64,000 nt of DNA from a virus, in IMG/VR virus record IMGVR_UViG_3300042367_000228, positions 248,001-312,000 of that record, one strand, 5' to 3'. The notes under the pieces were generated by a model. It had not been told where the DNA came from and did no database searches. It worked only from the letters and a program-made list of their open reading frames with translations. Positions 1-64,000 of the stretch are shown here, one piece after another (position 1 is the first letter of the stretch; the number at the start of each line of letters is the position of its first letter). Both the position numbers and the translations under genes were made by a program.

Positions 1-435
1 TTCATTTCCTATTACACTAACACCTGGGCGAAATGCAATAGTATCTAATTTTACAGGTTCGTTAGTTGCGGTCTGCGGTAGTACAACAGGAGAAATTGAA
101 ATAACGTTAGCTAAGTCTGCATCTCTTTTAAATCTATCTGCATCTGGCATAAAGATATTAAACACTACTAATCCTGCACCTCTAGCATATAAGTCTTCAA
201 TTATCTGTGCGTATATGTCGCGAGAGAACGGAAATTGCCCATACTTCTCTAATGCAGCATCGTCAATGTTTACTGTAGTAACTGATGAGTCTTGTATTGG
301 TTTACTTGTAATTAATGTATCAAAGTATCTTAGTCGCATACTTTCTACAAATGACGGATCTGCTATACGTACACCCGCTACTAACATAACTGTTAGTAGC
401 GCAGTCCAGGGGTTTAATAATATTTTTTTAATCAT
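1..435 (-). CDS. CHASE2-domain sensor protein, 3' part outside window
   Basis: The frame is open from the ATG at 435 to the window edge, so the N-terminal 145 residues are visible. A membrane segment (about residues 8-25) is followed by a CHASE2-like extracytoplasmic domain: residues around SMRLRYFDTLI, TVNIDDAALEKYGQFPFSRD and the segment reading LVVFNIFMPDADRFKRD match that family's pattern (RxFDxL, IDD, WPWxR-like, DIxFxxxD). CHASE2 is the periplasmic sensing part of bacterial adenylate cyclases and kinases; the output domain would lie beyond the edge. Its ATG overlaps the stop of the upstream glycosyltransferase (ATGA), so the two are translationally coupled. Confidence 0.75.
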   Translation of the reverse strand, partial: MIKKILLNPWTALLTVMLVAGVRIADPSFVESMRLRYFDTLITSKPIQDSSVTTVNIDDAALEKYGQFPFSRDIYAQIIEDLYARGAGLVVFNIFMPDADRFKRDADLANVISISPVVLPQTATNEPVKLDTIAFRPGVSVIGNE

Positions 436-1436
436 TTTATTTTTGGCACCAAGTTGTCTTTAAATATTTCCCAACAATTTTCCCAAGTCCATCTAAATGA
501 ACTTATATATACACGGTGTCTATCAAGTTTTAAACATTCTTCAATTGCTGTTTCTAAGTTAGTATCCATAATACCATTACGACCTTGTTCTATAATATCA
601 ATAGGACCTGGCACTGGATATGCAGCAACTGGACAACCTAACGACATTGCTTCAATTATTACAATACCAAACGTATCAGCTGCACTTGGAAAAACAAATA
701 CATCAGCATTAACATAATAATCAGCTAACTCTGATCCTGACTTGTATCCTACAAATTCTACTAATGGATATTTCTTTTCTAATCGTTTACGATAAGGACC
801 ATCTCCTACAATTTGCACATGATACTTTTCGTTTTTAGATAATACACATAGATCATCTAATGATTTTTCTTTAGACACTCTGCCTACATATAGCAAAACA
901 GTTTTGTCTGAATCTGCTTTGTGTGCAGTTGGTTGTAGTAATTCTCTATCAACACCGCGTGTCCATGGTATAACATTTGGTCTAAACTTATGTTCTTTAA
1001 GTTCTTCAACCATTGTTTGTGTAGTAGTTAATACTACAGTTGAATCTTTATGAAACCAACGCACGTATGCGTATGTAATCCATTTTGGTATTCCGTATAT
1101 TTTTTTAATAAACTCGGGAAACTTTGTATGATAGGACGTATTATAGTTAAACTTACGGTTGCGACAATATCCACGAGCTGCTAGCCCAATTGGCCCTTCT
1201 GTGCAAATATGAATATAATCTGGATTGATCCTGTCAATCATTTTTCTAATACCAGAGGTACGGCTAAGTTTTACTTCTGGATATTTTGGAGCATCTATAT
1301 AACGGAAATGACTAGGGTTTATAATTTCTATTTCATATCCGTTTAATTCTGCTTGTTTTTTTATATTAGTGAACGTAGTCACTACGCCGTTAACTTGATC
1401 AAACAAGTTGTCGGAAACTATTAAAATTTTTTTCAT
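432..1436 (-). CDS. GT4-family glycosyltransferase
   Basis: 334 residues with the GT-B fold pattern of family 4. The N-terminal half has KKILIVSDNLFDQVNGV and the SYHTKFPEF segment. The C-terminal nucleotide-sugar domain has VGRVSKEKSLDDL, VGDGPYRK, PSAADTFGIVIIEAMSLGCPV (the E-x7-E region) and a PVPGPIDII loop. The closest named relatives by pattern are PimB/MgtA/SQD2-type mannosyl- or sulfoquinovosyl-transferases; acceptor unknown. It lies in one operon with an LpxH-like phosphatase, a pairing common in alphaproteobacterial genomes, which points to envelope lipid or glycan modification. The 3' end overlaps the CHASE2 gene. Confidence 0.85.
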   Translation of the reverse strand: MKKILIVSDNLFDQVNGVVTTFTNIKKQAELNGYEIEIINPSHFRYIDAPKYPEVKLSRTSGIRKMIDRINPDYIHICTEGPIGLAARGYCRNRKFNYNTSYHTKFPEFIKKIYGIPKWITYAYVRWFHKDSTVVLTTTQTMVEELKEHKFRPNVIPWTRGVDRELLQPTAHKADSDKTVLLYVGRVSKEKSLDDLCVLSKNEKYHVQIVGDGPYRKRLEKKYPLVEFVGYKSGSELADYYVNADVFVFPSAADTFGIVIIEAMSLGCPVAAYPVPGPIDIIEQGRNGIMDTNLETAIEECLKLDRHRVYISSFRWTWENCWEIFKDNLVPKIK

Positions 1437-2035
1437 TTGATTACCTTACAATTTTCAAAGTGCCAACGTTTCATAGAACTGTTTACTCCTGTTGTGTTGC
1501 AATGCGGGCAAGAGATATGTTGTCTATTTTGTTGAGAAGCAGACATTTTAGCTCTAGTTTCTATTGAGTGCGGTTTACCTGTATTATGTGCAGGTTTACC
1601 TGTTTTAATGCCTTTATTCCAAGCAGGCTTAGTTGCTTTGATTCCTTTATTTGGACCAGGTTTACCTTTCTTTGAATCACGTATTTTAGATTTAGTTTCT
1701 TCTGTACACGGTTTTCCTTGAACTGCTCCACTAATACCGTTTTCAGGTATTAAGTTAGCCCACTCTTTAGATTCTACTATATTATTTTCTTTTGAAAAGG
1801 TTAATGCAAATTCAGTTAACATAGTTTTATTTGTATATGGATCTGAAACCCAAATAGTTTCTACAAATTCCCTTCCGTGTGCAGTAATATGATTTTTCCA
1901 ATGTTTTCCTGATCCTAAATATCTTTTAGGATCTTGAGAAGTAGTTTTGCCGAAATATTTTAAACCTGTTACTGAATGTTGTTTGATATACAGATAAGTT
2001 GGTTTTATATCTATATAAATAATTGTGCTGGGCAT
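1433..2035 (-). CDS. GIY-YIG homing endonuclease
   Basis: The start is the ATG at 2035 because AAGGAG lies 6 bases before it; an upstream in-frame ATG at 2056 lacks a ribosome binding site. The N-terminus has a GIY-YIG-type motif (YLYIKQHSVTGLKYFGKTT, then RYLGSGKHW). The middle carries short repeated NUMOD-like basic segments (GKPGPNKGIKATKPAWNKG, then TGKPAHNTGKPHS). The C-terminus is a zinc-finger-like CPHCNxxGxxSxMKRWHFENC, nearly the same as the end of the intron endonuclease in dnaK. It sits between the LpxH-like gene and the glycosyltransferase gene without an obvious intron, so it is probably free-standing. Confidence 0.8.
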   Translation of the reverse strand: MPSTIIYIDIKPTYLYIKQHSVTGLKYFGKTTSQDPKRYLGSGKHWKNHITAHGREFVETIWVSDPYTNKTMLTEFALTFSKENNIVESKEWANLIPENGISGAVQGKPCTEETKSKIRDSKKGKPGPNKGIKATKPAWNKGIKTGKPAHNTGKPHSIETRAKMSASQQNRQHISCPHCNTTGVNSSMKRWHFENCKVIK

Positions 2036-2123
2036 TAGTGTCTCCTTAGATAACATATATAATGTTTAGTGCTAGTGGATGATAGTGCATCGCGACTAGC
2101 TTTTTTTATTTAGTAAATTGTTA

Positions 2124-2279
2124 TTATGATTTTGTACACTCGGCAGTAACTTTAAACCAATCAAATTTTACTGTATATGTTAGTGATGATGCTACATGCA
2201 CACACTCTTGTTCTGTAGGAAAAAACAATTTCATTCTTCCAGGCACGTCTGTTGGATCGTGTATGTTAACTACTAGCAT
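2124..2279 (-). CDS. small protein of unknown function (51 aa)
   Basis: A 51-codon frame begins at ATG 2279, inside the last codons of the LpxH-like gene (stop and start overlap), and ends with TAA at 2124. The peptide starts MLVVNIHDPTDVPGRMKLFF and ends FKVTAECTKS; it has no signal peptide or membrane segment. The tight overlap suggests translational coupling. No family recognised. Confidence 0.5.
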   Translation of the reverse strand: MLVVNIHDPTDVPGRMKLFFPTEQECVHVASSLTYTVKFDWFKVTAECTKS

Positions 2280-3051
2280 TATTAATGTCCACATTACTTT
2301 TTATCTCCGTCCAGTATATAATTTCCCATTCACCTGTGTGGTGTTCAACTAATGCTGACATAGATTCAACCCAGTCACCATCATTCATTAGTATAATGCT
2401 GTTAATCTCTTTAATAAGTGGTGTATGTGTATGTCCACATATTACACCGTCATAGTTTCTTTTTTTACAGTAGTCAGTTAAGTTAATCTCAAACTGAAAG
2501 ATAAAATCTACAGCCTTCTTAACTTTATGTTTTAGGTATTTACTTAAACTCCAGTATCCGAACCCTAACTTGTGACGCACCCAATTAAAATGATTGTTAA
2601 GTCCTAAGATAAAGTCGTAGCCTTTATCACCTAAGAAACCTAACCATGGTGCTAATCTAGTTATACCGTCAAACAAGTCGCCGTGTGTAACTAAGTAACG
2701 CTTTCCATCTACGCCAATATGATCACACTGATTAACAATAGATATCTTTCCAAATGATATTCCTAATCGTAGCATAGGTCTTAAAAATTCATCATGATTA
2801 CCTGCTATGTAGATAACTTGAGTGTGTTGTCTTGAAATTTTTAAAAATCTACGTATGATATCAGTATGGCTTTGTTTCCATCTTAGTTTATTTTGCTGAA
2901 CTTTCCAACCATCTATAATGTCACCTACTAAGTATAGTGTTTCGCAAGTGTTATGTTTAAGGAAGTCGTTAAGTTGTTCTGCTTTACAATCTCGAGTACC
3001 TAAGTGTATATCCGAGATAAAGATTGATTTATAAGTTTTAAGTTTTTTCAT
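2266..3051 (-). CDS. LpxH-like metallophosphoesterase
   Basis: 261 residues with all calcineurin-type metal motifs: SDIHLG near residue 13, VGDIID, AGNHDEF, VTHGD and CGHTHTP. This motif set and length fit UDP-2,3-diacylglucosamine diphosphatase (LpxH) and its relatives, which act on lipid A precursors at the inner membrane; the family also includes phosphatases of other envelope lipids. It is in the same leftward operon as the GT4 gene. Substrate is inferred only from family resemblance. Confidence 0.8.
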   Translation of the reverse strand: MKKLKTYKSIFISDIHLGTRDCKAEQLNDFLKHNTCETLYLVGDIIDGWKVQQNKLRWKQSHTDIIRRFLKISRQHTQVIYIAGNHDEFLRPMLRLGISFGKISIVNQCDHIGVDGKRYLVTHGDLFDGITRLAPWLGFLGDKGYDFILGLNNHFNWVRHKLGFGYWSLSKYLKHKVKKAVDFIFQFEINLTDYCKKRNYDGVICGHTHTPLIKEINSIILMNDGDWVESMSALVEHHTGEWEIIYWTEIKSNVDINNASS

Positions 3052-3052
3052 A

Positions 3053-3202
3053 TTATTTTTGATGACTCTCTAATGCAGAAATACGCCATTCTAAAACTTT
3101 AACTGAACTTTTATTGTCTGCAGAACGTTCAATGTTTTCAGTTTGCAAGGTTAATAAATCTTGACGTAGTTTTTCACGAGCTAGATCTAATCTGTTATTC
3201 AT
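3053..3202 (-). CDS. small coiled-coil protein (49 aa)
   Basis: A 49-codon frame starts at ATG 3202, directly after the stop of the next upstream small gene (TAAATG), and ends one base before the LpxH-like start. The sequence (MNNRLDLAREKLRQDLLTLQ, later VLEWRISALESHQK) is charged with heptad spacing typical of a coiled coil. Together with the upstream one-pass membrane protein it resembles small phage two-component membrane/coiled-coil pairs (XhlA-like or spanin-like), but no function can be assigned. Confidence 0.5.
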   Translation of the reverse strand: MNNRLDLAREKLRQDLLTLQTENIERSADNKSSVKVLEWRISALESHQK

Positions 3203-3370
3203 TTAGTGTAATGCATCAGCAGTAACTATAGTTTGATTTTTTGCCTCTAACATAGTAATGCGTTCATTAGCACTGGACAATGAGTTAATTAAATACACTA
3301 TACACGAGAATAAGATTGGTATTAGTGCAAACATTATCTTTTCAATAAGTGCGCCTCTTGAAGTTTCCAT
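3203..3370 (-). CDS. small one-pass membrane protein (55 aa)
   Basis: The start is ATG 3370, with AAGGA 7 bases upstream. A short basic/acidic N-terminus (METSRGALIEK) is followed by a hydrophobic segment (IMFALIPILFSCIVYLI) and a polar tail (SANERITMLEAKNQ) that looks helical. The stop directly abuts the start of the coiled-coil gene. A role in lysis or envelope anchoring is possible but not shown. Confidence 0.55.
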   Translation of the reverse strand: METSRGALIEKIMFALIPILFSCIVYLINSLSSANERITMLEAKNQTIVTADALH

Positions 3371-3379
3371 ATTAATTCC

Positions 3380-3688
3380 TTATTTACATTTTAATTTCCT
3401 AATAGCCTTAACTAAAAGTTTTTTTTCTTTCCAGCAACTTAATATTGGCTCGTCTATTCCACAGTGTATAAAATATGCACCGGGACTATCCTTCCATCGT
3501 TCTGTACTAGACCAATATTCGTCTTTTAAAAATTCAGTTGGATATTCTACCGAAAGTTGACCTAAATCGTATATATTTGGCAATTGCCAATCTGTATGCC
3601 CGTATGTTGTTAGACTCTCACAATATTTGATTGCTGCATACCAGCTTAATCTTACTTCTGTTTCTTTTGGTGCAAGTATTAAATGCAT
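3380..3688 (-). CDS. DUF1566 (Lcl C-terminal-like) domain protein
   Basis: The start is ATG 3688, with GAAGGAG 6-8 bases upstream. The 102-residue protein is a single small domain with the pattern typical of DUF1566: LSWYAAIKYCESL, GHTDWQLPNIYDL, EYWSSTE and a final basic KAIRKLKCK. In bacteria this domain occurs in surface or secreted proteins related to the Legionella collagen-like protein C-terminus. No signal peptide is visible. It follows the curli-like operon directly and may share its transcript. Confidence 0.7.
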   Translation of the reverse strand: MHLILAPKETEVRLSWYAAIKYCESLTTYGHTDWQLPNIYDLGQLSVEYPTEFLKDEYWSSTERWKDSPGAYFIHCGIDEPILSCWKEKKLLVKAIRKLKCK

Positions 3689-3709
3689 TGTTCGCTCCTT
3701 CAATAAAAA

Positions 3710-4867
3710 TTATTGCCCTTGTTGAACTTGAATTGGTGCGCATCCTCCGGCTGTAGCACAATTAAAGTTTATTGAGTAGTACTGTTGAGTAGCACCACTC
3801 TGTTGTAGACTTAAGTCTACTGGTTGTCCTGATAAGGTAATATCAGTTATATGATTTGCTGCACCTTGTTGTAATACATCAACATGTTTATTACCACCAG
3901 ATAATTCAATATTAGCATAATAATTTCCACTACCCTTTTGTTGTAAAATTAAACTGTTGTTATTATCAGTTATATTTATAAAAGCACCTTTACTAAACCC
4001 GGCAGTATATGTATCTTGATCTATACTAAGCAAATTAGAATTGCCATTTACTGTTAAGTCAATAAAGTTTACTTGTAAGTTATTGGCTGCAGTTTGATTA
4101 ATAGTAGTAGTGTTAGACGAGCCATTACTGCTGTAATTTACATAATTGTTGTTAGTACCTTTTTGATCAATTGTAATCTTGTTATTGTTTCCTAACTGAT
4201 CTATATATACTTGATTGTCAGTAGTTGATCTAGATGTAAAAGCCGTTACTTTTGCAGTATTAGCAGGAGCGGCATTAAATGAAGATCCACTGCCACCGCA
4301 GCAATATACACTTGGAAACGTAGTCCATGGTAACGTACTTCCTAAGTCAATGCTAGTAGTAGGATCATTTTGATCGTACAAGAATGTTATTTCTGCAATT
4401 TGCATAGAGTTAGCAGCACCTGCGTCTTTAACAATTGGAAACGTTATATTATAATACACGTATGCTTCTGTATTGTTAATAGGGTATACTGGACTAACTG
4501 CAAGTCTATTATTAGGTAATGCAATAAGTTGAGAAGTTATTAACGTCCAACCTCCTGATGTATCATTACTTCCAAATAAACTAAAACTAGCAGGATCTCG
4601 TTCTGGAGAATCATTTGCTGTAGTAAATTGTACTTGACTAATAACTTTACCTTGTGACAGTTTAAGCATAACACCTGCATTAAGTTTATCAAAGTTAAGA
4701 TACTTAGTTCCGGGATTACCGTCAAACGCATTACTAAAGAACTCACCACCTGGACTATTCATACTTGATGGAATATATCCTAACATTAATGGTCTAAGTG
4801 GTACATAGTTAGGAACAGCATCTACATTTGAATACCATAACAACAATATGAAAAATAAAATTCTCAT
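3710..4867 (-). CDS. secreted discoidin-curlin fusion protein
   Basis: A signal peptide (MRILFFILLLWYSNVDA) precedes an F5/8 type C (discoidin)-like domain, about residues 25-170: SSMNSPGGEFFSNAFDG, a TKYLNF segment, then FTTANDSPERDPASFSLFGS. From about residue 210 there are curlin-type repeats rich in N and Q (QLGNNNKITIDQKGTNNNYV, later LLSIDQDTY, LILQQKGSGNY, VDVLQQGAANH). This suggests an amyloid-forming, carbohydrate- or surface-binding extracellular protein. It is the last gene of the csgF-csgG operon and starts in a 4-base overlap with the FecR-domain gene. Confidence 0.75.
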   Translation of the reverse strand: MRILFFILLLWYSNVDAVPNYVPLRPLMLGYIPSSMNSPGGEFFSNAFDGNPGTKYLNFDKLNAGVMLKLSQGKVISQVQFTTANDSPERDPASFSLFGSNDTSGGWTLITSQLIALPNNRLAVSPVYPINNTEAYVYYNITFPIVKDAGAANSMQIAEITFLYDQNDPTTSIDLGSTLPWTTFPSVYCCGGSGSSFNAAPANTAKVTAFTSRSTTDNQVYIDQLGNNNKITIDQKGTNNNYVNYSSNGSSNTTTINQTAANNLQVNFIDLTVNGNSNLLSIDQDTYTAGFSKGAFINITDNNNSLILQQKGSGNYYANIELSGGNKHVDVLQQGAANHITDITLSGQPVDLSLQQSGATQQYYSINFNCATAGGCAPIQVQQGQ

Positions 4868-5949
4868 CGTCTTAACACTCCAGTAGTTTGTGTAATACTT
4901 ATTGTATTACCGCCACTGCTGTCGCCTATTATTGTAGATGCAGCAGTATCATTTTGAATAATAGATATAGCAGTATTAGAAGTATACCCTTGTGTTTTTA
5001 TTTCAGCATAGTGTTCATCTGGGGTTATACGATATGCAGTACCTTTACCTTTTTGTGTACCGTCTGCATTAGGTTGTTCCCACATTACACATACATGCGA
5101 TGTTGGGTCGCAAGGTGCAATAGATTGTATAGTTTCTGCAATCTGTTCTATTCTAGCAGCAATAGTTTCTTGAGTTTTAGCTACTTGATTTGCTAATCGT
5201 CTAGTTGCTTCTTTTTCTAAATCTTCTTGTTCTTCATCTTTCTTTGTTCTAGCTGCTTGTTTAATTGCGTTAACAATTTCTTTTGGCGCAGAAATGATTA
5301 AGTTATTATTGATTTTAGATTCTACCAAACTAATAACTTCCGGAGCAGTTGGCATTGCAGTTCTACTACTAACATAAGTTGCATGAAACGCTTGATCTAA
5401 AGTAACTTCCCCTGCATCATTTGTAACTACAATTTTACCTACTTTACAAATATTCTCTTGTAGTTCGTATTGTTTAACATCTTTTTCATCTTTACAACTT
5501 GGAAGTAGTACAATAAGAGATTGACCAGTTTCATCTACTGTCATAGTAAAGTCAGTACCACGTACTGCAATTGTAGCAGTGGGAGTTTGTATACCTACTT
5601 GCTGTGGATTAGCTTTTGCTATTTGACCACTTGCGTATCTAACAGTACCTAATCCAACTTTTAATGCAAGTTTACCTGCATCTGATTGTTTTGGATCGTA
5701 TACAAAGTCATCTATTACTAATCTACTATTCTCTGTAATTTTAACTTTTGTTTCATCTTTAAATAAAATGTTACTAACACACCCGCCGGTAATGTATGCA
5801 TCCATACTTTCTATAGATGCGCCTTTATCACCTGCAAGTTTTTCTTTGTTACGTTCAATGCTGCATGCAGTGCCTTTAGCGTCTGAAACTGCACCAATTC
5901 CTGCATAAGCATTATTAACAACTAATAATAAAAAAACTAAGAACCACAT
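4864..5949 (-). CDS. secreted FecR-domain protein with curlin-like tail
   Basis: 361 residues: signal peptide (MWFLVFLLLVVNNAYA), then a FecR domain at about residues 20-150 (GACSIERN-like start, ITGGCVSNILFKDETKVKI, SRLVIDDFVYDP, IQTPTATIAVRGTDFTM), a long charged helical middle (KDEEQEDLEKEATRRL), and a C-terminal segment with NTAISIIQNDTAA and GNTISITQTTG that resembles a curlin strand. FecR-domain proteins occur next to CsgG and CHASE2 proteins in bacteria; here the CHASE2 fragment is about 4.5 kb downstream. Coupled to the next gene by ATGA. Confidence 0.75.
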   Translation of the reverse strand: MWFLVFLLLVVNNAYAGIGAVSDAKGTACSIERNKEKLAGDKGASIESMDAYITGGCVSNILFKDETKVKITENSRLVIDDFVYDPKQSDAGKLALKVGLGTVRYASGQIAKANPQQVGIQTPTATIAVRGTDFTMTVDETGQSLIVLLPSCKDEKDVKQYELQENICKVGKIVVTNDAGEVTLDQAFHATYVSSRTAMPTAPEVISLVESKINNNLIISAPKEIVNAIKQAARTKKDEEQEDLEKEATRRLANQVAKTQETIAARIEQIAETIQSIAPCDPTSHVCVMWEQPNADGTQKGKGTAYRITPDEHYAEIKTQGYTSNTAISIIQNDTAASTIIGDSSGGNTISITQTTGVLRR

Positions 5950-5950
5950 A

Positions 5951-6718
5951 TTACCTCGAAACGGCTGTATTTGAATTTACAATACTGCTTGAATTAGTTG
6001 ACCTTACAGTAATTGTATTATGATCTCCAATTGTACTAATATCTATCATAGAATCGTTAGTACCTTGCTGCTGTGTTACAACAGAGTTGTAACTCCCAGT
6101 AAAATCTTGTACTAGATGATGCCCGATACCTCCATCGTCTTGTTCGTTAATGAAACTGTTAAACCCGCCACTTACTGTTGTATCTACTACACCGTTAGTG
6201 CTATTTAATCGTGTTGTAACTTCATTGTTACTGCCATTAATATCAATTGTACTATGTATGCTACCTTTAGTTAAACTTTGTATAACATAGTTTAAATCAC
6301 CAGTAATTGTTTCAGTAACAACATTAGCATTTACTGGAGTACCAAGTCCAATGTTAAGTAACGTTTGATTTTGATTACCTTTAATGATACTAGAATATAT
6401 ATTATTTGCTCCGCTAATATTATATTGTGCCCAGTTAGTATCTCCAGTGTGCGACAATGTTACTTGGTTAGAATTACCCGTAATAGTCGCATAATTTGAT
6501 GAGCTTGCAGCAGCTGGTACAAAAGCTGTAATAGTGTTACTGGAACTATATAACAAAGGATTGTTAAGAGTTGTACCACTAACGTTATTAGCTCCGCCAA
6601 TCTGATCAATAACGATTGTATTTGCATTTCCGACTTGTTCAATGTATACATTGTTTACTCCTGTACTTGCTGCAAACACTGGACTACTTATTAGTAGTAG
6701 TAGTATTAGTTGTTTCAT
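5951..6718 (-). CDS. curlin-repeat (CsgA/CsgB-like) secreted protein
   Basis: Signal peptide (MKQLILLLLISSPVFAAS) followed by repeated curlin-like strands of the N-x5-Q-x-G-x2-N type: VYIEQVGNANTIVIDQIGG, then NSNQVTLSHTGDTN, IIKGNQNQTLLNIG, VVTQQQGTNDSMIDIST and IGDHNTITVRSTN. Such proteins are exported through the CsgG pore and polymerise as surface amyloid. The start codon lies 35 bases inside the csgG-like gene. Repeats are less regular than in enterobacterial CsgA. Confidence 0.8.
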   Translation of the reverse strand: MKQLILLLLISSPVFAASTGVNNVYIEQVGNANTIVIDQIGGANNVSGTTLNNPLLYSSSNTITAFVPAAASSSNYATITGNSNQVTLSHTGDTNWAQYNISGANNIYSSIIKGNQNQTLLNIGLGTPVNANVVTETITGDLNYVIQSLTKGSIHSTIDINGSNNEVTTRLNSTNGVVDTTVSGGFNSFINEQDDGGIGHHLVQDFTGSYNSVVTQQQGTNDSMIDISTIGDHNTITVRSTNSSSIVNSNTAVSR

Positions 6719-7538
6719 TTTTTAGCTCCTGTGGCGCTTCTTTAAAAGCCCAATGACCTTTCTTAGCACCTTCTTTAATAGTTTCGACCACAGCGGCTTG
6801 AATAGCTTTGTTAGTCGCTTTGTTAATACTTTCATTTATACTTCCGCCCACTTCTGTTTCTAATGCTTTAGTATCTGAAGAGAACATTCTTAATACACCG
6901 ACTTTATCCATATAACTTAGTACGGTTTTAGTTACTACAACTGATGTTAGAATTTCACCAGATGTTACTGATACAATTCTTAAACTTACTGTAACAGTAT
7001 CGCTTTGATATTGAGTTTCACCACCTATGCCAAATATCCTTACACCTGCTCCGCCTGTGATTGTATTTGAATCGTAGCCAACAACTGCGCCTTCTGCAAT
7101 AATTCCAGCAAATGTCATAGCTGGTAATGAAGTAGCATCTTTGCCTTGGAACTGTTCGCGTGTTTGGCGAATCATTTGACGCTCTTTAACTAGGTTGTCT
7201 AAGCCAACGCGTTCTAGTACTACAAACCAACGACTATCACCGACTTCTTTTAATGACTTGATTAAATAGTTTTCAGCACCTTGAGTAATTGCAGAACTTA
7301 AACTAGCAATGTTTGGTATTGATTTGCGTTGTCCAGTTTTATCCGTAAAACCGTATACTGCAATTGGAATAGGTCCACCTTGCGGCGGAGCTAAATAATT
7401 TTCTTCTTTTTTTAAATACGGTGTATTGTCAACGATTGGATCGTCAAACTGTTCACCTGTTATAAGTTTTTCAATTGAACTACTTGCTGCACATCCTTGT
7501 AGTAGTAGAATAATTGCTAATAATAGTAATTTTTTCAT
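6684..7538 (-). CDS. csgG: CsgG-like curli secretion pore lipoprotein
   Basis: 284 residues, close to E. coli CsgG (277). A lipoprotein signal with lipobox LQGC (Cys16) is followed by the CsgG core: PIAVYGFTDKTGQRKS, a SAITQGAENYLIKSL helix, WFVVLERVGLDNLVKERQ, then GIIAEGAVVGYDSNTITGG, TVTVSLRIVSVTSGEIL and the ending AVVETIKEGAKKGHW. CsgG is the outer-membrane nonameric channel that exports curlin subunits. Adjacent to csgF and curlin genes, so the assignment is firm; whether it exports fibres or acts as a pore during infection is open. Confidence 0.9.
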   Translation of the reverse strand: MKKLLLLAIILLLQGCAASSSIEKLITGEQFDDPIVDNTPYLKKEENYLAPPQGGPIPIAVYGFTDKTGQRKSIPNIASLSSAITQGAENYLIKSLKEVGDSRWFVVLERVGLDNLVKERQMIRQTREQFQGKDATSLPAMTFAGIIAEGAVVGYDSNTITGGAGVRIFGIGGETQYQSDTVTVSLRIVSVTSGEILTSVVVTKTVLSYMDKVGVLRMFSSDTKALETEVGGSINESINKATNKAIQAAVVETIKEGAKKGHWAFKEAPQELKNETTNTTTTNK

Positions 7539-7545
7539 AGTTACC

Positions 7546-8022
7546 TCAAAAATAGAAAGTACCGGCCGGTACTTTCATTGTTGTTGTTTGATTTGGATTA
7601 CTATTACTTGTAATATTGATAATAATTAGTCCATTATCTGTACCTGATCCTAATCCCCATGTAACCGTGTTTCCACCTAAGTCTGGAATATTTCCACAAG
7701 TTGCACCTGGGATAGTACATGTAGACCCTTCGGCAAACATGCTATCAGTAAGTTGTTTTGCTAGTTGTGAATAGATCCTTGATTCTAAGTTTGCTAAGAA
7801 TTTAGCCGCTGGCGTATTAGCTGCTGCTGATGCTGCTTTAGCTGCTAATGAATCTGCAAGTGATTTGTTTTTTTCAACACCTTGTTGTTCTAACTGTTGG
7901 ATAGTTAGAATGTGATTGCTATACCCAATTCCGCTAAATGATGGACTATTAAATGAGTGTTGGAGTTCAGCAGAAAATGCTGATGATGATACTAGTAGTA
8001 ATAATACTAAGATTTTGTTCAC
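7546..8022 (-). CDS. csgF: CsgF-like curli assembly protein
   Basis: Starts at GTG 8022, with AAGGAG and a GA-rich tract upstream. 158 residues: signal peptide (MNKILVLLLLVSSSAFSAE), then HSFNSPSFSGIGYSN, matching the conserved N-terminal segment of CsgF that inserts into the CsgG pore, a helical Q/A-rich middle, and a C-terminal beta part ending TMKVPAGTFYF as in the family. First gene of the operon csgF-csgG-curlin-FecR-discoidin/curlin. Confidence 0.85.
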   Translation of the reverse strand: MNKILVLLLLVSSSAFSAELQHSFNSPSFSGIGYSNHILTIQQLEQQGVEKNKSLADSLAAKAASAAANTPAAKFLANLESRIYSQLAKQLTDSMFAEGSTCTIPGATCGNIPDLGGNTVTWGLGSGTDNGLIIINITSNSNPNQTTTMKVPAGTFYF

Positions 8023-8098
8023 TTCTCTCTCTCTCCTTGATAAAGTTACTAACGTATTTACCTACAAAAAGAGTAAAAATAAAGCCAGCAGAAATAAT

Positions 8099-8106
8099 GA
8101 TAAATA
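8099..8106 (+). promoter_or_regulatory. T4-type late promoter
   Basis: GATAAATA lies 23 bases upstream of the plus-strand ATG at 8130, in the divergent gap with csgF. A weaker minus-strand match (GTAAATAC, around 8052-8060) could serve csgF. Confidence 0.6.
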
Positions 8107-8129
8107 TAGAATATGATTAAGGATACAAC

Positions 8130-8921
8130 ATGAGAATTTCTGAATTACTTGAAAATGATGGACAATTAGGACTTCCGTTTCAAGATGAACCTACAGATTT
8201 ACAACCAAGAGTAAAACAAAAACGTGTTAAAAAAGACTACGGTCAGACACCTGAAAGACCAGAATTAAGATTTAGTTTAGAAGATCATCCAGAATTAAAA
8301 GCTGCAGCTCAAGCTGTTAAAGCTGGAAAGATGTCTAGAGCAGAATATACAGCATTAGTAAAAAAATATAAACCAGTAAGACCGTATGATTATGTTCCTA
8401 CACCTGCAAGTGAAAAAGATATGAATCGCGGGTTAGATGCTGATAAACGTCATAAGATTAATTCACATATTGCAGACGGTGATGTGGTGCAATTACGATT
8501 AGACATCCCTGCGTATAATCATAAAAATGTGTGGGTTCCAACTATTCACAATAAAGCTGGAATTGCTATTTCTCATAGAGGAGCAGCAGTTATTAATAAT
8601 GTAACCATTAAGTTACCGCAAAAAGGTTCAATGAACATTGCAACAGGCGAAACTAGTAAAGTTCCAATTGCTACTCTAAAAGGTTTTTGGGAAGAAGTAT
8701 CGCCTGAAGATGCAAAGACAGAAGCAATGGCTGCGTTACATGATAAGAATTGGGCTCAGGTAGGTATGGATCCTAAACGACATGCATTCTTCTATGATAG
8801 AAAAACTGAAAGACCTATTATTGGTGGATCACGTGCTGTACAAGTAGGACCGTTAGTGTTAATTAAAGATCCTATCTATGACGATGATGGTGAATATATT
8901 TACGAACGAAATAAAAGATAA
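8130..8921 (+). CDS. hypothetical protein with capsid-targeting-like N-terminus
   Basis: 263 residues, start at ATG 8130 behind AAGGA. The first residues, MRISELLE, match a start shared by many genes in this window and resemble T4 capsid-targeting sequences, with a possible gp21-type site L-L-E at residues 6-8. The rest is basic and hydrophilic (KQKRVKKDYG, KAGKMSRAEYTALVKKYKPV), then a beta-rich part (VVQLRLDIPAYNHKNVWVP, AGIAISHRGAAVINNVTIKL) and a C-terminal GPLVLIKDPIYDDDGEYIYE. No enzymatic motif recognised. Divergent from csgF and read from its own late promoter. Confidence 0.75.
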   Translation: MRISELLENDGQLGLPFQDEPTDLQPRVKQKRVKKDYGQTPERPELRFSLEDHPELKAAAQAVKAGKMSRAEYTALVKKYKPVRPYDYVPTPASEKDMNRGLDADKRHKINSHIADGDVVQLRLDIPAYNHKNVWVPTIHNKAGIAISHRGAAVINNVTIKLPQKGSMNIATGETSKVPIATLKGFWEEVSPEDAKTEAMAALHDKNWAQVGMDPKRHAFFYDRKTERPIIGGSRAVQVGPLVLIKDPIYDDDGEYIYERNKR

Positions 8922-8934
8922 ATAACTTTAACAA

Positions 8935-9035
8935 CTTAGGACCGTCACAGTTATCTGTGCCTAAGGCGTCAAGGTTGCCCTACCTAACAGTTTGAGATTC
9001 GCTACCTCTTACAACTGTAAACAGGGCTTTTTTTT
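8935..9035 (+). terminator. structured 3' region ending in a terminator
   Basis: A two-part hairpin at 8935-8965 (CTTAGG with CCTAAG, inner CACAG-TTAT-CTGTG) is followed by a second fold in which GCCC (8977-8980) pairs with GGGC (9024-9027), enclosing ACAGTT/AACTGT, directly before eight T. The last element is a rho-independent terminator for the plus-strand gene at 8130. The first hairpin could stabilise the mRNA end or belong to a small RNA. Confidence 0.6.
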
Positions 9036-9037
9036 GA

Positions 9038-9844
9038 CTAGACTAATCTAGCTCTATAATCGTCTAAAGTTTGATAAATTGATTTTAAGTATCTACGATA
9101 TGCTTTTTCGTATCCCGGTTCGGCTCTACCTTTAAAATCACTATAAGTATGTGATTGTTTTGATATTTCTTTTAAGAATACATTAATAGCAGTGGATTGT
9201 TCTTGAGGTGATAGTTTATGAATCTTACTAATTAGATCTGATGCCGCTTCTTGTGCGTATGCTGCGATTTCGTCAGGTTGTGATTTATATATTTCTCTAG
9301 CACGAATCTGTTCTTCTTCACTTTTAAATTCATCTTGTATTAACGCTGTAAAGAATTTAATTTTATCTCTTTCAACATATCCATGTTTGTATTCGTATCG
9401 TTGTCCGTGACTTACTTGTTTAGCATGTGTTACTTCGTGTAAGAATACAGAAGTTAAGTGATTAATGATAGTGTTAATATCGTTAGCATCGATATTATCA
9501 GTATAATGTTTAAATAATAATTTAATTAAGTTTGCAATTACTTTTGGAGCAATTGTTATAGTATTAGTATCTTCAATATATTGTCCAGTACCTTGTGCTA
9601 ACGATTTAAATTGTATAGTAACATCAGTATTTGTTATTTGTTTTGCGTAGTGTGTTAGAATAGGTTTAATAGAATTAACAAATAACGTATTGTACTTAAC
9701 CATAAATTGCATATCCATTTTTTGGATAGGAGTTTGAGGTCGGGTATTAAACACATTCATAACCGCATCATGCAATGCATTATTAATTTCTGGAGCAACG
9801 TTTGTTAATGATATACGTTCGTATAATAATTCTCTAATTTTCAT
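9038..9844 (-). CDS. HExxH putative metallopeptidase, capsid-targeting-like N-terminus
   Basis: 268 residues. A zinc-binding HEVTH motif is at residues 136-140 in a helical context (NTIINHLTSVFLHEVTHAKQ), followed downstream by a glutamate-rich helix (DEIAAYAQEAASDLISK) that could supply the third ligand. This is the pattern of a gluzincin-like peptidase, but no named family is clear. The N-terminus MKIRELLYE has the window's shared motif and an L-x-E site at residues 7-9, so it may be packaged in the head and injected. A consensus late promoter lies just upstream. Confidence 0.65.
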   Translation of the reverse strand: MKIRELLYERISLTNVAPEINNALHDAVMNVFNTRPQTPIQKMDMQFMVKYNTLFVNSIKPILTHYAKQITNTDVTIQFKSLAQGTGQYIEDTNTITIAPKVIANLIKLLFKHYTDNIDANDINTIINHLTSVFLHEVTHAKQVSHGQRYEYKHGYVERDKIKFFTALIQDEFKSEEEQIRAREIYKSQPDEIAAYAQEAASDLISKIHKLSPQEQSTAINVFLKEISKQSHTYSDFKGRAEPGYEKAYRRYLKSIYQTLDDYRARLV

Positions 9845-9864
9845 GTATAGTCCTAATTGTATAC

Positions 9865-9872
9865 TATTTATA
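9865..9872 (-). promoter_or_regulatory. T4-type late promoter
   Basis: Exact TATAAATA on the minus strand, 20 bases before the ATG of the HExxH protein gene. It is flanked by a short palindrome (TGTATA/TATACA). Confidence 0.7.
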
Positions 9873-9874
9873 CA

Positions 9875-10495
9875 CTAATTCTCATCACCCATTGTGTTGA
9901 AAAAATCATCTAAAAGCATATTAATAGTACGGGTTGATACGCTTCTAGATTTTAACAATTCAGCTTCGGCAGGTGTAATAGTGGCTAATTTTTTAAAATC
10001 TTCAACTATGAATGCAGTCCATTTACCTTTCGGAATTCCGGTAGGTTCTTTAAAACCAATACTCCTATCTAATGAAATCTCAACTCGATCTCTTCCTTTA
10101 TACATACTGTTTGGAATAGCAAGACAGTAAAATTCGTCCGAATATTTAGAATAACATAAAGCTCTAATTAAACCAGTTTTATTTTTAAGACCACTAATAG
10201 CAATAGAATTAGTCCATTCATCTTTTGCAATATTATTGTTTCTAAAACAACTTACTGCTTTTTTAGCATCGGACAAACATGGATAAAAATCATGTCCAAC
10301 TTCGGCAACACGAACATAAGCCCCTTGTGATGTTATCGCTAACGCATTTTCTAATACAGTTTCAATTTGAAGATCGCCAGTTTCTACTAGTTTTCTATAT
10401 AATGCAATTTCGTACTTTGGTGCATTTGGCCAACGATATGGTGCTAAAAAATCAAAAAATTTATAATCTTCGGGTGTAACAAGTGCTGTACTCAT
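9875..10495 (-). CDS. hypothetical protein (206 aa)
   Basis: Starts at ATG 10495 without a recognisable Shine-Dalgarno sequence. The 206-residue product is soluble and mixed alpha/beta (LAPYRWPNAPKYEIALYRKL, GHDFYPCLSDAKKAVSCFR, IPKGKWTAFIVEDFKKLATI, with a C-terminal helix RTINMLLDDFFNTM). No family recognised. It is the first gene behind a strong sigma70-type promoter, so it is probably made early. Confidence 0.6.
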   Translation of the reverse strand: MSTALVTPEDYKFFDFLAPYRWPNAPKYEIALYRKLVETGDLQIETVLENALAITSQGAYVRVAEVGHDFYPCLSDAKKAVSCFRNNNIAKDEWTNSIAISGLKNKTGLIRALCYSKYSDEFYCLAIPNSMYKGRDRVEISLDRSIGFKEPTGIPKGKWTAFIVEDFKKLATITPAEAELLKSRSVSTRTINMLLDDFFNTMGDEN

Positions 10496-10564
10496 AATTT
10501 AATTTTAATGTATAATGTGTTTAATAGATTTAATGTATAGATACTCTTTGTATCTAATGTCTAT

Positions 10565-10592
10565 ATTATACAGTAATTACTTCGATTGTCAA
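10565..10592 (-). promoter_or_regulatory. sigma70-type promoter
   Basis: Minus-strand TTGACA (10587-10592) and TATAAT (10565-10570) spaced by 16 bases. The leader to the gene at 10495 is about 65 bases and contains a hairpin (TAGATAC/GTATCTA). Confidence 0.75.
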
Positions 10593-11474
10593 TCAGTTAC
10601 TCAATTTTTTAACAATATATTCAACCATCTCTCCTGCTATGTTAGTACCACAATAATGATCAAAACCGTTAAATCCAGGATTTGAATTAGCTTCACATAC
10701 TCTAAATCCGCGATTATCAAATAATAGATCAATACCTGCTATTTCTAATCCTAACGCTTTAGCGGTAGCCAATGCAATTTCTTCTATTTCGGGAGTTACA
10801 GTATAAGGTTCGCCTTTACCACCTATTGTAATGTTTGCACGAAAGTCGCCTTCAGGAGCAATACGTTTCATAGCTCCGAGTACTTTATCTCCTACTACAA
10901 ATACTCTTAAATCTACACCAGGGTAATCATTAAGATATTCTTGTACTAGTAGTTTTTTTTCATTATCTAAATTTTTAAGGAATTCGATTAATTTATGATA
11001 TTCTTTTTCTGTTTGACACAGATATACACCCTCACCGAAACTACCAACTAATACTTTTATTACGCAAGGAAATCCTATATGTGTTGCGATTAAGTTGTGT
11101 GTAATTGGAAAGTGTACTAACATTGTTGTCGGTACTGCTATGTTAGCGTTTGAAAGAATTTGACCAGTGTGGAATTTATTTTGTACTATATGTATACTGT
11201 TGCTCGAGTTAACGCATGGGATGCCTAGTAATTCAAAATACCTAATTACAGCTAATTCAACCGAAGTGATACCGGCACCTAATCTTATTAACACTAGGTC
11301 AGGGAGAGAAAACTCTTTGCCGTCGTATTTGATTGACTCACCAATGATGATATCAAAGTTAGAAAATTGACATACAGATGCGTCGATGTTAGAATCCATG
11401 AAACTAATAAGTAGTTTACTAGTTTCATAGTCTATTGTAGTTTGTTTTGTAAGAATTATAACAGAATGTTTCAT
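10593..11474 (-). CDS. RimK-like ATP-grasp ligase
   Basis: 293 residues, the length of E. coli RimK (300). ATP-grasp features in order: NSSNSIHIVQNKFHTGQIL, PCVIKVLVGSFGEGVYL (glycine-rich nucleotide loop), LVQEYLNDYPGVDLRVFVVG, APEGDFRANITIGGKG, and the metal-binding AGIDLLFDNRGFRVCEANSNPG. RimK adds glutamates to the C-terminus of ribosomal protein bS6. Family membership is firm; the substrate is an inference. It follows the bilin genes and has a late-type promoter almost touching the ATG. Confidence 0.85.
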   Translation of the reverse strand: MKHSVIILTKQTTIDYETSKLLISFMDSNIDASVCQFSNFDIIIGESIKYDGKEFSLPDLVLIRLGAGITSVELAVIRYFELLGIPCVNSSNSIHIVQNKFHTGQILSNANIAVPTTMLVHFPITHNLIATHIGFPCVIKVLVGSFGEGVYLCQTEKEYHKLIEFLKNLDNEKKLLVQEYLNDYPGVDLRVFVVGDKVLGAMKRIAPEGDFRANITIGGKGEPYTVTPEIEEIALATAKALGLEIAGIDLLFDNRGFRVCEANSNPGFNGFDHYCGTNIAGEMVEYIVKKLSN

Positions 11475-11478
11475 ACTG

Positions 11479-11486
11479 TATTTATC
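11479..11486 (-). promoter_or_regulatory. T4-type late promoter adjoining a start codon
   Basis: GATAAATA followed by CAGT and then the ATG of the RimK-like gene. With T4 spacing the RNA would start at or next to the ATG, so the message may be leaderless. Confidence 0.5.
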
Positions 11487-11500
11487 AGTATTTGCGCACT

Positions 11501-12178
11501 CTAAATCTCAGGGAATAAACACTCATGAACAAAGCGAGTAACGTCTTCTTCGTTTAAGCCAAGTGCAGCCATTACTCGCGGTGTATGCGGGATTTGTTTT
11601 TGTTGTATTGCATAGTAGTTTTGTGCTTCTACAGTGCTTTTAACTGTGTTATTAGTGCTTGCTACGTTAAATAAGTAGTGTTTGCTAGTAAGATCTATAA
11701 TGCTGTGTATTTGCGCTATTTCACTGTCTTTTTGAATATTGCTTGCTGCAATCATATGTGGGGAAAAGATCTTTTGTCCCCACTCTGGAATATCTCTAAC
11801 TTTATCCCATTTTAACAACCCAGCCTCTGATCCAAAAAAATCTATCATTGGATGATTAGAATTACCAGCCGGACTGTAGTCATGGAAAAAACCAGTTATC
11901 TTATTGCGACCTGCAACAACATCACAACCAAAGATAGGTGCAGGATTATGGATATGTGGGAAAATGCAGCAATGCATCATCCACAATCCGTTTGAATCAC
12001 TTGCGTCTACTATATTAAGATGTGCGCGACGATAAGACTTACTAGACCAAATTCTATTAATCCAACCGTTATAATTAAAACGATCAATACCAGGTTCTGC
12101 TATTTCAGTTCCTGAACTGTTAAATCGATCTATAAGTAAGTCTTGTATTTTAACTAACTGAGATTTTAGATCACTCAT
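11501..12178 (-). CDS. ferredoxin-dependent bilin reductase (PcyX/PcyA/PebS type)
   Basis: 225 residues with the FDBR pattern: RAHLNIVDASD, LWMMHCCIFPHIHNPAPIFG then CDVVAGRNKITGFFHDYSP, and a C-terminal YYAIQQKQIPHTPRVMAALG. Asp86 in FGCDVVAG matches the conserved catalytic Asp of PcyA. These enzymes reduce biliverdin to open-chain bilin pigments using ferredoxin. It overlaps the heme oxygenase gene by 4 bases, forming a two-step heme-to-bilin cassette. The short length and marine phage setting fit PcyX, known from uncultured ocean viruses, but PcyA/PebS cannot be excluded by eye. Confidence 0.8.
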   Translation of the reverse strand: MSDLKSQLVKIQDLLIDRFNSSGTEIAEPGIDRFNYNGWINRIWSSKSYRRAHLNIVDASDSNGLWMMHCCIFPHIHNPAPIFGCDVVAGRNKITGFFHDYSPAGNSNHPMIDFFGSEAGLLKWDKVRDIPEWGQKIFSPHMIAASNIQKDSEIAQIHSIIDLTSKHYLFNVASTNNTVKSTVEAQNYYAIQQKQIPHTPRVMAALGLNEEDVTRFVHECLFPEI

Positions 12179-12708
12179 GCTAACTCTTCAAATAACTTTG
12201 TAGCAAAACTAAAACAAATTAATGCTTCTTCTGCTAGTGAATCATCTAACTTAGCACGTATTGCGTCTTTAAGTTCATTGGTATTTTCAAACTTATAGAA
12301 ATTACCTAAACCGGGAACTTTTTTAGCAATCATTTGACCGCCATACAAATCTCCCATATGCCTGACATAAATATGAGCCATTAGTTTCTTAGGATCGTCT
12401 TTAATTGTTAAAAGATGTCTCAAATACTCGTGAGTAGATTCTAATATTTTAAAATTTGGTAAATCTGGAACATCGGCTTCTAACTCAAGAAGATCTTGTT
12501 TAATTTTTTCAGCACGTTTAATGCCAGGTAGATCATCTAGTATACCTGCATCATTTGCAAATGCTTCTAAGGTTGCGTATGCAAGTTCTTGGTTAAGCAA
12601 ATAATGTGCGTACTGTTCTTTACTAATATTTCCAGAGAAAATTAGGTTAACAAATGGTTGAGATTCTGCTAGTTTATGTGCTTCTGCAGTTAGTTCTTTT
12701 AAACTCAT
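12175..12708 (-). CDS. heme oxygenase
   Basis: 177 residues. Heme oxygenase features: the N-terminal helix with the likely proximal His11 (TAEAHKLAESQPFVNLIFSG), NQELAYATLEAFANDAG, and the distal helix HIYVRHMGDLYGGQMIAKKV with the conserved GDLxGGQ. It opens heme to biliverdin, CO and Fe2+. Sits between clpS and the bilin reductase with ATGA overlaps on both sides. Confidence 0.88.
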   Translation of the reverse strand: MSLKELTAEAHKLAESQPFVNLIFSGNISKEQYAHYLLNQELAYATLEAFANDAGILDDLPGIKRAEKIKQDLLELEADVPDLPNFKILESTHEYLRHLLTIKDDPKKLMAHIYVRHMGDLYGGQMIAKKVPGLGNFYKFENTNELKDAIRAKLDDSLAEEALICFSFATKLFEELA

Positions 12709-13010
12709 AGATCTTCTTCCATTTTAATTTGTAAAGGATACCCGGCTGATCTAGCAAGTGTAGTTGATTCAACTGCCTTAATTTCTGCAATTTCAAAACT
12801 ATACACACCTGCAATGCCAGATCCAGTTTCGTGTACTTGCATAGTAATATTACCTGCAGAATTAGGATCATGTTTAAACACATCCATTAATAAAGTTACT
12901 ACAAAGTCAACAGGAGTAACGTCGTCATTAATAAGAATAACTTTCCAACGCTTTGGTTCTGAAACCTTAATTCTAACTTTTTCGTCTACTGCTACATCTG
13001 TATTTGCCAT
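12705..13010 (-). CDS. clpS: ClpS-like ATP-dependent Clp protease adaptor
   Basis: 101 residues, nearly the length of E. coli ClpS (106). It has the family signatures WKVILINDDVTPVDFVVTLL (the NDDxTP substrate-binding loop), MQVHETGSGIAGVYSFEIAE and a C-terminal YPLQIKMEED. ClpS delivers N-degron substrates to host ClpAP, so the phage could redirect host proteolysis. In operon with hsp20 (8 bases upstream) and heme oxygenase (overlap). Start at ATG 13010 behind AGGAG. Confidence 0.88.
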   Translation of the reverse strand: MANTDVAVDEKVRIKVSEPKRWKVILINDDVTPVDFVVTLLMDVFKHDPNSAGNITMQVHETGSGIAGVYSFEIAEIKAVESTTLARSAGYPLQIKMEEDL

Positions 13011-13018
13011 TTGGGCTC

Positions 13019-13465
13019 CTATTTAATTTGAATTTGTCGGGGTTGTAATGCAGTTGGCATTAATCGTTCAATACCAATTGTAAGCATACCGTTTTCTACT
13101 TTAGCATCTTTAACTTCCATATATTCTGCAAGCGTAAAGGTTTGTTCAAAATCTCTAAATGCTAATCCTCGATGTAAGAATTCTTTTCTTTCATTTAGAT
13201 CAGGATTGTATTTTTCGTTATTACGTTTTTTACCTGTTATAACGAGTAAATCTTGATTAACTTCGATGTTAATATCGTACTTAGTAAAACCAGCAACTGC
13301 TACTTCTATTTCGTAGTAAGTATCGTTGTATTTTACAATGTTGTGTGGTGGATAATTGTTAGCTGCGGTTGCTGTTAATACGTTTGAAAATAAAGTATCA
13401 AACCCTATTAGTGCTTTATTTAATAATGCTAATTCTGCATTGCTTATTGTTTTTAATTGTGACAT
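13019..13465 (-). CDS. Hsp20 small heat-shock protein
   Basis: The start is taken as ATG 13465, with AAGGAG 8 bases upstream; the frame is open farther upstream but lacks a start signal. 148 residues with the alpha-crystallin domain: NIVKYNDTYYEIEVAVAGF, YDINIEVNQDLLVITGKKR, FLHRGLAFRDFEQTFTL and VENGMLTIGIERL with the conserved G-x-L. Similar to IbpA/B and to Hsp20 proteins of cyanophages and pelagiphages. A strong sigma70-type promoter and a leader shared with dnaK lie upstream. Confidence 0.9.
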   Translation of the reverse strand: MSQLKTISNAELALLNKALIGFDTLFSNVLTATAANNYPPHNIVKYNDTYYEIEVAVAGFTKYDINIEVNQDLLVITGKKRNNEKYNPDLNERKEFLHRGLAFRDFEQTFTLAEYMEVKDAKVENGMLTIGIERLMPTALQPRQIQIK

Positions 13466-13470
13466 AAAAA

Positions 13471-13514
13471 TCTCCTTATTGTAAGCGAGGACTATATAAA
13501 CCCTTATGGCGTTT
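13471..13514 (-). promoter_or_regulatory. hsp20 leader element shared with dnaK
   Basis: Two blocks of the hsp20 5' leader recur in the dnaK leader (16655-16721): AAACGCCATAAGGGTTTATA (here 13495-13514) and CTCGCTTACAATAAGGAGA (13471-13489), the second including the ribosome binding site. In hsp20 a TCCT just upstream could pair with AGGA of the ribosome binding site. Confidence 0.5.
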
Positions 13515-13524
13515 ATTTGCGTAT

Positions 13525-13563
13525 ATAATAACACAGCTGTTAACAAATGTCAACAGCTGTGTT
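13525..13563 (-). promoter_or_regulatory. sigma70-type promoter within an inverted repeat, hsp20
   Basis: TTGACA (13548-13553) and TATTAT (13525-13530) spaced 17 bases on the minus strand. A perfect 12-bp inverted repeat (13530-13541 with 13552-13563, AACACAGCTGTT type) covers the -35 and the spacer. It may act as the 3' end hairpin of dnaK, an operator, or both. Confidence 0.65.
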
Positions 13564-13574
13564 TAAATTGTGTG

Positions 13575-14807
13575 TTACTCTTTTGGTTCTTCTGGAGTTA
13601 CTTCAGTAAAATCTGCACTAACTGTTTCTTCAGTACTCGTTGCTTCAGTAGCAGCAGCTGCAGCAGCGTTGGCTGCATCGGCTTCTTGTTTTTTAGTAAA
13701 TACCGGAGCTGCAGCTTCAAACAGTTTATTAGTTGCTTCAGTAATAGGTTCAACTTCTTCACCGTCTCTTGCAGTTTCTAATGCTAGTAACGCGTCTTCA
13801 AACGCAGTACGTTCTTCTTCAGTTAATTGATCTTTTACTTCGTCATAATCTTTCTTCAATGAATGAGATTGTGCTTCTGCACTGTTACGTGCTTCAATTA
13901 ATGACTTAGCTTTAGCATCTGCTTCTGCATTTTCCTCAGCTTCTTTAACCATACGTTCAATCTCAGCATCTGTTAGTCCTGAATCAGATTTAATAGTAAT
14001 TTTGTTCTCTTTGCCGGTAGTTTTATCTTTAGCACTTACATGCATAATACCGTTAGCATCAATATCAAAAGTTACTTCAATCTGTGGTTGACCGCGTGGA
14101 GCTGCGTCAATCCCTTCTAAGTTAAACTCACCAAGTTGTTTATTGTAACGATACAATTCACGTTCACCTTGACCTACTTTAATAGTAACTGCAGGTTGAT
14201 TATCTTCTGCTGTTGAGAATGTCTGGCTTGCTTTAGTTGGAATGGTTGTATTTTTCTGAATTAACTTAGTAAATACCCCGCCCATTGTTTCAATACCTAA
14301 ACTTAATGGAGTAACGTCAAGTAACAATACGTCAGTTTTATCACCTGCTAATACTGCACCTTGGATAGCAGCACCTGCAGCAACAGCTTCATCTGGATTA
14401 ACGTCTTTACGTGGTGCTTTTCCAAAGAATGCTTCAACAGCTTCTTGTACTTTAGGCATACGTGTTTGACCACCTACTAAAATAACTTCGTCAATATCTG
14501 ACAAACTAACTTTAGCATCAGCAATTGCAATTTTACATGGTTCGATTGAACGTTGTACTAAATCGTCTACTAATGCTTCAAACTTAGCACGAGTTACTGT
14601 TACGTTTAAGTGTTTCGGACCTGTGGCATCTGCAGTAACATATGGTAAGTTAACATTTGTTTGTGCAGTGCTTGACAATTCAATTTTAGCTTTTTCAGCA
14701 GCTTCTTTTAAACGTTGCAACGCCATTGTATCAGATTTAAGATCAACACCTGAGTCTTTCTTAAATTCGTCAATCAAATGATCCATTAATCGTTGGTCAA
14801 AGTCTTC
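13575..14807 (-). CDS. dnaK: DnaK chaperone, exon 2 (C-terminal 410 residues)
   Basis: Second exon of an intron-split dnaK. The protein resumes at GAAGAC (14807), giving [20 protein letters not shown] directly after the LGG that ends exon 1; together 641 residues, against 638 in E. coli. It includes the rest of the nucleotide-binding domain ([35 protein letters not shown]), the linker [16 protein letters not shown], the substrate-binding domain ([17 protein letters not shown]) and the helical lid. The tail lacks the exact EEVKDKK end and finishes EVTPEEPKE. The ATG at 14786 is an internal methionine, not a start. Confidence 0.92.
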
Positions 14808-14866
14808 CAGTTATGTTATCGTTAAGCTCTTTATCTTAACTTCTTATACTTTCATATAAGCTCAGA

Positions 14867-15694
14867 CTATATCTTAATTATAGACTTGCAATTATCAAAG
14901 TGCCATCGTTTCATATTTGACGAATCTCCAATTTTATTGCAATGTGGACAAGTTACTTGTTGTCGTTTTTTATTTTGTTTATATCTTTTTCCAGCAGCTA
15001 TACCAACTACCTCTTTAGAAATTAATCTAGGGTCATCTTTATTAACTGTAAATTTATTACCATTAATATCTTTAACAACTATCCGTCCTGCTGAAGTTGA
15101 TGTATACTGCTTTGATAAAAATTTTTCATCAGTAACTGAAACCATAATAATTTTACCAGTTTCATTAAACACTTTTGTTAACCCTTTTGTAATGCCTACT
15201 AACGATGTATCGTTTTTATTGTCAACTACTACAGTTTCGTTAGTTACGGTTTTCATAACTCGTCTACCGGTTGTGTGACCTGCATATCTATCAGGGTTTG
15301 CATCAAATGTACTTTTTGAAATTTTTACCACTGTACCTAATAAATTATCTTTAGCTACTACTTTATCTATAGAGCATTTACGTATTCGTTCAATACCAAA
15401 GGATGAATGTGTAATTACTCCACGACCACCTTCTGTTAAATTATAAACGTCGTCTCGTTTAATAAAGATCGAATCTACTAATTTAGCTTCATATTCATAT
15501 GCATCATGTTTTGAATTGCAAAATTCTAATATGTCGCGTTTGAAATTAGTTTTTCCATATTTCTTTATTGCTTGTTTTAATAATTTTCCAGACCCTATAT
15601 AGCCGTCGTTAATATTAGTAGTTTCATGTACACCAATATAAATGGTGTTATTAATTAAATTAGTTGTTTTGTAAACAAAATATATCTTATCCAT
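14867..15694 (-). CDS. intron-encoded GIY-YIG homing endonuclease
   Basis: Start at ATG 15694 behind AGGAGGGG. 275 residues: GIY-YIG domain (KIYFVYKTTNLINNTIYIGV, then YIGSGKLLKQAIKKYGKTNF), a middle with NUMOD-like repeats (KVFNETGKIIMVSVTDEKF, IVVKDINGNKFTVNKDDPR), and a C-terminal zinc-finger-like CPHCNKIGDSSNMKRWHFDNC. The same tail ends the endonuclease at 1433-2035. Its stop codon overlaps the catalytic core of the intron, tying the two together. An internal late promoter precedes it, as in T4 intron endonucleases. Confidence 0.88.
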   Translation of the reverse strand: MDKIYFVYKTTNLINNTIYIGVHETTNINDGYIGSGKLLKQAIKKYGKTNFKRDILEFCNSKHDAYEYEAKLVDSIFIKRDDVYNLTEGGRGVITHSSFGIERIRKCSIDKVVAKDNLLGTVVKISKSTFDANPDRYAGHTTGRRVMKTVTNETVVVDNKNDTSLVGITKGLTKVFNETGKIIMVSVTDEKFLSKQYTSTSAGRIVVKDINGNKFTVNKDDPRLISKEVVGIAAGKRYKQNKKRQQVTCPHCNKIGDSSNMKRWHFDNCKSIIKI

Positions 15695-15714
15695 ATCTTC
15701 CCCTCCTATAATTT

Positions 15715-15722
15715 TATTTATC
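15715..15722 (-). promoter_or_regulatory. late promoter inside the dnaK intron
   Basis: GATAAATA on the minus strand, 20 bases before the endonuclease start. T4 intron endonucleases such as I-TevI also have late promoters inside the intron. Confidence 0.5.
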
Positions 15723-15955
15723 ATAAGATTAGAAGATCTATAATTTTCCGCACTCTTGGGTCTTTACTGTCCTATCTGGACTCCATGACCTAGTCGTTGA
15801 ACCTTGAACTTATTCCTAAGTCCCTTGGCTGCTGATTTCCCAATCTATTCATTTTTTAACGTTCGCACTTATCATTACTAATTATGCTGTAGTATGAATA
15901 GCTCTAAGGGGTTCCCAGCAATTCACGGAATTTTTATACGGGAGGCTAATACTTA

Positions 15956-16721
<766 letters not shown>

Positions 16722-16730
16722 AATACGTTT

Positions 16731-17039
16731 TTATTTATCTTTTTGAATAATTTCTGAATAATATTCATTAAAGAAATCTAATTTACATGTGAAAAATTCA
16801 CCATTAATATCTTTAACAACATAATCGCCTTCTGTTGCAATATACTTTGCAGGTGGGGCTAAATTATGATTATGCTCTACAACTCCTATCTCCGCCCAAC
16901 CCATTGCATAAGGTTGGCGATCTTTCCCATACTGAATTAGTTCTTCACCAAGGAATTCTTTTAATTGTTCAATACCCTTATCAGAGTATTCAAATTGCAT
17001 TGCTTGTACTACGTGTAGCTTGTTTGTATATTGTTTCAT
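16731..17039 (-). CDS. conserved phage protein of unknown function (102 aa)
   Basis: A short acidic protein (MKQYTNKLHVVQAMQFEYSD) ending in the pattern ATEGDYVVKDINGEFFTCKLDFFNEYYSE, which resembles a small phage family with PGDWIIKGVxGEFYPxKPDIFxxxYE ends. Function unknown. The last codons contain a GATAAATA late-type promoter (16732-16739) that probably serves dnaK downstream. Start overlaps the next upstream gene by 4 bases. Confidence 0.7.
   Translation of the reverse strand: MKQYTNKLHVVQAMQFEYSDKGIEQLKEFLGEELIQYGKDRQPYAMGWAEIGVVEHNHNLAPPAKYIATEGDYVVKDINGEFFTCKLDFFNEYYSEIIQKDK
16732..16739 (-). promoter_or_regulatory. late-type promoter before dnaK
   Basis: GATAAATA on the minus strand within the final codons of the upstream gene, about 85 bases before the dnaK start. 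Confidence 0.45.
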
Positions 17040-17263
17040 AATTTTTTAAACACCGGCATTTGATTTGTTATTTCTATAAACTTGTATTTATTTGGGTTCA
17101 AACGTTTTTTAATGTCGTTTACGAGATTGCTAATGCTTACTGGCATTCGTTCAATGTGTCGACCACTATTGTCTATAATCATGTACCACAATAACCCGAC
17201 ACCTGTATCAGCCGGAAATGATTCCAGCTGCGTTTTAAATAATGCATGATATTTTAGTTTCAT
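17036..17263 (-). CDS. hypothetical protein (75 aa)
   Basis: 75 residues in a chain of overlapping genes (ATGA at both ends). MKLKYHALFKTQLESFPADT, then GLLWYMIIDNSGRHIERMPV and a basic end. It is soluble with no recognised motif. The tight coupling supports that it is translated. Confidence 0.6.
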   Translation of the reverse strand: MKLKYHALFKTQLESFPADTGVGLLWYMIIDNSGRHIERMPVSISNLVNDIKKRLNPNKYKFIEITNQMPVFKKL

Positions 17264-17820
17264 TTGTATTTCTTAAATGGAGTAATGCCATGTTCCATTA
17301 GTACTTGTGATACATTCTGTACACCGATTGCTTGTGCTACAGCATCTTCTACAGCATTGTGAGCTGTTACTTGTGGCATTTTTGGATCAATGCCTAGATC
17401 AAACATTGTGCGTACATCGCGTATTGCCCAATACTTCCATGGAGCAGCTTTTTGTATACGATCAAAGTAAGTGTCACAGACTACAATATCAAATCCTGCA
17501 CCATTTGACCAAAAGCAACTTGCACCCCAACAGAACTTGTAGAGTTGAGTAAATGCATCAGTTGCTGTTAGTCTACCTTCTTCACCAAACGCTTCTTCTT
17601 GTGCTTCTGGTGATTGTTTAGCCCACCATTCAATAGTGTTATCGTCAATGTGTAGGTCTAAGTCTGCACAACTGTCTAAGTCTATTTTAATATATAGCTT
17701 ATCTTTTTCTTCAATCGGGTCGTTTCCGAGCGGATCAAATCTAACTGCACCGAGAGTTAAGATCGTTGCATTTGTTCTAGTTGACAAAGTTTCCAAATCT
17801 AGCATCACGTGGTTTTTCAT
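17260..17820 (-). CDS. DnaQ-like 3'-5' exonuclease (DexA type)
   Basis: 186 residues with DEDDh-type exonuclease motifs: HVMLDLETLSTRTNATILTL (Exo I, D and E), WSNGAGFDIVVCDTYFDR (Exo II, D) and TAHNAVEDAVAQAIG (Exo III, H and D). The arrangement resembles T4 DexA (227 aa) and related phage exonucleases, which degrade single-stranded ends. Overlaps neighbours by 4 bases each. Exact substrate not known. Confidence 0.82.
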   Translation of the reverse strand: MKNHVMLDLETLSTRTNATILTLGAVRFDPLGNDPIEEKDKLYIKIDLDSCADLDLHIDDNTIEWWAKQSPEAQEEAFGEEGRLTATDAFTQLYKFCWGASCFWSNGAGFDIVVCDTYFDRIQKAAPWKYWAIRDVRTMFDLGIDPKMPQVTAHNAVEDAVAQAIGVQNVSQVLMEHGITPFKKYK

Positions 17821-18143
17821 TTCTTACCTTTTTCTAATACTTGTTTACGTTTTGCATCTGCCTTAGCTTTTAAGGTAGCGCGGAATCTTTCATATTTAAG
17901 TTGTAATGGAGATTTACAAACTTCCATTAGTGATACTGCTTCAGTACACTTACCGTTAGTCTTACGTATAGTAGACTTACCTTGTTTACTCTTTGGTATA
18001 TCATAATCAATAGGAGCTATTACATCAGGTAACGGCTGTACTGGATTAGCTGCTGCATATTTCTCAAGCATAGGAGTAATGTCAATATCGTCATTGGCAT
18101 ACGCGGTACTTACTAATAATAAAACCAAAAAGTATTTTTTCAT
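17817..18143 (-). CDS. secreted hypothetical protein (108 aa)
   Basis: Clear signal peptide (MKKYFLVLLLVSTAYANDD), then a proline-rich stretch (PVQPLPDVIAPIDYDIPKSK) with two cysteines farther on and a strongly basic C-terminal helix (RFRATLKAKADAKRKQVLEK). Likely periplasmic. No family recognised. Confidence 0.65.
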   Translation of the reverse strand: MKKYFLVLLLVSTAYANDDIDITPMLEKYAAANPVQPLPDVIAPIDYDIPKSKQGKSTIRKTNGKCTEAVSLMEVCKSPLQLKYERFRATLKAKADAKRKQVLEKGKK

Positions 18144-18146
18144 AAA

Positions 18147-18506
18147 TCACCAAGTAATAGTTAATTTGAATGCGTGATCAAATTGCGGAGAATCATGTCC
18201 CTCGGCTCGTAAATGGTAACCGTATTCGTCAAGATCGTCTACTAATTTTGCCATCATTGGTTCAGTAAACCAAGTAGCAACAGATGGCTGATAATACCAA
18301 TCAACGTCAGGCTCTCTAGTTGGGTTGTATTGTCTAGGACTAAACAAGCCTTTATTTTCTTTTATTTTATCGTACATTACTACAGTTAATACACGATCAA
18401 GTCTAGTAGCCTGATCGGACCGTAGTTTGCGGTCTAAATCGTTAATGAACAAGTATGCTGCATGATCTTGTTTTGTGTATTTTTGTAGCTTTCGTGAGTC
18501 TATCAT
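18147..18506 (-). CDS. hypothetical protein (119 aa)
   Basis: Start set at ATG 18506, with GGGAGG upstream; it overlaps the stop of the preceding gene (TAATG). Basic, soluble, with LRSDQATRLDRVLTVVMYDK and a W/Y-rich middle (DVDWYYQPSVATWFTEP) and an aromatic end. No known family. Confidence 0.6.
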   Translation of the reverse strand: MIDSRKLQKYTKQDHAAYLFINDLDRKLRSDQATRLDRVLTVVMYDKIKENKGLFSPRQYNPTREPDVDWYYQPSVATWFTEPMMAKLVDDLDEYGYHLRAEGHDSPQFDHAFKLTITW

Positions 18507-18994
18507 TATTCCTCCCATACGTTTGGTAATCTGCTTTTGTTACGGATTGCAGTATAAATGTTGATATTCTCGTTATCTGCAAAGTGAATTAGTTTGTTAA
18601 TTATATCTGTACCAACTAAGAAGTCAGCACAGTCAATAACAAGTATGTTTGGCTTAACTGCTAAATCAACACCTTTGTAAAGTTCAAATAAGTAAGGAAC
18701 CATTTCACCATTGTAAATCTCATGTGTAGATTTTACTGCTACACTCATTAAGCTTTCAATAATATGAATGTTTTCAACATTTGAATTTGCGTCATTGAAT
18801 CGTTTTTTAATTGCATCTTCATGCATTTCCATACTAAGAAACACTACTGTGTTACCTCTTAGTGATTCGTGTGCAGCTGCATTAACAAGTAATTGAGTAA
18901 TGCCTCTTTCTTTTTTTGAAAAGTCATAGACCATAACTTTGTTGCGTGATTCTACACCATTGTTCATAGATCTAAATGAAACTTTTTGTATCAT
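18506..18994 (-). CDS. RecA/DnaB-fold protein lacking the P-loop
   Basis: 162 residues that follow the C-terminal ATPase pattern of DnaB/gp41 helicases: a strand KVMVYDFSKKERGITQLLVN where a Walker A should be, then GNTVVFLSMEMHEDAIKKRF (the typical xSMEMxxxxxxKR segment), and a Walker B-like KPNILVIDCADFLVG. The GKT/GKS residues are missing, so ATP binding is doubtful. It may be a regulator or decoy derived from a helicase. First gene after a consensus sigma70-type promoter. Confidence 0.55.
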   Translation of the reverse strand: MIQKVSFRSMNNGVESRNKVMVYDFSKKERGITQLLVNAAAHESLRGNTVVFLSMEMHEDAIKKRFNDANSNVENIHIIESLMSVAVKSTHEIYNGEMVPYLFELYKGVDLAVKPNILVIDCADFLVGTDIINKLIHFADNENINIYTAIRNKSRLPNVWEE

Positions 18995-19018
18995 GTGGAC
19001 TCCTAAGTTAAAAATAAT

Positions 19019-19047
19019 ATTATACTATATTTTGTATACGATGTCAA
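19019..19047 (-). promoter_or_regulatory. sigma70-type promoter
   Basis: TTGACA (19042-19047) and TATAAT (19019-19024) with a 17-base spacer on the minus strand. The -35 overlaps the last codons of the preceding membrane-protein gene. Confidence 0.8.
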
Positions 19048-19205
19048 ACCTTATGAAACACAATTAATAGAGAAAATGCAACTAATCCAGCTGCAACTAG
19101 AGAACCCCCGATAATAGGATTAAAACCAGCAAGTAAAAGAATAATACCAATAAATGATATTAAGTTAAAGAATGTACTAAGCGTAAAATCAGTCATAACG
19201 CTCAT
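19044..19205 (-). CDS. small two-pass membrane protein (53 aa)
   Basis: Start set at ATG 19205, which has GAGGTA upstream; a longer frame begins at 19286 without a start signal. Two hydrophobic segments, LISFIGIILLLAGFNPIIGG and LVAAGLVAFSLLIVF, with a short basic tail. The size and topology fit small phage inner-membrane proteins; holin-like activity is possible but unproved. Confidence 0.6.
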   Translation of the reverse strand: MSVMTDFTLSTFFNLISFIGIILLLAGFNPIIGGSLVAAGLVAFSLLIVFHKV

Positions 19206-19482
19206 GTTTATACCTCGAGTGTTTACGGCTACGCACCCATAGCCAAAAGTTGTGTAAGTAAATGCTTGATACAATACCACATGCACCGCCTAGTACAAAT
19301 ACTATACTTTCGTAAGTAGATGCAGTTGGTGCTAATTTAAATAAAACTAGTTGGCAAGTACCAAGCATTAGTGATGTAATAAATGCAGTTAGAACATGTT
19401 TGTCGCGTACAATTTGAGATTGAAATCCTAACAGCAGTACTGAACAATACGATGAGAAAAACAGCATCAATAACGTTTCCAT
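19189..19482 (-). CDS. small multi-pass membrane protein (97 aa)
   Basis: Three likely membrane segments (LLMLFFSSYCSVLLLGF, AFITSLMLGTCQLVLF, SIVFVLGGACGIVSSIYL) and a basic tail (WLWVRSRKHSRYKHERYD). Overlaps the next small membrane gene by 17 bases and the previous gene by one base, so both are coupled. Family not recognised. Confidence 0.65.
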   Translation of the reverse strand: METLLMLFFSSYCSVLLLGFQSQIVRDKHVLTAFITSLMLGTCQLVLFKLAPTASTYESIVFVLGGACGIVSSIYLHNFWLWVRSRKHSRYKHERYD

Positions 19483-19700
19483 TATGCAGCTGCCTTTTTA
19501 CGTGCTTTAATAATTTTCTTAGCACGCCATCCGATATCAAACCAATATCGTGCAGTCATAAATGGAGAGTTACGTTCAAGTGCAGTTTCATCCATTGAAA
19601 TTAATTGATGATTGCAGATGCTTTTAAAATACTTCCACTGTTTATCAGTAAGTGGACCTTGTAGTTGTTTGTTAAGTGCTTTTTCTAAATCTTTTTTCAT
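19482..19700 (-). CDS. hypothetical basic protein (72 aa)
   Basis: Start at ATG 19700, with GGGAG upstream; overlaps the RNA ligase stop (TAATG). Sequence MKKDLEKALNKQLQGPLTDK with a helical W/F pattern and a lysine-rich end (RAKKIIKARKKAAA). Possibly nucleic-acid binding by charge alone. Confidence 0.55.
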   Translation of the reverse strand: MKKDLEKALNKQLQGPLTDKQWKYFKSICNHQLISMDETALERNSPFMTARYWFDIGWRAKKIIKARKKAAA

Positions 19701-20794
19701 TATATGCACTCCCGTGAATATTCGTGTAAATGGTTGTTTAAAAAGTATTTGGCATACGCAGGTTCTTGACCTTTAAACTTCATCATCAGTAGCCAAAATA
19801 GTGGATGATTATTGTACGTTAACGCAAACTCTTTAAATTGTCCAGTTTCAATACCGCAAGTATTAACAGTAGTGTTTACGTCTTCAATGATTTCAGATAA
19901 TGTTTCGTTTACGCGTGATTCAATTTCTACCACTTTATCAAACAAATCAAAATCTTCAACTGTAGTACAATATGCTTTGAAGTCATCAAGTGTTTCGTCA
20001 AAGATCATTTCAACTATGTTTTTCTCTGTAGTAAATGTTACGTTACGATGTAACGACATATACCACAAAGTTTTCATTTTAATCATTTCGCCAGTATGGA
20101 ACTGAATTACAAAACCTTCAAACGCAGTTAGCGTGTTGATTTTATCTTTGTAGTCTTCAATGTTAGACCATAAGTTAGTACCAACTATAGGCACATTCCA
20201 TGCAGAACCTAACGCTTCAATTTCTCCGCGTGTGATATAGTTACCTGACTCATTGTGTCGTACTGCTAGTAGGGTAAGTTCAGATTCTTTGTATGCTACT
20301 ACAATACGATTTAAAGGAGAAGTTAATTCAAAGATTGGCGTACAATCTAATTGACATAACTCTTTTGACATTTCATATTGCGGAGTACCTGGCCCAAATG
20401 TGTTATTAGCGTGTATTGCTTCATCAGATGTGTAAGTACGTTTAGTTTTGAACTTGATAGTACCATCTGGAAAAAGCACAGGAGATATCATTGAGCCATC
20501 GCGTTTATCCATTACAGATTCAACGTTATTCCAATCTAAGTTAGATTCTAAAGTAGCTTCTTTTTCACCTAAGTTAAAAAACTTGTGAAATGGACGTGAA
20601 ACTAGTTTGCCGTTTTTATCAAATGTAATACCACGACACTCACGCGCATATGGATTGTCAAATACTTTACTATCTAAAATATAGTAAGACGCAACTGTAT
20701 AACCATCCTCATTAGTTTTAAACTCAATGCCAGGTATTTCACCTACATTAGCTTTAAAATCATCTAAGTTAGTTATAGTTGGAAACATGCTCAT
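19700..20794 (-). CDS. rnlA: T4 RNA ligase 1-like protein
   Basis: 364 residues (T4 Rnl1: 374). The nucleotidyl-transferase lysine motif is K97-R-D-G-S (ESVMDKRDGSMISPVLF), preceded by ARECRGITFD and RPFHKFFNLGE and followed by FKTKRTYTS, IFELTSPLNRIV, EGFVIQFHTGEMIKMKT (motifs IIIa-V). The C-terminal helical domain is also present. T4 Rnl1 repairs the tRNA-Lys anticodon break made by host PrrC; the same role here is an inference. 4-base overlap with the upstream gene. Confidence 0.88.
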   Translation of the reverse strand: MSMFPTITNLDDFKANVGEIPGIEFKTNEDGYTVASYYILDSKVFDNPYARECRGITFDKNGKLVSRPFHKFFNLGEKEATLESNLDWNNVESVMDKRDGSMISPVLFPDGTIKFKTKRTYTSDEAIHANNTFGPGTPQYEMSKELCQLDCTPIFELTSPLNRIVVAYKESELTLLAVRHNESGNYITRGEIEALGSAWNVPIVGTNLWSNIEDYKDKINTLTAFEGFVIQFHTGEMIKMKTLWYMSLHRNVTFTTEKNIVEMIFDETLDDFKAYCTTVEDFDLFDKVVEIESRVNETLSEIIEDVNTTVNTCGIETGQFKEFALTYNNHPLFWLLMMKFKGQEPAYAKYFLNNHLHEYSRECI

Positions 20795-21339
20795 TCATCC
20801 TCCTCATTATTATTTAAAAATTTACCTTCAAGTATTTCGTCAATGAATACTTCTAATTTTGCACCTTTTCTAAACTCATCAATTTTAGGATGCAATGAAC
20901 TAAACATACGTATACGGTTATCAGTGTCTGGTTCTAGTGATTGTTTGTAATCATAAATGATAGATCTAATCCGTTTTAATTTAAGTTCTGCAAGTTTAAG
21001 TTTTGGATTAAGTTCTGTTTTAACTATTGCAGTTAGTAGTTGTGCAACAAACTCTGGTCTTTCTTTAAGAGTTGCAAATGTTGTTGTTGTTATTCGCTTT
21101 ACTTCTTCTTCTGTTTGCGCTTTAACTGCATCAATAAATATGTTGTCAATTATAATAAGTCCGTACCATTCCTTAGTTGGCCATGAATCTTCAATTAAGT
21201 AGTAAGTGCCTGTTGGACCGTCAAAGTTGCCTTCGTAGTTAGGAACAGTGTCACCTAACTGAAAACTGCTTAAATTGTTATCAAGAGCTTTTGTTTGTAC
21301 TTCAACGCCTCTCACGTAAAATGAATCAAACATTCCCAT
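20791..21339 (-). CDS. conserved phage hypothetical protein (182 aa)
   Basis: Starts MGMFDSFYVRGVEVQTKALD then FQLGDTVPNYEG, a start pattern found in many uncharacterised phage proteins, followed by a W-rich beta part (IEDSWPTKEWYGLIIIDNIF) and an acidic helical end. Overlaps RNA ligase by 4 bases and the upstream 28-residue gene by a TAATG junction. Function unknown. Confidence 0.65.
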   Translation of the reverse strand: MGMFDSFYVRGVEVQTKALDNNLSSFQLGDTVPNYEGNFDGPTGTYYLIEDSWPTKEWYGLIIIDNIFIDAVKAQTEEEVKRITTTTFATLKERPEFVAQLLTAIVKTELNPKLKLAELKLKRIRSIIYDYKQSLEPDTDNRIRMFSSLHPKIDEFRKGAKLEVFIDEILEGKFLNNNEEDE

Positions 21340-21425
21340 TATTCTTTTCCTGATAGTATAGTTAAAAGTGTAATTATAAGCGGTATTGATATTGATGCTA
21401 TTATAATTAATATGTCTGTGTACAT
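21339..21425 (-). CDS. 28-residue membrane peptide
   Basis: ATG 21425 behind TAAGGAGT. The peptide is MYTDILIIIASISIPLIITL followed by LTILSGKE: one membrane helix with a short polar end. It is the first open frame after a promoter, ending in TAATG overlap with the next gene. Confidence 0.5.
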   Translation of the reverse strand: MYTDILIIIASISIPLIITLLTILSGKE

Positions 21426-21449
21426 AAATGAACTCCTTATGTTTTGTAT

Positions 21450-21478
21450 ATTATAGCAAATAGTTGCAAGAAATGCAA
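21450..21478 (-). promoter_or_regulatory. sigma70-type promoter
   Basis: TTGCAT (21473-21478) and TATAAT (21450-21455) spaced by 17 bases, just after the terminator of the tail-fibre array; it would start the RNA ligase transcript. Confidence 0.65.
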
Positions 21479-21482
21479 GAGA

Positions 21483-21508
21483 TAAAAAAGCCGCTTGTAT
21501 AAGCGGCT
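21483..21508 (-). terminator. rho-independent terminator
   Basis: Stem AGCCGCTT/AAGCGGCT (21501-21508 with 21489-21496), loop of 4, then a run of T on the minus strand. It ends the leftward tail-fibre transcription unit. Confidence 0.9.
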
Positions 21509-21527
21509 TGTTTTATACTAATTTATA

Positions 21528-23876
21528 TTATGCTTTAGTTTGCCATGTATTAGGTAACGCTATAAATCCACTATCAATTGCAGTTGATCTATAAGAGTTA
21601 GCAGTAAATACGTTACCGGCGTGGTACACAATTCCTCCTAGTGGACCTTGTACGGCATAACCTGTTCCTGCAGGAACAGTAATTATATTGTTTCCTAATG
21701 TAACAGTACCGCCTGCATCATTTATTAAAATACCAGTACTATTAGCTTTTGCATTAGTTATTGCGCTATTAGTAATAGTTAATGAGCCTGTGCCATACGT
21801 TTCACAGACAATATCACCATTAGCATCTAGTTCAGAACTATCAATTGTTAGTACCGATCCGCTGCGAACTGCAGCAACTTGAGTAGTACCAGTAGTTTCG
21901 ATATCAGTTACATAACAGTTTCCAGTTATAACATTAATACAATATACATCACCAGTACCACTGTGTGCCATATGAGCAGTGTTTACGTGTACAGTAGAAC
22001 CGGTTCCGGAATTGTTAACAACGATGCCAGTTCCAGTTCCGCTAACATCTAACCACAAATCTCTCATAAACAATTTTTGTGGAGCAGTACCTGTAAAATT
22101 AATACAATGGTTATTACCTTCAGCTGCAATTCGTAAATTACTAATAGAATAGTGATTTGATACTGTTGTACCAGTACTAGATGTTACAGTAACAGTTCCT
22201 GCAAGTAGTGGCGAACCGTGTGTACCTGTTCCTAAACTTGTTAAGAATACACCGGGTCTTAATGTAATATTTTCTGCAGTGTTATTCATTAATATAACAG
22301 TAGCCATAAAACTATCGTTAAACCCTGCTGCTACTGCTGCATCAAATGCTGCAGTGATTGTGTTATATGGACTTGTAAATGTGCCAGTACGAGTATATGT
22401 TCCGCTAGTTCTAGTAGGATCAACAAAGAACACGTTAGATGCAACATCACGGAATGCAGTAGTTTGTATAGTAGTGTCAGGGAACGTTAATTGACCGCTT
22501 GAATTAAATTGCCATTGACTTGTTATACCACTGTTAACAATTACTTTGCCGTAGGTGTTATCTTTAACATTACGTCCACCGTTTATATAAATATCGCCAG
22601 GAAGTTTACCTATAGAATCGTTAGTATTTGGTAAATTTGAACCACGAATAAACAATGGTGCTGCAGCATTATTGGGTGTGAGATAATCATTAGTAAACGG
22701 TTGAACTACTATACCATCGTCGTAGTAAATATATAATTCTGGACCAGTACCGCCTGTGTTGTGTGATGGGTGCAATCCAATACCGTGATTAGCATGTATA
22801 TAGTTTGGAGAAGTATCAATGAATGTAGAACCTGGTAATTTTAATTTACCATCTGTGCCAAATTTCCACTGATGTGTATTTAAATTAGTTCCAACAACAA
22901 CATTACCTGCATTTTTCTCAATCTTAACATATTGGTCGTCATCACCTAAATACATGTCAACAGTAGTTGGATTACCAGCTACTAAATGTACGTGATTGTT
23001 TTCAGAACTTGCTGAGCCATTTAATGTAACTGTAATCTCAGGCAACTGTTCAACATAAATTCCGCCAGGTCCTGGAAACCCAGTTCCGCCAGTTAGATCA
23101 AATGTAAATGTAGTCATACTGCTTTGTACAGGTATTGTCCAAGTTACTGCTTTTGTAGACTCTGAACTAAATGTTAGTGTACCAGTTGTTGCACGTCCTA
23201 ATTGTTCAGTAGTAGCCCCAGTGATTGTATAGTACAATTCACCACTATCGCTGCCAAATTGAGTTGATACCGTTATTGTTATAGATTCACCCGGAACAAA
23301 TCCACTTAGATGATCTGTTGATATAGTAAATTGTCCAGCAGTTGGACGAATAACTAAACTTTGACCAGCTGCTGCAGTAGGTGGAGCAAATGCTATAGTA
23401 TTAGATGTTTCACCTACACTGCCACCTTTTGGTAATGTTAAGTTACCATTAGTACCAAATGCCCATTGATGAGAATTAGCTTGTAATGTTAATGCACAGT
23501 TAGCATCTGCAGATAATTTTATGCTACCGTCAATATTAAGATCTAAATTCCCACTCCAACCTGTAAGATGATTTCCGTCTGTAGCAATATTACCAGGAAA
23601 TGTCACAACGCCTGATGAATTTAAAGATACTGTATGTAATCCGTTTACTAACTCATTAGTAGCACCAGCCGGTCCAACATTACCTTGTGGTCCAACATCA
23701 CCTTGTGGTCCAATATCCCCAACAAAGAATGATAATGCAGACCAAGTTGATGTGCCGTTGCCAATTTTAATTTTGTCTAATGTAGTATCTAAGCCAAGTT
23801 CGCCTTCGCTTAGAATAGGATTTACTGCCGTCCAGTTTGTAGTAGTATCCCTTCTTATTTGTATTTTATTTGCCAT
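21528..23876 (-). CDS. tail fibre protein with Mtd-like N-terminus
   Basis: 782 residues. N-terminus MANKIQIRRDTTTNWTAVNP then LSEGELGLDTTLDKIKIGNG, the domain shared with Bordetella phage major tropism determinant and many tail fibres; a short collagen-like GPQGDVGPQGNVGPAG at about 55-70; then repeated HQWAFGTNGNLTLP / HQWKFGTDGKLKLP modules. The C-terminal 300 residues form a beta-helix-like part rich in V, I, N, G (YNTITAAFDAAVAAGFNDSF, HCINFTGTAPQKLFMRDLWL, TITNSAITNAKANSTGILIN). Host recognition is likely. Overlaps the upstream gene by one base. Confidence 0.8.
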   Translation of the reverse strand: MANKIQIRRDTTTNWTAVNPILSEGELGLDTTLDKIKIGNGTSTWSALSFFVGDIGPQGDVGPQGNVGPAGATNELVNGLHTVSLNSSGVVTFPGNIATDGNHLTGWSGNLDLNIDGSIKLSADANCALTLQANSHQWAFGTNGNLTLPKGGSVGETSNTIAFAPPTAAAGQSLVIRPTAGQFTISTDHLSGFVPGESITITVSTQFGSDSGELYYTITGATTEQLGRATTGTLTFSSESTKAVTWTIPVQSSMTTFTFDLTGGTGFPGPGGIYVEQLPEITVTLNGSASSENNHVHLVAGNPTTVDMYLGDDDQYVKIEKNAGNVVVGTNLNTHQWKFGTDGKLKLPGSTFIDTSPNYIHANHGIGLHPSHNTGGTGPELYIYYDDGIVVQPFTNDYLTPNNAAAPLFIRGSNLPNTNDSIGKLPGDIYINGGRNVKDNTYGKVIVNSGITSQWQFNSSGQLTFPDTTIQTTAFRDVASNVFFVDPTRTSGTYTRTGTFTSPYNTITAAFDAAVAAGFNDSFMATVILMNNTAENITLRPGVFLTSLGTGTHGSPLLAGTVTVTSSTGTTVSNHYSISNLRIAAEGNNHCINFTGTAPQKLFMRDLWLDVSGTGTGIVVNNSGTGSTVHVNTAHMAHSGTGDVYCINVITGNCYVTDIETTGTTQVAAVRSGSVLTIDSSELDANGDIVCETYGTGSLTITNSAITNAKANSTGILINDAGGTVTLGNNIITVPAGTGYAVQGPLGGIVYHAGNVFTANSYRSTAIDSGFIALPNTWQTKA

Positions 23877-24235
23877 TATGCGGCTCCTCCGTTGATTAGC
23901 ATATCTGTAAATGATGATGTAGCAGAATTGCCACCGTCAAAAATTAGATCCTCAAACACTGTAGATGCATATCCGTTATCTACATTTGCAGATGTATTAT
24001 ATAAATCAAGTGCATTATTTGGGTCGTCATAAGTAGCAGTTAAACCAAGCAGAGTACCGTTGGCTATCATTTCTGCTATTGTGTCTTGTATAAGTTCTTT
24101 TAGATTGGCAGATGATCCGCCAGTGAATGTGTACAATTCCTCAAAGTTAGCATTAACTTTATTAAACGCGGCGAATAAACTATCACCACTTCTGTCGTTT
24201 GGAACTGTACCTGTTTTAATAATTAATCGTGACAT
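23876..24235 (-). CDS. tail fibre attachment-like protein (119 aa)
   Basis: N-terminus MSRLIIKTGTVPNDRSGDSL then FAAFNKVNANFEELYTFTGG, a pattern found at the start of many T4-like fibre and baseplate-linked proteins (GTxPNDGTGDxLRxAFxKVNxNFxELY). The C-terminus is a short acidic, serine-rich stretch. Likely a connector for the adjoining fibre. Its expression is governed by a promoter-in-hairpin at 24237-24278. Confidence 0.7.
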   Translation of the reverse strand: MSRLIIKTGTVPNDRSGDSLFAAFNKVNANFEELYTFTGGSSANLKELIQDTIAEMIANGTLLGLTATYDDPNNALDLYNTSANVDNGYASTVFEDLIFDGGNSATSSFTDMLINGGAA

Positions 24236-24236
24236 A

Positions 24237-24278
24237 AATGATCCTCATTCTAATATTTATCGTAAAATGAGGATCATT
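24237..24278 (-). promoter_or_regulatory. late promoter in the loop of a ribosome-binding-site hairpin
   Basis: Perfect 13-bp inverted repeat (24266-24278 with 24237-24249; AATGATCCTCATT and its complement) with a 16-base loop that contains GATAAATA (24254-24261). The 3' arm in the mRNA contains GAGG of the ribosome binding site, 7 bases before the ATG at 24235. RNA from upstream would hide the site; RNA started at the loop promoter would not carry the 5' arm. T4 gene e uses the same plan. Confidence 0.75.
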
Positions 24279-24366
24279 AAGGTTACATTATTAAATATGT
24301 CTAAATAATGCATTGCACAATTGTTTAGAACTGATAGTTAAAGGTATTACTACCCTTTTAAATTTG
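24279..24366. other. short intergenic stretch
   Basis: Between the hairpin and the 91-residue gene there is no start signal or repeat; nothing recognisable. Confidence 0.5.
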
Positions 24367-24642
24367 TTATACTTCTGTAATAGGTTCTTCTACTACTGCA
24401 TTAGATTCTTCACTAGCGGTTTTTTGTGCTAGTAATTCTGCTGCTGCTAGTAATTCTTCCTCTGTGGGAACAATTTGTTTTTTTTGTAAAACGTTAATTT
24501 CCATATTAGTTCCAATATATTTTATACCATTAAATTCTGTTGCATACATAGCACATGGAATTTTTTCTAATTCTTTTGTTGTTACATCTGCATAGATAAA
24601 TGGTGAGTCTGAAAGAAATTCTTTTAATTGTGTATAGTTCAT
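24367..24642 (-). CDS. small structural or tail-associated protein (91 aa)
   Basis: 91 residues: MNYTQLKEFLSDSPFIYADV, then ATEFNGIKYIGTNMEI and a C-terminal helix rich in A and E (EEELLAAAELLAQKTASEES). It lies within the tail-fibre array immediately after the repeat protein. Could be a chaperone or a minor fibre part; no family recognised. Confidence 0.5.
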   Translation of the reverse strand: MNYTQLKEFLSDSPFIYADVTTKELEKIPCAMYATEFNGIKYIGTNMEINVLQKKQIVPTEEELLAAAELLAQKTASEESNAVVEEPITEV

Positions 24643-24643
24643 A

Positions 24644-25144
24644 TTAAGTCCATGAAAAAGTTAATGTAGCACCTTTTGAAGATGATGTGCTACTAGGTAA
24701 TCCAGCATAAGTAGCTGTTATATCAGTATAAATAGGTCTACTAATAGATAGACTAGGTATACTTGCAGGGATACTTATAGCTACCTGATCTATTGTACTA
24801 AAAGTACCCATATAAGTATTGACGTTACTTATACCTACATAAGTAGCTGCTATATCAGTATAAATAGGTCTACTAATAGATAGACTAGGTATACTTGCAG
24901 GGATACTTATAGCTACCTGATCTATTGTACTAAAAGTACCCATATAAGTATCGACGTTACTTATACCTACATAAGTAGCTGCTATATCAGTATAAGTAGG
25001 TCTACTAATAGATAGACTAGGTATACTTGCAGGGATAGCAACAATAGTAGTATCTATTGAATCTGTTACCCCTGTCTTTGAACTACTTCCTAGCCCTACA
25101 TAGTCCCCAACAGTTATACTAGTATAATCTGATGCGACTGTCAT
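24644..25144 (-). CDS. repeat-containing tail protein (166 aa)
   Basis: 166 residues, of which about 105 are made of a 44-residue unit repeated two full times and partly a third: IPASIPSLSISRPxYTDIAA, then TYVGISNVxTYMGTFSTIDQ and VAIS. The same TYVG/YIG wording occurs in the 793-residue neighbour and in the fibre at 31862-34573. Most likely an adhesin or fibre segment. Start overlaps the upstream gene by 4 bases. Confidence 0.6.
   Translation of the reverse strand: MTVASDYTSITVGDYVGLGSSSKTGVTDSIDTTIVAIPASIPSLSISRPTYTDIAATYVGISNVDTYMGTFSTIDQVAISIPASIPSLSISRPIYTDIAATYVGISNVNTYMGTFSTIDQVAISIPASIPSLSISRPIYTDITATYAGLPSSTSSSKGATLTFSWT
24721..25040. repeat. 132-bp tandem direct repeats
   Basis: Near-identical units begin at 24721, 24853 and 24985 (spacing exactly 132 bases, 44 codons, so the frame is kept). 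The third unit is partial. High DNA identity points to recent duplication. Confidence 0.85.
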
Positions 25145-27522
25145 ACAGGTATAGCAAACTGAGCAAAGTAGACATTACTGCCATATTGTCCCCCAGGTTT
25201 GTTAGGATTGCCAACGCCTTTAATTACTTTCATACGATCTCCTGCCCATGAGATAATTCTGCTACCATCCATCCGAGCACCATTAAAACTTCCACCTTCC
25301 CAAATATAGTCTATACCATAGTTTGTAGAACCTCTCATAGCGGCGTTAGGTGCGCTGGTTTTGAAACTAAGCAGGTTAACTGTAAGGAAGTATGAGTTAG
25401 TGCCAGTACCTTTACACCACATAAAGAAGCCTCCACCAAATTTCATGAAGCCCATTCTATTAAATCTTGGTTGTTCATTTTGGTTTCCATAACTATTCCA
25501 TGCATTAGGTACAGCCCAGCCTGTAATTGCCACTGCATCAGAGTCATTAATATAAGTAGAAGCACCGTTATTACTTTTATAAAGATATGGAGAGCATCCA
25601 ATATACCAGCCAGATGCGCTAACTGCAGTAGTATTAGAAGAGCTAAATGCAACAGCATAATCTTTATTTATTTGTGACCAACCGTATGGAAAGCCTGAAC
25701 CTGCTAGGTTATTATTTGATGAAGGGCCTGTCACTACACCCCATGTATTACCGTTATCTTTAAATAATGGTATAGTAGTGGAGAAAAGAGTGCCGCTATT
25801 ATGTATCGGTACGAGAACAAAATTACCCTCATGTGTAACTTCAATACAACCTGGATGCCCAGTAGTAGACGTACCGATAGTAGCAGTTACAAGTGTAGTC
25901 CATGGATTGGTAGTAAAAGTACCTGTAAGTGGCAAAGTATAACAAATAGTACTGATACCGCCTACTTGGGTGCCTACCATTAGCGTTTTATTGTTGATAT
26001 TCATGCAAAAAATACTTTGAGCAACAGTAGCTGAACCTGGGTATACTACACTAGTGGCCACAGTCTCATCTGTAATATCTAGCCTTTGAATTCTATCAGT
26101 TCTAGCAATATACACATATCGCTCACCGTCGTATTTAATATCTGCAATACGTGAGGTATTCGCATTAACAGCTGCAATAGGCGTTACTATAAAAGTTCTT
26201 AGATCAACACGAGAAAATTTATTTAGATCATCAAATATATACGCGTAGGTACCTATTACAACACAGTCAGTAACTGCAGAAGCACCAATAGATATTACGC
26301 CAGAACCTAGTTTAGCTACATAACTAAGTGGGTAGTTTTGTATCATATTTGTTAAATTGTTATTAGATACCCAGAGATTATTAAGCAACCAGTGAGGTCT
26401 ACTAGTTCCTGTTTTAGAAGCATTACCATCACTATCAGTAGCTACAGTAATCTTATTCATCTGATAGCCTGCTGGATACAGCATTTTTAGACCATATGCC
26501 GCACCATAATTAATAGGTGGGTTACTTTGCGCATTCATAATAGGCTTAAAAGGCAACGTTTGTGCTATTGATTGATTCCAGCCATTATATCTGAAATAAG
26601 CTTGTGACGGGCCTAGGGTGTACACTACTGGCTCTTGCTTATCAGTAAACGGTGTGGGGTATACACAGACACCTAGATCAAACCCCCATACTCTCTGTAA
26701 TGCATTTTTACCAGTACCGCCATCTTTAGTTCGAGGGAATGAACCTACTTGGTGATAGCTCCCAGCTCCAGGTTTTGTAGATGCGCCACCAGTTGGTGAA
26801 ACTTCTGCGTCACCCCTAACTCCCGCCATCATTGAATATTGGCATAACCAGACATAGCATGGAAAATTAGCAGCAGCAGTATCATAGACGTCTTCACGCT
26901 CTAATTCAAATACGCCAGACCATGGTCCAGGATCTCCGTCAATAAATGAAGTAAGACATAGCCAGCGAGGATTTACCATCACTATAATATCAGCACAGCA
27001 ATTATTAAAACCTATTGGAGAGCAATCAAAGTGTGTCCAGACTTCATTAGTAGGTTGGTGTGTTGTGGTATTCCACGATTCGCATGAAGATGTATTTAAT
27101 ACCATAGTCTGTTTATTATATCTAATAATAAAGTACTTATAGGTGCTACCATCTTTATTTAAAGATCTAAATACTTGTGTAAATAAAATAGAACGTGGGT
27201 CAGGAGTATTAGCCACTACTGCATAAGCTATATCACCGCCCCAGAAAGCATCATAAAGAGACCATCCAGAACTTGCCTGCGCAGTAATGCCAGATGCTTG
27301 AGCAAATGTCACTGAGGTAGATGGTTGAATATTTACATTATAGGCAGTAGAGCCTCCAGCAGAAGTAGCCCCTGCAGCACCTGGCTGTGTGCCGATAATA
27401 GCGTCTGCAATAGTATCTGCAATAGTTGAAAAAGATGTCAGCGTTGCTGCACCCTCTACAGGCGTATAAGCCGTTGTAATTTGGACAGTACTCTGTCCTA
27501 TGTAAGTAGCTGATATTGTCAT
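25141..27522 (-). CDS. large putative tail adhesin (793 aa)
   Basis: 793 residues beginning MTISATYIGQSTVQITTAYT. Not of the Mtd or repeat type of its neighbours: rich in W, Y, C and N with long non-repetitive stretches (NPRWLCLTSFIDGDPGPWSG, FPCYVWLCQYSMMAGVRGDA, DIKYDGERYVYIARTDRIQR). The second half has repeated blade-like units (VIGTYAYIFDDLNKFSRVDL, then FCMNINNKTLMVGTQVGGIS) that could form a beta-propeller. The position within the fibre array suggests a receptor-binding or depolymerising tail part. Function not recognised. Confidence 0.55.
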   Translation of the reverse strand: MTISATYIGQSTVQITTAYTPVEGAATLTSFSTIADTIADAIIGTQPGAAGATSAGGSTAYNVNIQPSTSVTFAQASGITAQASSGWSLYDAFWGGDIAYAVVANTPDPRSILFTQVFRSLNKDGSTYKYFIIRYNKQTMVLNTSSCESWNTTTHQPTNEVWTHFDCSPIGFNNCCADIIVMVNPRWLCLTSFIDGDPGPWSGVFELEREDVYDTAAANFPCYVWLCQYSMMAGVRGDAEVSPTGGASTKPGAGSYHQVGSFPRTKDGGTGKNALQRVWGFDLGVCVYPTPFTDKQEPVVYTLGPSQAYFRYNGWNQSIAQTLPFKPIMNAQSNPPINYGAAYGLKMLYPAGYQMNKITVATDSDGNASKTGTSRPHWLLNNLWVSNNNLTNMIQNYPLSYVAKLGSGVISIGASAVTDCVVIGTYAYIFDDLNKFSRVDLRTFIVTPIAAVNANTSRIADIKYDGERYVYIARTDRIQRLDITDETVATSVVYPGSATVAQSIFCMNINNKTLMVGTQVGGISTICYTLPLTGTFTTNPWTTLVTATIGTSTTGHPGCIEVTHEGNFVLVPIHNSGTLFSTTIPLFKDNGNTWGVVTGPSSNNNLAGSGFPYGWSQINKDYAVAFSSSNTTAVSASGWYIGCSPYLYKSNNGASTYINDSDAVAITGWAVPNAWNSYGNQNEQPRFNRMGFMKFGGGFFMWCKGTGTNSYFLTVNLLSFKTSAPNAAMRGSTNYGIDYIWEGGSFNGARMDGSRIISWAGDRMKVIKGVGNPNKPGGQYGSNVYFAQFAIPV

Positions 27523-27523
27523 A

Positions 27524-28234
27524 TTATCCGTGTGTAAATGTTAGTGAAAGATCTTTGCCAGTTGTTAAATTACAAGTGACAGTTAAAAACTCGGTAGTAC
27601 TTAACGATAGGATTAACGGGATATTTGCAATCCTAGTAACACCTGCGGCTATTGGTATAGTTAACACAGGAGTAGCGTTTTTATTTACTACAACTGTACT
27701 TGCAATAGTCGGTGCTACACCTACGTCAACTGATACACTAGTTATTCCTATATTATTTGCCGGATAATATTTTATGTTACTACTCATAATCTCCAATAGC
27801 CCTGAAAAATTTGCCCTAAAACTTGAGTTAACTGTTTTATTTATCCATTTGCTAGTAGTACTATCATAGCGTAAAAAGTCAGAATTTAACGGAGTAGTTA
27901 ATGTTACATCTGTTAAGTTAGCAATAGAAGAATTACCACTAATTGTTGAAATAACACCATTGATTATGCTTATTGAAGTGCCATCTACTCGTACACCGCC
28001 TAACGCAGTTGTTGATGCAGTTGGTAAAACATAATTATTAGCAGCGATAGTAATATCACCCGTTCCTAAAATTGAAGAACCGTTAATTGTTTTAATATTA
28101 GTATTTGAAATTAATGTAGGTTGCGCGCCTAATGCCGTTAATGCATCTGCTGCAGATGCAGCGCCGGTGCCACCGTTTGCTAACGGCAAGGTTCCGTAGT
28201 TCGTGCCCCTTAAAATTGAAGATAAATTTTTCAT
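27524..28234 (-). CDS. tail fibre protein (236 aa)
   Basis: 236 residues of typical fibre modules: LRGTNYGTLPLANGGTGAAS, ADALTALGAQPTLISNTNIK, TINGSSILGTGDITIAANNY, LPTASTTALGGVRVDGTSIS, then a C-terminal beta domain (VGVAPTIASTVVVNKNATPV, LSTTEFLTVTCNLTTGKDLS). The GGTGA and GSSILGTGDI blocks recur in neighbouring genes, showing module exchange. Confidence 0.7.
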   Translation of the reverse strand: MKNLSSILRGTNYGTLPLANGGTGAASAADALTALGAQPTLISNTNIKTINGSSILGTGDITIAANNYVLPTASTTALGGVRVDGTSISIINGVISTISGNSSIANLTDVTLTTPLNSDFLRYDSTTSKWINKTVNSSFRANFSGLLEIMSSNIKYYPANNIGITSVSVDVGVAPTIASTVVVNKNATPVLTIPIAAGVTRIANIPLILSLSTTEFLTVTCNLTTGKDLSLTFTHG

Positions 28235-28257
28235 TATTATACAATTCCTTTATTACG

Positions 28258-28265
28258 TATTTAGT
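28258..28265 (-). promoter_or_regulatory. late-type promoter
   Basis: ACTAAATA on the minus strand 23 bases before the fibre gene start at 28234; first base differs from the T4 consensus. Confidence 0.4.
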
Positions 28266-28266
28266 A

Positions 28267-28545
28267 TCATACAGTTGGCCAGCTTACATCAAAAGGAAAA
28301 CCTTCTTGTGTAGTAATAGTAAACGTACCTGATGTGCAATTTATAATTTTACCCAAGTCACCTGCTACAACTGTATATGCGCCTGTTATATTTGAAATGG
28401 TTTTTGTAGCACTTACTCCAGATGCTGCTGGAGCAGAACTAGTCCATGTATTTCCTGTGCTTGTTAAAACGTTTCCAGTATTTCCAGGCAACGGTAATAC
28501 AATAGAAGTTGTACCTTTTAATACGGTTGACAAATTTTTTGACAT
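28267..28545 (-). CDS. short fibre-module protein, possibly truncated (92 aa)
   Basis: 92 residues: MSKNLSTVLKGTTSIVLPLP, NTGNVLTSTGNTWTSSAPAA, then TKTISNITGAYTVVAGDLGK and IINCTSGTFTI, which is nearly the same as a segment of the large neighbour at 28581-30275. After TFTI it ends with an unrelated EGFPFDVSWPTV. It looks like a fibre gene cut short by recombination, though it keeps its own late-type promoter. Confidence 0.55.
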   Translation of the reverse strand: MSKNLSTVLKGTTSIVLPLPGNTGNVLTSTGNTWTSSAPAASGVSATKTISNITGAYTVVAGDLGKIINCTSGTFTITTQEGFPFDVSWPTV

Positions 28546-28577
28546 TACTATCCCTGTTTAATTATATCTTTTGTTAA

Positions 28578-28585
28578 TATTTATG
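28578..28585 (-). promoter_or_regulatory. late-type promoter
   Basis: CATAAATA on the minus strand, 32 bases before the start at 28545, overlapping the stop region of the larger upstream fibre gene. Confidence 0.5.
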
Positions 28586-30275
28586 CGTATACAACTTCAG
28601 CTGAATTAATAGCTGCAACCCATCGGATATTTACACCGGCCTGTCCTGTACCTCTAATTAATAAGCCACCGTAGGTAGTATCAGCAACAAGCGTAAGACT
28701 CCACCCATTGGCATTGCTGATTGCAGTGACTGTGCCAACAACTAAGGTTGTAGTTGCTTCACTGGCACCTCTAACAATCATACCTTCTACTTTCCAAGCT
28801 GACGCATTGGTTGTTCCTTGTCGTTTAGCTACAACTGTACCTATAAATGAATAAGCACATTGGTTAGTCATCAACATTATATATGCAGGACTACCTGTTG
28901 ATCCAGTTGATGTTAGCGTTGTAGTTGTAGCATCAGTTGTATTTGCTACAAAAATGAAATGACCTGTTTGCGCATTTCCTACACCTAACGCACCAATAGT
29001 TCCAAATGCCTGCCTATTGTGTTGACCCCTATCAGAAGCACAACCTCCTCCCAATGTTGCGCTGTATGGTCCATTTATCACGCTACTGTAAGAACCTATT
29101 GCTGCAGAATTATCCCCTGCTGTAGACGCATAACCACCTATTACAACGCTTCTATTCCCTGCTTGAGCACCCCATCCAATAGCCACTGAATAAGAACTAT
29201 ATGCGCTTGCTTGAGGACCAATAGCCACGCTATTAGTACCAGTTGCTCCATAACTACTTGTATTATTCCCAATACCTGCAGCAAAACTGTCTGTACCAGA
29301 AGCGTAAGAGCCACCTAATGCCATTGCTCCTGCGCCTGTGGCGGTGACTGAACCATTAAATCCGGAATTGTGACCTAATGCAAAAGACGCAGATGCTCCG
29401 GCATTTGATAGATGACCAAACGCATATGCACCTTCTCCAGACGCGGTTGCACTATTTCCCAATGCCATAGATACATTGCCAGTAGATGTACTCCTACCAA
29501 TAGTTTGACCCATATTTTCAGTATACCCACGCATTGGCTTTTTATTATTAATTTGCCAATTTGTTCCGTCACATACTATGTCTAGACCTTCACCACGTCT
29601 TAATATAAGCGTGGCTACACCGTCAATTGTGCCTGTTGCAGGAGAAATAGTAATTGCAGCTGTAGCAGTATTAGAAGTATTCCAAATAGTACAAGTAAAC
29701 CCACTTCCGAGTGTAGCAGCGGCAGTTAAACTAATAGTAAACGTACCTGAGGTACAATTAATGATTTTACCCAAGTCACCAGCTACTACCGTGTATGCAG
29801 CTGTTATATTGGCAATTGTTTTAGTAGCACTTGCTCCTCCGCTAATAACCAAATCACCACTACCTAGTAATGTTGTGCCATTGACAGTTTTAATATTAGT
29901 TGCAGATACTAGAGCAGCTTGCTTAGAGTTAAATGTATTCCAATCTGTAGATGTCAGATAACCACTTACTGATGCACTAGCTGTACCTAATGCAGCTTGC
30001 TTAGAGTTAAATGTATTCCAATCTGTAGATGTTAATATACCACTTACAGTTGCACTAGCATTACTTAAAGCAGCTTGCGCACCTAATGCAGTTAGCGCAG
30101 CTGATGCTGATGTTGCACCAGTTCCGCCTTGCGCTACACTTAATGCAGTAGTTAACCCAGTTAACGAGGTAATATCACTGTTAGCTCCAGAAGCAGCCAT
30201 TCCAGCAACTGTGTCCCCTGTTTGTAATTCTTGTATTGTAGTGCCGTTAAGCACTAATGGATATCTTGCTGTCAT
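28581..30275 (-). CDS. tail fibre protein with YadA-head-like repeats
   Basis: 564 residues. N-terminal fibre modules include a duplicated LTSTDWNTFNSKQAAL and KTVNGTTLLGSGDLVISGGA. From about residue 265 there are repeats of the trimeric-autotransporter head type: MALGNSATASGEGAYAFGHL, FALGHNSGFNGSVTATGAGA, SVAIGPQASAYSSYSVAIGW, AAIGSYSSVINGPYSATLGG. This left-handed beta-roll binds host surfaces in YadA. The C-terminal 120 residues are a compact beta domain (TGHFIFVANTTDATTTTLTS). Start overlaps the upstream gene (TAATG). Confidence 0.75.
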   Translation of the reverse strand: MTARYPLVLNGTTIQELQTGDTVAGMAASGANSDITSLTGLTTALSVAQGGTGATSASAALTALGAQAALSNASATVSGILTSTDWNTFNSKQAALGTASASVSGYLTSTDWNTFNSKQAALVSATNIKTVNGTTLLGSGDLVISGGASATKTIANITAAYTVVAGDLGKIINCTSGTFTISLTAAATLGSGFTCTIWNTSNTATAAITISPATGTIDGVATLILRRGEGLDIVCDGTNWQINNKKPMRGYTENMGQTIGRSTSTGNVSMALGNSATASGEGAYAFGHLSNAGASASFALGHNSGFNGSVTATGAGAMALGGSYASGTDSFAAGIGNNTSSYGATGTNSVAIGPQASAYSSYSVAIGWGAQAGNRSVVIGGYASTAGDNSAAIGSYSSVINGPYSATLGGGCASDRGQHNRQAFGTIGALGVGNAQTGHFIFVANTTDATTTTLTSTGSTGSPAYIMLMTNQCAYSFIGTVVAKRQGTTNASAWKVEGMIVRGASEATTTLVVGTVTAISNANGWSLTLVADTTYGGLLIRGTGQAGVNIRWVAAINSAEVVYA

Positions 30276-31852
30276 TAATTTACTCCTACCTGTGTAGTTG
30301 TTGAGTTGTTATTTAGTATTGGTAATATTCCCAATACTGCTAATACGCATATCGTTCCGTATGCCTGTGAGGTTAGTATAGGAAGTAATCCTGCTGATAT
30401 AACTACTGATATAGTAGAAGCTGATCTAGTTAAAATTGAAATAGATCCAACTCCTGCAGATGATCCTGCTACCCAACTAGCAGTAGTTCCGTTTGTAGTT
30501 AAATACTTACCGTTGTTACCAGTTTGACTTGGCAATGATATAGGCGCAGCTTGTGACACCCATGCAGTTCCGTTACTAGTTAACACATTACCGGATGCAC
30601 CAACTACAGTTAACCCAGTGCCACCGTTTGCTACAGTCAATGCAGTAGATAATGTGATTGATGTAGCAGATGCTGTACCTAAAATAGGTGTAACTAATGT
30701 CGGACTTGTCGAAAGTACAACATTACCTGATCCAGTAAACCCGTTCCAAAATGCAGACGACGTGCCTGATGGTGTTTCTAACAACTTCCAATTTGCTGTA
30801 GACGTTGTGTACATAAACGACACATACGTACCACTTACATCTAACATAAATCCAACACTGTCATCTTCAATAGTATTACCGTTTGCTAATAATGTAATTG
30901 CATTATTAGCAAACGTATTATTAATGTCAATTATACCAATAATAGCACCATCATTTGGAGATGCAGGGAATGTTATATTAAACGCACTTGAAATAGTATT
31001 ACATCTTACTAATTCATTTGCACTTGCAGTATAGGATGCAGTTTTGATTGCAGTTGCAACCAAACCGGAACTAATTGTACTCCAAAGTGCAGTAGTTCCG
31101 TCTGTTGTTAGGTACTTACCTGAATTACTAGTTTGTGTTGGCAACGAGACAGGTGCAGATTGTGATACCCAGGTAGTCCCGTCTGATGTTAATACATTAC
31201 CAGATATTCCAGGAGCAACTGATTGTACTGCACTCAGGCCATTACCTAAAATTACACTGTTAGCCACAAGTGACGTAGCACCAGTACCGCCTTTAGTTAC
31301 TGACAATGTTGCACTAAGTCCGGCTGCAGTACCTGTTGTGTTCTGATTAAAAGTAGGCCATGTAAATGTACCGGTACTAAAGTTACCGCTTACAGGTGTG
31401 CCTAATGCGGGTGTGGTATTAAACAACACACTAGCACCAGATTGATTAACAATATCTCCACCGGGTGGTAATGTAATCTTACCACTATTATTAAACGCCC
31501 AAGTGTAGCCGTTATTTGTAACTGATAAACCACCACCGACTTGTAATGCGCCACCAATGCCAACCCCACCAGATACGGTTAATGCACCAGTAGACGGAGA
31601 AGTCGAACTAGTTGCAGCAGTAACTGATAAATTCGTAAATGCAGGACTTGCAGATGTTTGCAAGTCCTGAGGAGTATTAATTAAATCACTATAGTTATTA
31701 CTAAGTGTGGCAATTGATTGGACACCACTAGCTGTTTTTTTAATAAACAGTCGTCCATCATATGTATTAATTGATATTTCACCATCTAATAAATCGGTAA
31801 CCAACGGTACCTTTGCAGATACCGAACTTCGTTTATGTAAAATGTGTGCCAT
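30275..31852 (-). CDS. tail fibre protein (525 aa)
   Basis: 525 residues. The N-terminus MAHILHKRSSVSAKVPLVTD then LLDGEISINTYDGRLFIKKT follows the Mtd-N pattern. Modules: HxxAFNNSGKITLPPGGDIV, repeated GNVLTSDGTTWVSQSAPVSL / GNVLTSNGTAWVSQAAPISL, GKYLTTDGTTALW, and GGTGLTVVGASGN. The last 60 residues are hydrophobic beta (SILTRSASTISVVISAGLLP). Host range factor by position. Confidence 0.72.
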   Translation of the reverse strand: MAHILHKRSSVSAKVPLVTDLLDGEISINTYDGRLFIKKTASGVQSIATLSNNYSDLINTPQDLQTSASPAFTNLSVTAATSSTSPSTGALTVSGGVGIGGALQVGGGLSVTNNGYTWAFNNSGKITLPPGGDIVNQSGASVLFNTTPALGTPVSGNFSTGTFTWPTFNQNTTGTAAGLSATLSVTKGGTGATSLVANSVILGNGLSAVQSVAPGISGNVLTSDGTTWVSQSAPVSLPTQTSNSGKYLTTDGTTALWSTISSGLVATAIKTASYTASANELVRCNTISSAFNITFPASPNDGAIIGIIDINNTFANNAITLLANGNTIEDDSVGFMLDVSGTYVSFMYTTSTANWKLLETPSGTSSAFWNGFTGSGNVVLSTSPTLVTPILGTASATSITLSTALTVANGGTGLTVVGASGNVLTSNGTAWVSQAAPISLPSQTGNNGKYLTTNGTTASWVAGSSAGVGSISILTRSASTISVVISAGLLPILTSQAYGTICVLAVLGILPILNNNSTTTQVGVN

Positions 31853-31861
31853 ATTAAGTTT

Positions 31862-34573
31862 TTAGAAAGTACCACCGTCTATGTCAGACCATGTAGGTAA
31901 GCCACCACTTAGCATTAAGACTTGACCATCGGTCGCCTTTGCTAATTTTGATAATGTGTTAGTTGCAGATGCATATAGAATGTCCCCTGCAGCATATGAA
32001 GTAATACCAGTACCGCCATATGTAGCACCAATTGCAGTACCGTTCCAAGTACCAGTTCCAACTGTACCTAATGTTGTAATACTAGTTTGACCGACGTATG
32101 TACTTGCGATATCAATGCTTGTACCAGATGATGTAATTCTATTTGCAGTACCGCCAACTGTTAATACACCTGATGCATATGATAAACCGTTACCAGCAAC
32201 TGATGATGCAAGTTGTACATTTCCGCCACTTATTGTAATACCGTTAGCAGTGTTGACACTAAACGAGTTACCAGTTAGTGTTAAACCTGCACCTGCTTGC
32301 CACGAACCTTGTCCAGCAAACTGTGTAAATATAACATTAGAAGAACCAAAAATTACACCTTCGGTTGTTTGTACATAACCATATCCGCTGTCAGACACAT
32401 AAAAATAGTCACCACCACCAAAGTTACCATAACCGGCTGCAATGTTAATTGCACCTGCAGTAGCATGGTTAACTGTTAATGTAATTTGGGTAGCACTATT
32501 AATACTTAAAATACGTGCATTTGAACCTAAAATACCAGTTCCACCAACTTTAAATACAGGCATACCTTCTGACAATGCTGAAGTATTACCAGATGTTAAT
32601 GTTACAACTGCAGTTAGTGTTGATAATGTAGCTGACAGACTGTTAACTGCATATGATGAATCGGCGTCAATTGCACGAACAAATGTAGTAGCAGTTGCCC
32701 AAACATAAACACCATTTTGTTTAGCATCAGTTTGACCAATAACTAATACACGGCATTGACTATGACTAGTAAATGTTGCAACTTCGCTGCCGCCATCCCA
32801 ACTATATGTAAATTGCGGAGCAGTTGCAAATGTTAAGTAAGAACCAGGTCCTACGTCTCCTAAGTTTGGAGCAGTACCGGCACCTGGAGTATATGATGCA
32901 GCACCTACGTCAGTTGATGTTACAAAATCTACAGTTTCATGTACACGTAAACCCTGTGCTAACGTGTCAACATAATTTTTAGTTGCAGCGTCTTGTGCAA
33001 CAACTGGATCTGCTAATCCGGTAATTTTGTAACCACCCATTGCTACAGTATTGCCAAATGTAGTAGCACCTGTTACACTTAATGTACCAGCAACTGCAGT
33101 ATTACCTGTTGCAGACGCAACTGTAAATTTATCAGTAGCAACAGATAAGTTACCTGAGAATGAACCAGTTGACGCACTTAATGTACCTAATGTAGAGTTA
33201 CCAGCATTTAATGTACCAGCAATCGTAGTGTTACCTGATGATGCAACTACTTGAAATTTATTTGTATTAACGTTAAAGTTACCAGTAACATCAGCTTGTC
33301 CAGTTACACCTAATGTGCCAGCAATTACAGTGTTACCTGTTGCAGCAGCAATTGTAAATTTATTAGTAGCAACTGCAAAATCACCTGTTGCATTTAATGT
33401 ACCAGCAACTGCAGTATTACCTGTTGCAGAAGCAACTGTGAATTTATTAGTAGCGACAGATAAGTCACCTGTTGCATTTAAAGAAGATACCGTAGTACTA
33501 CCAGTTACACCTAATGTGCCAGCAATTACAGTGTTACCTGTTGCAGCAGCAATTGTAAATTTATTAGTAGCAACTGCAACATCACCTGAGAATGAACCAG
33601 TTGTTGCACTTAATGTACTAAGTGTAGTATTACCTGCGCTCAACGTGCCTGATATAGTTGTATTGCCAGATGTTGTATCTACTAAGAATTTAGTAGCCAC
33701 ACTATCAGTAATTCTAAAATATTCAGAAGCAGCAGTTGTGTTACCGGAAATTGTAACACCGTTATTAAATGTAGCAGTATCAGTGAATGTCGAAACACCG
33801 GTAGTCGTTAACGCACCGCCAATCCATAAATTGCCCCCAATACCTGCACCGCCTGCAACTTGTAACGCACCCGAAGTAGCATTGCCTGCGTTTGCAGTAG
33901 ATTGTAGTAATTTTAATCCGGTAGTATCTAATTTTGAAACTTCAACTGCAGATGTGCCATTGCTTGCATAAAAATGTAATATATCATCACTTGCGCCCGG
34001 TGCTGATTCTGCAATAATGTAAGTAAGACCGTCAACTGATCTAACACCGCCTAACGATGCCCAGTTGCCGCTTCCGCTAGTTCCGGTATACCCTTCAAAT
34101 GTTGAACGTTCTGAATTATAACGAACCGCGCCGGCTAATGCAGGACTTTGTTGAGCAGTAGTACCTGATGGTAGTATTAATGCGTTGGTTCCTTCAATAA
34201 TAACATAACCAGCGCCATTTGGTTTGAGTTTAATATTACCGTCAGTATTTGTTGAACTAATAACACCTGTGCTACCAGTAATTGTGATATTACCAATGTT
34301 AATTGCATCAATTTTACTATTAGCATCAACAAGAATTGCTGAACTTGCAGTTAATGTACCAGGAACATGACTCATCATGTCTGTAAAATATTTACCACCT
34401 AATAGTACCGGAGTAGTTGTTGCGTCAGCTGCACCTATCCCGATATATAATCTGTCGCCAGTATTTGACTGGGTACCTGCTAACGATGAATATCCTAATT
34501 CACCAATTGCAAGTGTACCAGTAGTTATTGCACTGGTACTGGTTCTTTTAATTCTGATTTTTGAGCTTGCCAT
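31862..34573 (-). CDS. large tail fibre protein (903 aa)
   Basis: 903 residues starting MASSKIRIKRTSTSAITTGT then LAIGELGYSSLAGTQSNTGD, a tail-fibre N-domain. The middle carries at least eight repeats of the form FxVATNKFTIAAATGNTVIA-GTLxVTG (about residues 270-530), then VAMGGYKITGLADPVVAQDA and TKNYVDTLAQGLRVHETVDF, which mark T4-like long fibre distal subunits. It ends in GGTGITSYAAGDILYASATN and a short tip (SGGLPTWSDIDGGTF). The repeat section is the likely rod; the last 100 residues are the tip. Confidence 0.75.
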   Translation of the reverse strand: MASSKIRIKRTSTSAITTGTLAIGELGYSSLAGTQSNTGDRLYIGIGAADATTTPVLLGGKYFTDMMSHVPGTLTASSAILVDANSKIDAINIGNITITGSTGVISSTNTDGNIKLKPNGAGYVIIEGTNALILPSGTTAQQSPALAGAVRYNSERSTFEGYTGTSGSGNWASLGGVRSVDGLTYIIAESAPGASDDILHFYASNGTSAVEVSKLDTTGLKLLQSTANAGNATSGALQVAGGAGIGGNLWIGGALTTTGVSTFTDTATFNNGVTISGNTTAASEYFRITDSVATKFLVDTTSGNTTISGTLSAGNTTLSTLSATTGSFSGDVAVATNKFTIAAATGNTVIAGTLGVTGSTTVSSLNATGDLSVATNKFTVASATGNTAVAGTLNATGDFAVATNKFTIAAATGNTVIAGTLGVTGQADVTGNFNVNTNKFQVVASSGNTTIAGTLNAGNSTLGTLSASTGSFSGNLSVATDKFTVASATGNTAVAGTLSVTGATTFGNTVAMGGYKITGLADPVVAQDAATKNYVDTLAQGLRVHETVDFVTSTDVGAASYTPGAGTAPNLGDVGPGSYLTFATAPQFTYSWDGGSEVATFTSHSQCRVLVIGQTDAKQNGVYVWATATTFVRAIDADSSYAVNSLSATLSTLTAVVTLTSGNTSALSEGMPVFKVGGTGILGSNARILSINSATQITLTVNHATAGAINIAAGYGNFGGGDYFYVSDSGYGYVQTTEGVIFGSSNVIFTQFAGQGSWQAGAGLTLTGNSFSVNTANGITISGGNVQLASSVAGNGLSYASGVLTVGGTANRITSSGTSIDIASTYVGQTSITTLGTVGTGTWNGTAIGATYGGTGITSYAAGDILYASATNTLSKLAKATDGQVLMLSGGLPTWSDIDGGTF

Positions 34574-34587
34574 TTAATTACCCTTAT

Positions 34588-35363
34588 TTAAAATTCGCCA
34601 CCGTCCATGTTTTGATTTAACAGTGAAGATTGAACGTCCCATTGACTTGTTGTTTCGTTGTATACTAATAATGAGCCGTCTAATAACCCTGTGCTGTTCA
34701 CGTCAGGAATGTCTATAACTTTATTTATCTGGTTTCCGGGAATACCTTGATCCCCTTTCTCACCCGATACATATGGAAGATCATTCCAATGTAATATGCC
34801 ATCTCCAAGTTTGAATGTATTTGTATCTATTTCAAATGCTAATTCACCGTCACTTAATATTGGATTTACATCTGTCCATAATTGTGCAGTTGCTCTGCGA
34901 ATTGGCGCACTTGTAGTAGTGCCGGTAACATTTATTATACCATTATTGATTTCTAAACCGGCGCCAATCTTAACACCACCTAATGTGGTACTAGATGCAA
35001 CTGGTAATGTATAGGTTGACCCCGATGATCCTGATGATCCAAATGTAACTTCGCTCCAATTTATTTCAGCATTAGGAACTGCACCTGTAGAAGTACTTCT
35101 AACTTCTCCGCTTTGTAATTTGTATGTATAGTACCGATCACCTGTTCTAGTATATGATCCAGATACGTACTCGTTTTTAATATACACTAACATACCTTCT
35201 TGTATGCGTTGTCCAGGTATATTAGTTAGTTGATCATTAGGTAATCCAGTAATACTTTGTAGTGTACCACGAAGTTCTGTATCTAATGCAATTGGCGCAT
35301 TAGTAGCAGGACTCCACGTACCTGGCCAAGTGTTTCTTGTTAACCCGTCATAGTTAGCTGCCA

Positions 35364-35364
<1 letters not shown>
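34588..35364 (-). CDS. tail fibre/baseplate-linked protein (258 aa)
   Basis: 258 residues. N-terminal part MAANYDGLTRNTWPGTWSPA with a beta segment (EGMLVYIKNEYVSGSYTRTG), then TYTLPVASSTTLGGVKIGAG and a central Mtd-N-type module RRATAQLWTDVNPILSDGEL-AFEIDTNTFKLGDG, and a short collagen-like GEKGDQGIPG. Ends in YNETTSQWDVQSSLLNQNMD and GGEF, like the neighbour's tip. Overlaps the upstream gene by a TAATG junction. Confidence 0.65.
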
Positions 35365-37448
<2,084 letters not shown>

Positions 37449-37452
37449 ACTG

Positions 37453-37460
37453 TATTTATT
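37453..37460 (-). promoter_or_regulatory. late-type promoter adjoining a start codon
   Basis: AATAAATA then CAGT and the ATG at 37448. The spacing is the same as at the RimK-like gene, so the message may be leaderless. Confidence 0.5.
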
Positions 37461-37496
37461 GTATGCTAAACAAAAGATCAATCAGTAGTTATGTGA

Positions 37497-37742
37497 TTAG
37501 TACATGCGTTTACGATTTGCAGATACTGGATTTGCTTCTTTTTGCAGTTTTTTACGATAGCGTGCTTTAGCTGCACCTGCTTCTCGTTTACGTTTCGTAG
37601 TTGGTTTTTCATAAAACTCTTTTTTACGTAACGTTTCTAATTTTCCAGAATCTTCAACTTTGCGCTTAAATCGTCTTAACGATTGTGTAATGTTTTCATT
37701 TTCGCGCATTGTTACTTTAACTCTATTCTGCGTTGTTATCAT
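37497..37742 (-). CDS. rpsU: ribosomal protein bS21
   Basis: 81 residues. RVKVTMRENENITQSLRRFK then RKVEDSGKLETLRKKEFYEK and PTTKRKREAGAAKARYRKKL is the complete bS21 pattern (E. coli 71 residues). The start at 37742 has GAGGAAG upstream and overlaps the stop of the previous gene. bS21 binds the 30S platform near the anti-Shine-Dalgarno end and affects initiation; phage copies are known in marine viruses and may favour phage mRNAs. Confidence 0.92.
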   Translation of the reverse strand: MITTQNRVKVTMRENENITQSLRRFKRKVEDSGKLETLRKKEFYEKPTTKRKREAGAAKARYRKKLQKEANPVSANRKRMY

Positions 37743-38133
37743 CGTCTTCCTCTTTGTTGATTTGTTCTACAATCCAATCTAAATCAAATATTCTATTTTT
37801 AGAGATTAAATTGTAAGGTGTTAGTTCGTCATTAGTTATATAGTATGCATTAGGATGTGTAAGCATAAATGTGACAAACGATTTTGTAATCGGATCACAA
37901 TTATCAATATCGATAATTACTACTGCTACTTGATTTGTAACACTTAGTAACCAATCAATATCTGCCTCATCAGTGTCATAGATAAAAATATTAATATCTT
38001 CATCGCTTTCGCCAATAATTGCATGAAACTGTTCTAGTACATGCGTTGATGGTTTTACTAACAAATAACCAACATCTAAATTAAAAAATTTATCAGGAGG
38101 GGTAATAACCGTAATTCTTCCTAATGGATTCAT
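37723..38133 (-). CDS. conserved phage hypothetical protein (136 aa)
   Basis: 136 residues beginning MNPLGRITVITPPDKFFNLD, with alternating strands and helices (ESDEDINIFIYDTDEADIDW, VAVVIIDIDNCDPITKSFVT) and an acidic end (EQINKEEDDDNNAE). The layout suggests a small Rossmann-like fold. Function unknown. Overlaps bS21 by 20 bases. Confidence 0.6.
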   Translation of the reverse strand: MNPLGRITVITPPDKFFNLDVGYLLVKPSTHVLEQFHAIIGESDEDINIFIYDTDEADIDWLLSVTNQVAVVIIDIDNCDPITKSFVTFMLTHPNAYYITNDELTPYNLISKNRIFDLDWIVEQINKEEDDDNNAE

Positions 38134-38141
38134 GTGACCTT

Positions 38142-38648
38142 CTATGTGGTAATTAATTTTGCCTTGTATTTATCAGAGAAGGACTTGACCGCTAATGATA
38201 CTTTCTGTACCCCAGCTATTCCAATTGCTTTTGCAGCAGCCTTTGATAAATCAATAATTCTACCTTTAGAAAAGGGACCTCTATCATTTATTCTAACTAA
38301 TACTGTTTGGTTATTAGCTAAATTAGTTACTTCAACTATAGTTCCAAATGGCAATGTTTTATGTGCTGCAGTTAGTTCTTTTGGACTAAAATATTCTCCG
38401 TTTGCAGTTTTAGGTCTGCGTCGATATCTAGGTCCAGATTCGTAACCATACCAACTAGCTATACCTTGCATTTCGTTAGATGTATGTGCTGATCTAAGTC
38501 TATGCTTATAATGCAGGTGTTTAGTTTTTTTATGTACACTGTGTTGTATTGAATGATTGTCAGTCGAATGTTTAGTAGCTGCATCTACTGGAGCTACGGT
38601 GGTAATTATTGAGAGGGCAAGGATCCCTGTTATTAGTGAATTTTTCAT
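38142..38648 (-). CDS. RlpA-like septal/cell-wall protein
   Basis: Start set at ATG 38648, with AAGGAG 6 bases upstream. 168 residues: signal peptide ([20 protein letters not shown]), a basic H/K-rich linker ([17 protein letters not shown]), then the RlpA double-psi beta-barrel: [72 protein letters not shown]. RlpA-family proteins include lytic transglycosylases acting on naked glycan strands. In a phage this could help lysis or entry. It lies about 310 bases downstream of a consensus promoter with a long structured leader. Confidence 0.85.
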
Positions 38649-38700
38649 TTTTTCTCCTTTCACTTGGTGTGTATTAAAACAACTACACATTACATTAAGG

Positions 38701-38890
38701 GAGTAAACTGCACGAGGTTCTTCGAACCCATTTTGTTCGTGACGTCTTCTCCATCAGCCACAACATAAACTGCATGTTGCACCTTTGGCAAGCCTGGCTT
38801 CCCGAATTTCGCGGGTTTCTACTTTGGCCAAGACTCGCAGGATTGATTACATCTCTCAATCCAACTATCTTAGTTTCTCTCGAAACATAT
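38701..38890 (-). ncRNA. GC-rich structured leader or small RNA
   Basis: This stretch between the promoter at 38964-38992 and rlpA is visibly richer in G and C than its surroundings and can form several helices on the minus strand: GGATTG/CAATCC (38857-38862 with 38840-38845), CTTGGC/GCCAGG (38827-38832 with 38793-38798) enclosing CCCG/CGGG, CAACAT/ATGTTG (38774-38779 with 38761-38766) and GGTTC/GAACC at 38716-38728. One frame also reads as 42 protein-like codons ([20 protein letters not shown]) ending at a TAA near 38687, without a start codon, so a decayed gene piece is the alternative. No known riboswitch recognised. Confidence 0.45.
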
Positions 38891-38963
38891 AATATATAGC
38901 ATTGAACTTTAAAATTCTGTTAAAAAAGTGACTTTTTAACGAATTAAACTATACTATTTGCAC

Positions 38964-38992
38964 ATTATACGCTTGTTATTATATTTTGTCAA
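38964..38992 (-). promoter_or_regulatory. sigma70-type promoter
   Basis: TTGACA (38987-38992) and TATAAT (38964-38969) separated by 17 bases on the minus strand. It is followed by an AT-rich hairpin (GTTAAAAAG/TTTTTTAAC) that may attenuate. Confidence 0.85.
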
Positions 38993-39001
38993 GCAAAAAC
39001 T

Positions 39002-39009
39002 ACTAAATA
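39002..39009 (+). promoter_or_regulatory. late-type promoter
   Basis: ACTAAATA on the plus strand, 20 bases before the ATG at 39030, with AGGAG in between. Confidence 0.45.
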
Positions 39010-39029
39010 TAAGATAATAGGAGTTTTTA

Positions 39030-40016
39030 ATGAAAATACAAGATTTAATGGAAGGATATATTGCTGATTCACTTCCAGATTTAATTAATCACGCAAAATC
39101 GTTAATTATAATGTATACGAAAACATTACCTGAAATAGTACACAAATATGATTTCTCAGTTAATGATCCATATAATCCAACTGAACTTGGATTAGCAAAT
39201 AGAGATATCAATGCATGTAAATTACAAGTAGGTAGTGTTAGATCAGTCTGGTTTACTAACAATTATTTGTCAGTTACTAAAAACAGAGCAGGTACCGGAA
39301 TGCAAGGCGGCAAATCTGCACGCGGTTTGAAAAATGCGTTAGTTACCTTATCAGAAATTCCAGAACTACGTAAAGTACACGGTTTAAATCGTTTAGCGCA
39401 TTTAGATGTAAACATTAATCCAAATAATAAAGTTCAAGCAACTGTATCTCAGCGTGTAAAAGGAACTGCACCAAAAGAAGCTGATATTCAAACATATGGT
39501 GAATTAATGAGGCATCTTGAAAATCTTTTACCAGACGTTATAAAAGCTATTGCTAAAGTGGCTAAGCCGCAGGATTTAGAATCTAGTTTTTTAAATGCAG
39601 AAGAAGTATTCGGAATAGGTGTTAGACTTGAAAATGCTATTGATAGATGGGAAAGTGTAAAAGGTACTATTCCAAAAAAATACGAAGGCGGAACTAGTTA
39701 TAAAAAACAAGGTGACGCATTAGTAGCTACACACAAAAATAAAGGTGCAGACCTAGGTAAAAGTGATATAATGAAACCGGCTGAAAAGCCTGTTAAGAAA
39801 CATGATACACATTCTCAAAATATGAGTGCTGCTCAAGACGCAATTAATCAAGGGTTTGAAGTACTTAAAAAGAATGGTATTAAAGATCATGAACTACATG
39901 CAATTAGACAAAAAGTTCAAAGAAGTGATAATCAACTAATGGCGTTAATGCAAGTATTCCAAGAATTTGGAATCAATCCAAATCCGTTAATGGAAGCTTG
40001 GTTAAAAACATATTAA
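39030..40016 (+). CDS. hypothetical protein with capsid-targeting-like N-terminus (328 aa)
   Basis: 328 residues from ATG 39030 (AGGAG 6 bases upstream). MKIQDLMEG carries the shared N-terminal motif with L-M-E at residues 6-8. The body is basic and helical (GMQGGKSARGLKNALVTLSE, NALxRLAHLDVNINPNNKVQ, AKPQDLESSFLNAEEVFGIG) with a lysine-rich linker (KPAEKPVKKHDTHSQNMSAA). No enzyme motif. Possibly an internal head protein. Ends at a bidirectional terminator. Confidence 0.7.
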   Translation: MKIQDLMEGYIADSLPDLINHAKSLIIMYTKTLPEIVHKYDFSVNDPYNPTELGLANRDINACKLQVGSVRSVWFTNNYLSVTKNRAGTGMQGGKSARGLKNALVTLSEIPELRKVHGLNRLAHLDVNINPNNKVQATVSQRVKGTAPKEADIQTYGELMRHLENLLPDVIKAIAKVAKPQDLESSFLNAEEVFGIGVRLENAIDRWESVKGTIPKKYEGGTSYKKQGDALVATHKNKGADLGKSDIMKPAEKPVKKHDTHSQNMSAAQDAINQGFEVLKKNGIKDHELHAIRQKVQRSDNQLMALMQVFQEFGINPNPLMEAWLKTY

Positions 40017-40017
40017 G

Positions 40018-40044
40018 AAAAAAGGGCTAATTAGCCCTTTTTTT
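40018..40044. terminator. bidirectional rho-independent terminator
   Basis: Perfect palindrome GGGCTAATTAGCCC (40024-40037) flanked by A-run on the left and T-run on the right, so it ends the plus gene at 40016 and the minus pqqA-like gene, whose stop codon it touches. Confidence 0.9.
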
Positions 40045-40117
40045 AACGATTGTGAATATACATAGTAACTTCAAAGCCGAAACGTAAATCAACATATGTT
40101 GGTGTTTCCCATTTCAT
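40043..40117 (-). CDS. pqqA: PqqA-like pyrroloquinoline quinone precursor peptide
   Basis: A 24-residue frame from ATG 40117: MKWETPTYVDLRFGFEVTMY then IHNR. It matches the PqqA pattern, with Glu16 and Tyr20 in E-V-T-x-Y, the two residues that PqqE cross-links to make PQQ, and W3, P6, R12 and G14 at the usual places; K. pneumoniae PqqA (23 aa) is very similar. The ribosome binding site AAGGAGGTGAT is complementary to the whole 3' end of 16S rRNA, an unusually strong signal. The gene follows the PAAR gene by 16 bases and is closed by a terminator. No pqqB-E genes are in the window, so host enzymes would be needed. Confidence 0.85.
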   Translation of the reverse strand: MKWETPTYVDLRFGFEVTMYIHNR

Positions 40118-40133
40118 AACTATCACCTCCTTT

Positions 40134-40811
40134 TTATTTTGGTTTTATCGTAATTGTTATTGTACTTTCTGAACTAGTATCTTTACCTTTGTTTAAGGTA
40201 CCGCCTGAATCTTTTATTTTAAATCCTATAGCTGCATGTTGAGTACCATTTTTAGATCCATCTGGATAATACGCTAACAACGATACATTAGCTGATGGAA
40301 CACTTTGATTAGCTTTAACATTAGCTTTTCCTAATTTAAGTCTTCCGACTTTTGGTAATTTTGATATAATAACTGCGCTAATGCTGTTATTATCAATATC
40401 TTTAAATTTAAAATCAGATTGAGTAAAATGTTTAACAACTCTTTTAGTTATAGTAAACGCATTAGCGATTGCAGTCGGTGGTTCATTAGCAGAAACCGAC
40501 GATGTGCTATCGCCGGCATACACGTTATCACTGCCTGACGAAATTGTTCCAGCATCTGCTTTATCAGTATCTCTTGCAATCGGTATATTATTAACAAACA
40601 CAGTTGCAGATCCAGCTTTAATAGTTTCTGTGTGATTTACACACTTGTCACCTACTTTATGAGTATGAACTTTTATAGCATCTCCTTTTCTACAAACACC
40701 AATGTTATTAACAAATACATTAGTTGAACATTTGTCGGTGTTAGTAGTCGCAGTGCATAAGTGACCTGTTGATACTGTATCTTTACCTTTACCTCTTGCA
40801 ACTCGTGGCAT
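40134..40811 (-). CDS. PAAR spike-tip protein with cadherin-like extension
   Basis: 225 residues. The N-terminal 95 residues follow the PAAR pattern: MPRVARGKGKDTVSTGHLCT, STNVFVNNIGVCRKGDAIKV-HTH, AGSATVFVNNIPIARDTDKA, DAGTISSGSDNVYAG, with Cys and His that can bind the tip metal. PAAR proteins sharpen the gp5/VgrG spike of contractile tails. The C-terminal half (NEPPTAIANAFTITKRVVKH, FKFKDIDNNSISAVIISKLP, GFKIKDSGGTLNKGKD) resembles a cadherin-like/VCBS repeat, an unusual extension for a spike tip. A consensus late promoter precedes it. Confidence 0.82.
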   Translation of the reverse strand: MPRVARGKGKDTVSTGHLCTATTNTDKCSTNVFVNNIGVCRKGDAIKVHTHKVGDKCVNHTETIKAGSATVFVNNIPIARDTDKADAGTISSGSDNVYAGDSTSSVSANEPPTAIANAFTITKRVVKHFTQSDFKFKDIDNNSISAVIISKLPKVGRLKLGKANVKANQSVPSANVSLLAYYPDGSKNGTQHAAIGFKIKDSGGTLNKGKDTSSESTITITIKPK

Positions 40812-40829
40812 AATATTATCCTAAAATAA

Positions 40830-40837
40830 TATTTATA
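40830..40837 (-). promoter_or_regulatory. T4-type late promoter
   Basis: Exact TATAAATA on the minus strand, 18 bases before the PAAR gene; would also express the pqqA-like gene late. Confidence 0.7.
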
Positions 40838-41120
40838 CAATAAGACCTGTAGTAGCTTTAGTGTAAGAAGATGCTGATTCTTTTTCAGTTGGTTCTAATA
40901 CTACTACCGTTGCGATTGCAATCTTAATTGTTTTATCTGGATCAACAGTAAACAAATAAGGTGCCATTCCAATTCCACCTTGTGCAGCTGCTAATACACG
41001 TGGTTTTGAAACTTTAATGTATTTGTCAGTTTCTTCAACTAATGATGCAATTAGTTCTTCGCCTGAAGTAAGTTTAATTGTAACTACTTCGCCTGGTGAT
41101 ACACCTTTATCTATAATCAT
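40833..41120 (-). CDS. small conserved protein, possible Sm-like fold (95 aa)
   Basis: 95 residues: MIIDKGVSPGEVVTIKLTSG then EELIASLVEETDKYIKVSKP and RVLAAAQGGIGMAPYLFTVD. The strand pattern VxIKLxxGEExxAxLVEExxxxIxVxxP is reminiscent of Sm/Lsm-like beta-barrels in phages, but this is a weak inference. Start overlaps the glutaredoxin stop by 14 bases. Confidence 0.55.
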   Translation of the reverse strand: MIIDKGVSPGEVVTIKLTSGEELIASLVEETDKYIKVSKPRVLAAAQGGIGMAPYLFTVDPDKTIKIAIATVVVLEPTEKESASSYTKATTGLIV

Positions 41121-41349
41121 AATTTGCCTTTAAGTATTGTTGTAATTCTGAAAACCCACCGATGTAATTGCCATCAATTTGAATCTGTGGTAATGTTCTT
41201 GCTGTTGGTACATCTTCTAACAGTTGTTCTTTAGTCCAACCTCCATTAGAGATATTTCTTTCTTCAAAGTTAATGTTTTTCATTTGTAACAAGCTCTTAG
41301 CTTGCACGCAGTACGGGCACTGGTCTTTCGACCAAATTATTGCTGTCAT
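41107..41349 (-). CDS. grx: glutaredoxin
   Basis: 80 residues with the redox motif CPYC at Cys11-Cys14, the cis-proline (TARTLPQIQIDG) and the GGFSELQQYL ending typical of glutaredoxins. It can supply electrons to the phage class Ia ribonucleotide reductase encoded about 1-8 kb upstream. Its ATG overlaps the stop of a 47-residue gene (ATGA). Confidence 0.92.
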   Translation of the reverse strand: MTAIIWSKDQCPYCVQAKSLLQMKNINFEERNISNGGWTKEQLLEDVPTARTLPQIQIDGNYIGGFSELQQYLKANYDYR

Positions 41350-41489
41350 TTAATAAAATCCTTGTACGGGGTTGACCAATCAATTTTTGCTATATTTTTC
41401 ATCATAGCACCTATTGCTTGTTGTTTGGCAACATTGATTGCATTGTTACCAATTTTACGTCTTTTTTTCAAATATCTGTCTGAGCGCAT
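41346..41489 (-). CDS. small basic protein (47 aa)
   Basis: A 47-codon frame (MRSDRYLKKRRKIGNNAINV, then AKQQAIGAMMKNIAKIDWST) that ends in an ATGA overlap with glutaredoxin and begins inside the preceding 58-residue gene. Strongly basic N-terminus. The overlap supports translation; no family recognised. Confidence 0.5.
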   Translation of the reverse strand: MRSDRYLKKRRKIGNNAINVAKQQAIGAMMKNIAKIDWSTPYKDFIK

Positions 41490-41631
41490 CTATCAAAGCC
41501 TTTTCGTCTGTCGTAGTCCATAATCTATATGATGGGTGTTTTCCTTCTCTAAGCATTGCGCATGGACATACAGGATCCTCGCCCTGCGGTCCCATGCATG
41601 CACAAATGGTTAAATCGTTGTATTCTTTCAT
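41455..41631 (-). CDS. small cysteine-rich protein (58 aa)
   Basis: 58 codons from ATG 41631, with AAGGTA upstream, first gene after a consensus promoter. MKEYNDLTICACMGPQGEDP then VCPCAMLREGKHPSYRLWTT: four cysteines in two Cys-x-Cys pairs (CAC and CPC) suggest metal binding. A helical end follows (EKALIDALRQIFEKKT). Next to glutaredoxin and ribonucleotide reductase, a redox role is possible. Confidence 0.55.
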   Translation of the reverse strand: MKEYNDLTICACMGPQGEDPVCPCAMLREGKHPSYRLWTTTDEKALIDALRQIFEKKT

Positions 41632-41659
41632 AATTACCTTATGATGTTTAAAAAACTGT

Positions 41660-41688
41660 ATTATACAATATTATTATCATCCTGTCAA
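41660..41688 (-). promoter_or_regulatory. sigma70-type promoter
   Basis: TTGACA (41683-41688) and TATAAT (41660-41665), spacer 17, on the minus strand before the 58-residue gene and glutaredoxin. Confidence 0.85.
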
Positions 41689-41695
41689 TAATATT

Positions 41696-41703
41696 GATAA
41701 ATA
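41696..41703 (+). promoter_or_regulatory. late-type promoter for the HNH gene
   Basis: GATAAATA on the plus strand, 62 bases before the HNH endonuclease start. The leader contains GGGAGG close to the ATG. Confidence 0.45.
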
Positions 41704-41765
41704 AAAAAATGTAGTTCACGATATGGGGATATCTAACTACTCTAACGCCGCGGGAGGCATCAGCA

Positions 41766-42545
41766 ATGATATTTATCGATAACAAATACACACGATTATA
41801 TTTTAAAATAATCAATCGCGCTAACTCTAAAAGATTGTCTGAGTATTCAGAAAATCATCATATTATTCCAGAATCATTTTTTATTAATCGATCTAGAAAA
41901 GGACCTGCCGGATGGCTTAATGGAAACCCAGAAGATTCATCAAATATTGTGTCGTTAACTGCAAGAGAACATTTTATTTGTCATTGGTTACTTATTAAAA
42001 TGACTACCGGAGATGCTAAACACAAAATGATATTTGCTATAACGATGATGAAACGTAAAGGCACAAATCAACAAAATAGATATAACACTATGATTACTAG
42101 TAGAGTTTATGCAATTTATAAGGAACAATCTGCTAAAATAAAAAGTGAGATATATTTTGGTCGAGTGCGGAATAAAACACTATATACATTTTGTCATTCT
42201 AATGGAACAGTAGAAACTTGCTCTATACTAGAATTATCTCACAAATATAATCTAGAGCGTTCTAGTATTGCGCATCTTGTTAAAAAACCGTTTGGAAAGC
42301 ATCATGTAAAAGGATGGTCTATTAACCATCCTATATTAGATACTGCTAGAAGTGTATTATATTCCGGCTCAGGAGGACCAAAGTATGATCATACTGTTTA
42401 TTCATTTAAACATAAAAGTGGAATAACTGAACAATGTACTAAGTATGATTTATTTTCTAAATATAATTTAGCTAGAGACGGAATATATTACATTTGTAAT
42501 GGTAAACAAAAATCATCACAAGGATGGTTTTTAGATATCAGGTAA
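41766..42545 (+). CDS. HNH homing endonuclease
   Basis: 259 residues on the opposite strand to its neighbours. HNH-type features: SEYSENHHIIPESFFINRSR, then NPEDSSNIVSLTAREHFICH-WLLIKM, a pattern of free-standing phage HNH enzymes. The C-terminal half holds two copies of a DNA-binding-like module (TLYTFCHSNGTVETCSILEL-SHKYNLERSSIAHL and TVYSFKHKSGITEQCTKYDL-FSKYNLARDGIYYI). It runs into the last 15 bases of nrdB from the other side. Likely a mobile intruder beside nrdB. Confidence 0.85.
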   Translation: MIFIDNKYTRLYFKIINRANSKRLSEYSENHHIIPESFFINRSRKGPAGWLNGNPEDSSNIVSLTAREHFICHWLLIKMTTGDAKHKMIFAITMMKRKGTNQQNRYNTMITSRVYAIYKEQSAKIKSEIYFGRVRNKTLYTFCHSNGTVETCSILELSHKYNLERSSIAHLVKKPFGKHHVKGWSINHPILDTARSVLYSGSGGPKYDHTVYSFKHKSGITEQCTKYDLFSKYNLARDGIYYICNGKQKSSQGWFLDIR

Positions 42546-43625
42546 CTCGGCGTAGTTAACGTCGCCGCCCATTACTCCTACTACATAATTTACACTCTCC
42601 GACTCTTGTAAAGCAGTTTGTTTTTTACTGGGGTCGGAATGTTTTGTAAACCACGGTATAGGTGTTGATTTAGGGGCTATTGCTTTATATTTAATACCAA
42701 CTTCTTTTAAAGCGTGTACTGCAGTATAGTCAACAAATTCTTTTAAGATGTTAGCGTTAAGTCCAATTACTGGACCTTTTAAGAACAAGTAGTCTGCCCA
42801 TTCTTTTTCCTCGCGGATCACATCGAGATACATGCTATAAACTTCTTCTTCACATTCTGCTTTAATTTCGGTAAAACGCGGATCATCTTTAATTACTAAA
42901 TTAATCATGTAAGCAGTCCATTCTTTATGTAACAGCTCATCTTGTAATATAAGTGCAATAATGTTACCGTTACCGATAAACAACTTATTTTCGACCATTG
43001 CTAAACTAGTAGCAAACGATACCATAAATCTAAATGCTTCTAATGCGTAACTTGCATGTAGCGCAAGCCAAATAGCTTTAATATGATCTCTTTCATCTAC
43101 AGGTAATCCGAGTTCTTTTTGACAGTTAAATATGTGTAATTTATTATAGTATCTACCGACACTGCTTGCCATGTCAACAATCGGTGTAGTATCATGAATA
43201 GTATTAAATATCTCTTTTGGAACATTATAGATATTACGAATAATATGACTATAACTGCGACTATGAATATTTGATTCATAGAATCCCCAATTAAGCATTA
43301 ACAGTTCTGCTTCAGGTACACTTACTACAGGTGTAAACACTTGGGTAGGCCCACGTCCTTGTAAGCTGTCTAATGCAGTTTGTCTTAATAAGTTGCTAGT
43401 AAATATATGTTTAACCGCATCACTAGCATCTTTGAAATCATTAGCGTCTTTGCTTAATGAGATCTCTTCCGGAGTCCAAAAGAATCCTCTAGCAGTTGCC
43501 TCGAACTTTTGAATACGTGGATATCGTACTTCTTCAAATCGTTGAATTGTAACTGTTCCGTCTAGAAACAATTTTCTAGACAGATAGTTAGTTTGTTCTC
43601 CTAGGTTATATTGTTCTTCACTCAT
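42531..43625 (-). CDS. nrdB: ribonucleotide reductase class Ia beta subunit
   Basis: Start set at ATG 43625 (AGGTG upstream, overlap with the previous stop). 364 residues against 375 in E. coli. Di-iron ligands and radical Tyr are present: ALDSLQGRGP (Asp), FYESNIHSRSYSHIIRNI (Glu, His, radical Tyr), LEAFRFMVSFATS (Glu), ILQDELLHKEW (Glu, His). Makes the tyrosyl radical for dNTP synthesis with NrdA. The C-terminal contact tail is YAELPDI. Confidence 0.95.
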   Translation of the reverse strand: MSEEQYNLGEQTNYLSRKLFLDGTVTIQRFEEVRYPRIQKFEATARGFFWTPEEISLSKDANDFKDASDAVKHIFTSNLLRQTALDSLQGRGPTQVFTPVVSVPEAELLMLNWGFYESNIHSRSYSHIIRNIYNVPKEIFNTIHDTTPIVDMASSVGRYYNKLHIFNCQKELGLPVDERDHIKAIWLALHASYALEAFRFMVSFATSLAMVENKLFIGNGNIIALILQDELLHKEWTAYMINLVIKDDPRFTEIKAECEEEVYSMYLDVIREEKEWADYLFLKGPVIGLNANILKEFVDYTAVHALKEVGIKYKAIAPKSTPIPWFTKHSDPSKKQTALQESESVNYVVGVMGGDVNYAELPDI

Positions 43626-43836
43626 AGCCGTCACCTGAGTAATTTATACATAACCCGTTTTCTTTATCGATGTAAACACTTAAGATGTCATCGGCAGATA
43701 ATGCAGCAAGTACCGGGCCTTTAACTTCATCTTCGATTATATAATTATCAGGAACACCCCATAATTTTAATTTTTCTTTAAGTCTTTCATCTAACAGTTC
43801 GTCGTTTGTTAGTTCTCTTGTTACAAGTTCGTTCAT
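43618..43836 (-). CDS. hypothetical acidic protein (72 aa)
   Basis: 72 residues: MNELVTRELTNDELLDERLK, then a beta pattern (VPDNYIIEDEVKGPVLAALS, ILSVYIDKENGLCINYSGDG). ATGA overlap with the upstream gene and 8-base overlap with nrdB. Coupled to both; no family recognised. Confidence 0.6.
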   Translation of the reverse strand: MNELVTRELTNDELLDERLKEKLKLWGVPDNYIIEDEVKGPVLAALSADDILSVYIDKENGLCINYSGDGYE

Positions 43837-44192
43837 GTTGTCACCTGTTGTTCTTTAACCTGAATAAAAATAGACTCAGGTTCTTTTTCAAAATATTTGT
43901 ATAGAGAACCGCATAACCAACCATCGAGCCCTAATTTTTCACAGGTATACCAGTTGCCATGTAGTTCATCTCCACGCAGTTTTAATTTTAACTCATATTG
44001 ATGAGTTGGGAATGTGTTTTTAGAAAATATGCAAGTAAATCCTGTTTTTGCATTTGGAATATCTCTAACCATAAGATCAATGATTACATCTGCACCTGAT
44101 ACAAACGCTTCGCGAACTAATCCAGTCGACTCGTCATCGAATACCCATGTGCCGTTATAGTTATAAATTGTAATAACGTTAATTGTATTCAT
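43833..44192 (-). CDS. conserved protein of unknown function (119 aa)
   Basis: 119 residues: YNYNGTWVFDDESTGLVREA then FVSGADVIIDLMVRDIPNAK, GFTCIFSKNTFPTHQYELKL and GNWYTCEKLGLDGWLCGSLY-KYF. The WVFDD...GLVREAF...GNWY...GWLC layout matches a widespread uncharacterised family (from memory DUF6717). Expressed from a promoter within a hairpin. Confidence 0.65.
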   Translation of the reverse strand: MNTINVITIYNYNGTWVFDDESTGLVREAFVSGADVIIDLMVRDIPNAKTGFTCIFSKNTFPTHQYELKLKLRGDELHGNWYTCEKLGLDGWLCGSLYKYFEKEPESIFIQVKEQQVTT

Positions 44193-44199
44193 AATGCAC

Positions 44200-44250
44200 C
44201 TCGTAAGTTAAGTAAAAATATATTATACACTAACTTACGAGTAATGTCAA
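44200..44250 (-). promoter_or_regulatory. sigma70-type promoter overlapping a ribosome-binding-site hairpin
   Basis: TTGACA (44245-44250) and TATAAT (44222-44227), spacer 17. A perfect 11-bp inverted repeat, CTCGTAAGTTA (44231-44241) with TAACTTACGAG (44200-44210), has its first arm in the promoter spacer and its second arm holding GAGG of the ribosome binding site. Read-through RNA would fold and close the site; RNA from this promoter lacks the first arm. Confidence 0.75.
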
Positions 44251-44256
44251 CAATAA

Positions 44257-44790
44257 TTAGTGTCTTACTTGTAATACAAACATCGATTCTTTACTAGTAC
44301 CAGTAACATCTGAGAATGCTTTAAATCCATATTTCTTAGTCATAAGATGTGATAACGCACGATATGCACCTGGTCTATCGTTAGTGCCATCATTAGATGC
44401 AGCAGTGTACACAAGGTACGGAACACTTGGATGTTTTTTAAGCCAATCTAATGTGCATGCAACTACTGTTGATAATATCTGGCGAGCGAACCCTTGTGTA
44501 TTAAAACCTCGAAACTCTTCATCTATCGAATATTGTAAATAACCATAGTATACATCTTTTGTAGAATCGATTATAGTTGTGATTCGTTCATTAAATGGAG
44601 ACCTTTGCTCGGCACCACGTCTCGGTGTAGTTGTACCTTCATCTATTGCGACTTCACCGTGATGAAAGTTTCCATCTGGTGTTCTAAATGAAAAGAAATA
44701 CGAACCAGGTGATATTTCTTTAAATGGTAACGGATTGTTTAAATCAGTTTCTATTAAGTCTATTGACTCTAAAAGTTCGCTTATTAACAT
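44257..44790 (-). CDS. putative GNAT-like protein, capsid-targeting-like N-terminus
   Basis: 177 residues starting MLISELLES, with L-L-E at residues 6-8, the shared N-terminal motif. The body is compatible with an acetyltransferase fold: VYYGYLQYSIDEEFRGFNTQ-GFARQILSTVVACTLDWLKK, then TAASNDGTNDRPGAYRALSH-LMTKKYGFKAF. The acetyl-CoA loop is not canonical, so the assignment is weak. A consensus late promoter lies 23 bases upstream. Convergent spacing with the next operon suggests a separate late unit. Confidence 0.5.
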   Translation of the reverse strand: MLISELLESIDLIETDLNNPLPFKEISPGSYFFSFRTPDGNFHHGEVAIDEGTTTPRRGAEQRSPFNERITTIIDSTKDVYYGYLQYSIDEEFRGFNTQGFARQILSTVVACTLDWLKKHPSVPYLVYTAASNDGTNDRPGAYRALSHLMTKKYGFKAFSDVTGTSKESMFVLQVRH

Positions 44791-44812
44791 TGCTAATCCT
44801 TGTATAATTTAA

Positions 44813-44820
44813 TATTTATA
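44813..44820 (-). promoter_or_regulatory. T4-type late promoter
   Basis: Exact TATAAATA on the minus strand before the gene at 44790; part of an 8-bp inverted repeat TTGTATAA/TTATACAA. Confidence 0.7.
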
Positions 44821-45001
44821 CAATTCTTATTGTGCTTTTTTCATCTAATGCATACCACGCACTTTCAAGATATTTTGTTATGTCGGTTAATGTTTCTTCT
44901 GGAAGACGCATTACCCATTCGTTAGTGTTAACATCGTGTTTAAGTGGTAATTCAACTTTTAAATTATGTCTCATTGAGATTACTAACTTTTTATCTTTCA
45001 T
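44816..45001 (-). CDS. hypothetical protein (61 aa)
   Basis: 61 residues (MKDKKLVISMRHNLKVELPL then KHDVNTNEWVMRLPEETLTD, ending KSTIRIV). Coupled by ATGA to the upstream membrane-protein gene. No motif recognised. Confidence 0.55.
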   Translation of the reverse strand: MKDKKLVISMRHNLKVELPLKHDVNTNEWVMRLPEETLTDITKYLESAWYALDEKSTIRIV

Positions 45002-45168
45002 TTCTTAAGTACTCCTAATGATACTAACAGTAAGCATAATGCAATTAGAATCATTTCAAATTTTAATTGAACATGTTCTACTGTGCGTCTTGTTAAATAA
45101 GCAGCCTTCCACTTATAATACGGAAGGCCTCCGTTTTCTATTGCGTGTAAATTAACTAACTGTTTCAT
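44998..45168 (-). CDS. small one-pass membrane protein (56 aa)
   Basis: 56 codons from ATG 45168, starting 17 bases inside the SOD-like gene and ending in ATGA overlap with the next. MKQLVNLHAIENGGLPYYKW then a basic stretch and one hydrophobic helix (MILIALCLLLVSLGVL) near the C-terminus. Topology: cytoplasmic N-terminus with a C-terminal anchor. Confidence 0.6.
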   Translation of the reverse strand: MKQLVNLHAIENGGLPYYKWKAAYLTRRTVEHVQLKFEMILIALCLLLVSLGVLKK

Positions 45169-45703
45169 TTATGTAGTTCCAGTTTATTATTTTCCATTGA
45201 TTTTCTAAGTACTTTTTCTTGTCTGATTGATAGTCTAACGCCCATGAATGTTCCCACCAATCAACTAACAATACAATGTCTTTTTTAATAGCATGATTAG
45301 TTATTGTTTTGATCTTGCCATCTTTAGCAAGATAGACCCAACCACTGCCTTGTATGCCCATTGCTACTTTTAAAAACTCTTCTTTAAACTTATCAAAAGT
45401 TTTATAATGTGTTTCAATTAAATCTAAAACTTTGCCAACTGGTTTGTTTAAGTTGCCAGTTGACTCTTGATATTGTTGGAATAAGATATTGTGTAAAAAT
45501 ACACCTGCTTCATTAAACACAGGATCACCTTCACCTGCATTATAACGCTTTGCGTATGTTTTAGCAAGACGTTCATAATGATAATCTAATGTTGCTTTTG
45601 ATATAGCAGGACTTAACTCATCCATTCCGTATGGTAGAGGATCTATTTTTAATGATGCAGGTTTACCTTCAGTTATGAATTGCTTAATAAAACTATAGCT
45701 CAT
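45152..45703 (-). CDS. Fe/Mn superoxide dismutase-like protein with N-terminal tag
   Basis: 183 residues. The four metal ligands of Fe/Mn SOD can be aligned: His42 (LDYHYERLAKTY), His71 (GVFLHNILFQQY), Asp148 and His152 (LLVDWWEHSWALDYQSDKKK). The usual HH after the first ligand (GKHHxTY) is replaced by LA, so the outer gate residue His30 of E. coli SodB is missing. Ahead of the SOD start lies MSYSFIKQFITEGKP, which resembles T4 capsid-targeting sequences (MKTYQEFIAEA in IPIII) with I-T-E at 10-12. It may be a virion-packaged SOD. Lies between nrdA and small genes. Confidence 0.75.
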   Translation of the reverse strand: MSYSFIKQFITEGKPASLKIDPLPYGMDELSPAISKATLDYHYERLAKTYAKRYNAGEGDPVFNEAGVFLHNILFQQYQESTGNLNKPVGKVLDLIETHYKTFDKFKEEFLKVAMGIQGSGWVYLAKDGKIKTITNHAIKKDIVLLVDWWEHSWALDYQSDKKKYLENQWKIINWNYINETVS

Positions 45704-46662
45704 AGCTTACAGGCCTCGCAGGATTCTTCATCGTCTTCAATAATTGCACTAGGTAAATCAACTTCGGCTTCTTCTTTACTACCTGTTTTATCAATTAAAC
45801 TATAGTAGAAAGTTTTCAAACCCCAATAGTGACCTAACATTAAGTTTTTAGCAATTAGTGTAGTTGGGACTTTTCTACCTTCAAAGTGTCTAGGTGAATA
45901 AAATGTATTTGTGCTAATACTTTGATCTACGTATGCAGCCAATACAGCAGCAGTTTTCAAATAACCTACACAATCAGTTTGTTCCCACATAAGTTGATAT
46001 TTGTTTTTCAATTTATGATATTCCGGAACTACTTGTGTAAGTGAACCAGCTTTTGATTCTTTAACTTGAATAAGTTGCATTGGCATTTCAATTCCATTAG
46101 TTGAATTAATTACAACTGAACTTGATTCTACTGGAGCTATAGCCATTTGAGTCGCATTTCGTACACCGTATTTTTTCATTTCAACACGCAATGGTTCCCA
46201 ATCAAGTTCTGGTGTAAAATCAGTCAATTCATTAACACCGTCTGCACGTAGTTCCCATGGAAATATACCTTGTCCGTATCGAGTTTTATCACTATCTAAA
46301 CATGGTCCACGCTCCTTAGCCAGTTCAACCGATATTTCAGTAGTATAAAATGCTAAATGTTCCATCCAGCTTTTAACTTCAGCAAGCATATCTGCGTCTC
46401 CGTATTTAAAATTGCGTTTAGCTGCCCAGTATGCTAAATTTGTAACTCCAATTCCTAATGGTCGAATTTCATCATTACTTAGTTTACTGTGGATTGACAG
46501 ATAATCTTGGTAATCTAAAATATTGTTTAAACTGCGGTGAAGAATACGACAAGCTCTGCGCATATCTTCCGGATTTCTAAAACTCCCCCAATTAATACTG
46601 CCTAAGGTGCATAAGGCTATTTTTGGAACTTTACGCACACATTCTTTTTTAATTATTTTCAT
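45700..46662 (-). CDS. nrdA: ribonucleotide reductase class Ia alpha subunit, C-terminal piece
   Basis: 320 residues. After a 13-residue unrelated start (MKIIKKECVRKVP), NrdA resumes at KIALCTLGSINWGSF with the active-site Cys corresponding to E. coli Cys462. Other NrdA motifs follow: RPLGIGVTNLAYWAAKRNF, APVESSSVVINSTNGIEMP, LKTFYYSLIDKTG with the radical-transfer Tyr pair, and the C-terminal SCEACKL redox cysteines. The N-terminal half is encoded at 47464-48993. The first residues resemble the beginning of split-intein C-halves, but the catalytic end of such an intein is absent. Confidence 0.9.
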   Translation of the reverse strand: MKIIKKECVRKVPKIALCTLGSINWGSFRNPEDMRRACRILHRSLNNILDYQDYLSIHSKLSNDEIRPLGIGVTNLAYWAAKRNFKYGDADMLAEVKSWMEHLAFYTTEISVELAKERGPCLDSDKTRYGQGIFPWELRADGVNELTDFTPELDWEPLRVEMKKYGVRNATQMAIAPVESSSVVINSTNGIEMPMQLIQVKESKAGSLTQVVPEYHKLKNKYQLMWEQTDCVGYLKTAAVLAAYVDQSISTNTFYSPRHFEGRKVPTTLIAKNLMLGHYWGLKTFYYSLIDKTGSKEEAEVDLPSAIIEDDEESCEACKL

Positions 46663-47425
46663 GATTTATTGTTCTTCCTATACGCCAATTTGTATTTTCT
46701 AAAAGATACTCATTAATAGACGATGAGTCAATCCTAATATTAGTGTACCCATCTGTTATCCATCTCCATTTTGAAGACTGTATTGATAACAAACTTTTTT
46801 GTGTTGGGCTTCTATAATGCGGGTTGTATTTAACTTGTTCAGTGGCAGTTAATGTAGCGTTAACTAAGTTAATCAAATCTGTATGATTTTTAATTCCTCG
46901 ATTAGATATCAATCTACTGCTAATAGATAGCTCAGATTTTAATACAGAATCAATTTCATTTCGAAGTAAATAACTACCGTATTTGAAATTTTCATGTATA
47001 TAATTAACTATAGTGTTAATAATATCGATAGCTGTAATATCAGGCCGAGCATTTCCGTTATTCATACCTGCACTTAGCTTACTTCTATTTTTACCCCATT
47101 CTATTAATTGTTTTTTAGAATATCGTTCTTTTGTGTTGCCGCCATCACCGCCACGGGTCATATTGTACCCGTAGCTAAACGTATCAAGCAAGTCTATATA
47201 ATATATTTCTTTTGATTTTGCATCAGATTGTGTACTACATTCATCTAATTTTTCAGTTATAATAGTATTTTCACCATATTTTCTAATTGCACGATGAAAA
47301 TATGTATCAGAACCGTTTCTACTATCTTGAATGTGTTCGTCTAATCGAACGTTAATATTTTTTTCAGTGTATCCTATGTATTTTTTGTTATTAATAGTGT
47401 GACAATATATATTATAAGTTTTCAT
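46649..47425 (-). CDS. GIY-YIG homing endonuclease between nrdA pieces
   Basis: 258 residues: NIYCHTINNKKYIGYTEKNI (GIY-YIG), RLDEHIQDSRNGSDTYFHRA-IRKYGE, a Glu in YIDLLDTFSYGYNMTRGGDG, and basic DNA-binding segments behind. The 3' end overlaps the start of the C-terminal nrdA piece by 14 bases. A similar arrangement (mobE in split nrdA) is known in Aeromonas phage Aeh1. Own late-type promoter and GAGGAAG ribosome binding site. Confidence 0.88.
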   Translation of the reverse strand: MKTYNIYCHTINNKKYIGYTEKNINVRLDEHIQDSRNGSDTYFHRAIRKYGENTIITEKLDECSTQSDAKSKEIYYIDLLDTFSYGYNMTRGGDGGNTKERYSKKQLIEWGKNRSKLSAGMNNGNARPDITAIDIINTIVNYIHENFKYGSYLLRNEIDSVLKSELSISSRLISNRGIKNHTDLINLVNATLTATEQVKYNPHYRSPTQKSLLSIQSSKWRWITDGYTNIRIDSSSINEYLLENTNWRIGRTINHENN

Positions 47426-47445
47426 AAATATCTTCCTCTTGCTTG

Positions 47446-47453
47446 TATTTAGC
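47446..47453 (-). promoter_or_regulatory. late-type promoter
   Basis: GCTAAATA on the minus strand, 20 bases before the endonuclease start, just after the stop of the N-terminal nrdA piece. Confidence 0.45.
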
Positions 47454-47463
47454 AGAGATACTA

Positions 47464-48993
47464 CTACCCACTTATTAAAAGATTATCAATATCGTCATCT
47501 TCAGACAACTCTCGAACTTTCTTTTTCTCACCTGATTTTAATAATACCGTGTGTTCTCCTGCTAATGTTACTTCCTCTCCAGTGTCAAGTGTGAGTTTAA
47601 ATCCACCTTCATCGGATAACGAATTAAACGGTGCAGTTGGTAAAAGTATTTCGCAGCATAAATTACTTTGATAAATTGTATGCCATAACGGATCAAATGG
47701 TCCTTGCTTAATTACGTTATCTATAAAGACTAAGTAGATGCGCCCGGTGTCAGTTCGTTCTTTTAGGAGTCCTCCTTTGAATACTTCTTCCGCAGACATG
47801 GTCTTCTTCCGAACTCCTGTATTTTTTTCATACTGTAGGTACAGTTTTTCAAAGAGAGCTGTATCAGTGTAAAACGCTTCGTATAAGTCTGGAACTTCAT
47901 TAGGATCAAAAAATGTTATGTTTTCTTTGTTTTTAAATCTACGCCAAAAGAACGCGCTTAATACAACGCTGTAATCTAAATGACGCACCCGTGTTTCATC
48001 TGTGCCTTGATTGTTTTTAAGTACAATTAAGTCGTCGAACTGATAATGCCAAATCGGATATGTTACAGTAGCACTAGCATTTCTAATACCACCTTGTGAA
48101 CAGCAACGCAAGTCACCAAACCATTTCTTTAAAAATGGAATCATACCTGTGTGCATAATTTCACCACCGCGTATAGGACTTCCTAGTGCGCGTACACGAC
48201 CAATTTCTAAACCTATGCCAGCACGTTTGCTAGCATATTTTGCCATCATCTCGCCACTAGCAAATATAGAATCCAAATCGTCATCACTGCGTATGAGAAC
48301 GCAGCTGCTGAATTGTTTAGTTGGAGTTCCGAGCCCAGCAAGAACGGGTGTAGCAAGAGTAAATAAGCCATCGGATGCAGCATTATAATATTCCTTAATA
48401 TATTTCATTCTAGCTGCATTTGGTTCTTCCTTATGGAACACAGTTGCAGCTGCAATCATATACCTAACTTGTGGAGTTTCGTAAATGTCTTTAGTAGATC
48501 GATTACGGACTAAGTATTTCTCAATAAGCTGTTCAATTGCAGCATATGAGTAAGTTTCATCTTTTGAATGATCAAGCATGTCATTCATTTTGTTCCATTC
48601 TTCAGTTGAATACCACTCTAATAACTCTGGTGTGTATAATCCAACTTCGATGTTCTTTTTAACTATTGTAAATAGATGCGGTGGCTCGTATTGGCCGTAT
48701 ACATCTTTGCGGAGCATAGACAAACGCTGTTTGCCTGCAACGTATTGATAATTTGTATGACCTACATCTGGGTTGGCGTCAACATCAATTAAGTTAACGA
48801 TTGCTCGCAGTGTAATTTCGTCAATTTCAGATGTAGTAATATTATCGTAAAATTGTGGCTGGCTTTTAATTTCGATCATTGATTGACTAACATCGGCAAT
48901 TCCACTGCAAATCTTTGCAATCTGCGCCTGCCATTTGTCAATTGTTAGTTCTACTTTAGTGCCATTTCTTTTTGTAACTGTTATTTTATTCAT
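47464..48993 (-). CDS. nrdA: ribonucleotide reductase class Ia alpha subunit, N-terminal piece with intein-like tail
   Basis: 509 residues: ATP-cone (MNKITVTKRNGTKVELTIDK), FSSCVLIRSDDDLDSI (Cys of E. coli Cys225), and QSNLCCEILLPTAPFNSLSD containing the Asn/Cys/Glu of the active site (437/439/441). After DEGG the NrdA sequence is replaced by 45 residues: FKLTLDTGEEVTLAGEHTVL then LKSGEKKKVRELSEDDDI. These match block B of gp41-1-type split inteins (YKITLEDGKEIxxxxEHLF). Block A with the first splicing Cys is absent, so normal protein splicing is unlikely. Confidence 0.9.
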   Translation of the reverse strand: MNKITVTKRNGTKVELTIDKWQAQIAKICSGIADVSQSMIEIKSQPQFYDNITTSEIDEITLRAIVNLIDVDANPDVGHTNYQYVAGKQRLSMLRKDVYGQYEPPHLFTIVKKNIEVGLYTPELLEWYSTEEWNKMNDMLDHSKDETYSYAAIEQLIEKYLVRNRSTKDIYETPQVRYMIAAATVFHKEEPNAARMKYIKEYYNAASDGLFTLATPVLAGLGTPTKQFSSCVLIRSDDDLDSIFASGEMMAKYASKRAGIGLEIGRVRALGSPIRGGEIMHTGMIPFLKKWFGDLRCCSQGGIRNASATVTYPIWHYQFDDLIVLKNNQGTDETRVRHLDYSVVLSAFFWRRFKNKENITFFDPNEVPDLYEAFYTDTALFEKLYLQYEKNTGVRKKTMSAEEVFKGGLLKERTDTGRIYLVFIDNVIKQGPFDPLWHTIYQSNLCCEILLPTAPFNSLSDEGGFKLTLDTGEEVTLAGEHTVLLKSGEKKKVRELSEDDDIDNLLISG

Positions 48994-49018
48994 ATAATTT
49001 CACTTCTGGTTAGGATAG

Positions 49019-49026
49019 TATTTATT
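49019..49026 (-). promoter_or_regulatory. late-type promoter before nrdA
   Basis: AATAAATA on the minus strand, 25 bases before the nrdA start. Ribosome binding site weak (AGAAG). Confidence 0.4.
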
Positions 49027-49098
49027 TGGCAGACAACTCTCTAAAATAAGTTTAGATTGTAAAAAAATACTAATTAAAACAATAAGATATAAATGTAA

Positions 49099-49164
49099 AA
49101 CGGTAGACTTATCTCTTATCATTTAGAGCAATTATACGCTCTTTTTTCTGATAAGTCTACCGTT
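49099..49164. repeat. long inverted repeat with nested hairpin
   Basis: Perfect 15-bp arms, AACGGTAGACTTATC (49099-49113) and its complement (49150-49164), enclose a second hairpin AGAGC/GCTCT (49125-49129 with 49138-49142) that is followed by a T-run on the plus strand. The outer stem may end the leftward tailspike transcript; the inner one is a plus-strand terminator blocking antisense RNA. Confidence 0.75.
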
Positions 49165-49171
49165 ATGGTAA

Positions 49172-50755
49172 TTAGGAAGTAGCGATATACGAGTAAGTTA
49201 GTGTACCGTCGTTACCTGAAATTGTATTAGTATACGAAACAACTATTGAATTGTTAACAATAGCTGCTGTAAATTTTAAAAGCATAGCAGTTCCGGAAAT
49301 ACCAGTACAAGTATAATCATCGGAAGAGTTAATAGAAGGAGGAGACGCAATTAATGAAATTTGTCCTTGTCTAATATAATTCCCGTTAAAAATGTAATTT
49401 ATAGTATATGACATAAATCCAGCGACTGTTCCGGTGCTGTCTGTTTTTAATGGTAATCTAAATAAATCTACACTTTCTACAGATTGAGCAATATCTACAG
49501 TTAAAGGTGTACTAGTATATACTGCAGATCCTGATACTTCTGGAACGTATTGTAAAGCTGATAACGGATCTGATAACGCTATTGATCTATCAGATGTGAT
49601 ACTTGAATTATAATTTCCAAGTTGGCTAAAGTAAATTTGCGGAACTGTTGACTCTGTATCGCCACCTTCTCCAACATTAGTTAAGTTACAATTTATAACC
49701 GTGTTCTTAATACTATTATCGCTGTTAATTGCATGCGCTATAATATTATCAAATTTATAATTAGAGATATTAATATTAGATGGGCCGTCAGATACTAAAT
49801 CAACCCCTAAAGAAAACCCAGTATGTGCTGTCGAAATAACACCATTAATAAAATTAATATCTGTAGATGCATTGCCTATAAACACACCGCAGAAATAATT
49901 GTTAATTACAACATTGTCAAATATAATGTCAGACGAAGTTGTAGCTAATAAACTTGAAATACTAATTCCTTTATTATCAGGTCTAGACCCAGAATCCCAA
50001 GTTCCGATAATTTTTATATTTTGAAATTTACTATTACTAGTATTAGCAAGATCTAAACCGATAGTTGCAGTTGTTTCTGTTGACTGAATAGTAATATCTT
50101 GAATATTAATATATCGTGGATTAGTAAGCGGATAAGATGATCCAACATCTGATATACATCTAAATGCAGTTTCTAAACCAGTATATTGGATAATAGTTTT
50201 ATCTATGCCTGCTCCGATAATTGTAGTGTAGCTTGGAATAGTAATTGCATTAATTGTTTTAAAAATGCCAGCTGGCATTTTTAGTATAACTCGTCGTTTA
50301 ACTCCTTCAGATGTATTAGAGAACGATTTAATACCACTGTTTGCAAACAACTGAGTAATTGCACGTTGAATTGCACTTGAATCATCAGTGATGCCGTCGC
50401 CTTTTGCTCCAAAATCATAGACATTTACAGTATCATCTAAAATATTCTGTAATGATCGAACTACTGGAAAACTAATTGACGGTCCGGTAGTTATTAACGT
50501 ATCAGATAATTTGTAAGTATGTTCTAATAATGATATTAATCCAGTTCCGCCTGATCCAGATATAATATCTTTAGATGTTAAAATTTTTGTATTACCTACA
50601 GTAGGTGCGCCTTCTGATACAGAACCATTACCGATGTACAGTTCTTGAGAATCAACTGCCCATCCTAATTCTCCAGATGCTAACTGTGGAAACCCGGGGC
50701 CGGTTCTAGCCTTTCCTCTTCGTATTTGAATTTTTGAAATTTGATAAACTGCCAT
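49172..50755 (-). CDS. tailspike with pectate-lyase-like beta-helix
   Basis: 527 residues. N-terminus KIQIRRGKARTGPGFPQLAS then GELGWAVDSQELYIGNG is the Mtd-like fibre domain. At 112-130 NVYDFGAKGDGITDDSSAIQ is the classic start of glycosyl hydrolase 28/pectate-lyase-like helices in tailspikes. The helix follows: VILKMPAGIFKTINAITIPS, TTIIGAGIDKTIIQYTG, NPRYINIQDITIQSTE, DIIFDNVVINNYFCGVFIGN. A small C-terminal domain ends it. Likely depolymerase or receptor-destroying enzyme on host surface glycans. Confidence 0.82.
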   Translation of the reverse strand: MAVYQISKIQIRRGKARTGPGFPQLASGELGWAVDSQELYIGNGSVSEGAPTVGNTKILTSKDIISGSGGTGLISLLEHTYKLSDTLITTGPSISFPVVRSLQNILDDTVNVYDFGAKGDGITDDSSAIQRAITQLFANSGIKSFSNTSEGVKRRVILKMPAGIFKTINAITIPSYTTIIGAGIDKTIIQYTGLETAFRCISDVGSSYPLTNPRYINIQDITIQSTETTATIGLDLANTSNSKFQNIKIIGTWDSGSRPDNKGISISSLLATTSSDIIFDNVVINNYFCGVFIGNASTDINFINGVISTAHTGFSLGVDLVSDGPSNINISNYKFDNIIAHAINSDNSIKNTVINCNLTNVGEGGDTESTVPQIYFSQLGNYNSSITSDRSIALSDPLSALQYVPEVSGSAVYTSTPLTVDIAQSVESVDLFRLPLKTDSTGTVAGFMSYTINYIFNGNYIRQGQISLIASPPSINSSDDYTCTGISGTAMLLKFTAAIVNNSIVVSYTNTISGNDGTLTYSYIATS

Positions 50756-50775
50756 GAAATATATCCTCTTTGCTA

Positions 50776-50783
50776 TATTTATG
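50776..50783 (-). promoter_or_regulatory. late-type promoter for the tailspike
   Basis: CATAAATA on the minus strand 21 bases before the ATG at 50755. A short hairpin AAATATA/TATATTT carries the ribosome binding site AGAGGA in its loop. Confidence 0.55.
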
Positions 50784-50795
50784 ATAATTTAGCCA

Positions 50796-50823
50796 TAAAA
50801 AAGCCCTAGTAAAAACTAGGGCT
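50796..50823 (-). terminator. rho-independent terminator
   Basis: Stem AGCCCTAGT/ACTAGGGCT (50815-50823 with 50802-50810), loop of 4, T-run on the minus strand; ends the upstream gene at 50830. Confidence 0.92.
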
Positions 50824-50829
50824 AATTAA

Positions 50830-51387
50830 TTAAGCGATTGTAATTGATGCAGCTGGAGCCACTGTAGTACCAGTAATATCAAATGACAATGTGAATACTA
50901 CTGCAGTTGCGTTAGTAGTAGTTGCGGCAGCTGAAAGGGTTAAACTAGTTCCTGCACTAACAGATGATACTGTAGTACCAGCAGGAATACCAGGTCCGAT
51001 AACAGTTGCACCGACCATGGTAGCAAGAGCAGCCGATGTTGTTAAGGTAGTAGTTCCAGCAGTTGTGCCTAAAATGTCGGCACCTGTAATTCTACGAATA
51101 CGTGTTTGTAATTCAGTAGCATCATTAATTGCTTTATCCATAATTACGTGAATTACACCAGTCGATGCTGCAGGAGCATAATATGCTAGTGGGTTAATTT
51201 CTTTAATAATCATTTCATACAAACTATTTGGCATTTGTGTAGATGCATCAATATAGCTGTCTTCTACTTGTAAATCAATAGCAGTAGCTGATGTGTTTTT
51301 CACTGTAATTAAGTAAGCGTTTGCGTTTGGGGTATATAAGGTTCCTGTTTTTGCAAGGGAACCGTTAATTCTGGTAATGGTTTGCAT
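50830..51387 (-). CDS. putative structural or decoration protein (185 aa)
   Basis: 185 residues: MQTITRINGSLAKTGTLYTP, NAYLITVKNTSATAIDLQVE, MPNSLYEMIIKEINPLAYYA, then a Ser/Thr/Ala-rich Ig-like end (GTTVSSVSAGTSLTLSAAAT). Own late promoter and own terminator mean it is a single-gene late unit, as for abundant virion proteins. The exact role is not recognised. Confidence 0.6.
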   Translation of the reverse strand: MQTITRINGSLAKTGTLYTPNANAYLITVKNTSATAIDLQVEDSYIDASTQMPNSLYEMIIKEINPLAYYAPAASTGVIHVIMDKAINDATELQTRIRRITGADILGTTAGTTTLTTSAALATMVGATVIGPGIPAGTTVSSVSAGTSLTLSAAATTTNATAVVFTLSFDITGTTVAPAASITIA

Positions 51388-51406
51388 TATAAATCTCCGT
51401 TTGTTA

Positions 51407-51414
51407 TATTTATC
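51407..51414 (-). promoter_or_regulatory. late promoter
   Basis: GATAAATA on the minus strand 20 bases before the gene at 51387, overlapping the stop of the upstream nuclease gene. Confidence 0.6.
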
Positions 51415-52129
51415 AGTTCATACTGTAATACATATCAACTCGATCCCACCATTTATTAACGTATTTGTTAAACTCGCTACCTTCTAATATAAATTCTTGA
51501 TATTGTGGTTCTCCCCATACCCACGGTTTAAGTTCAGGAGGTTTAACACACATTAGAACTACACCTTTTTGTATATTAGTTTCGTGTATCTTATTATGTG
51601 CAATAGAATATGCAGCTAGTTGAAGATAGTAATCTTCAATGTACTCACGTTTTTTAGGTTTATTAGATTGTTTATAATCAAGGATAGCAGGTTCACCTTT
51701 ATGTAATCCTACAGCATCTGTAGTACCTGCATACAGTTCTGGATAGTAAAGTGCAACTTCATTACCCCAAACTTCGTTGACGTTTTTTAATCCGTGATCT
51801 ATAATGTGTTGAGCCATTTTATGACTTTGCTGACTATATGGATTAGAGCCAGATTCATTTAGAAATCCTTGTGCGACAAAATCTTCCAAAAATTTATGCA
51901 TACGAGTTCCGCGACTAGCAGCTTCAGTTGTAATTTGTTGTGCTTTGTCATAGCCAACAGCTTTACGCCATGCTTGTAGTGCAGCTTTATCTTCTTCTGG
52001 TTTTGTTGCTGATAGTATTGTAGTTACGGAAGGAACTTTAGATCCATCAGGGCAAGAATATAAACGCTTGCCCTTAACGGATTGTCTGTTTATTGGTGTG
52101 TATTGATATTTTTCAGTTAGTAGTTTCAT
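51413..52129 (-). CDS. PD-(D/E)XK nuclease
   Basis: Start set at ATG 52129 (MKLLTEKYQYTPINRQSVKG). 238 residues with the RecB/MGME-type nuclease layout: SVTTILSATKPEEDKAALQA, RGTRMHKFLEDF (His motif), ELYAGTTDAVGLHKGEPAIL-DYKQSNK (catalytic D, D and K) and IEDYYLQLAAYSIAHN (the Q-x3-Y helix). Probably a 5'-3' or single-strand exonuclease in replication or recombination. The -10 hexamer lies 6 bases before this ATG, so the message is probably leaderless. Confidence 0.82.
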   Translation of the reverse strand: MKLLTEKYQYTPINRQSVKGKRLYSCPDGSKVPSVTTILSATKPEEDKAALQAWRKAVGYDKAQQITTEAASRGTRMHKFLEDFVAQGFLNESGSNPYSQQSHKMAQHIIDHGLKNVNEVWGNEVALYYPELYAGTTDAVGLHKGEPAILDYKQSNKPKKREYIEDYYLQLAAYSIAHNKIHETNIQKGVVLMCVKPPELKPWVWGEPQYQEFILEGSEFNKYVNKWWDRVDMYYSMN

Positions 52130-52135
52130 AACATA

Positions 52136-52164
52136 ATTATAATACATTTAACTGTCAATGTCAA
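52136..52164 (-). promoter_or_regulatory. sigma70-type promoter, probably leaderless message
   Basis: TTGACA (52159-52164) and TATAAT (52136-52141), spacer 17, followed 6 bases later by the ATG at 52129. Confidence 0.75.
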
Positions 52165-52490
52165 TCTTTATTTTTTCTTCTGTTAAATGCTTCTCTAGAT
52201 CTTTTAGAAAAGTCACTTTCAACTTCTTTATGTTGAGTTAATGGATCCGGCATAGCTTGATTTGTTTTAATTACTAACCCTGATTCGTCATACCGATCAA
52301 CAAATTGTTGAACTAACGGGTCTGATTCGTAACGTTGAGCAAAGCTTTCAAAATCAATAAACGGTGCACCACCTGTTCTGTCTACTCTATTAAGAGCGTC
52401 CCATGTTAGTGATGCACTCGATTTATTGTTGTTTGCTGCAGATTGAATTGTCCGTAGTGTATTAATTAACGGATCAATTGATTCATTTAC
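52161..52490 (-). CDS. C-terminal extension read by probable -1 frameshift
   Basis: Open frame of 109 codons without a start codon near its beginning. It continues the 326-residue gene upstream in the -1 frame, starting at the A9G run (TCA AAA AAA AAG TAA in frame 0; AAA AAA AAA GTA AAT in -1). The product reads VNESIDPLINTLRTIQSAAN, NALNRVDRTG-like, FIDFESFAQRYESDPLVQQF and a basic end (FSKRSREAFNRRKNKD), protein-like throughout. A sequencing error in the A run would look the same. No other gene fits this 330-base stretch. Confidence 0.6.
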   Translation of the reverse strand, partial: VNESIDPLINTLRTIQSAANNNKSSASLTWDALNRVDRTGGAPFIDFESFAQRYESDPLVQQFVDRYDESGLVIKTNQAMPDPLTQHKEVESDFSKRSREAFNRRKNKD

Positions 52491-53467
52491 TTTTTTTTTG
52501 AGCTTAACATCATACCTAATTTACGGCTGTATTCAACGCTTTCACGTTTCATACGACCTGCATCAGGAGCTGCGCTTGCTAATTCTTCAGGTGAACCAGG
52601 TTGTTCTTCACCAGGAGCTGCGCCGCCAAAATTAGGAGCTGGAGCACCTGCTACTTGAGCTGCTGCACCGATCGGTGCAGTTTCACCGGCTACTGGCGCA
52701 CCTAACATTTCTGGTTCATCGCCGGTTACAACTGCTAGCCCTTGGTTTAAACCTTGACGTGATGTTTCTAATGCTGTGTAGATATTATCCATTGCAGGTC
52801 TAACAACACTATCGTATCTTTGAGCAACGTCACTACCGGCTACACGTTTAATATTATCTAACAATTCTAAGAATTGCTCAGAACGCATAGCAGCCATATC
52901 TTCTAACCATCCTGTGATACGTTGTACAATGTCACGTGTTTGGATAATTACATCGGCCTTTGTTTCTTCATCTTCTAATAAAATCCAGCTAGCTTGTGAT
53001 TCGTTTAAATCATAACGTACTTTTAATTCTGCAGACAATTCACGACGATCAGATTCGCCTAATGAAATTCTACGAATTGCACTATTGATCCAACTTTCTG
53101 GAACTGATAATTTTGTAGCACGTTGGCGTAATCTACTTTGAGCATACCCTTCGTCTGTTTTTTCTTTTTTCTTTTTACGAGGTGCATCATCTTCAACATC
53201 TACTTCATCACAGTTTTCACGTTCAAAAATTTCTTGATTTAATACATCAAGAAACATACGTGTTTTTTGATATGTAGCATTTTCGACAACTGAGTTATAG
53301 CTTTCATTCATTTCAAATTGGCTAATTTTAGTACGTAATTTATTACGTGCATCTTCAAGCTGTGCATCTGTAAAATTTTCTAATTTTACCGTATAACCAA
53401 AGTTTTTAGCTAAACTTTCGTTTAGTTTTAAACTAGTTAACGGTTGATTTAAATCATTAATTTGCAT
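52487..53467 (-). CDS. putative head core/scaffold-like protein (326 aa)
   Basis: 326 residues beginning MQINDLNQPLTSLKLNESLA, strongly helical and charged: QLEDARNKLRTKISQFEMNE, a lysine cluster DDAPRKKKKEKTDEGY, SWINSAIRRISLGESDRREL, then a P/G/A-rich linker (GAAAQVAGAPAPNFGGAAPG) and a basic tail. It resembles internal head or scaffold proteins of marine T4-like phages in composition only. Stops at TAA straight after AAA AAA AAG, a -1 slippery site. Late consensus promoter upstream. Confidence 0.6.
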   Translation of the reverse strand: MQINDLNQPLTSLKLNESLAKNFGYTVKLENFTDAQLEDARNKLRTKISQFEMNESYNSVVENATYQKTRMFLDVLNQEIFERENCDEVDVEDDAPRKKKKEKTDEGYAQSRLRQRATKLSVPESWINSAIRRISLGESDRRELSAELKVRYDLNESQASWILLEDEETKADVIIQTRDIVQRITGWLEDMAAMRSEQFLELLDNIKRVAGSDVAQRYDSVVRPAMDNIYTALETSRQGLNQGLAVVTGDEPEMLGAPVAGETAPIGAAAQVAGAPAPNFGGAAPGEEQPGSPEELASAAPDAGRMKRESVEYSRKLGMMLSSKKK

Positions 53468-53496
53468 AATTGGTTCCTAGGTTATTTCTTATTACG

Positions 53497-53504
53497 TATT
53501 TATA
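53497..53504 (-). promoter_or_regulatory. T4-type late promoter
   Basis: Exact TATAAATA on the minus strand, 30 bases before the gene at 53467. Confidence 0.72.
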
Positions 53505-53937
53505 TAAAAGACTGACGAAACAATCGAAAAATTAGCTGCTGATAGTATTGAGTCAATGCTGTACTTTCTTCTAACCGTGTTAACATTATTTGATATCTGT
53601 TTTCGTCAGCTACTAACGCTATGTTATTTTTAAAAACTACAGCATCTGTAGAAACTGACGCATACTTATTATCTAACATTTTGATATTTTGATATTTTTC
53701 GTAGTGCCTGTTATTGTATTCTTTTGCAGCAATTAAGGCACAGCTTTTAAGATAGTAATCGTTTATCAATTCTTTTGAAGTTGTATTATACACACCCCAA
53801 TACTTGTTGTCAAGTTGTTTAACTAAGAATCCTTTATAAACTAATGACCCATCAGGTAATACTGAAATTGGTAACGACGCTTGTAATTCTTGATCAAAGT
53901 ACGAAGCTAATTCTTTAATTGATTTCTTGTTTTTCAT
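53500..53937 (-). CDS. hypothetical protein (145 aa)
   Basis: 145 residues: MKNKKSIKELASYFDQELQA, a beta part (LPDGSLVYKGFLVKQLDNKY-WGVYNT) and a helical Y/Q-rich end (TQYYQQLIFRLFRQSFI). Overlaps its upstream neighbour by 23 bases. No family recognised. Confidence 0.6.
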   Translation of the reverse strand: MKNKKSIKELASYFDQELQASLPISVLPDGSLVYKGFLVKQLDNKYWGVYNTTSKELINDYYLKSCALIAAKEYNNRHYEKYQNIKMLDNKYASVSTDAVVFKNNIALVADENRYQIMLTRLEESTALTQYYQQLIFRLFRQSFI

Positions 53938-54127
53938 TTGCTACAACTGTAGGATCGTTAAATCCGATCTTTTTCAGTAAACTTTTTCGTATCATAGTTT
54001 CTGCAATACACTGTTCACGGTCTGTAAGATTTGCTAACTTAATTGGAGTTTTTAATCTTTCAAATAACTTCTTTTCTTCGTTAGTGATGAAGATTTCAAA
54101 ATCTGATATAAGCTCGTTTATTTTCAT
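53915..54127 (-). CDS. small helical protein with shared N-terminal motif (70 aa)
   Basis: 70 residues: MKINELISDFEIFITNEEKK then LFERLKTPIKLANLTDREQC. Starts with the M-K-I-x-E-L motif but lacks an early L-x-E. ATGA overlap with the upstream gene. Confidence 0.6.
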   Translation of the reverse strand: MKINELISDFEIFITNEEKKLFERLKTPIKLANLTDREQCIAETMIRKSLLKKIGFNDPTVVANEKQEIN

Positions 54128-54762
54128 CTTAAACCTGCGATAGTTAACATTGCTATTAATTCTTCTGATTCTTTTATAGGTGTTGGGTGTACAACATTAC
54201 GGTGATTTCTACCAGAATTCTTTTCAAACTTTTTATCAACTACATCGTTAATAAAGTCATCAGTTGGATCACCACTAATGTCTTTATTCTCATGTGACGC
54301 TATAAGATCTGCATCATCTTTGTCATCAAGCATCTCTTGCATAGTAGAACCAATATTATCAGGTAATTCTATTTCGGAACCAACTTTAGGTAATTGTGCT
54401 TGTTGCTGCTGCTGAGGAGCAGGTTGTCCAGGCTGTTGTTGTCCCGGTGCAGGTTGTTGTCCGTTAGCAACTGGAATTTGTCCTTGTTGCGGTTGTCCAT
54501 CTTGAGGAACTTGTCCTTGTTGTGCAGGTGCAGGTTGTTGCCCTGGTACAGGCTGACCCATTGTTTCGTTACCTTGTTGACCTTGCGGTGCATTTGCAGG
54601 ATTAAGGTTTAATGTTGATATGTTAGGTGTATTTGGTTTTGGCTGAATAGCAGCCGGTGTTGTAGTTATTTTAGTAGCACCGTCAGCTGACGAGATTTCA
54701 ACTTTTTCGGGGTCACTTTGTGTTACTTTGTAATTACTTTCTGTAATTTCTTTAATCTTCAT
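54124..54762 (-). CDS. Q/P/G-rich protein with capsid-targeting-like N-terminus (212 aa)
   Basis: 212 residues. MKIKEITES (I-T-E at 6-8) is followed by a polar region, then a low-complexity stretch at about 55-130 rich in Q, P, G (GQQPAPAQQGQVPQDGQPQQ), and an acidic C-terminal third (MLDDKDDADLIASHENKDIS). Such sequences are typical of flexible internal head proteins. Overlaps neighbours by 4 bases on both sides. Confidence 0.65.
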   Translation of the reverse strand: MKIKEITESNYKVTQSDPEKVEISSADGATKITTTPAAIQPKPNTPNISTLNLNPANAPQGQQGNETMGQPVPGQQPAPAQQGQVPQDGQPQQGQIPVANGQQPAPGQQQPGQPAPQQQQQAQLPKVGSEIELPDNIGSTMQEMLDDKDDADLIASHENKDISGDPTDDFINDVVDKKFEKNSGRNHRNVVHPTPIKESEELIAMLTIAGLR

Positions 54763-55454
54763 ATTTGTTCTCCAAGGCTTAATTCTGCACTTTGTAATTT
54801 GTCGATATGTTTGCGCAAGTTATTAATTTTGCCGTTAGCCCGAAGCAACTTAAACGCTAGATTTTCTACACTAAACTCGCCGCCTTTCTCTAAACCAGAT
54901 TTTCTTAATCGAGCTATATCATTTAACGTATCAGTAGCTAGTGTTAGATTTGATGATGTTAATGCTTGATCAATTTGACTTTGGTAAGTGTCGGCTTTGC
55001 TTTCAACTTCTTCGTTGTTTACAGAAGGCGGTCGATGTTTTGGTTTGTTAATCCATTTTTCGTCTATGATACTGTATATACCAGCCGAATGATGGGGTTG
55101 TTTACTATCTTGTACATATACTTCTACAGCAATATCTTTAATTTTTAAATCGTATTTAAAATTGTAATGATTCTTTTTAGCATTGAACAATTCTGCCATA
55201 TTTGGATCATCAATATCAACTATTAAATGTAGATCAATGTCTGAATATTCAGAATATCCAAAACTTGCATTACTACCGCTAACAGTAATATCTTTTAAAT
55301 GTAACTGTGTAACATTTAAGAATTGTGCAAAGTGTTTAGCTATAAGAAGTAACTTATAACGAACATCAGTTTTTAAATGATTATCCGTCCATAATACTGG
55401 ATTTAATGTATCATGATAAGGTACAGCTTTTTCGGATAATTCGGTAAATCTCAT
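54759..55454 (-). CDS. nucleotidyltransferase-like protein with capsid-targeting-like N-terminus
   Basis: 231 residues starting MRFTELSEK (L-S-E at 6-8). The nucleotidyltransferase signature is VSGSNASFGYSEYSDIDLHL-IVDID (GS...SDIDL with catalytic Asp pair), then DIAVEVYVQDSKQPHHSAGI (third Asp/Glu region). C-terminal half helical (TYQSQIDQALTSSNLTLATD). Related proteins modify RNA, small molecules or proteins with nucleotides; target unknown. If packaged, it could act on host targets at entry. Confidence 0.72.
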   Translation of the reverse strand: MRFTELSEKAVPYHDTLNPVLWTDNHLKTDVRYKLLLIAKHFAQFLNVTQLHLKDITVSGSNASFGYSEYSDIDLHLIVDIDDPNMAELFNAKKNHYNFKYDLKIKDIAVEVYVQDSKQPHHSAGIYSIIDEKWINKPKHRPPSVNNEEVESKADTYQSQIDQALTSSNLTLATDTLNDIARLRKSGLEKGGEFSVENLAFKLLRANGKINNLRKHIDKLQSAELSLGEQI

Positions 55455-55455
55455 A

Positions 55456-55692
55456 TTAAAATTTTATTAAAATAGTTACTACTGTTGATAACAATCCGGC
55501 GATAATTGTTGCAGTTGCTCCGATAACTACTTTACTCATGCTAGATTGGCTTTCTTGAATCTTTTCAGCGAGTGATACTACTTTTGATTCGATCGTTGTT
55601 AAACGTGTTTCTAAATTTTGATAGCGCAACGCGCATAATTCTACGTGGCTTTCTAAATTATTTTTTTCTATATCTGTTGGTTTTAATGACAT
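55456..55692 (-). CDS. coiled-coil membrane-anchored protein (78 aa)
   Basis: 78 residues: a heptad helix (CALRYQNLETRLTTIESKVV-SLAEKIQESQ) followed by a C-terminal membrane helix (VVIGATATIIAGLLSTVVTI). The layout matches XhlA-type (haemolysin) small phage proteins associated with lysis. Own late-type promoter. Confidence 0.65.
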   Translation of the reverse strand: MSLKPTDIEKNNLESHVELCALRYQNLETRLTTIESKVVSLAEKIQESQSSMSKVVIGATATIIAGLLSTVVTILIKF

Positions 55693-55739
55693 CTCATCGC
55701 TCCAGTGGTCGTTCGGTGAGTTACTTCACGTAACGTTAA

Positions 55740-55747
55740 TATTTATT
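55740..55747 (-). promoter_or_regulatory. late-type promoter
   Basis: AATAAATA on the minus strand, about 48 bases before the gene at 55692; the leader holds a small GTTAC/GTAAC hairpin. Confidence 0.45.
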
Positions 55748-56150
55748 GCTTTTTGTGAAAAACAATATTCTTATTTTTTCCGTGTGTTAGAAATACTGCA
55801 TGTGTTTGGTGTAACCATTCATCTAACCCTTGTATGTACGGCACTAACTCAAAGTCATCTTTAAGAAACGAAATTGGATCACCGTTTTCTTCATAAACAA
55901 AATCGCGTTCAGTAGCAAAGTCAAATCGCCAAAGTCTAACAATTTCATCAGTATCAAAACCTACTAAACTACCTCTTACTTCAGTAGCTTGTGGACTCTG
56001 AGAGTACAAGATGTTACAACGAATGCCTAATGTTTGAACAATCGTATTAAAGTTTTGTTCCTTCCATCGGGCAGCCTCTTTACCTGGTTCAGCTCTGTAT
56101 TGACCAGTATGCGTTATATCAACAAATGTATAAAGTTTATAATCTTCCAT
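55743..56150 (-). CDS. hypothetical structural-region protein (135 aa)
   Basis: Start taken as ATG 56150 (MEDYKLYTFVDITHTGQYRA); an ATG at 56168 is also in frame. 135 residues with an aromatic beta pattern (ILYSQSPQATEVRGSLVGFD, IVRLWRFDFATERDFVYEEN). The family seems to be present in other marine T4-like phages (from memory). A late-type promoter sits four bases before ATG 56150. Confidence 0.55.
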   Translation of the reverse strand: MEDYKLYTFVDITHTGQYRAEPGKEAARWKEQNFNTIVQTLGIRCNILYSQSPQATEVRGSLVGFDTDEIVRLWRFDFATERDFVYEENGDPISFLKDDFELVPYIQGLDEWLHQTHAVFLTHGKNKNIVFHKKQ

Positions 56151-56154
56151 GTTG

Positions 56155-56162
56155 TATTTAAC
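56155..56162 (-). promoter_or_regulatory. late-type promoter adjoining a start codon
   Basis: GTTAAATA then CAAC and ATG 56150, the same close spacing as at 11479 and 37453. Confidence 0.4.
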
Positions 56163-56168
56163 AGTCAT

Positions 56169-56200
56169 AAAAAAAGGGTTCACAAAATGTGAACCCTTTT
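56169..56200 (-). terminator. rho-independent terminator
   Basis: Stem AAAAGGGTTCAC/GTGAACCCTTTT (56189-56200 with 56172-56183), loop of 5, T-run on the minus strand; ends the gene at 56224. Confidence 0.92.
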
Positions 56201-56223
56201 AATCCCATCCCTAAGAAGGTTAA

Positions 56224-56721
56224 TTAAGCAACTGCGCCTAATACAGTACCTGTTGCGTCAACAGTTAATGCAGTAATTGTAGTAGCTGCACCTGTACCAG
56301 TTGCAACTGCTGCTGTGATTGCAGCTTCTAAGTCGCCGTATGAAGCGCCTGAAACTGGACCGCCAGCTGTGTTACCTGATGTATCAGAATCGTTAATTGT
56401 ATCTTCTGAAACTGCAACTAAGAAACCAGTTGTACCTGGTACCCAAATTTGATAAATTTCTGCACCAACTTGCAATGCACGAACTGCTAATGCAAATTTG
56501 CTAGCAGCTGATTGATAGTTAACTGAAAAATCAACAGCTGTTGTAGAACCTGAAGCACCAGTAACTGCTGTAATTTTCAATAGACGTAATTGGCGTGTAC
56601 CGAAGTTGCTGTAAACTTGACCAACACCATATGTATGTTGTGGGGTCATTTTCAAATAGTTTGTTGTAGCTAGGCTGTTACCGCCGGTTACTAATAAATC
56701 TGAACTGATTAATGATGGCAT
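56224..56721 (-). CDS. putative abundant virion protein (165 aa)
   Basis: 165 residues, small-residue rich: MPSLISSDLLVTGGNSLATT, TYGVGQVYSNFGTRQLRLLK, FSVNYQSAASKFALAVRALQ, QIWVPGTTGFLVAVSED and an A/T-rich end. It is a monocistronic late unit with a strong ribosome binding site (AGGAGAAAT) and its own terminator. Expression layout suggests a capsid-decorating or tail protein; no family recognised. Confidence 0.6.
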   Translation of the reverse strand: MPSLISSDLLVTGGNSLATTNYLKMTPQHTYGVGQVYSNFGTRQLRLLKITAVTGASGSTTAVDFSVNYQSAASKFALAVRALQVGAEIYQIWVPGTTGFLVAVSEDTINDSDTSGNTAGGPVSGASYGDLEAAITAAVATGTGAATTITALTVDATGTVLGAVA

Positions 56722-56770
56722 GATATTTCTCCTCTATTACCATAACTTACTACTCTGTAAGTGTTATAAT

Positions 56771-56778
56771 TATTTAGC
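56771..56778 (-). promoter_or_regulatory. late-type promoter
   Basis: GCTAAATA on the minus strand about 50 bases before the gene at 56721. Confidence 0.45.
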
Positions 56779-56800
56779 ATCTATATTAAAAATGCTTGTG

Positions 56801-57052
56801 TTATTGCTTATTTTCCTGAATACGTTTAATACTACGCTTAAACTTATTAGTATCGCCTGTTTTAATACTATTAATAAAACGGCGTTCTAATTCAGCAGCA
56901 GTTTCTAGATCATAGTTTTCTCTTATTAATTCTAATAAATTAATTGCGCTTTCTATTAGGTTAGAACCGCGGCTTTCTATAACTAAATTTGTATCACGGC
57001 TAATTCCAATGTCGCTGAGTTCTTGTAATATTGATCGAGTGCTTTTTCTCAT
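56801..57052 (-). CDS. hypothetical helical protein (83 aa)
   Basis: 83 residues: MRKSTRSILQELSDIGISRD, an acidic helix (NLLELIRENYDLETAAELER) and a basic end. Two bases after the stop of the next upstream gene. No motif recognised. Confidence 0.6.
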   Translation of the reverse strand: MRKSTRSILQELSDIGISRDTNLVIESRGSNLIESAINLLELIRENYDLETAAELERRFINSIKTGDTNKFKRSIKRIQENKQ

Positions 57053-57054
57053 AG

Positions 57055-57456
57055 TTAGTCCACTGCTGGCTGTTTAAACAGATTAGGATGCATTTTACCC
57101 CACTTTCTCATAACCACAGCTGCTTGCGCATTTGCTTCATTTTCATGTGGACTGCCATCTTTACCACTATCTGGTGTTAATTCATTATTTAAATCTTGTC
57201 TATAGTGTACAAGTTCATGTGCTAATGTTCTGCACACATCCATAATATGTCTGTTAGATAAAGTAACAGTAATATGCTTATTACCGTATCCTCCGAATGA
57301 ACTATGCTTTACACTAATCTCATTACCGTCTTGTAAATCGATATCAGGCAATTCATCTAGTTGCAGTTCGCTAGCAGCAAACTCAATGAACTTATCAATA
57401 ATGCGTGTAGCTTTATTGTACTGTAAACCTTCTGTTAAAATTTCTTGTACTTTCAT
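57055..57456 (-). CDS. HExxH metallopeptidase-like protein with capsid-targeting-like N-terminus
   Basis: 133 residues starting MKVQEILTEG, with L-T-E at residues 7-9. Zinc motif H80-E-L-V-H84 (CRTLAHELVHYRQDL) with a following HENEANA whose Glu107 can be the third ligand, as in minigluzincin or SprT-like folds. A small protease with a packaging-like tag would be released into the host at infection. Closely spaced with genes on both sides. Confidence 0.7.
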   Translation of the reverse strand: MKVQEILTEGLQYNKATRIIDKFIEFAASELQLDELPDIDLQDGNEISVKHSSFGGYGNKHITVTLSNRHIMDVCRTLAHELVHYRQDLNNELTPDSGKDGSPHENEANAQAAVVMRKWGKMHPNLFKQPAVD

Positions 57457-57464
57457 AACAATAC

Positions 57465-57746
57465 TTATCGTTTTAACAGTTGAAGTATACGAGAAAGATC
57501 GTCAATTTCATCAGTCGGTTCTGCACCGACATCTTCAGGTTCAGTCAATTTATCAATTACTGCACTGTCTTTGCCAGCATCAGCTTTTTTAAGTTCTAAC
57601 TCTTGCTGCAATGGTGAAACAAAGATTGGATTTTCATCAGGTTCTGCTGAATCAGATCCATTGCCTGCTACGTCAATCTCAGGATCGCCGTCACCGTTTA
57701 TTTTAATGTTAATCGGTACATTGATTGTAAATTCTTTTGCTCTCAT
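57465..57746 (-). CDS. acidic hypothetical protein (93 aa)
   Basis: Start set at ATG 57746, with AAGGA upstream. 93 residues: MRAKEFTINVPINIKINGDG, DPEIDVAGNGSDSAEPDENP, then a helical acidic end (KLTEPEDVGAEPTDEIDDLS). N-terminus partly resembles the shared motif. GATAAGTA, one base off the late promoter, lies upstream. Confidence 0.55.
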   Translation of the reverse strand: MRAKEFTINVPINIKINGDGDPEIDVAGNGSDSAEPDENPIFVSPLQQELELKKADAGKDSAVIDKLTEPEDVGAEPTDEIDDLSRILQLLKR

Positions 57747-57778
57747 TATAAATCCTTTAGCTATACTATACTTATCTT

Positions 57779-59803
57779 TTATATATGCTCTTGCCAAGTG
57801 ACCACGCCTACAGCACGATCGTTATTAGTAGTGGCAATAGCAGCCAAACACCATATATCTGATACTCCGGCAATAGTGCGTCCTAGTTGTTGACTAAAGT
57901 CTACGTCATTTGAAGTAATAGAGGCTGATCCTCCTTTGTTTAATCCCACAAATATTCCTTGATCAATCACAGTTCCACCTGACAATTCGGTAGCAGAAAG
58001 GTCATACTCTACTGAACTGTCTGCGCTAGCACTAGTCCAACTAGCATTAGTTAATGTTGGATTTATAATTATCCGATAGACAAATGCAGCCTGTTGTAGA
58101 CCAAACAGATCAAACTTAACAGGGACAACAACTGAATCAAGATTAGCTGCTTTGAGTCTAATACATACTAGAGGTCTATATACTGTGTTGCTGAGATCCT
58201 TGCCTGTTAGACTAGTTCCATTACTTCGACTAACACTACGATTCATGTAGCCACCTTCGGATATCACAGTTGAACATATGGCTCGCATGGTGCCCGCAGC
58301 TCCGGTGCTTGTTAGTTCATATCTAACAGGTAATGAAGCAGTAGTCATGTAAACTTTGTTAAAGCTGACTTGGTTAGCGTGATGGAATGTATGACAGAGT
58401 ATAAACTGCCCATCGATAACAAATCCGCAACGAACTGATCCTACGCCCAGCCATTCAATATCACACCAAAAAATCTGTGCTCTACTTACAACTAACGTGA
58501 TGCCGCTTGGCCCGGTTCCATTAAGTTTATCACCATTCCAATTTGCTTGAGCAAACTTTTCTGTAGTATTGTCTACAGACCCTGATGTATATTTTCTAAT
58601 CACAAGATTTAATGTATTACCATCTACTTCAAAGTATACACCGTTCTGTGCTCCAAACAATCCTACCCGCTGACGCAAGCCTGCGGTAGGTGTGGTCATA
58701 ACAAAAGTAGCCAACGTCAGCAAACTCTTACCAGGCTGATAAGCAAACACTGATTTGGTTTGTCTCAAACTTTCATCGCCGTTGCCTAACACCGACATTA
58801 ATACTGAACTTTCATTAGGTAGAAATACACTTGTAGCCGCACCAGTATCTACTTGATTCCATTTGAATGGGTCATCTCTGTATCGTTGAGCACCATCAAA
58901 CAAAGTAAACGGATTACTAACTCGTAATCTGCCAAACGCATCTAGATTTGCTCCACCAAACGATACAACAGGTGTACCTGTAATCGTAGCATTAACATTT
59001 CCACTAATAGGAACTGGATTGCCACTGTCGTTCTTAATCTCTACTTCAGGTATAGTACCGATGTTAACTGTAGGTGTTCCACTAATAGTAACTGTAGTAT
59101 TCTCTAAGGCTGATAATGTACTAGCACCTAGTTCTACTGTGCCACTCACAGTTGCTGATACTGTACCGTCTACTGTTATGCTACCACCGCCATCTTGTAC
59201 TGTAACTGTGCCAGTAACACCTACATTTTCTAATGCTGTTAATGTTGTACTACCTAACTCAACTGTACCGCTTACTATGGCATTGATGTTTTCAAGTGCT
59301 GACAAACTTCCGCTGTCTAACGTAACTGTGCCACTTACTTGTTGGGTAGTTGGGAATGTTACATTAGCTGTTACAGTTCCGCTAACTGGTTGTGTAGTTT
59401 GCCAAAATGTTCCTGTAACCGGAGTAGTTGGCATGCTTGCAATAGATACTGGTTGGGTAGTTTGCCAAAATGTTCCAGTTACTGCAATTGGATTAGTATT
59501 AGAAACATTAGCATCAACATATATACGATTATTTACAGTGTTGTCATTACTATCTTTAGATACTTTGATTAATGTTGGAAATGCTGGGAAGTTACCTACA
59601 TCAATATCACTTGTTAAATGAACTGGAATACTTTGTAATTCGGTGTTATTAATTTTAATTTCAGATGCAATGTTAACATTTCCAGTTACTGTAATATTAT
59701 CAGATCCTAACGTAACTCGAACATGTGGAAGTTCGTCAACGAGTTCCATTGCATGATGTAAATTATTTAAATTAGGATTTTTATTGTCGTGTTCGTACGC
59801 CAT
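57779..59803 (-). CDS. tail-associated repeat protein (674 aa)
   Basis: Start set at ATG 59803, overlapping the previous stop (TAATG). 674 residues. About residues 90-290 consist of SGTV-type repeats (VTGTFWQTTQPVSIASMPTT, TQQVSGTVTLDSGSLSALEN, VSGTVELGSTTLTALENVGV). The C-terminal 380 residues form a non-repeated beta domain (FTLFDGAQRYRDDPFKWNQV, QIFWCDIEWLGVGSVRCGFV, VVPVKFDLFGLQQAAFVYRI). Proteins with this architecture are common in marine phages and usually virion parts. Confidence 0.65.
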   Translation of the reverse strand: MAYEHDNKNPNLNNLHHAMELVDELPHVRVTLGSDNITVTGNVNIASEIKINNTELQSIPVHLTSDIDVGNFPAFPTLIKVSKDSNDNTVNNRIYVDANVSNTNPIAVTGTFWQTTQPVSIASMPTTPVTGTFWQTTQPVSGTVTANVTFPTTQQVSGTVTLDSGSLSALENINAIVSGTVELGSTTLTALENVGVTGTVTVQDGGGSITVDGTVSATVSGTVELGASTLSALENTTVTISGTPTVNIGTIPEVEIKNDSGNPVPISGNVNATITGTPVVSFGGANLDAFGRLRVSNPFTLFDGAQRYRDDPFKWNQVDTGAATSVFLPNESSVLMSVLGNGDESLRQTKSVFAYQPGKSLLTLATFVMTTPTAGLRQRVGLFGAQNGVYFEVDGNTLNLVIRKYTSGSVDNTTEKFAQANWNGDKLNGTGPSGITLVVSRAQIFWCDIEWLGVGSVRCGFVIDGQFILCHTFHHANQVSFNKVYMTTASLPVRYELTSTGAAGTMRAICSTVISEGGYMNRSVSRSNGTSLTGKDLSNTVYRPLVCIRLKAANLDSVVVPVKFDLFGLQQAAFVYRIIINPTLTNASWTSASADSSVEYDLSATELSGGTVIDQGIFVGLNKGGSASITSNDVDFSQQLGRTIAGVSDIWCLAAIATTNNDRAVGVVTWQEHI

Positions 59804-60063
59804 TATGTAATCCAAGGACGACCTAATACTAGTCCGCCTGCATTAGGATTGTCTGTAATTCCGTCACCGTTATATTTTGTTGGTAATTGCGTAATATCAT
59901 AATTGTTTCTATCACGATAGTATTGTTTAGTAGGATCTACACTTCCTGTAACTGTACCATCAGCTGCTACAATTTTACCTTGACGTTTAGCTTTTGCTAA
60001 CGCAAGTTTAGCTGCTTGTTTTGCTTCTTTGGTTGATAACCATGCGATTCCGTTAGCTGACAT
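59803..60063 (-). CDS. conserved hypothetical protein (86 aa)
   Basis: 86 residues: MSANGIAWLSTKEAKQAAKL, a basic helix (LALAKAKRQGKIVAADGTVT) and an ordered end (DNPNAGGLVLGRPWIT). Overlaps on both sides, so part of the late structural operon. Possibly a head or neck accessory; not recognised. Confidence 0.6.
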   Translation of the reverse strand: MSANGIAWLSTKEAKQAAKLALAKAKRQGKIVAADGTVTGSVDPTKQYYRDRNNYDITQLPTKYNGDGITDNPNAGGLVLGRPWIT

Positions 60064-60437
60064 TATTGCCCCCTCATTGCTTTAATCATTACAATATGTT
60101 CAGGATGATCGTCTGTTGGTTCAAATTCTGTATCAATTAAATGCGGATACGCACTTGGATCTTTAACTCTTATATCAGCAGGATGTTTTGGACCATTCAT
60201 TCCGCCACCTGCATGTATTGTAACTGAATCTACACCTGCATACGCCGGATTAGGTTCATTAATAAATCTGTGTCGTTCTGGACTATCTGCCAAATCAACA
60301 ATTTGCCTAAATCTGTTAATGTCATCACCTGCTGTTACTTTGTGATCAGGTTTAAGTATAAACTCTGGCTCAATAGGTTGTTGTTCTCCCCCGTCTAAAA
60401 CGTTTAATATGTTTCTAATAATATCTTGAACTCTCAT
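60063..60437 (-). CDS. hypothetical protein with shared N-terminal motif (124 aa)
   Basis: 124 residues starting MRVQDIIRNILNVLDGGEQQ. Mid-part AGDDINRFRQIVDLADSPER and a His/Pro-rich end (GGGMNGPKHPADIRVKDPSA, PTDDHPEHIVMIKAMRGQ). First gene of the 60.4-56.8 kb late operon with a late-type promoter. No function recognised. Confidence 0.6.
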   Translation of the reverse strand: MRVQDIIRNILNVLDGGEQQPIEPEFILKPDHKVTAGDDINRFRQIVDLADSPERHRFINEPNPAYAGVDSVTIHAGGGMNGPKHPADIRVKDPSAYPHLIDTEFEPTDDHPEHIVMIKAMRGQ

Positions 60438-60455
60438 TTTTGTGTCCTCTTAGTA

Positions 60456-60463
60456 TATTTAGC
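60456..60463 (-). promoter_or_regulatory. late-type promoter
   Basis: GCTAAATA on the minus strand, 18 bases before the ATG at 60437, with GAGGA close to the start. Confidence 0.5.
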
Positions 60464-60490
60464 GTAAGAATAAACAATACAGAATGAATT

Positions 60491-60622
60491 TATAAATATC
60501 ATGTCGCAGTAAAGTCTACGATTTAGGATGATAAGATATTACATGGATGGTAGACATAGTCAATGCCAATGTAGGTAGGTGTAATGAGACAATAATAGGA
60601 GCTTACGCTCCTATTTTATTTT
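60491..60622 (+). ncRNA. candidate late small RNA
   Basis: An exact late promoter TATAAATA (60491-60498) on the plus strand is followed by about 100 bases with no usable gene (only frames of 3 and 11 codons) and a terminator, AATAGGAGC-TTAC-GCTCCTATT (60595-60615) with a T-rich tail. The predicted RNA is about 120 bases. It could also be the leader of the following small gene if the terminator is leaky. Confidence 0.45.
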
Positions 60623-60666
60623 AAGTCAATTTTTAATTAAATACATATAAAACTAAGGAGCATAAT

Positions 60667-60810
60667 ATGGACTTAATTAAAAGTATTATCCACAATGTAT
60701 TAGTACACCCTATTCTACCATTCTTACCACGCAGATTAGCAAGAACAATACATGAAAAGAATGCGCTATGGGCGTATGGAAAAGATGGCCCGTTTAACGG
60801 CTTAGACTAG
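60667..60810 (+). CDS. small conserved phage protein (47 aa)
   Basis: 47 codons from ATG 60667 with AAGGAG 6 bases upstream: MDLIKSIIHNVLVHPILPFL then PRRLARTIHEKNALWAYG. The VHPxLPFLP...R...HEKNAxWAYG pattern is seen in small proteins of many T4-like phages. An amphipathic or membrane-associated N-terminal helix is likely. Followed 9 bases later by the lipase gene. Confidence 0.65.
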   Translation: MDLIKSIIHNVLVHPILPFLPRRLARTIHEKNALWAYGKDGPFNGLD

Positions 60811-60819
60811 GAGAGTATT

Positions 60820-61557
60820 ATGATATCAGATTTGACGTTTGAGCAAAAATCATTAACAATGGCAACATTAAGCAGTCTTGCATATAATGACGATCAAGAA
60901 TTTAAAGAATTAGGATATGACAGTAAATTTATAAGCCATGGTGGGTCAGACTTGTATGTATTATGGGACAACGATGATTTAATAGTAGTGTGTCGTGGAA
61001 CACAACCAACTCACTTTAATGATGTTGCACATGACATAGAATTTGCACTAGTACCAAGTAGATCAGGATACGGGTTAGTGCATCATGGATTTAGAACAAG
61101 TGTAGATCTTATTTGGGTTGACTTATTAAAGATGTTACAAAAATACGGTGCTAATCGTAAAGTATGGTGTACAGGTCATAGTTTAGGTGCAGCAATGGCA
61201 ACCCTTATAACTGCAAGATGTGCGCGTACAGAAAAATTAACTACGCCGTTTTTATATACATACGGTAGTCCGCGTGTTGGTGATATGACATTTATTAAAC
61301 ACATGAATAGCTTAAACATTGAACATCATAGATGGGTAAACAATGCAGATGCAGTTACACGGAATCCAATATTTCCATATAAGCATCATGGTCAGCTACA
61401 CTACTTTGATCATCATGGTAATGTAAGAGTTTTTACAAGATGGCAGACAATCAAAGATAGAGTAAAAGGTTTTTATATTGGACTTAAAAAAGGTAAGATT
61501 AATTTCTTTGTTAATCACGATATTGGAAATTACATTAAAAATTTAGGAAGGTTATAA
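60820..61557 (+). CDS. class 3 lipase-like hydrolase
   Basis: 245 residues with the lipase_3 pattern: LIVVCRGTQPTHFNDVAHDI, VHHGFRTSVDLIWVDLLKML, nucleophile elbow GHSLGAA with Ser121, TYGSPRVGDMTFIKHMN, NNADAVTRNP with Asp177 and a final His194 (GQLHYFDHHG). No signal peptide. It could attack host membrane lipids late in infection or act in lysis. On the plus strand, convergent with the secreted nuclease gene (6-base overlap). Confidence 0.82.
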   Translation: MISDLTFEQKSLTMATLSSLAYNDDQEFKELGYDSKFISHGGSDLYVLWDNDDLIVVCRGTQPTHFNDVAHDIEFALVPSRSGYGLVHHGFRTSVDLIWVDLLKMLQKYGANRKVWCTGHSLGAAMATLITARCARTEKLTTPFLYTYGSPRVGDMTFIKHMNSLNIEHHRWVNNADAVTRNPIFPYKHHGQLHYFDHHGNVRVFTRWQTIKDRVKGFYIGLKKGKINFFVNHDIGNYIKNLGRL

Positions 61558-62307
61558 ACCTTTCCATAAGTTACGATTAATAGTTTGTTCAATTGGACTA
61601 GTCCCAAGTGCCGGAAAGAAGTTAATGTTTACTACGTTTTGTAACTGCTCAACAGTTAAAATAAACTTAGGTAACTCTCTAGCAGAAATTCCGTCATTTG
61701 GTATTAAGAATGCAATTGTTTGATTATTAGTTGCATCATAAATTGCCTTCCATAAGTAATCAGGAATAGCTACACCTTTACCAATTGTTTTAATTTGTTT
61801 ACTAGGTTGATAATAAGTTCCAGAAGTTACATAAATGTCACGCCCTTCCCCTGCCCAGTTACGAACAGTTGATTCTAACTTATTCCAAATACCTCTGTTG
61901 TTGGCAGGTACTTGTGGAACCATATTAGTAAGTGCAAAACTTTCACTCATAATTTCTTTAGTTTGAGTACTGTCACCTGCAGGAACTAGGTGTCCTCTGT
62001 CATATGGATGACCTGCATAGTCGTGTAGTGTTGCTCTAAATTGTTCCGGTACATCTAAGTCTGGATGAAAGTCGTCTTGACGATGAACTACTCCACTCAT
62101 ATCTTCAGGTGATACATGTTCAACTACATACTCTGCAGTTTTAGTATCGTAACGATAATGAATAGCATAATTTTGTTTACACAAGTATTGTGAAGCAGTA
62201 AGTTGCGACACTGGAGCACCGTGTATAGAAAACTGTGGACATTTGTCATCAATGGGATTTGCTGCTACCGTTAAAGGTAACAGGAGTAATAATAAAAGTT
62301 TTTTCAT
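61552..62307 (-). CDS. secreted DNA/RNA non-specific endonuclease
   Basis: 251 residues. Signal peptide (MKKLLLLLLLPLTVAANP), then the NUC/EndoG domain: HRQDDFHPDLDVPEQFRATL, catalytic DRGHLVPAGD with His106, FALTNMVPQVPANNRGIWNK-LE with the metal-binding Asn, and IYVTSGTYYQPSKQIK. The product should act in the periplasm. It may destroy incoming DNA of competing phages or free DNA at lysis. Overlaps the YbaN-like gene by 4 bases. Confidence 0.88.
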   Translation of the reverse strand: MKKLLLLLLLPLTVAANPIDDKCPQFSIHGAPVSQLTASQYLCKQNYAIHYRYDTKTAEYVVEHVSPEDMSGVVHRQDDFHPDLDVPEQFRATLHDYAGHPYDRGHLVPAGDSTQTKEIMSESFALTNMVPQVPANNRGIWNKLESTVRNWAGEGRDIYVTSGTYYQPSKQIKTIGKGVAIPDYLWKAIYDATNNQTIAFLIPNDGISARELPKFILTVEQLQNVVNINFFPALGTSPIEQTINRNLWKGL

Positions 62308-62720
62308 TTAAACCAGCCTATTCGTTTGTTGTTAGTAATACGGAAGTTGTAGTCTTCTACACTTCCGGGGAATCTCCATGCCCATATTGCAACTAGTATC
62401 ATAAATCCACCAGAACCAATTATAGCATGTAAATTATGTGTTGTGAACCAAATTATAAGTAATGAACTAGACATTACAAGTAACATCATGTATTTCATTT
62501 TAGTTGGAAAAACTTGTTTGTTTACCCAATTAGTTAAAAATGGTCCAAAATGTTTGTGATCATAAATCCATTTATGCATAGTAGGACTGCCTTTGCTAAA
62601 TGCATAAGCAGCTCCTACTAAGAACGGACTAAAAGGAATACCTGGAGTAACAACTCCAATGTATGCTAGTCCTAATAATATAAAACCTAGTATTTTCCAA
62701 AGGCCTGCTTTTAATTTCAT
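62304..62720 (-). CDS. YbaN/DUF454-family membrane protein
   Basis: 138 residues: KILGFILLGLAYIGVVTPGI-PFSPFLVGAAYAFSKGSPTM then HKWIYDHKHFGPFLTNWVNK follows the DUF454 pattern (LGxxLPxxPTTPFLLLAxxxF..SP..H.WL..H..FGP). Three or four membrane helices. Biochemical role unknown. 4-base overlaps on both sides. Confidence 0.8.
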   Translation of the reverse strand: MKLKAGLWKILGFILLGLAYIGVVTPGIPFSPFLVGAAYAFSKGSPTMHKWIYDHKHFGPFLTNWVNKQVFPTKMKYMMLLVMSSSLLIIWFTTHNLHAIIGSGGFMILVAIWAWRFPGSVEDYNFRITNNKRIGWFK

Positions 62721-63268
62721 AGCATAAAGTTTTGTGCAAATTCTAAACTACATCTTTCTAATGCAATATCCCAGGTGTCGTCGAGATCAGCATCGAAAAT
62801 TAGTTCAGGGTCGCACGTAGATGTACACCAGTTGATATAACTATTACCAGTAATGTCACCAGTTATTTGTTTTGTAAGTTTTTCAACAGGCCAAACACAC
62901 ATGCCTAAAAACATTCTCCATTGATTCGGTTCGTCACCTTCTTGGAATCTTTTAAGTACATCGTCATTTGACGTAATAGAAAAGTGTTTTGATATTCTAT
63001 ATGTATTTTTACACTTCCATTCTGGCGAATGTAAAATTGTAAAACTTGTCTGTCTTTCAGGTCCACCGATGTGTAACATTCCTGAAACATGATCTAAGTC
63101 ATAACCAAGTCTATCACCGAACTCAGAAAGTGACATTCGACTAATTTTATTTGTAATTAGTCCTATTGCGTTGTCCCCTTCGATATCTGTAATTAATATG
63201 GTCGAACTACCCCATAAATTATGTTGTACTGACGGTGGAGCTATTAATAATGTTCCTTGTTTTATCAT
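62717..63268 (-). CDS. YqgE/AlgH-family protein
   Basis: 183 residues matching the UPF0301 family: GTLLIAPPSVQHNLWGSSTI-LITDIEGDNAIGLITNKISR, MLHIGGPERQTSFTILHSPE and QEGDEPNQWRMFLGMCVWPV. E. coli YqgE (187 aa) has no settled function. The gene heads the yqgE-ybaN-nuclease operon. A phage copy is unusual. Confidence 0.82.
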   Translation of the reverse strand: MIKQGTLLIAPPSVQHNLWGSSTILITDIEGDNAIGLITNKISRMSLSEFGDRLGYDLDHVSGMLHIGGPERQTSFTILHSPEWKCKNTYRISKHFSITSNDDVLKRFQEGDEPNQWRMFLGMCVWPVEKLTKQITGDITGNSYINWCTSTCDPELIFDADLDDTWDIALERCSLEFAQNFML

Positions 63269-63349
63269 TGTTTATTATGTGTTATAATGTTTAAAATAAT
63301 TGATTACATCACCGTTAGTGTAATAATCTTGTCATTTGTACCGATTAAG

Positions 63350-64000
63350 TTAGACCGTAGTTACTGTTCCAACTTTAAAACCTTCCAACTTAGCTTGTTT
63401 CTTAAGCATGTTCTTTAATTGCTCATCAGACAAGTCAGATACTTTAGTGTGTATCGAAGCGCCAGCGGCATTGGCCATGTCAATAGTATACTGACTAGTT
63501 CCTGTCTTTTTACCCACTCCAGTTGCCCACGTTCTACACGCTTGGTTGATAGTTAAATTGTTGTATTTAGGTCGTCTCCACTGCACCATTTGCAATTTCA
63601 ATCCGTCCTCTAATGTAGGCATGATAGCAACCGGTTCACCATCAGCTGCACGAATATAACCTAATGCGCCATAACTTTTAGCAATACCGCTGTACGCAAT
63701 ATTACCTGGATTGTTTGTTCTCCAAGAGATAGACCCGCCGGTGCGTCTTTCGTTGCCAATAATAACTTCTCTGCCTTTTGCAGATGCGGTCGTTGGTGCA
63801 GGTCCTGATCTCGACGGTTCAAGTTCTGCTCCTACATCTACAGACGCTTTAGATTTTACTTCAGGTTTCGATGGAGCTGGCTCGCTCTTAACTATACTTA
63901 ATGAACTCGGTAATGCACCTTTACTCATGTAATCTGACATGCCTGGTACTTGTTTAATCGCACCATTCATTGCGTCAATTGTAGTAGCATCCGGTTTGCC
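63350..64000 (-). CDS. virion protein C-terminus with RNNNPGNI-type domain, 5' end outside window
   Basis: The frame is open to the window edge (GKPDATTIDAM precedes the ATG at 63970), so the start lies outside. After a K/P/S-rich linker the 216 visible residues contain SISWRTNNPGNIAYSGIAKS, GYIRAADGEPVAIMPTLEDG, YNNLTINQACRTWATGVGKK and SQYTIDMANAAG. This NNPGNI module is found in phage structural or peptidoglycan-active proteins. Likely part of a tail or baseplate lysozyme-like protein, not certain. Confidence 0.65.
   Translation of the reverse strand, partial: GKPDATTIDAMNGAIKQVPGMSDYMSKGALPSSLSIVKSEPAPSKPEVKSKASVDVGAELEPSRSGPAPTTASAKGREVIIGNERRTGGSISWRTNNPGNIAYSGIAKSYGALGYIRAADGEPVAIMPTLEDGLKLQMVQWRRPKYNNLTINQACRTWATGVGKKTGTSQYTIDMANAAGASIHTKVSDLSDEQLKNMLKKQAKLEGFKVGTVTTV

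Follow-up and report, generated by a model that had tools for sequence, protein, structure and literature searches.

PqqE, together with PqqD, joins a glutamate and a tyrosine of the peptide PqqA, and the peptide is consumed on the way to PQQ. The bacterial pqqA genes closest to the one described here (TIGR02107 / PF08042) belong to Cycloclasticus and to methanotrophs among the Gammaproteobacteria; they encode a peptide of the form MKWETPxYxDLRFGFEVTMYIYNR, identical to ours at 21-22 of 24 positions; pqqB lies nearby in most of these bacterial loci, whereas the phage genes stand alone and in unrelated contexts. By analogy, a phage pqqA resembles cyanophage psbA, which encodes the photosystem II D1 protein, in that each would supply just the consumed part of a host energy pathway. 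This likeness is drawn from general knowledge and involves no homology: the D1 protein turns over, whereas the PqqA peptide is destroyed to yield a cofactor.

Phage-borne pqqA has been known since 2020, when the Lake Baikal methylotroph phage VP_266 was proposed to support methanol dehydrogenase in infection by this means (PMC7678222). VP_266 itself encodes a methanol dehydrogenase, whereas the 372-kb jumbo phage studied here has neither methanol dehydrogenase nor pmoC (PMC7678222 for VP_266). In 2026, pqqA was also listed among phosphorus-cycle AMGs (PMC13188868). The pmoC-phages described by Chen et al. (2020, PMC7674155) are large phages that infect freshwater methanotrophs, and a sister of our phage that carries both pmoC and pqqA (G001) is colinear with it; our phage differs from the pmoC-phages in the absence of pmoC. 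The text of that paper makes no mention of pqq. In the open-access papers that could be searched, we came across neither an account of the breadth of phage pqqA nor one of its presence in cultured methylophages or pmoC-type phages. What appears to be new is the breadth of phage pqqA and its pairing with pmoC.

The pqqA gene and its expression signals

The window, that is, the whole 64,000-base stretch analysed, comprises bases 248001-312000 of a 372,016-base IMG/VR virus record (G000). The features of the locus, in window coordinates, are as follows.

39030..40016, plus strand: convergent gene for a 328-aa product without Pfam match, function unknown; lineage marker
40016..40042, no strand assigned: intrinsic terminator, made up of a AAGGGCTAATTAGCCCTT hairpin and T-runs for either direction, identified from sequence and conserved in relatives
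40043..40117, minus strand: pqqA, 24-codon PQQ precursor peptide gene encoding MKWETPTYVDLRFGFEVTMYIHNR plus TAA (PF08042, TIGR02107 and relatives)
40122..40132, minus strand: Shine-Dalgarno sequence AAGGAGGTGAT, a perfect 11-nt complement to the 16S rRNA 3' end
40134..40811, minus strand: PAAR-motif protein (spike tip) gene (Pfam PF05488, E=1.7e-6; synteny in 12 relatives)
40830..40837, minus strand: putative late-type promoter TATAAATA, an octamer enriched at a fixed position before gene starts

The 24-codon frame that the initial annotation had read as pqqA is real. It lies on the minus strand, which that annotation left unsaid, with the ATG at 40117-40115, the R24 codon at 40048-40046 and the TAA at 40045-40043; the plus-strand reading of 40043-40117 is meaningless and contains a stop. 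W3, P6, R12, G14, E16, V17, T18 and Y20 are all there as it had listed them, including the E16-x3-Y20 pair that becomes PQQ. The profile check that it had proposed places the peptide far above the curated cut-offs of both Pfam PF08042 (E=4.7e-11; 42.8 bits vs a cut-off of 21.1) and the NCBIfam equivalog TIGR02107 (E=2.3e-11; 43.2 bits vs 20). This is the only PqqA match in the whole 372,016-base record. The R-x-G-x-E-V-T-x-Y DNA pattern of the PqqA core has a single occurrence in the window, against none in any of 100 shuffled versions; together with the E-values, this shows that the frame is no product of chance. By every sequence test applied, the frame is a pqqA gene. As an AMG it is a gene of cellular metabolism within a true phage genome (372 kb, PAAR and other phage genes, synteny with sister phages), and its bacterial homologues are clear. 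PHROGs holds no matching PqqA family, which is likely part of the reason that phage pqqA has been overlooked.

The surrounding signals bear out what had been claimed of them. The "near-perfect" ribosome binding site proves to be perfect over the 11 nt of AAGGAGGTGAT, which ends 4 bases before the ATG (8 bases from GGAGG to ATG). Its duplex with the anti-Shine-Dalgarno (-12.9 kcal/mol) is unequalled among the record's 338 ORFs of at least 90 aa, and the longest match to the 11-mer elsewhere in the record, over the same ORFs, is 7 nt. This comparison is conservative because the start sites of the compared ORFs were picked for their best Shine-Dalgarno sequence. The predicted terminator is found as a GC hairpin and T-run directly 3' of the pqqA stop and is common to pqqA and the convergent gene. 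The PAAR gene lies directly upstream, 16 bases from pqqA, and the two are presumably cotranscribed. The octamer TATAAATA, proposed as a late promoter, is found 26 b upstream of the PAAR start; of its 37 copies in the phage, 12 fall within the 15-45 b that precede a gene start on the same strand, a position taken on average by 4.7% of octamers of the same composition. Its overlapping variants ATAAATAT and TAAATATA are likewise enriched before gene starts, and with both results a T4-type late promoter is credible.

An extreme Shine-Dalgarno sequence would also suit a titrating peptide, a decoy that occupies PqqD/PqqE or upsets PQQ synthesis by its abundance and so stops host periplasmic oxidation or a PQQ-linked defence. 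Such a decoy could do without the reacting residues, yet the E and Y that become PQQ are invariant along with the rest of the substrate core, and the presence of pmoC or a PQQ dehydrogenase beside pqqA in other phages points to support rather than shutdown. We therefore consider inhibition very unlikely and favor a peptide that serves as a genuine precursor.

Several other genes of this phage deserve mention. A heme oxygenase gene (PF01126) adjoins one for a ferredoxin-dependent bilin reductase (PF05996) at window 11501-12708 (minus strand), a bilin-synthesis pair in a probable methanotroph phage. About 1.2 kb of DNA with a GIY-YIG-like homing-endonuclease ORF separates dnaK into ORFs of 231 and 403 aa (window 13575-16648, minus strand); the interruption is probably an intron, although no Rfam intron reached the gathering score. 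The ribonucleotide reductase large subunit gene (window 45700-48993, minus strand) is interrupted by an insertion, either intein-like or an intron, in which an endonuclease-like ORF lies; in G001 the gene is one 771-aa ORF. Inspection of the sequence also indicates a chaperone/protease set (Clp ATPase, DnaJ, ClpP, GroES-like, ClpS, Hsp20 and DnaK) at G000:C1:175002-178176, 221406-221987 and 235408-235713 and at window 12705-16648, as well as QueE-like and QueD-like proteins (G000:C1:151041-151883 and 192907-193440), which suggest 7-deazaguanine DNA modification; queE seems to be interrupted by an endonuclease ORF.

Conservation and breadth among phages

The order PAAR, pqqA, terminator, convergent gene recurs in 12 other IMG/VR loci, one of which (L277) is identical to the window locus. 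In the remaining syntenic relatives the PAAR protein has fallen to 34-42% identity and the convergent gene product to 32-50% (87% in one short piece); despite this divergence PqqA keeps 20-23 of its 24 residues, and a GGAG-type site precedes the pqqA ATG in all 12. E16 and Y20, whose loss in related phages the initial annotation would have counted against its reading, are kept without exception in relatives. When relatives were fetched through the convergent gene, irrespective of pqqA, the search of related genomes that had been suggested returned 21 loci, 14 of them with pqqA in the same slot. The slot is empty in the other seven (three groups), and in the closest pqqA-less group PAAR comes right after the terminator; no PqqA was found elsewhere in four searched records of empty-slot relatives, these records being fragments. 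This pattern of filled and empty slots makes pqqA a discrete, optional cassette, helpful rather than essential.

Phage pqqA is under purifying selection, as shown by pN/pS values of 0.11-0.39 across 15 pqqA communities; the window family, with six distinct sequences only, has a value of 0.36. The close identity of the window peptide to bacterial PqqA and the empty slot in some relatives are features that a functionless passenger, host pqqA captured recently, would also display. Passenger DNA would hardly be under such selection, however, nor would it retain promoter, Shine-Dalgarno sequence and terminator while its neighbors fall to 32-50% identity, or recur in dozens of unrelated contexts. 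Recent, functionless capture is thus scarcely probable, and a functional gene is the reading that we retain.

This recurrence is extensive. A first degenerate PqqA pattern found at least 120 IMG/VR stretches, and 119 among the matches listed are short stand-alone PqqA frames. A second scan set no condition on the codons for E, T and Y; the three residues were encoded in 120 of 120 loci, with synonymous codon variation (34 of the 120 being new relative to the earlier scan; 109 distinct DNA cores), and a third, for the D-[LIFM]-RFGFEVTMYI type, returned 84 stretches. Lone pqqA is thereby present at no fewer than about 240 IMG/VR loci in 44 shared-gene communities, 24 of them with at least two members; the figure of 44, in which 20 singletons are counted, is approximate, and single-linkage of contexts merged nearly all. 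Of the Venkman-type loci fetched via their YqaJ recombinase, 34 have enough downstream sequence, and pqqA is present in 31 of these; no pqqA was found beside distant YqaJ homologues. pqqA is a common phage gene, no one-off.

Bacterial contamination is excluded as a general explanation, since pqqB-E genes lie near none of 241 viral pqqA loci while pqqB lies near 98 of 120 bacterial ones. By tblastn, the whole window record contains no pqqB-E and hence no complete PQQ biosynthesis cluster; PqqE was absent from 20 larger viral records, and PqqD from the window record and from the 9 viral records searched. Lacking their own pqqB-E, these phages depend on the PqqB-E of the host, and the reliance on host genes put forward initially holds.

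Among GenBank phages, tblastn matched almost only methylophages (Melnitz in four genomes, P19250A, MEP401, MEP402, Venkman and MEP301); a metagenomic phage genome, Manatee Spring, was the one other match. The cultured phages named are the isolates that matched, so that the list gives no frequency among sequenced methylophages. The pqqA of all seven phage records tested passed the Pfam cut-off, and PqqD was found in none of those seven. Like the window phage, Melnitz, Venkman, P19250A, MEP301, MEP401 and MEP402 have one stand-alone pqqA each, but they are smaller, other phages of Methylophilales with a peptide of the type MWTxP...EMRFGFEVTMYV. In these cultured phages pqqA is unannotated, or hidden under an antisense or overlapping "hypothetical protein", and screening the papers on Melnitz, MEP301 and MEP401/402 by term brought up no report of it. 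Curli pores have been reported for Melnitz and for pelagimyophages; the window holds a curli-like cluster at 3710-8022 (minus strand), with CsgG (PF03783, E=2.5e-48), curli-subunit-like repeat proteins and a FecR-like protein. One record filed as a phage, "Acinetobacter phage MD-2021a" (L007, CAKLQF020000010.1), was rejected: it contains pqqABCDE as a bacterial operon, along with ppk and fur, and looks like host chromosome.

Host and proposed role of phage PqqA

Bacterial genomes encoding the DLRFGFEVTMYI type are, among the matches listed, overwhelmingly Methylococcaceae, with some Cycloclasticus and Paraburkholderia. The window peptide is closest to that of Cycloclasticus (22/24) and matches the common Methylococcaceae form at 21/24; its signature MKWETP...DLRFGFEVTMYI is the Methylococcaceae one. 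Two pqqA-bearing sister jumbo phages, G001 (372,173 b) and G002 (171,592 b), carry pmoC (E ~1e-122) adjoining clpP (L485, G001:C1:249671-250387, and L484, respectively). A comparison over 40 kb shows G001 to be colinear with the window phage: of 40 ORFs, 30 have a match, and identity averages about 70%. The PmoC of G001 is 92% identical to one from a genome in the family of Methylobacter psychrophilus. No PF04896 match was found in G000 in the same search that detected pmoC in both sisters, and no methanol dehydrogenase was found in the window phage. The window phage is a pmoC-less relative of the pmoC-phages, not a member. The methanotroph-like pmoC of its closest colinear sister and the Methylococcaceae-type peptide make a gammaproteobacterial methanotroph the most likely host. 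The marine methylotroph suggested initially gives way to this assignment, as the window peptide matches the M-W-T-K-P types at only about 15/24.

Based on the above data, we propose that a functional phage PqqA feeds the host PqqB-E late in infection and sustains the PQQ-dependent methanol dehydrogenase, a reading to which we assign a probability of about 0.8. It entails that the peptide is translated and accepted by host PqqD/PqqE, that PQQ runs short in infection and that phage pqqA brings a fitness benefit, all of which we infer. Of the initial annotation, gene identity, late-type promoter and strong ribosome site are borne out, and the marine methylotroph host falls away.

In the proposed mechanism, phage PqqA would be made on ribosomes, and its Glu16 and Tyr20 would be turned into PQQ. 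PqqA is the sole component of the pathway spent at one molecule per cofactor, whereas PqqB, C, D and E are catalysts (or a chaperone) and persist once host mRNA synthesis stops; a 72-bp pqqA alone could then suffice for the phage as an economical remedy. The strongest Shine-Dalgarno sequence of the genome, combined with late expression, would ensure a steady feed of PqqA to host PqqB-E. A methanol dehydrogenase so supplied with cofactor would deliver electrons and formaldehyde while virions are produced, and the pmoC of the sister phages would back the preceding step, from methane to methanol.

Published data are consistent with such a scheme. In the methanotroph Methylosinus OB3b, RNA levels are 11,857-13,927 for pqqA, which was unannotated and so located by hand, vs 161-372 for pqqB, C/D and E, and pqqA RNA lies near the level of mxaF (13,760-15,313) (PMC3615186). 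With pqqA RNA so far above that of the other genes, a phage that halts host transcription would exhaust PqqA first. In pmoC-phages, pmoC is expressed alongside late structural genes (PMC7674155). Since the hosts have a pqqA of their own, we can only infer that a further one from the phage is needed. In Acetobacter, raising pqqAB alone increased PQQ by 29% only, as opposed to eightfold for pqqABCDE (PMC7936290), which indicates that, in the absence of infection, PQQ synthesis is not in every case limited by its precursor.

PQQ also serves other dehydrogenases, and both pmoC and methanol dehydrogenase are missing from the window phage itself; the cofactor might thus be destined for another quinoprotein, for redox protection or for release as a public good. 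We regard such uses as unlikely, as methanol dehydrogenase is the chief PQQ user in methylotrophs and methanotrophs, to which the known or inferred hosts belong, and as other pqqA phages carry pmoC or a PQQ alcohol dehydrogenase. The latter is encoded on a pqqA-bearing 72-kb viral contig (608 bits; L482/L483, G010:C1:34049-35731), which in this respect resembles VP_266 (PMC7678222). The carriers of pqqA, namely the phages of Methylophilales isolates, the pmoC sister and this contig, are phages of PQQ users, and support of methanol dehydrogenase remains our preferred reading. With somewhat less confidence, we think it probable that pqqA has been overlooked as a general gene of phages in the C1 world, where it would be to methylotrophs and methanotrophs what psbA is to the hosts of cyanophages. 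On this view unrelated phages have repeatedly captured the consumable precursor alone, which keeps host methanol oxidation going and, with pmoC in methanotroph jumbo phages, supports both methane and methanol oxidation.

Methane and methanol flux is largely controlled by methanotrophs and methylotrophs, many of which are killed by phages. Should the PQQ precursor be a routine contribution of phages, cells under infection may oxidize methanol until the end. A 24-codon gene missed by annotation would then be among the commonest metabolic genes of methylotroph and methanotroph phages. This is directly testable, as pqqA phages of cultured OM43 and LD28 strains exist. Lastly, very short genes, here of the RiPP-precursor type, may serve the metabolic takeover of a host by phages.

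Follow-up and report, generated by a model that had tools for sequence, protein, structure and literature searches.

What holds together NrdA, a chain of ribonucleotide reductase (RNR, the enzyme that makes DNA building blocks), when its gene has been broken in two around an endonuclease gene, and what are the extra residues that each piece carries at the break? These questions are raised by a 64,000-nt stretch of phage DNA (hereafter the window), which spans positions 248,001-312,000 of the IMG/VR virus record IMGVR_UViG_3300042367_000228, itself 372,016 bases long. On the minus strand of the window, ORF calls and Pfam matches place nrdA in two ORFs with a GIY-YIG gene in between. The features of the locus are as follows.

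47464..48993 (-): NrdA N-piece, 509 aa, with the ATP cone, the all-alpha domain and the first part of the barrel, including the C225- and C439-equivalents (ORF, Pfam, PDB alignment)
47605..47665 (-): stretch of ~60 nt on the upstream side of the insert, apparently co-imported, with a recombination edge near codon NLC where identity to an uninterrupted relative (L003) drops
47467..47604 (-): tail, the 46-aa extension that closes the N-piece, GFKLTLDTGEEVTLAGEHTVLLKSGEKKKVRELSEDDDIDNLLISG; it is conserved across 37 loci and has a match to IntN 69-102, five predicted strands and Hint domains as top fold matches
46649..47425 (-): GIY-YIG homing-endonuclease gene (PF01541, E 4.5e-9; PHROG homing endonuclease)
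45700..46662 (-): NrdA C-piece, 320 aa, with the remaining barrel and its C462-equivalent, the Tyr-Tyr pair and the C-terminal CxxC (ORF, Pfam, PDB alignment)
46624..46662 (-): head, the 13-aa extension that opens the C-piece, MKIIKKECVRKVP, with a net charge of +4; all split relatives with the C-piece on the contig conserve it
42531..43634 (-): nrdB, small subunit and expected partner, downstream in the same orientation (ORF; family read from sequence)

A two-piece NrdA with conserved extra residues

A sequence-only reading of this DNA had described an NrdA in two pieces around a GIY-YIG gene, with a gain of 45 residues on the N-piece and 13 on the C-piece, and ORFs, Pfam and PDB alignments agree with this description. 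N-piece residues 3-465 align with E. coli NrdA up to residue 457/458 or thereabouts, and C-piece residues 14-319 align from residue 458. Because the two alignments abut at E. coli residue ~458, nothing of NrdA has been lost, and the extras amount to a tail of 46 residues (464-509; 45 if counted from Phe465) and a head of 13. The endonuclease gene overlaps the start of the C-piece by 14 nt. The break lies in the turn that separates the segment following the thiyl cysteine (C439-equivalent) from the C462 strand, and it puts the active-site cysteines on different chains, as had been proposed: the C225- and C439-equivalents are on the N-piece, and the C462-equivalent and the C-terminal Cys pair are on the C-piece. 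The roles of these Cys and Tyr residues are presumed from the alignments and from established knowledge of E. coli NrdA. A structure prediction of the whole N-piece (pLDDT 43) was too poor for use.

Scans with each piece recovered close relatives of two kinds, uninterrupted NrdA genes, which read ...LDDxxGRIALC..., and split ones, which read ...LDDEGEFKLTLDNGQEITLPGQHKVLLxNGEKKKVRELTEDDDIxDLL-stop. Searching with the tail alignment yielded 37 loci, all from uncultured phages, and NrdA is split in 37/37; a tail in unbroken NrdA, the observation that had been named in advance as counter-evidence, occurs in none of them. Prokaryote genomes gave no match to the tail, its only match among isolated phages was to Bacillus phage SP-15 at chance level (E 3), and a comparison with PDB sequences gave no convincing match. 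Every tail locus whose contig includes the C-piece has M[K/R][I/V/L]IKKE, or a sequence close to it, at the C-piece start. Since both tail and head are conserved across relatives, these extras are not chance additions. Their net charges run from -1 to -6 in tails, concentrated at the tail end, and from +2 to +5 in heads.

Across 12 split loci, pN/pS was 0.206 for the tail, 0.176 for the N-piece core and 0.239 for the C-piece core, values that are rough because synonymous differences are near saturation. The head gave 0.51 in the same loci, from 12 codons only that partly overlap the endonuclease gene. The tail clearly evolves like NrdA itself, under purifying selection.

Probable kinship with split inteins and loss of splicing residues

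The sequence-only reading likened the tail to intein block B. The Pfam family Intein_splicing (PF14890) matches seven of eight tails (best E 0.0065; window tail 0.07), all of them below the Pfam cut-off. Genuine split inteins, and also cis ones, are present in nrdA of related phages at SNLC^CEI, upstream of the tail site; the split ones lie ~17-18 codons upstream of the break in the same gene. A profile of the N-halves of these split inteins (IntN) aligns with the tail profile over 34 ungapped columns, tail 6-39 to IntN 69-102 of 106, at E 2.9e-4. None of 300 column shuffles scored as high, both partners end within 4-7 residues of the alignment, and neither the reversed tail nor the tail type of phage Aeh1, discussed below, gave any match to the IntN profile. 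An AlphaFold model of the tail alone (pLDDT 79) has five strands. Among PDB folds the Npu DnaE split intein matches this model best, Hedgehog Hint comes next (0.7 A over 23 residues, 48% identity), and BIL2 Hint appears lower in the list; no E-value in this search is significant individually, as expected with 46 residues. Profile, register and predicted fold together give good support for tracing the tail to the C-terminal half of a split-intein N-fragment.

For the head, the comparison with C-fragment (IntC) starts held for one family and failed for another. The start of the KIIKRE.. IntC family matches the head at 55% over 11 columns (0/300 shuffles), a match weakened by the fact that the KIIKxE family was itself chosen by that motif, and the head shows no similarity to the C-halves of the local SNLC^C inteins. 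A DNA pattern, MKIIK[KR]E..V[FY]DI, gave no match in its first version and 12 stretches when relaxed, 11 of them intein C-halves by sequence; because the pattern itself contains intein block F, this result shows only that it is normal for an IntC to begin with KIIK[RK]E. An intein origin of the head is therefore suggestive.

The elements needed for splicing, of which the sequence-only reading had noted blocks A, F and G as missing, are absent. Where an intein would begin with a Cys or Ser nucleophile, the insert starts with E/G-F in 15 of 15 aligned tails. The TxxH motif of block B keeps its His, and its Thr is replaced by Pro in 13 tails, by Ala in the window and by Leu in L166. No blocks F/G ending in HN before a Cys, Ser or Thr are present, the 13-residue head running straight into the KIALC of NrdA, and block A is likewise lacking from the aligned tails and heads. 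The 372-kb record contains no other Intein_splicing match. Because splicing residues are missing in every member, it is very unlikely that the pieces are ligated by any known splicing route.

Exchange of endonucleases, mobility and relation to known split genes

Tail loci differ in what occupies the break. Some contain the GIY-YIG type of the window (also L166) or one of three other GIY-YIG types, and L043, L170-L174 and L176 contain an HNH gene on the opposite strand. In L010 and L136 no gene is present, the N-piece stop and the C-piece start overlapping as ATGA, and the L010 insert (~173 nt) is entirely coding; the tail is conserved in these two loci as well. Since the endonuclease is exchangeable and sometimes missing, the break does not depend on it for its maintenance.

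Grouping the NrdA cores of split phages as a single clade was rejected (p-AU 0.0023), and the window core clusters with the uninterrupted L003, L007 and L014 (support 100/97). L166 is the closest locus to the window in the tail (80%) and in the endonuclease (55%), yet its core is only 69% identical. Identity between window and L003 is 99% in the 240 nt that end at YQS and falls to 57% in the 60 nt that then lead to the insert, while identity between L003 and its sister L007 is 0.79 and 0.81 in these two stretches. Because L003 matches L007 equally in both, the window copy is the changed one, and its ~60-nt edge stretch resembles the split phages (0.65-0.73). Judging from these comparisons, the split state is horizontally mobile between phages, its gain and loss being indistinguishable by counts of changes on the tree alone, and most likely it was recombination that placed the module, by then no longer able to splice, in an uninterrupted nrdA of the window lineage. 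The pattern is as expected from homing with co-conversion of the flank, for which the endonuclease would presumably be the driver. The earlier suggestion that the insert is what remains of an intein that decayed in this phage is not supported, given that the module is conserved in 37 loci under purifying selection and was likely acquired in its present state.

The split NrdA of Aeh1 (nrdA-a / mobE / nrdA-b) shares with the window a break in the same loop, an endonuclease gene between the pieces, tail and head extras, and no splicing. The Aeh1 break lies a few residues earlier, its mobE is an HNH rather than a GIY-YIG endonuclease, and its charges are reversed, with a basic tail (+6) and an acidic head (-10) in contrast to the acidic tail and basic head of the window type; the Aeh1 tail does not align with window-type tails. 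In IMG/VR, 30 other loci have Aeh1-type tails, the NrdA break lying at almost the same position and containing endonucleases in some loci but not in others, and those with the C-piece on the contig also have an acidic head. Endonucleases of one type are related to those of the other, with full-length identity of up to 64%. In work of 2011, Crona and colleagues are said to have found that the Aeh1 tails are essential interaction domains. The two-chain Aeh1 RNR is active, as an (alpha-a + alpha-b)2 beta2 complex (PMC3267527; PMC2988022). The window NrdA has the defining layout of this group, with two ORFs split between the thiyl Cys and the C462 strand and a conserved tail and head that lack splicing signals, and it departs from Aeh1 in that homology between their tails and heads was not found. 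It is best filed with the Aeh1-type 'genes in pieces' RNR, the novelty being a clip apparently taken from a split intein.

The locus also resembles the split inteins of fractured phage genes, reportedly described by Dassa and colleagues in 2009 and represented in this comparison by the SNLC^C split inteins of related phages and by the KIIKRE..VFDI C-halves, in that the break falls at the natural split site of inteins, an endonuclease gene lies between the halves, the tail is homologous to the C-terminal ~40 residues of IntN and the head is like the start of one IntC family. Unlike those inteins, the window module has neither catalytic residues nor extein junctions and retains only the middle of the Hint domain. 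Pseudomonas split NrdJ, phage 25 split gp43 and T4 split topoisomerase consist of pieces that assemble non-covalently, as proposed for the window, but intein-derived docking peptides are not described for them in the available text of PMC2988022 and PMC3267527.

A putative docking clip and its alternatives

In natural split inteins, the two halves first capture each other through anionic regions of IntN and cationic ones of IntC and then collapse into the Hint fold (PMC11766414). Taken together with the opposite charges of tail and head, this mode of association indicates that the preserved parts are the capture parts. We infer that tail and head may act as a docking clip that holds the two NrdA chains, placed in the turn between the C439-equivalent segment and the C462 strand. 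The tail would keep the capture half of IntN after loss of its catalytic N-terminal half, and the C-piece would lack the catalytic end of the C-fragment, leaving capture without chemistry: the acidic-ended tail and the basic head would join the halves and the barrel would close. In such an assembly, the radical path would cross the chain border, from the Tyr-Tyr pair of the C-piece to the thiyl Cys of the N-piece. A single cassette of tail, endonuclease gene and head would enter an uninterrupted nrdA by endonuclease-driven recombination, and endonucleases would later be swapped or lost. The non-covalent assembly anticipated by the sequence-only reading remains the likely outcome, in view of the absent splicing residues and the Aeh1 precedent, and by analogy with Aeh1 the two-chain NrdA would also be active. 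Overall, we regard it as probable that the two ORFs encode separate functional NrdA subunits that stay unligated, joined by an intein-derived tail and head module that travels as an endonuclease-mobile cassette.

One could instead regard tail and head as neutral leftovers of a broken split intein, with NrdA functional or not regardless of them. The missing block A, TxxH Thr and blocks F/G would fit such decay, but the tail persists in 37 loci with NrdA-like pN/pS, even where the endonuclease is gone (L010/L136), and because of this purifying selection we reject decay as largely refuted and improbable. Ligation of the pieces by an unusual form of trans-splicing, or with help from a separate protein, would draw on the kinship of the tail with split-intein N-halves and on the true split inteins just upstream in the same gene of relatives. 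Against it stand the tail start without a nucleophile, the lack of His-Asn before the extein, the replaced catalytic Thr in 15/15 tails and the lack of a further intein match in the record, and we consider it highly improbable. The chance that the halves are joined at the RNA or translation level, by a group I intron or ribosomal bypass, appears slighter still. In the same window, a group I intron (E 1.7e-8) that carries a GIY-YIG gene interrupts dnaK, but the nrdA insert has no Rfam match up to E 1, that is, no catalytic intron core was detected, and a group I intron was rejected for the nrdA break on this basis; selection on the tail at the protein level and the short, all-coding L010 insert with its ATGA overlap also argue against both intron and bypass.

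A different kind of objection accepts docking and holds that the tail is a convergent beta-structured peptide rather than an intein derivative. The sub-threshold Pfam intein scores are compatible with this idea, as are matches of the Ig-like family Big_4 to five of eight tails (best E 0.013). We nevertheless find convergence unlikely, given the ungapped IntN register, which includes the IntN end, the shuffle control, the Hint domains as top fold matches and a break located where inteins naturally split. Returning to the docking clip, we lean towards the view that the capture half of a split intein, stripped of its chemistry, was exapted as a permanent clip and, paired with a homing endonuclease, makes up a mobile 'break-and-clip' cassette, which splits an essential gene of a new host yet lets its product reassemble. 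It would then join the Aeh1 type as a second clip that arose independently in this NrdA loop, with related endonucleases in both.

Our findings suggest an evolutionary road from splicing inteins to lasting two-subunit enzymes, in which a selfish element is tolerated and only its binding function is kept. Two unrelated clips in one loop of one enzyme point to a recurring solution, and whether docking peptides neutralise gene breakage is testable by comparison. The tail-head pair is also a candidate for a small, natural, non-splicing heterodimer tag, and a long-range radical path over a chain border would be of interest for the mechanism of RNR.

Inteins at the NrdA thiyl-cysteine site

In related phages, the thiyl cysteine of NrdA (SNLC^CEI), which lies upstream of the insertion point of the docking tail, serves as a split-intein site (uncultured-phage loci L131/L135/L219 and L202-L217), with an endonuclease gene between the intein halves at some of these loci and none at others. 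At L172, L176, L179 and L180, the same site is occupied by a cis mini-intein, and the docking tail is found downstream in the same NrdA.

At one further locus (L210 / L256, IMGVR_UViG_3300002307_002202), NrdA appears to be encoded in at least four genes, the locus comprising the following parts:

Upstream NrdA piece, with intein-like sequence at its start
HNH gene accompanying a split intein at SNLC^C
78-aa ORF, combining an intein C-half, about 17 NrdA residues and an Aeh1-type tail
GIY-YIG gene
NrdA C-piece bearing the acidic head

Other genes in the window and its virus record

Besides nrdA, dnaK is a second broken gene in the window. The features noted here are:

13575-16648 (-), dnaK interrupted by a group I intron
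14867-15724, GIY-YIG gene carried by that intron
45152-45703 (-), iron/manganese superoxide dismutase-like ORF, recognized by eye from the sequence

The intron matches RF00028 (E 1.7e-8), under the Rfam gathering score, and the exon sequence around it reads TFLGG followed by 15 residues (not shown). Two further GIY-YIG matches, one of them sub-threshold, are located on the window's own virus record (G000:C1:233120-233335 and G000:C1:249844-249996). The superoxide dismutase-like ORF is situated within the RNR gene cluster, where it and the nrdA C-piece overlap at the stop of the latter.
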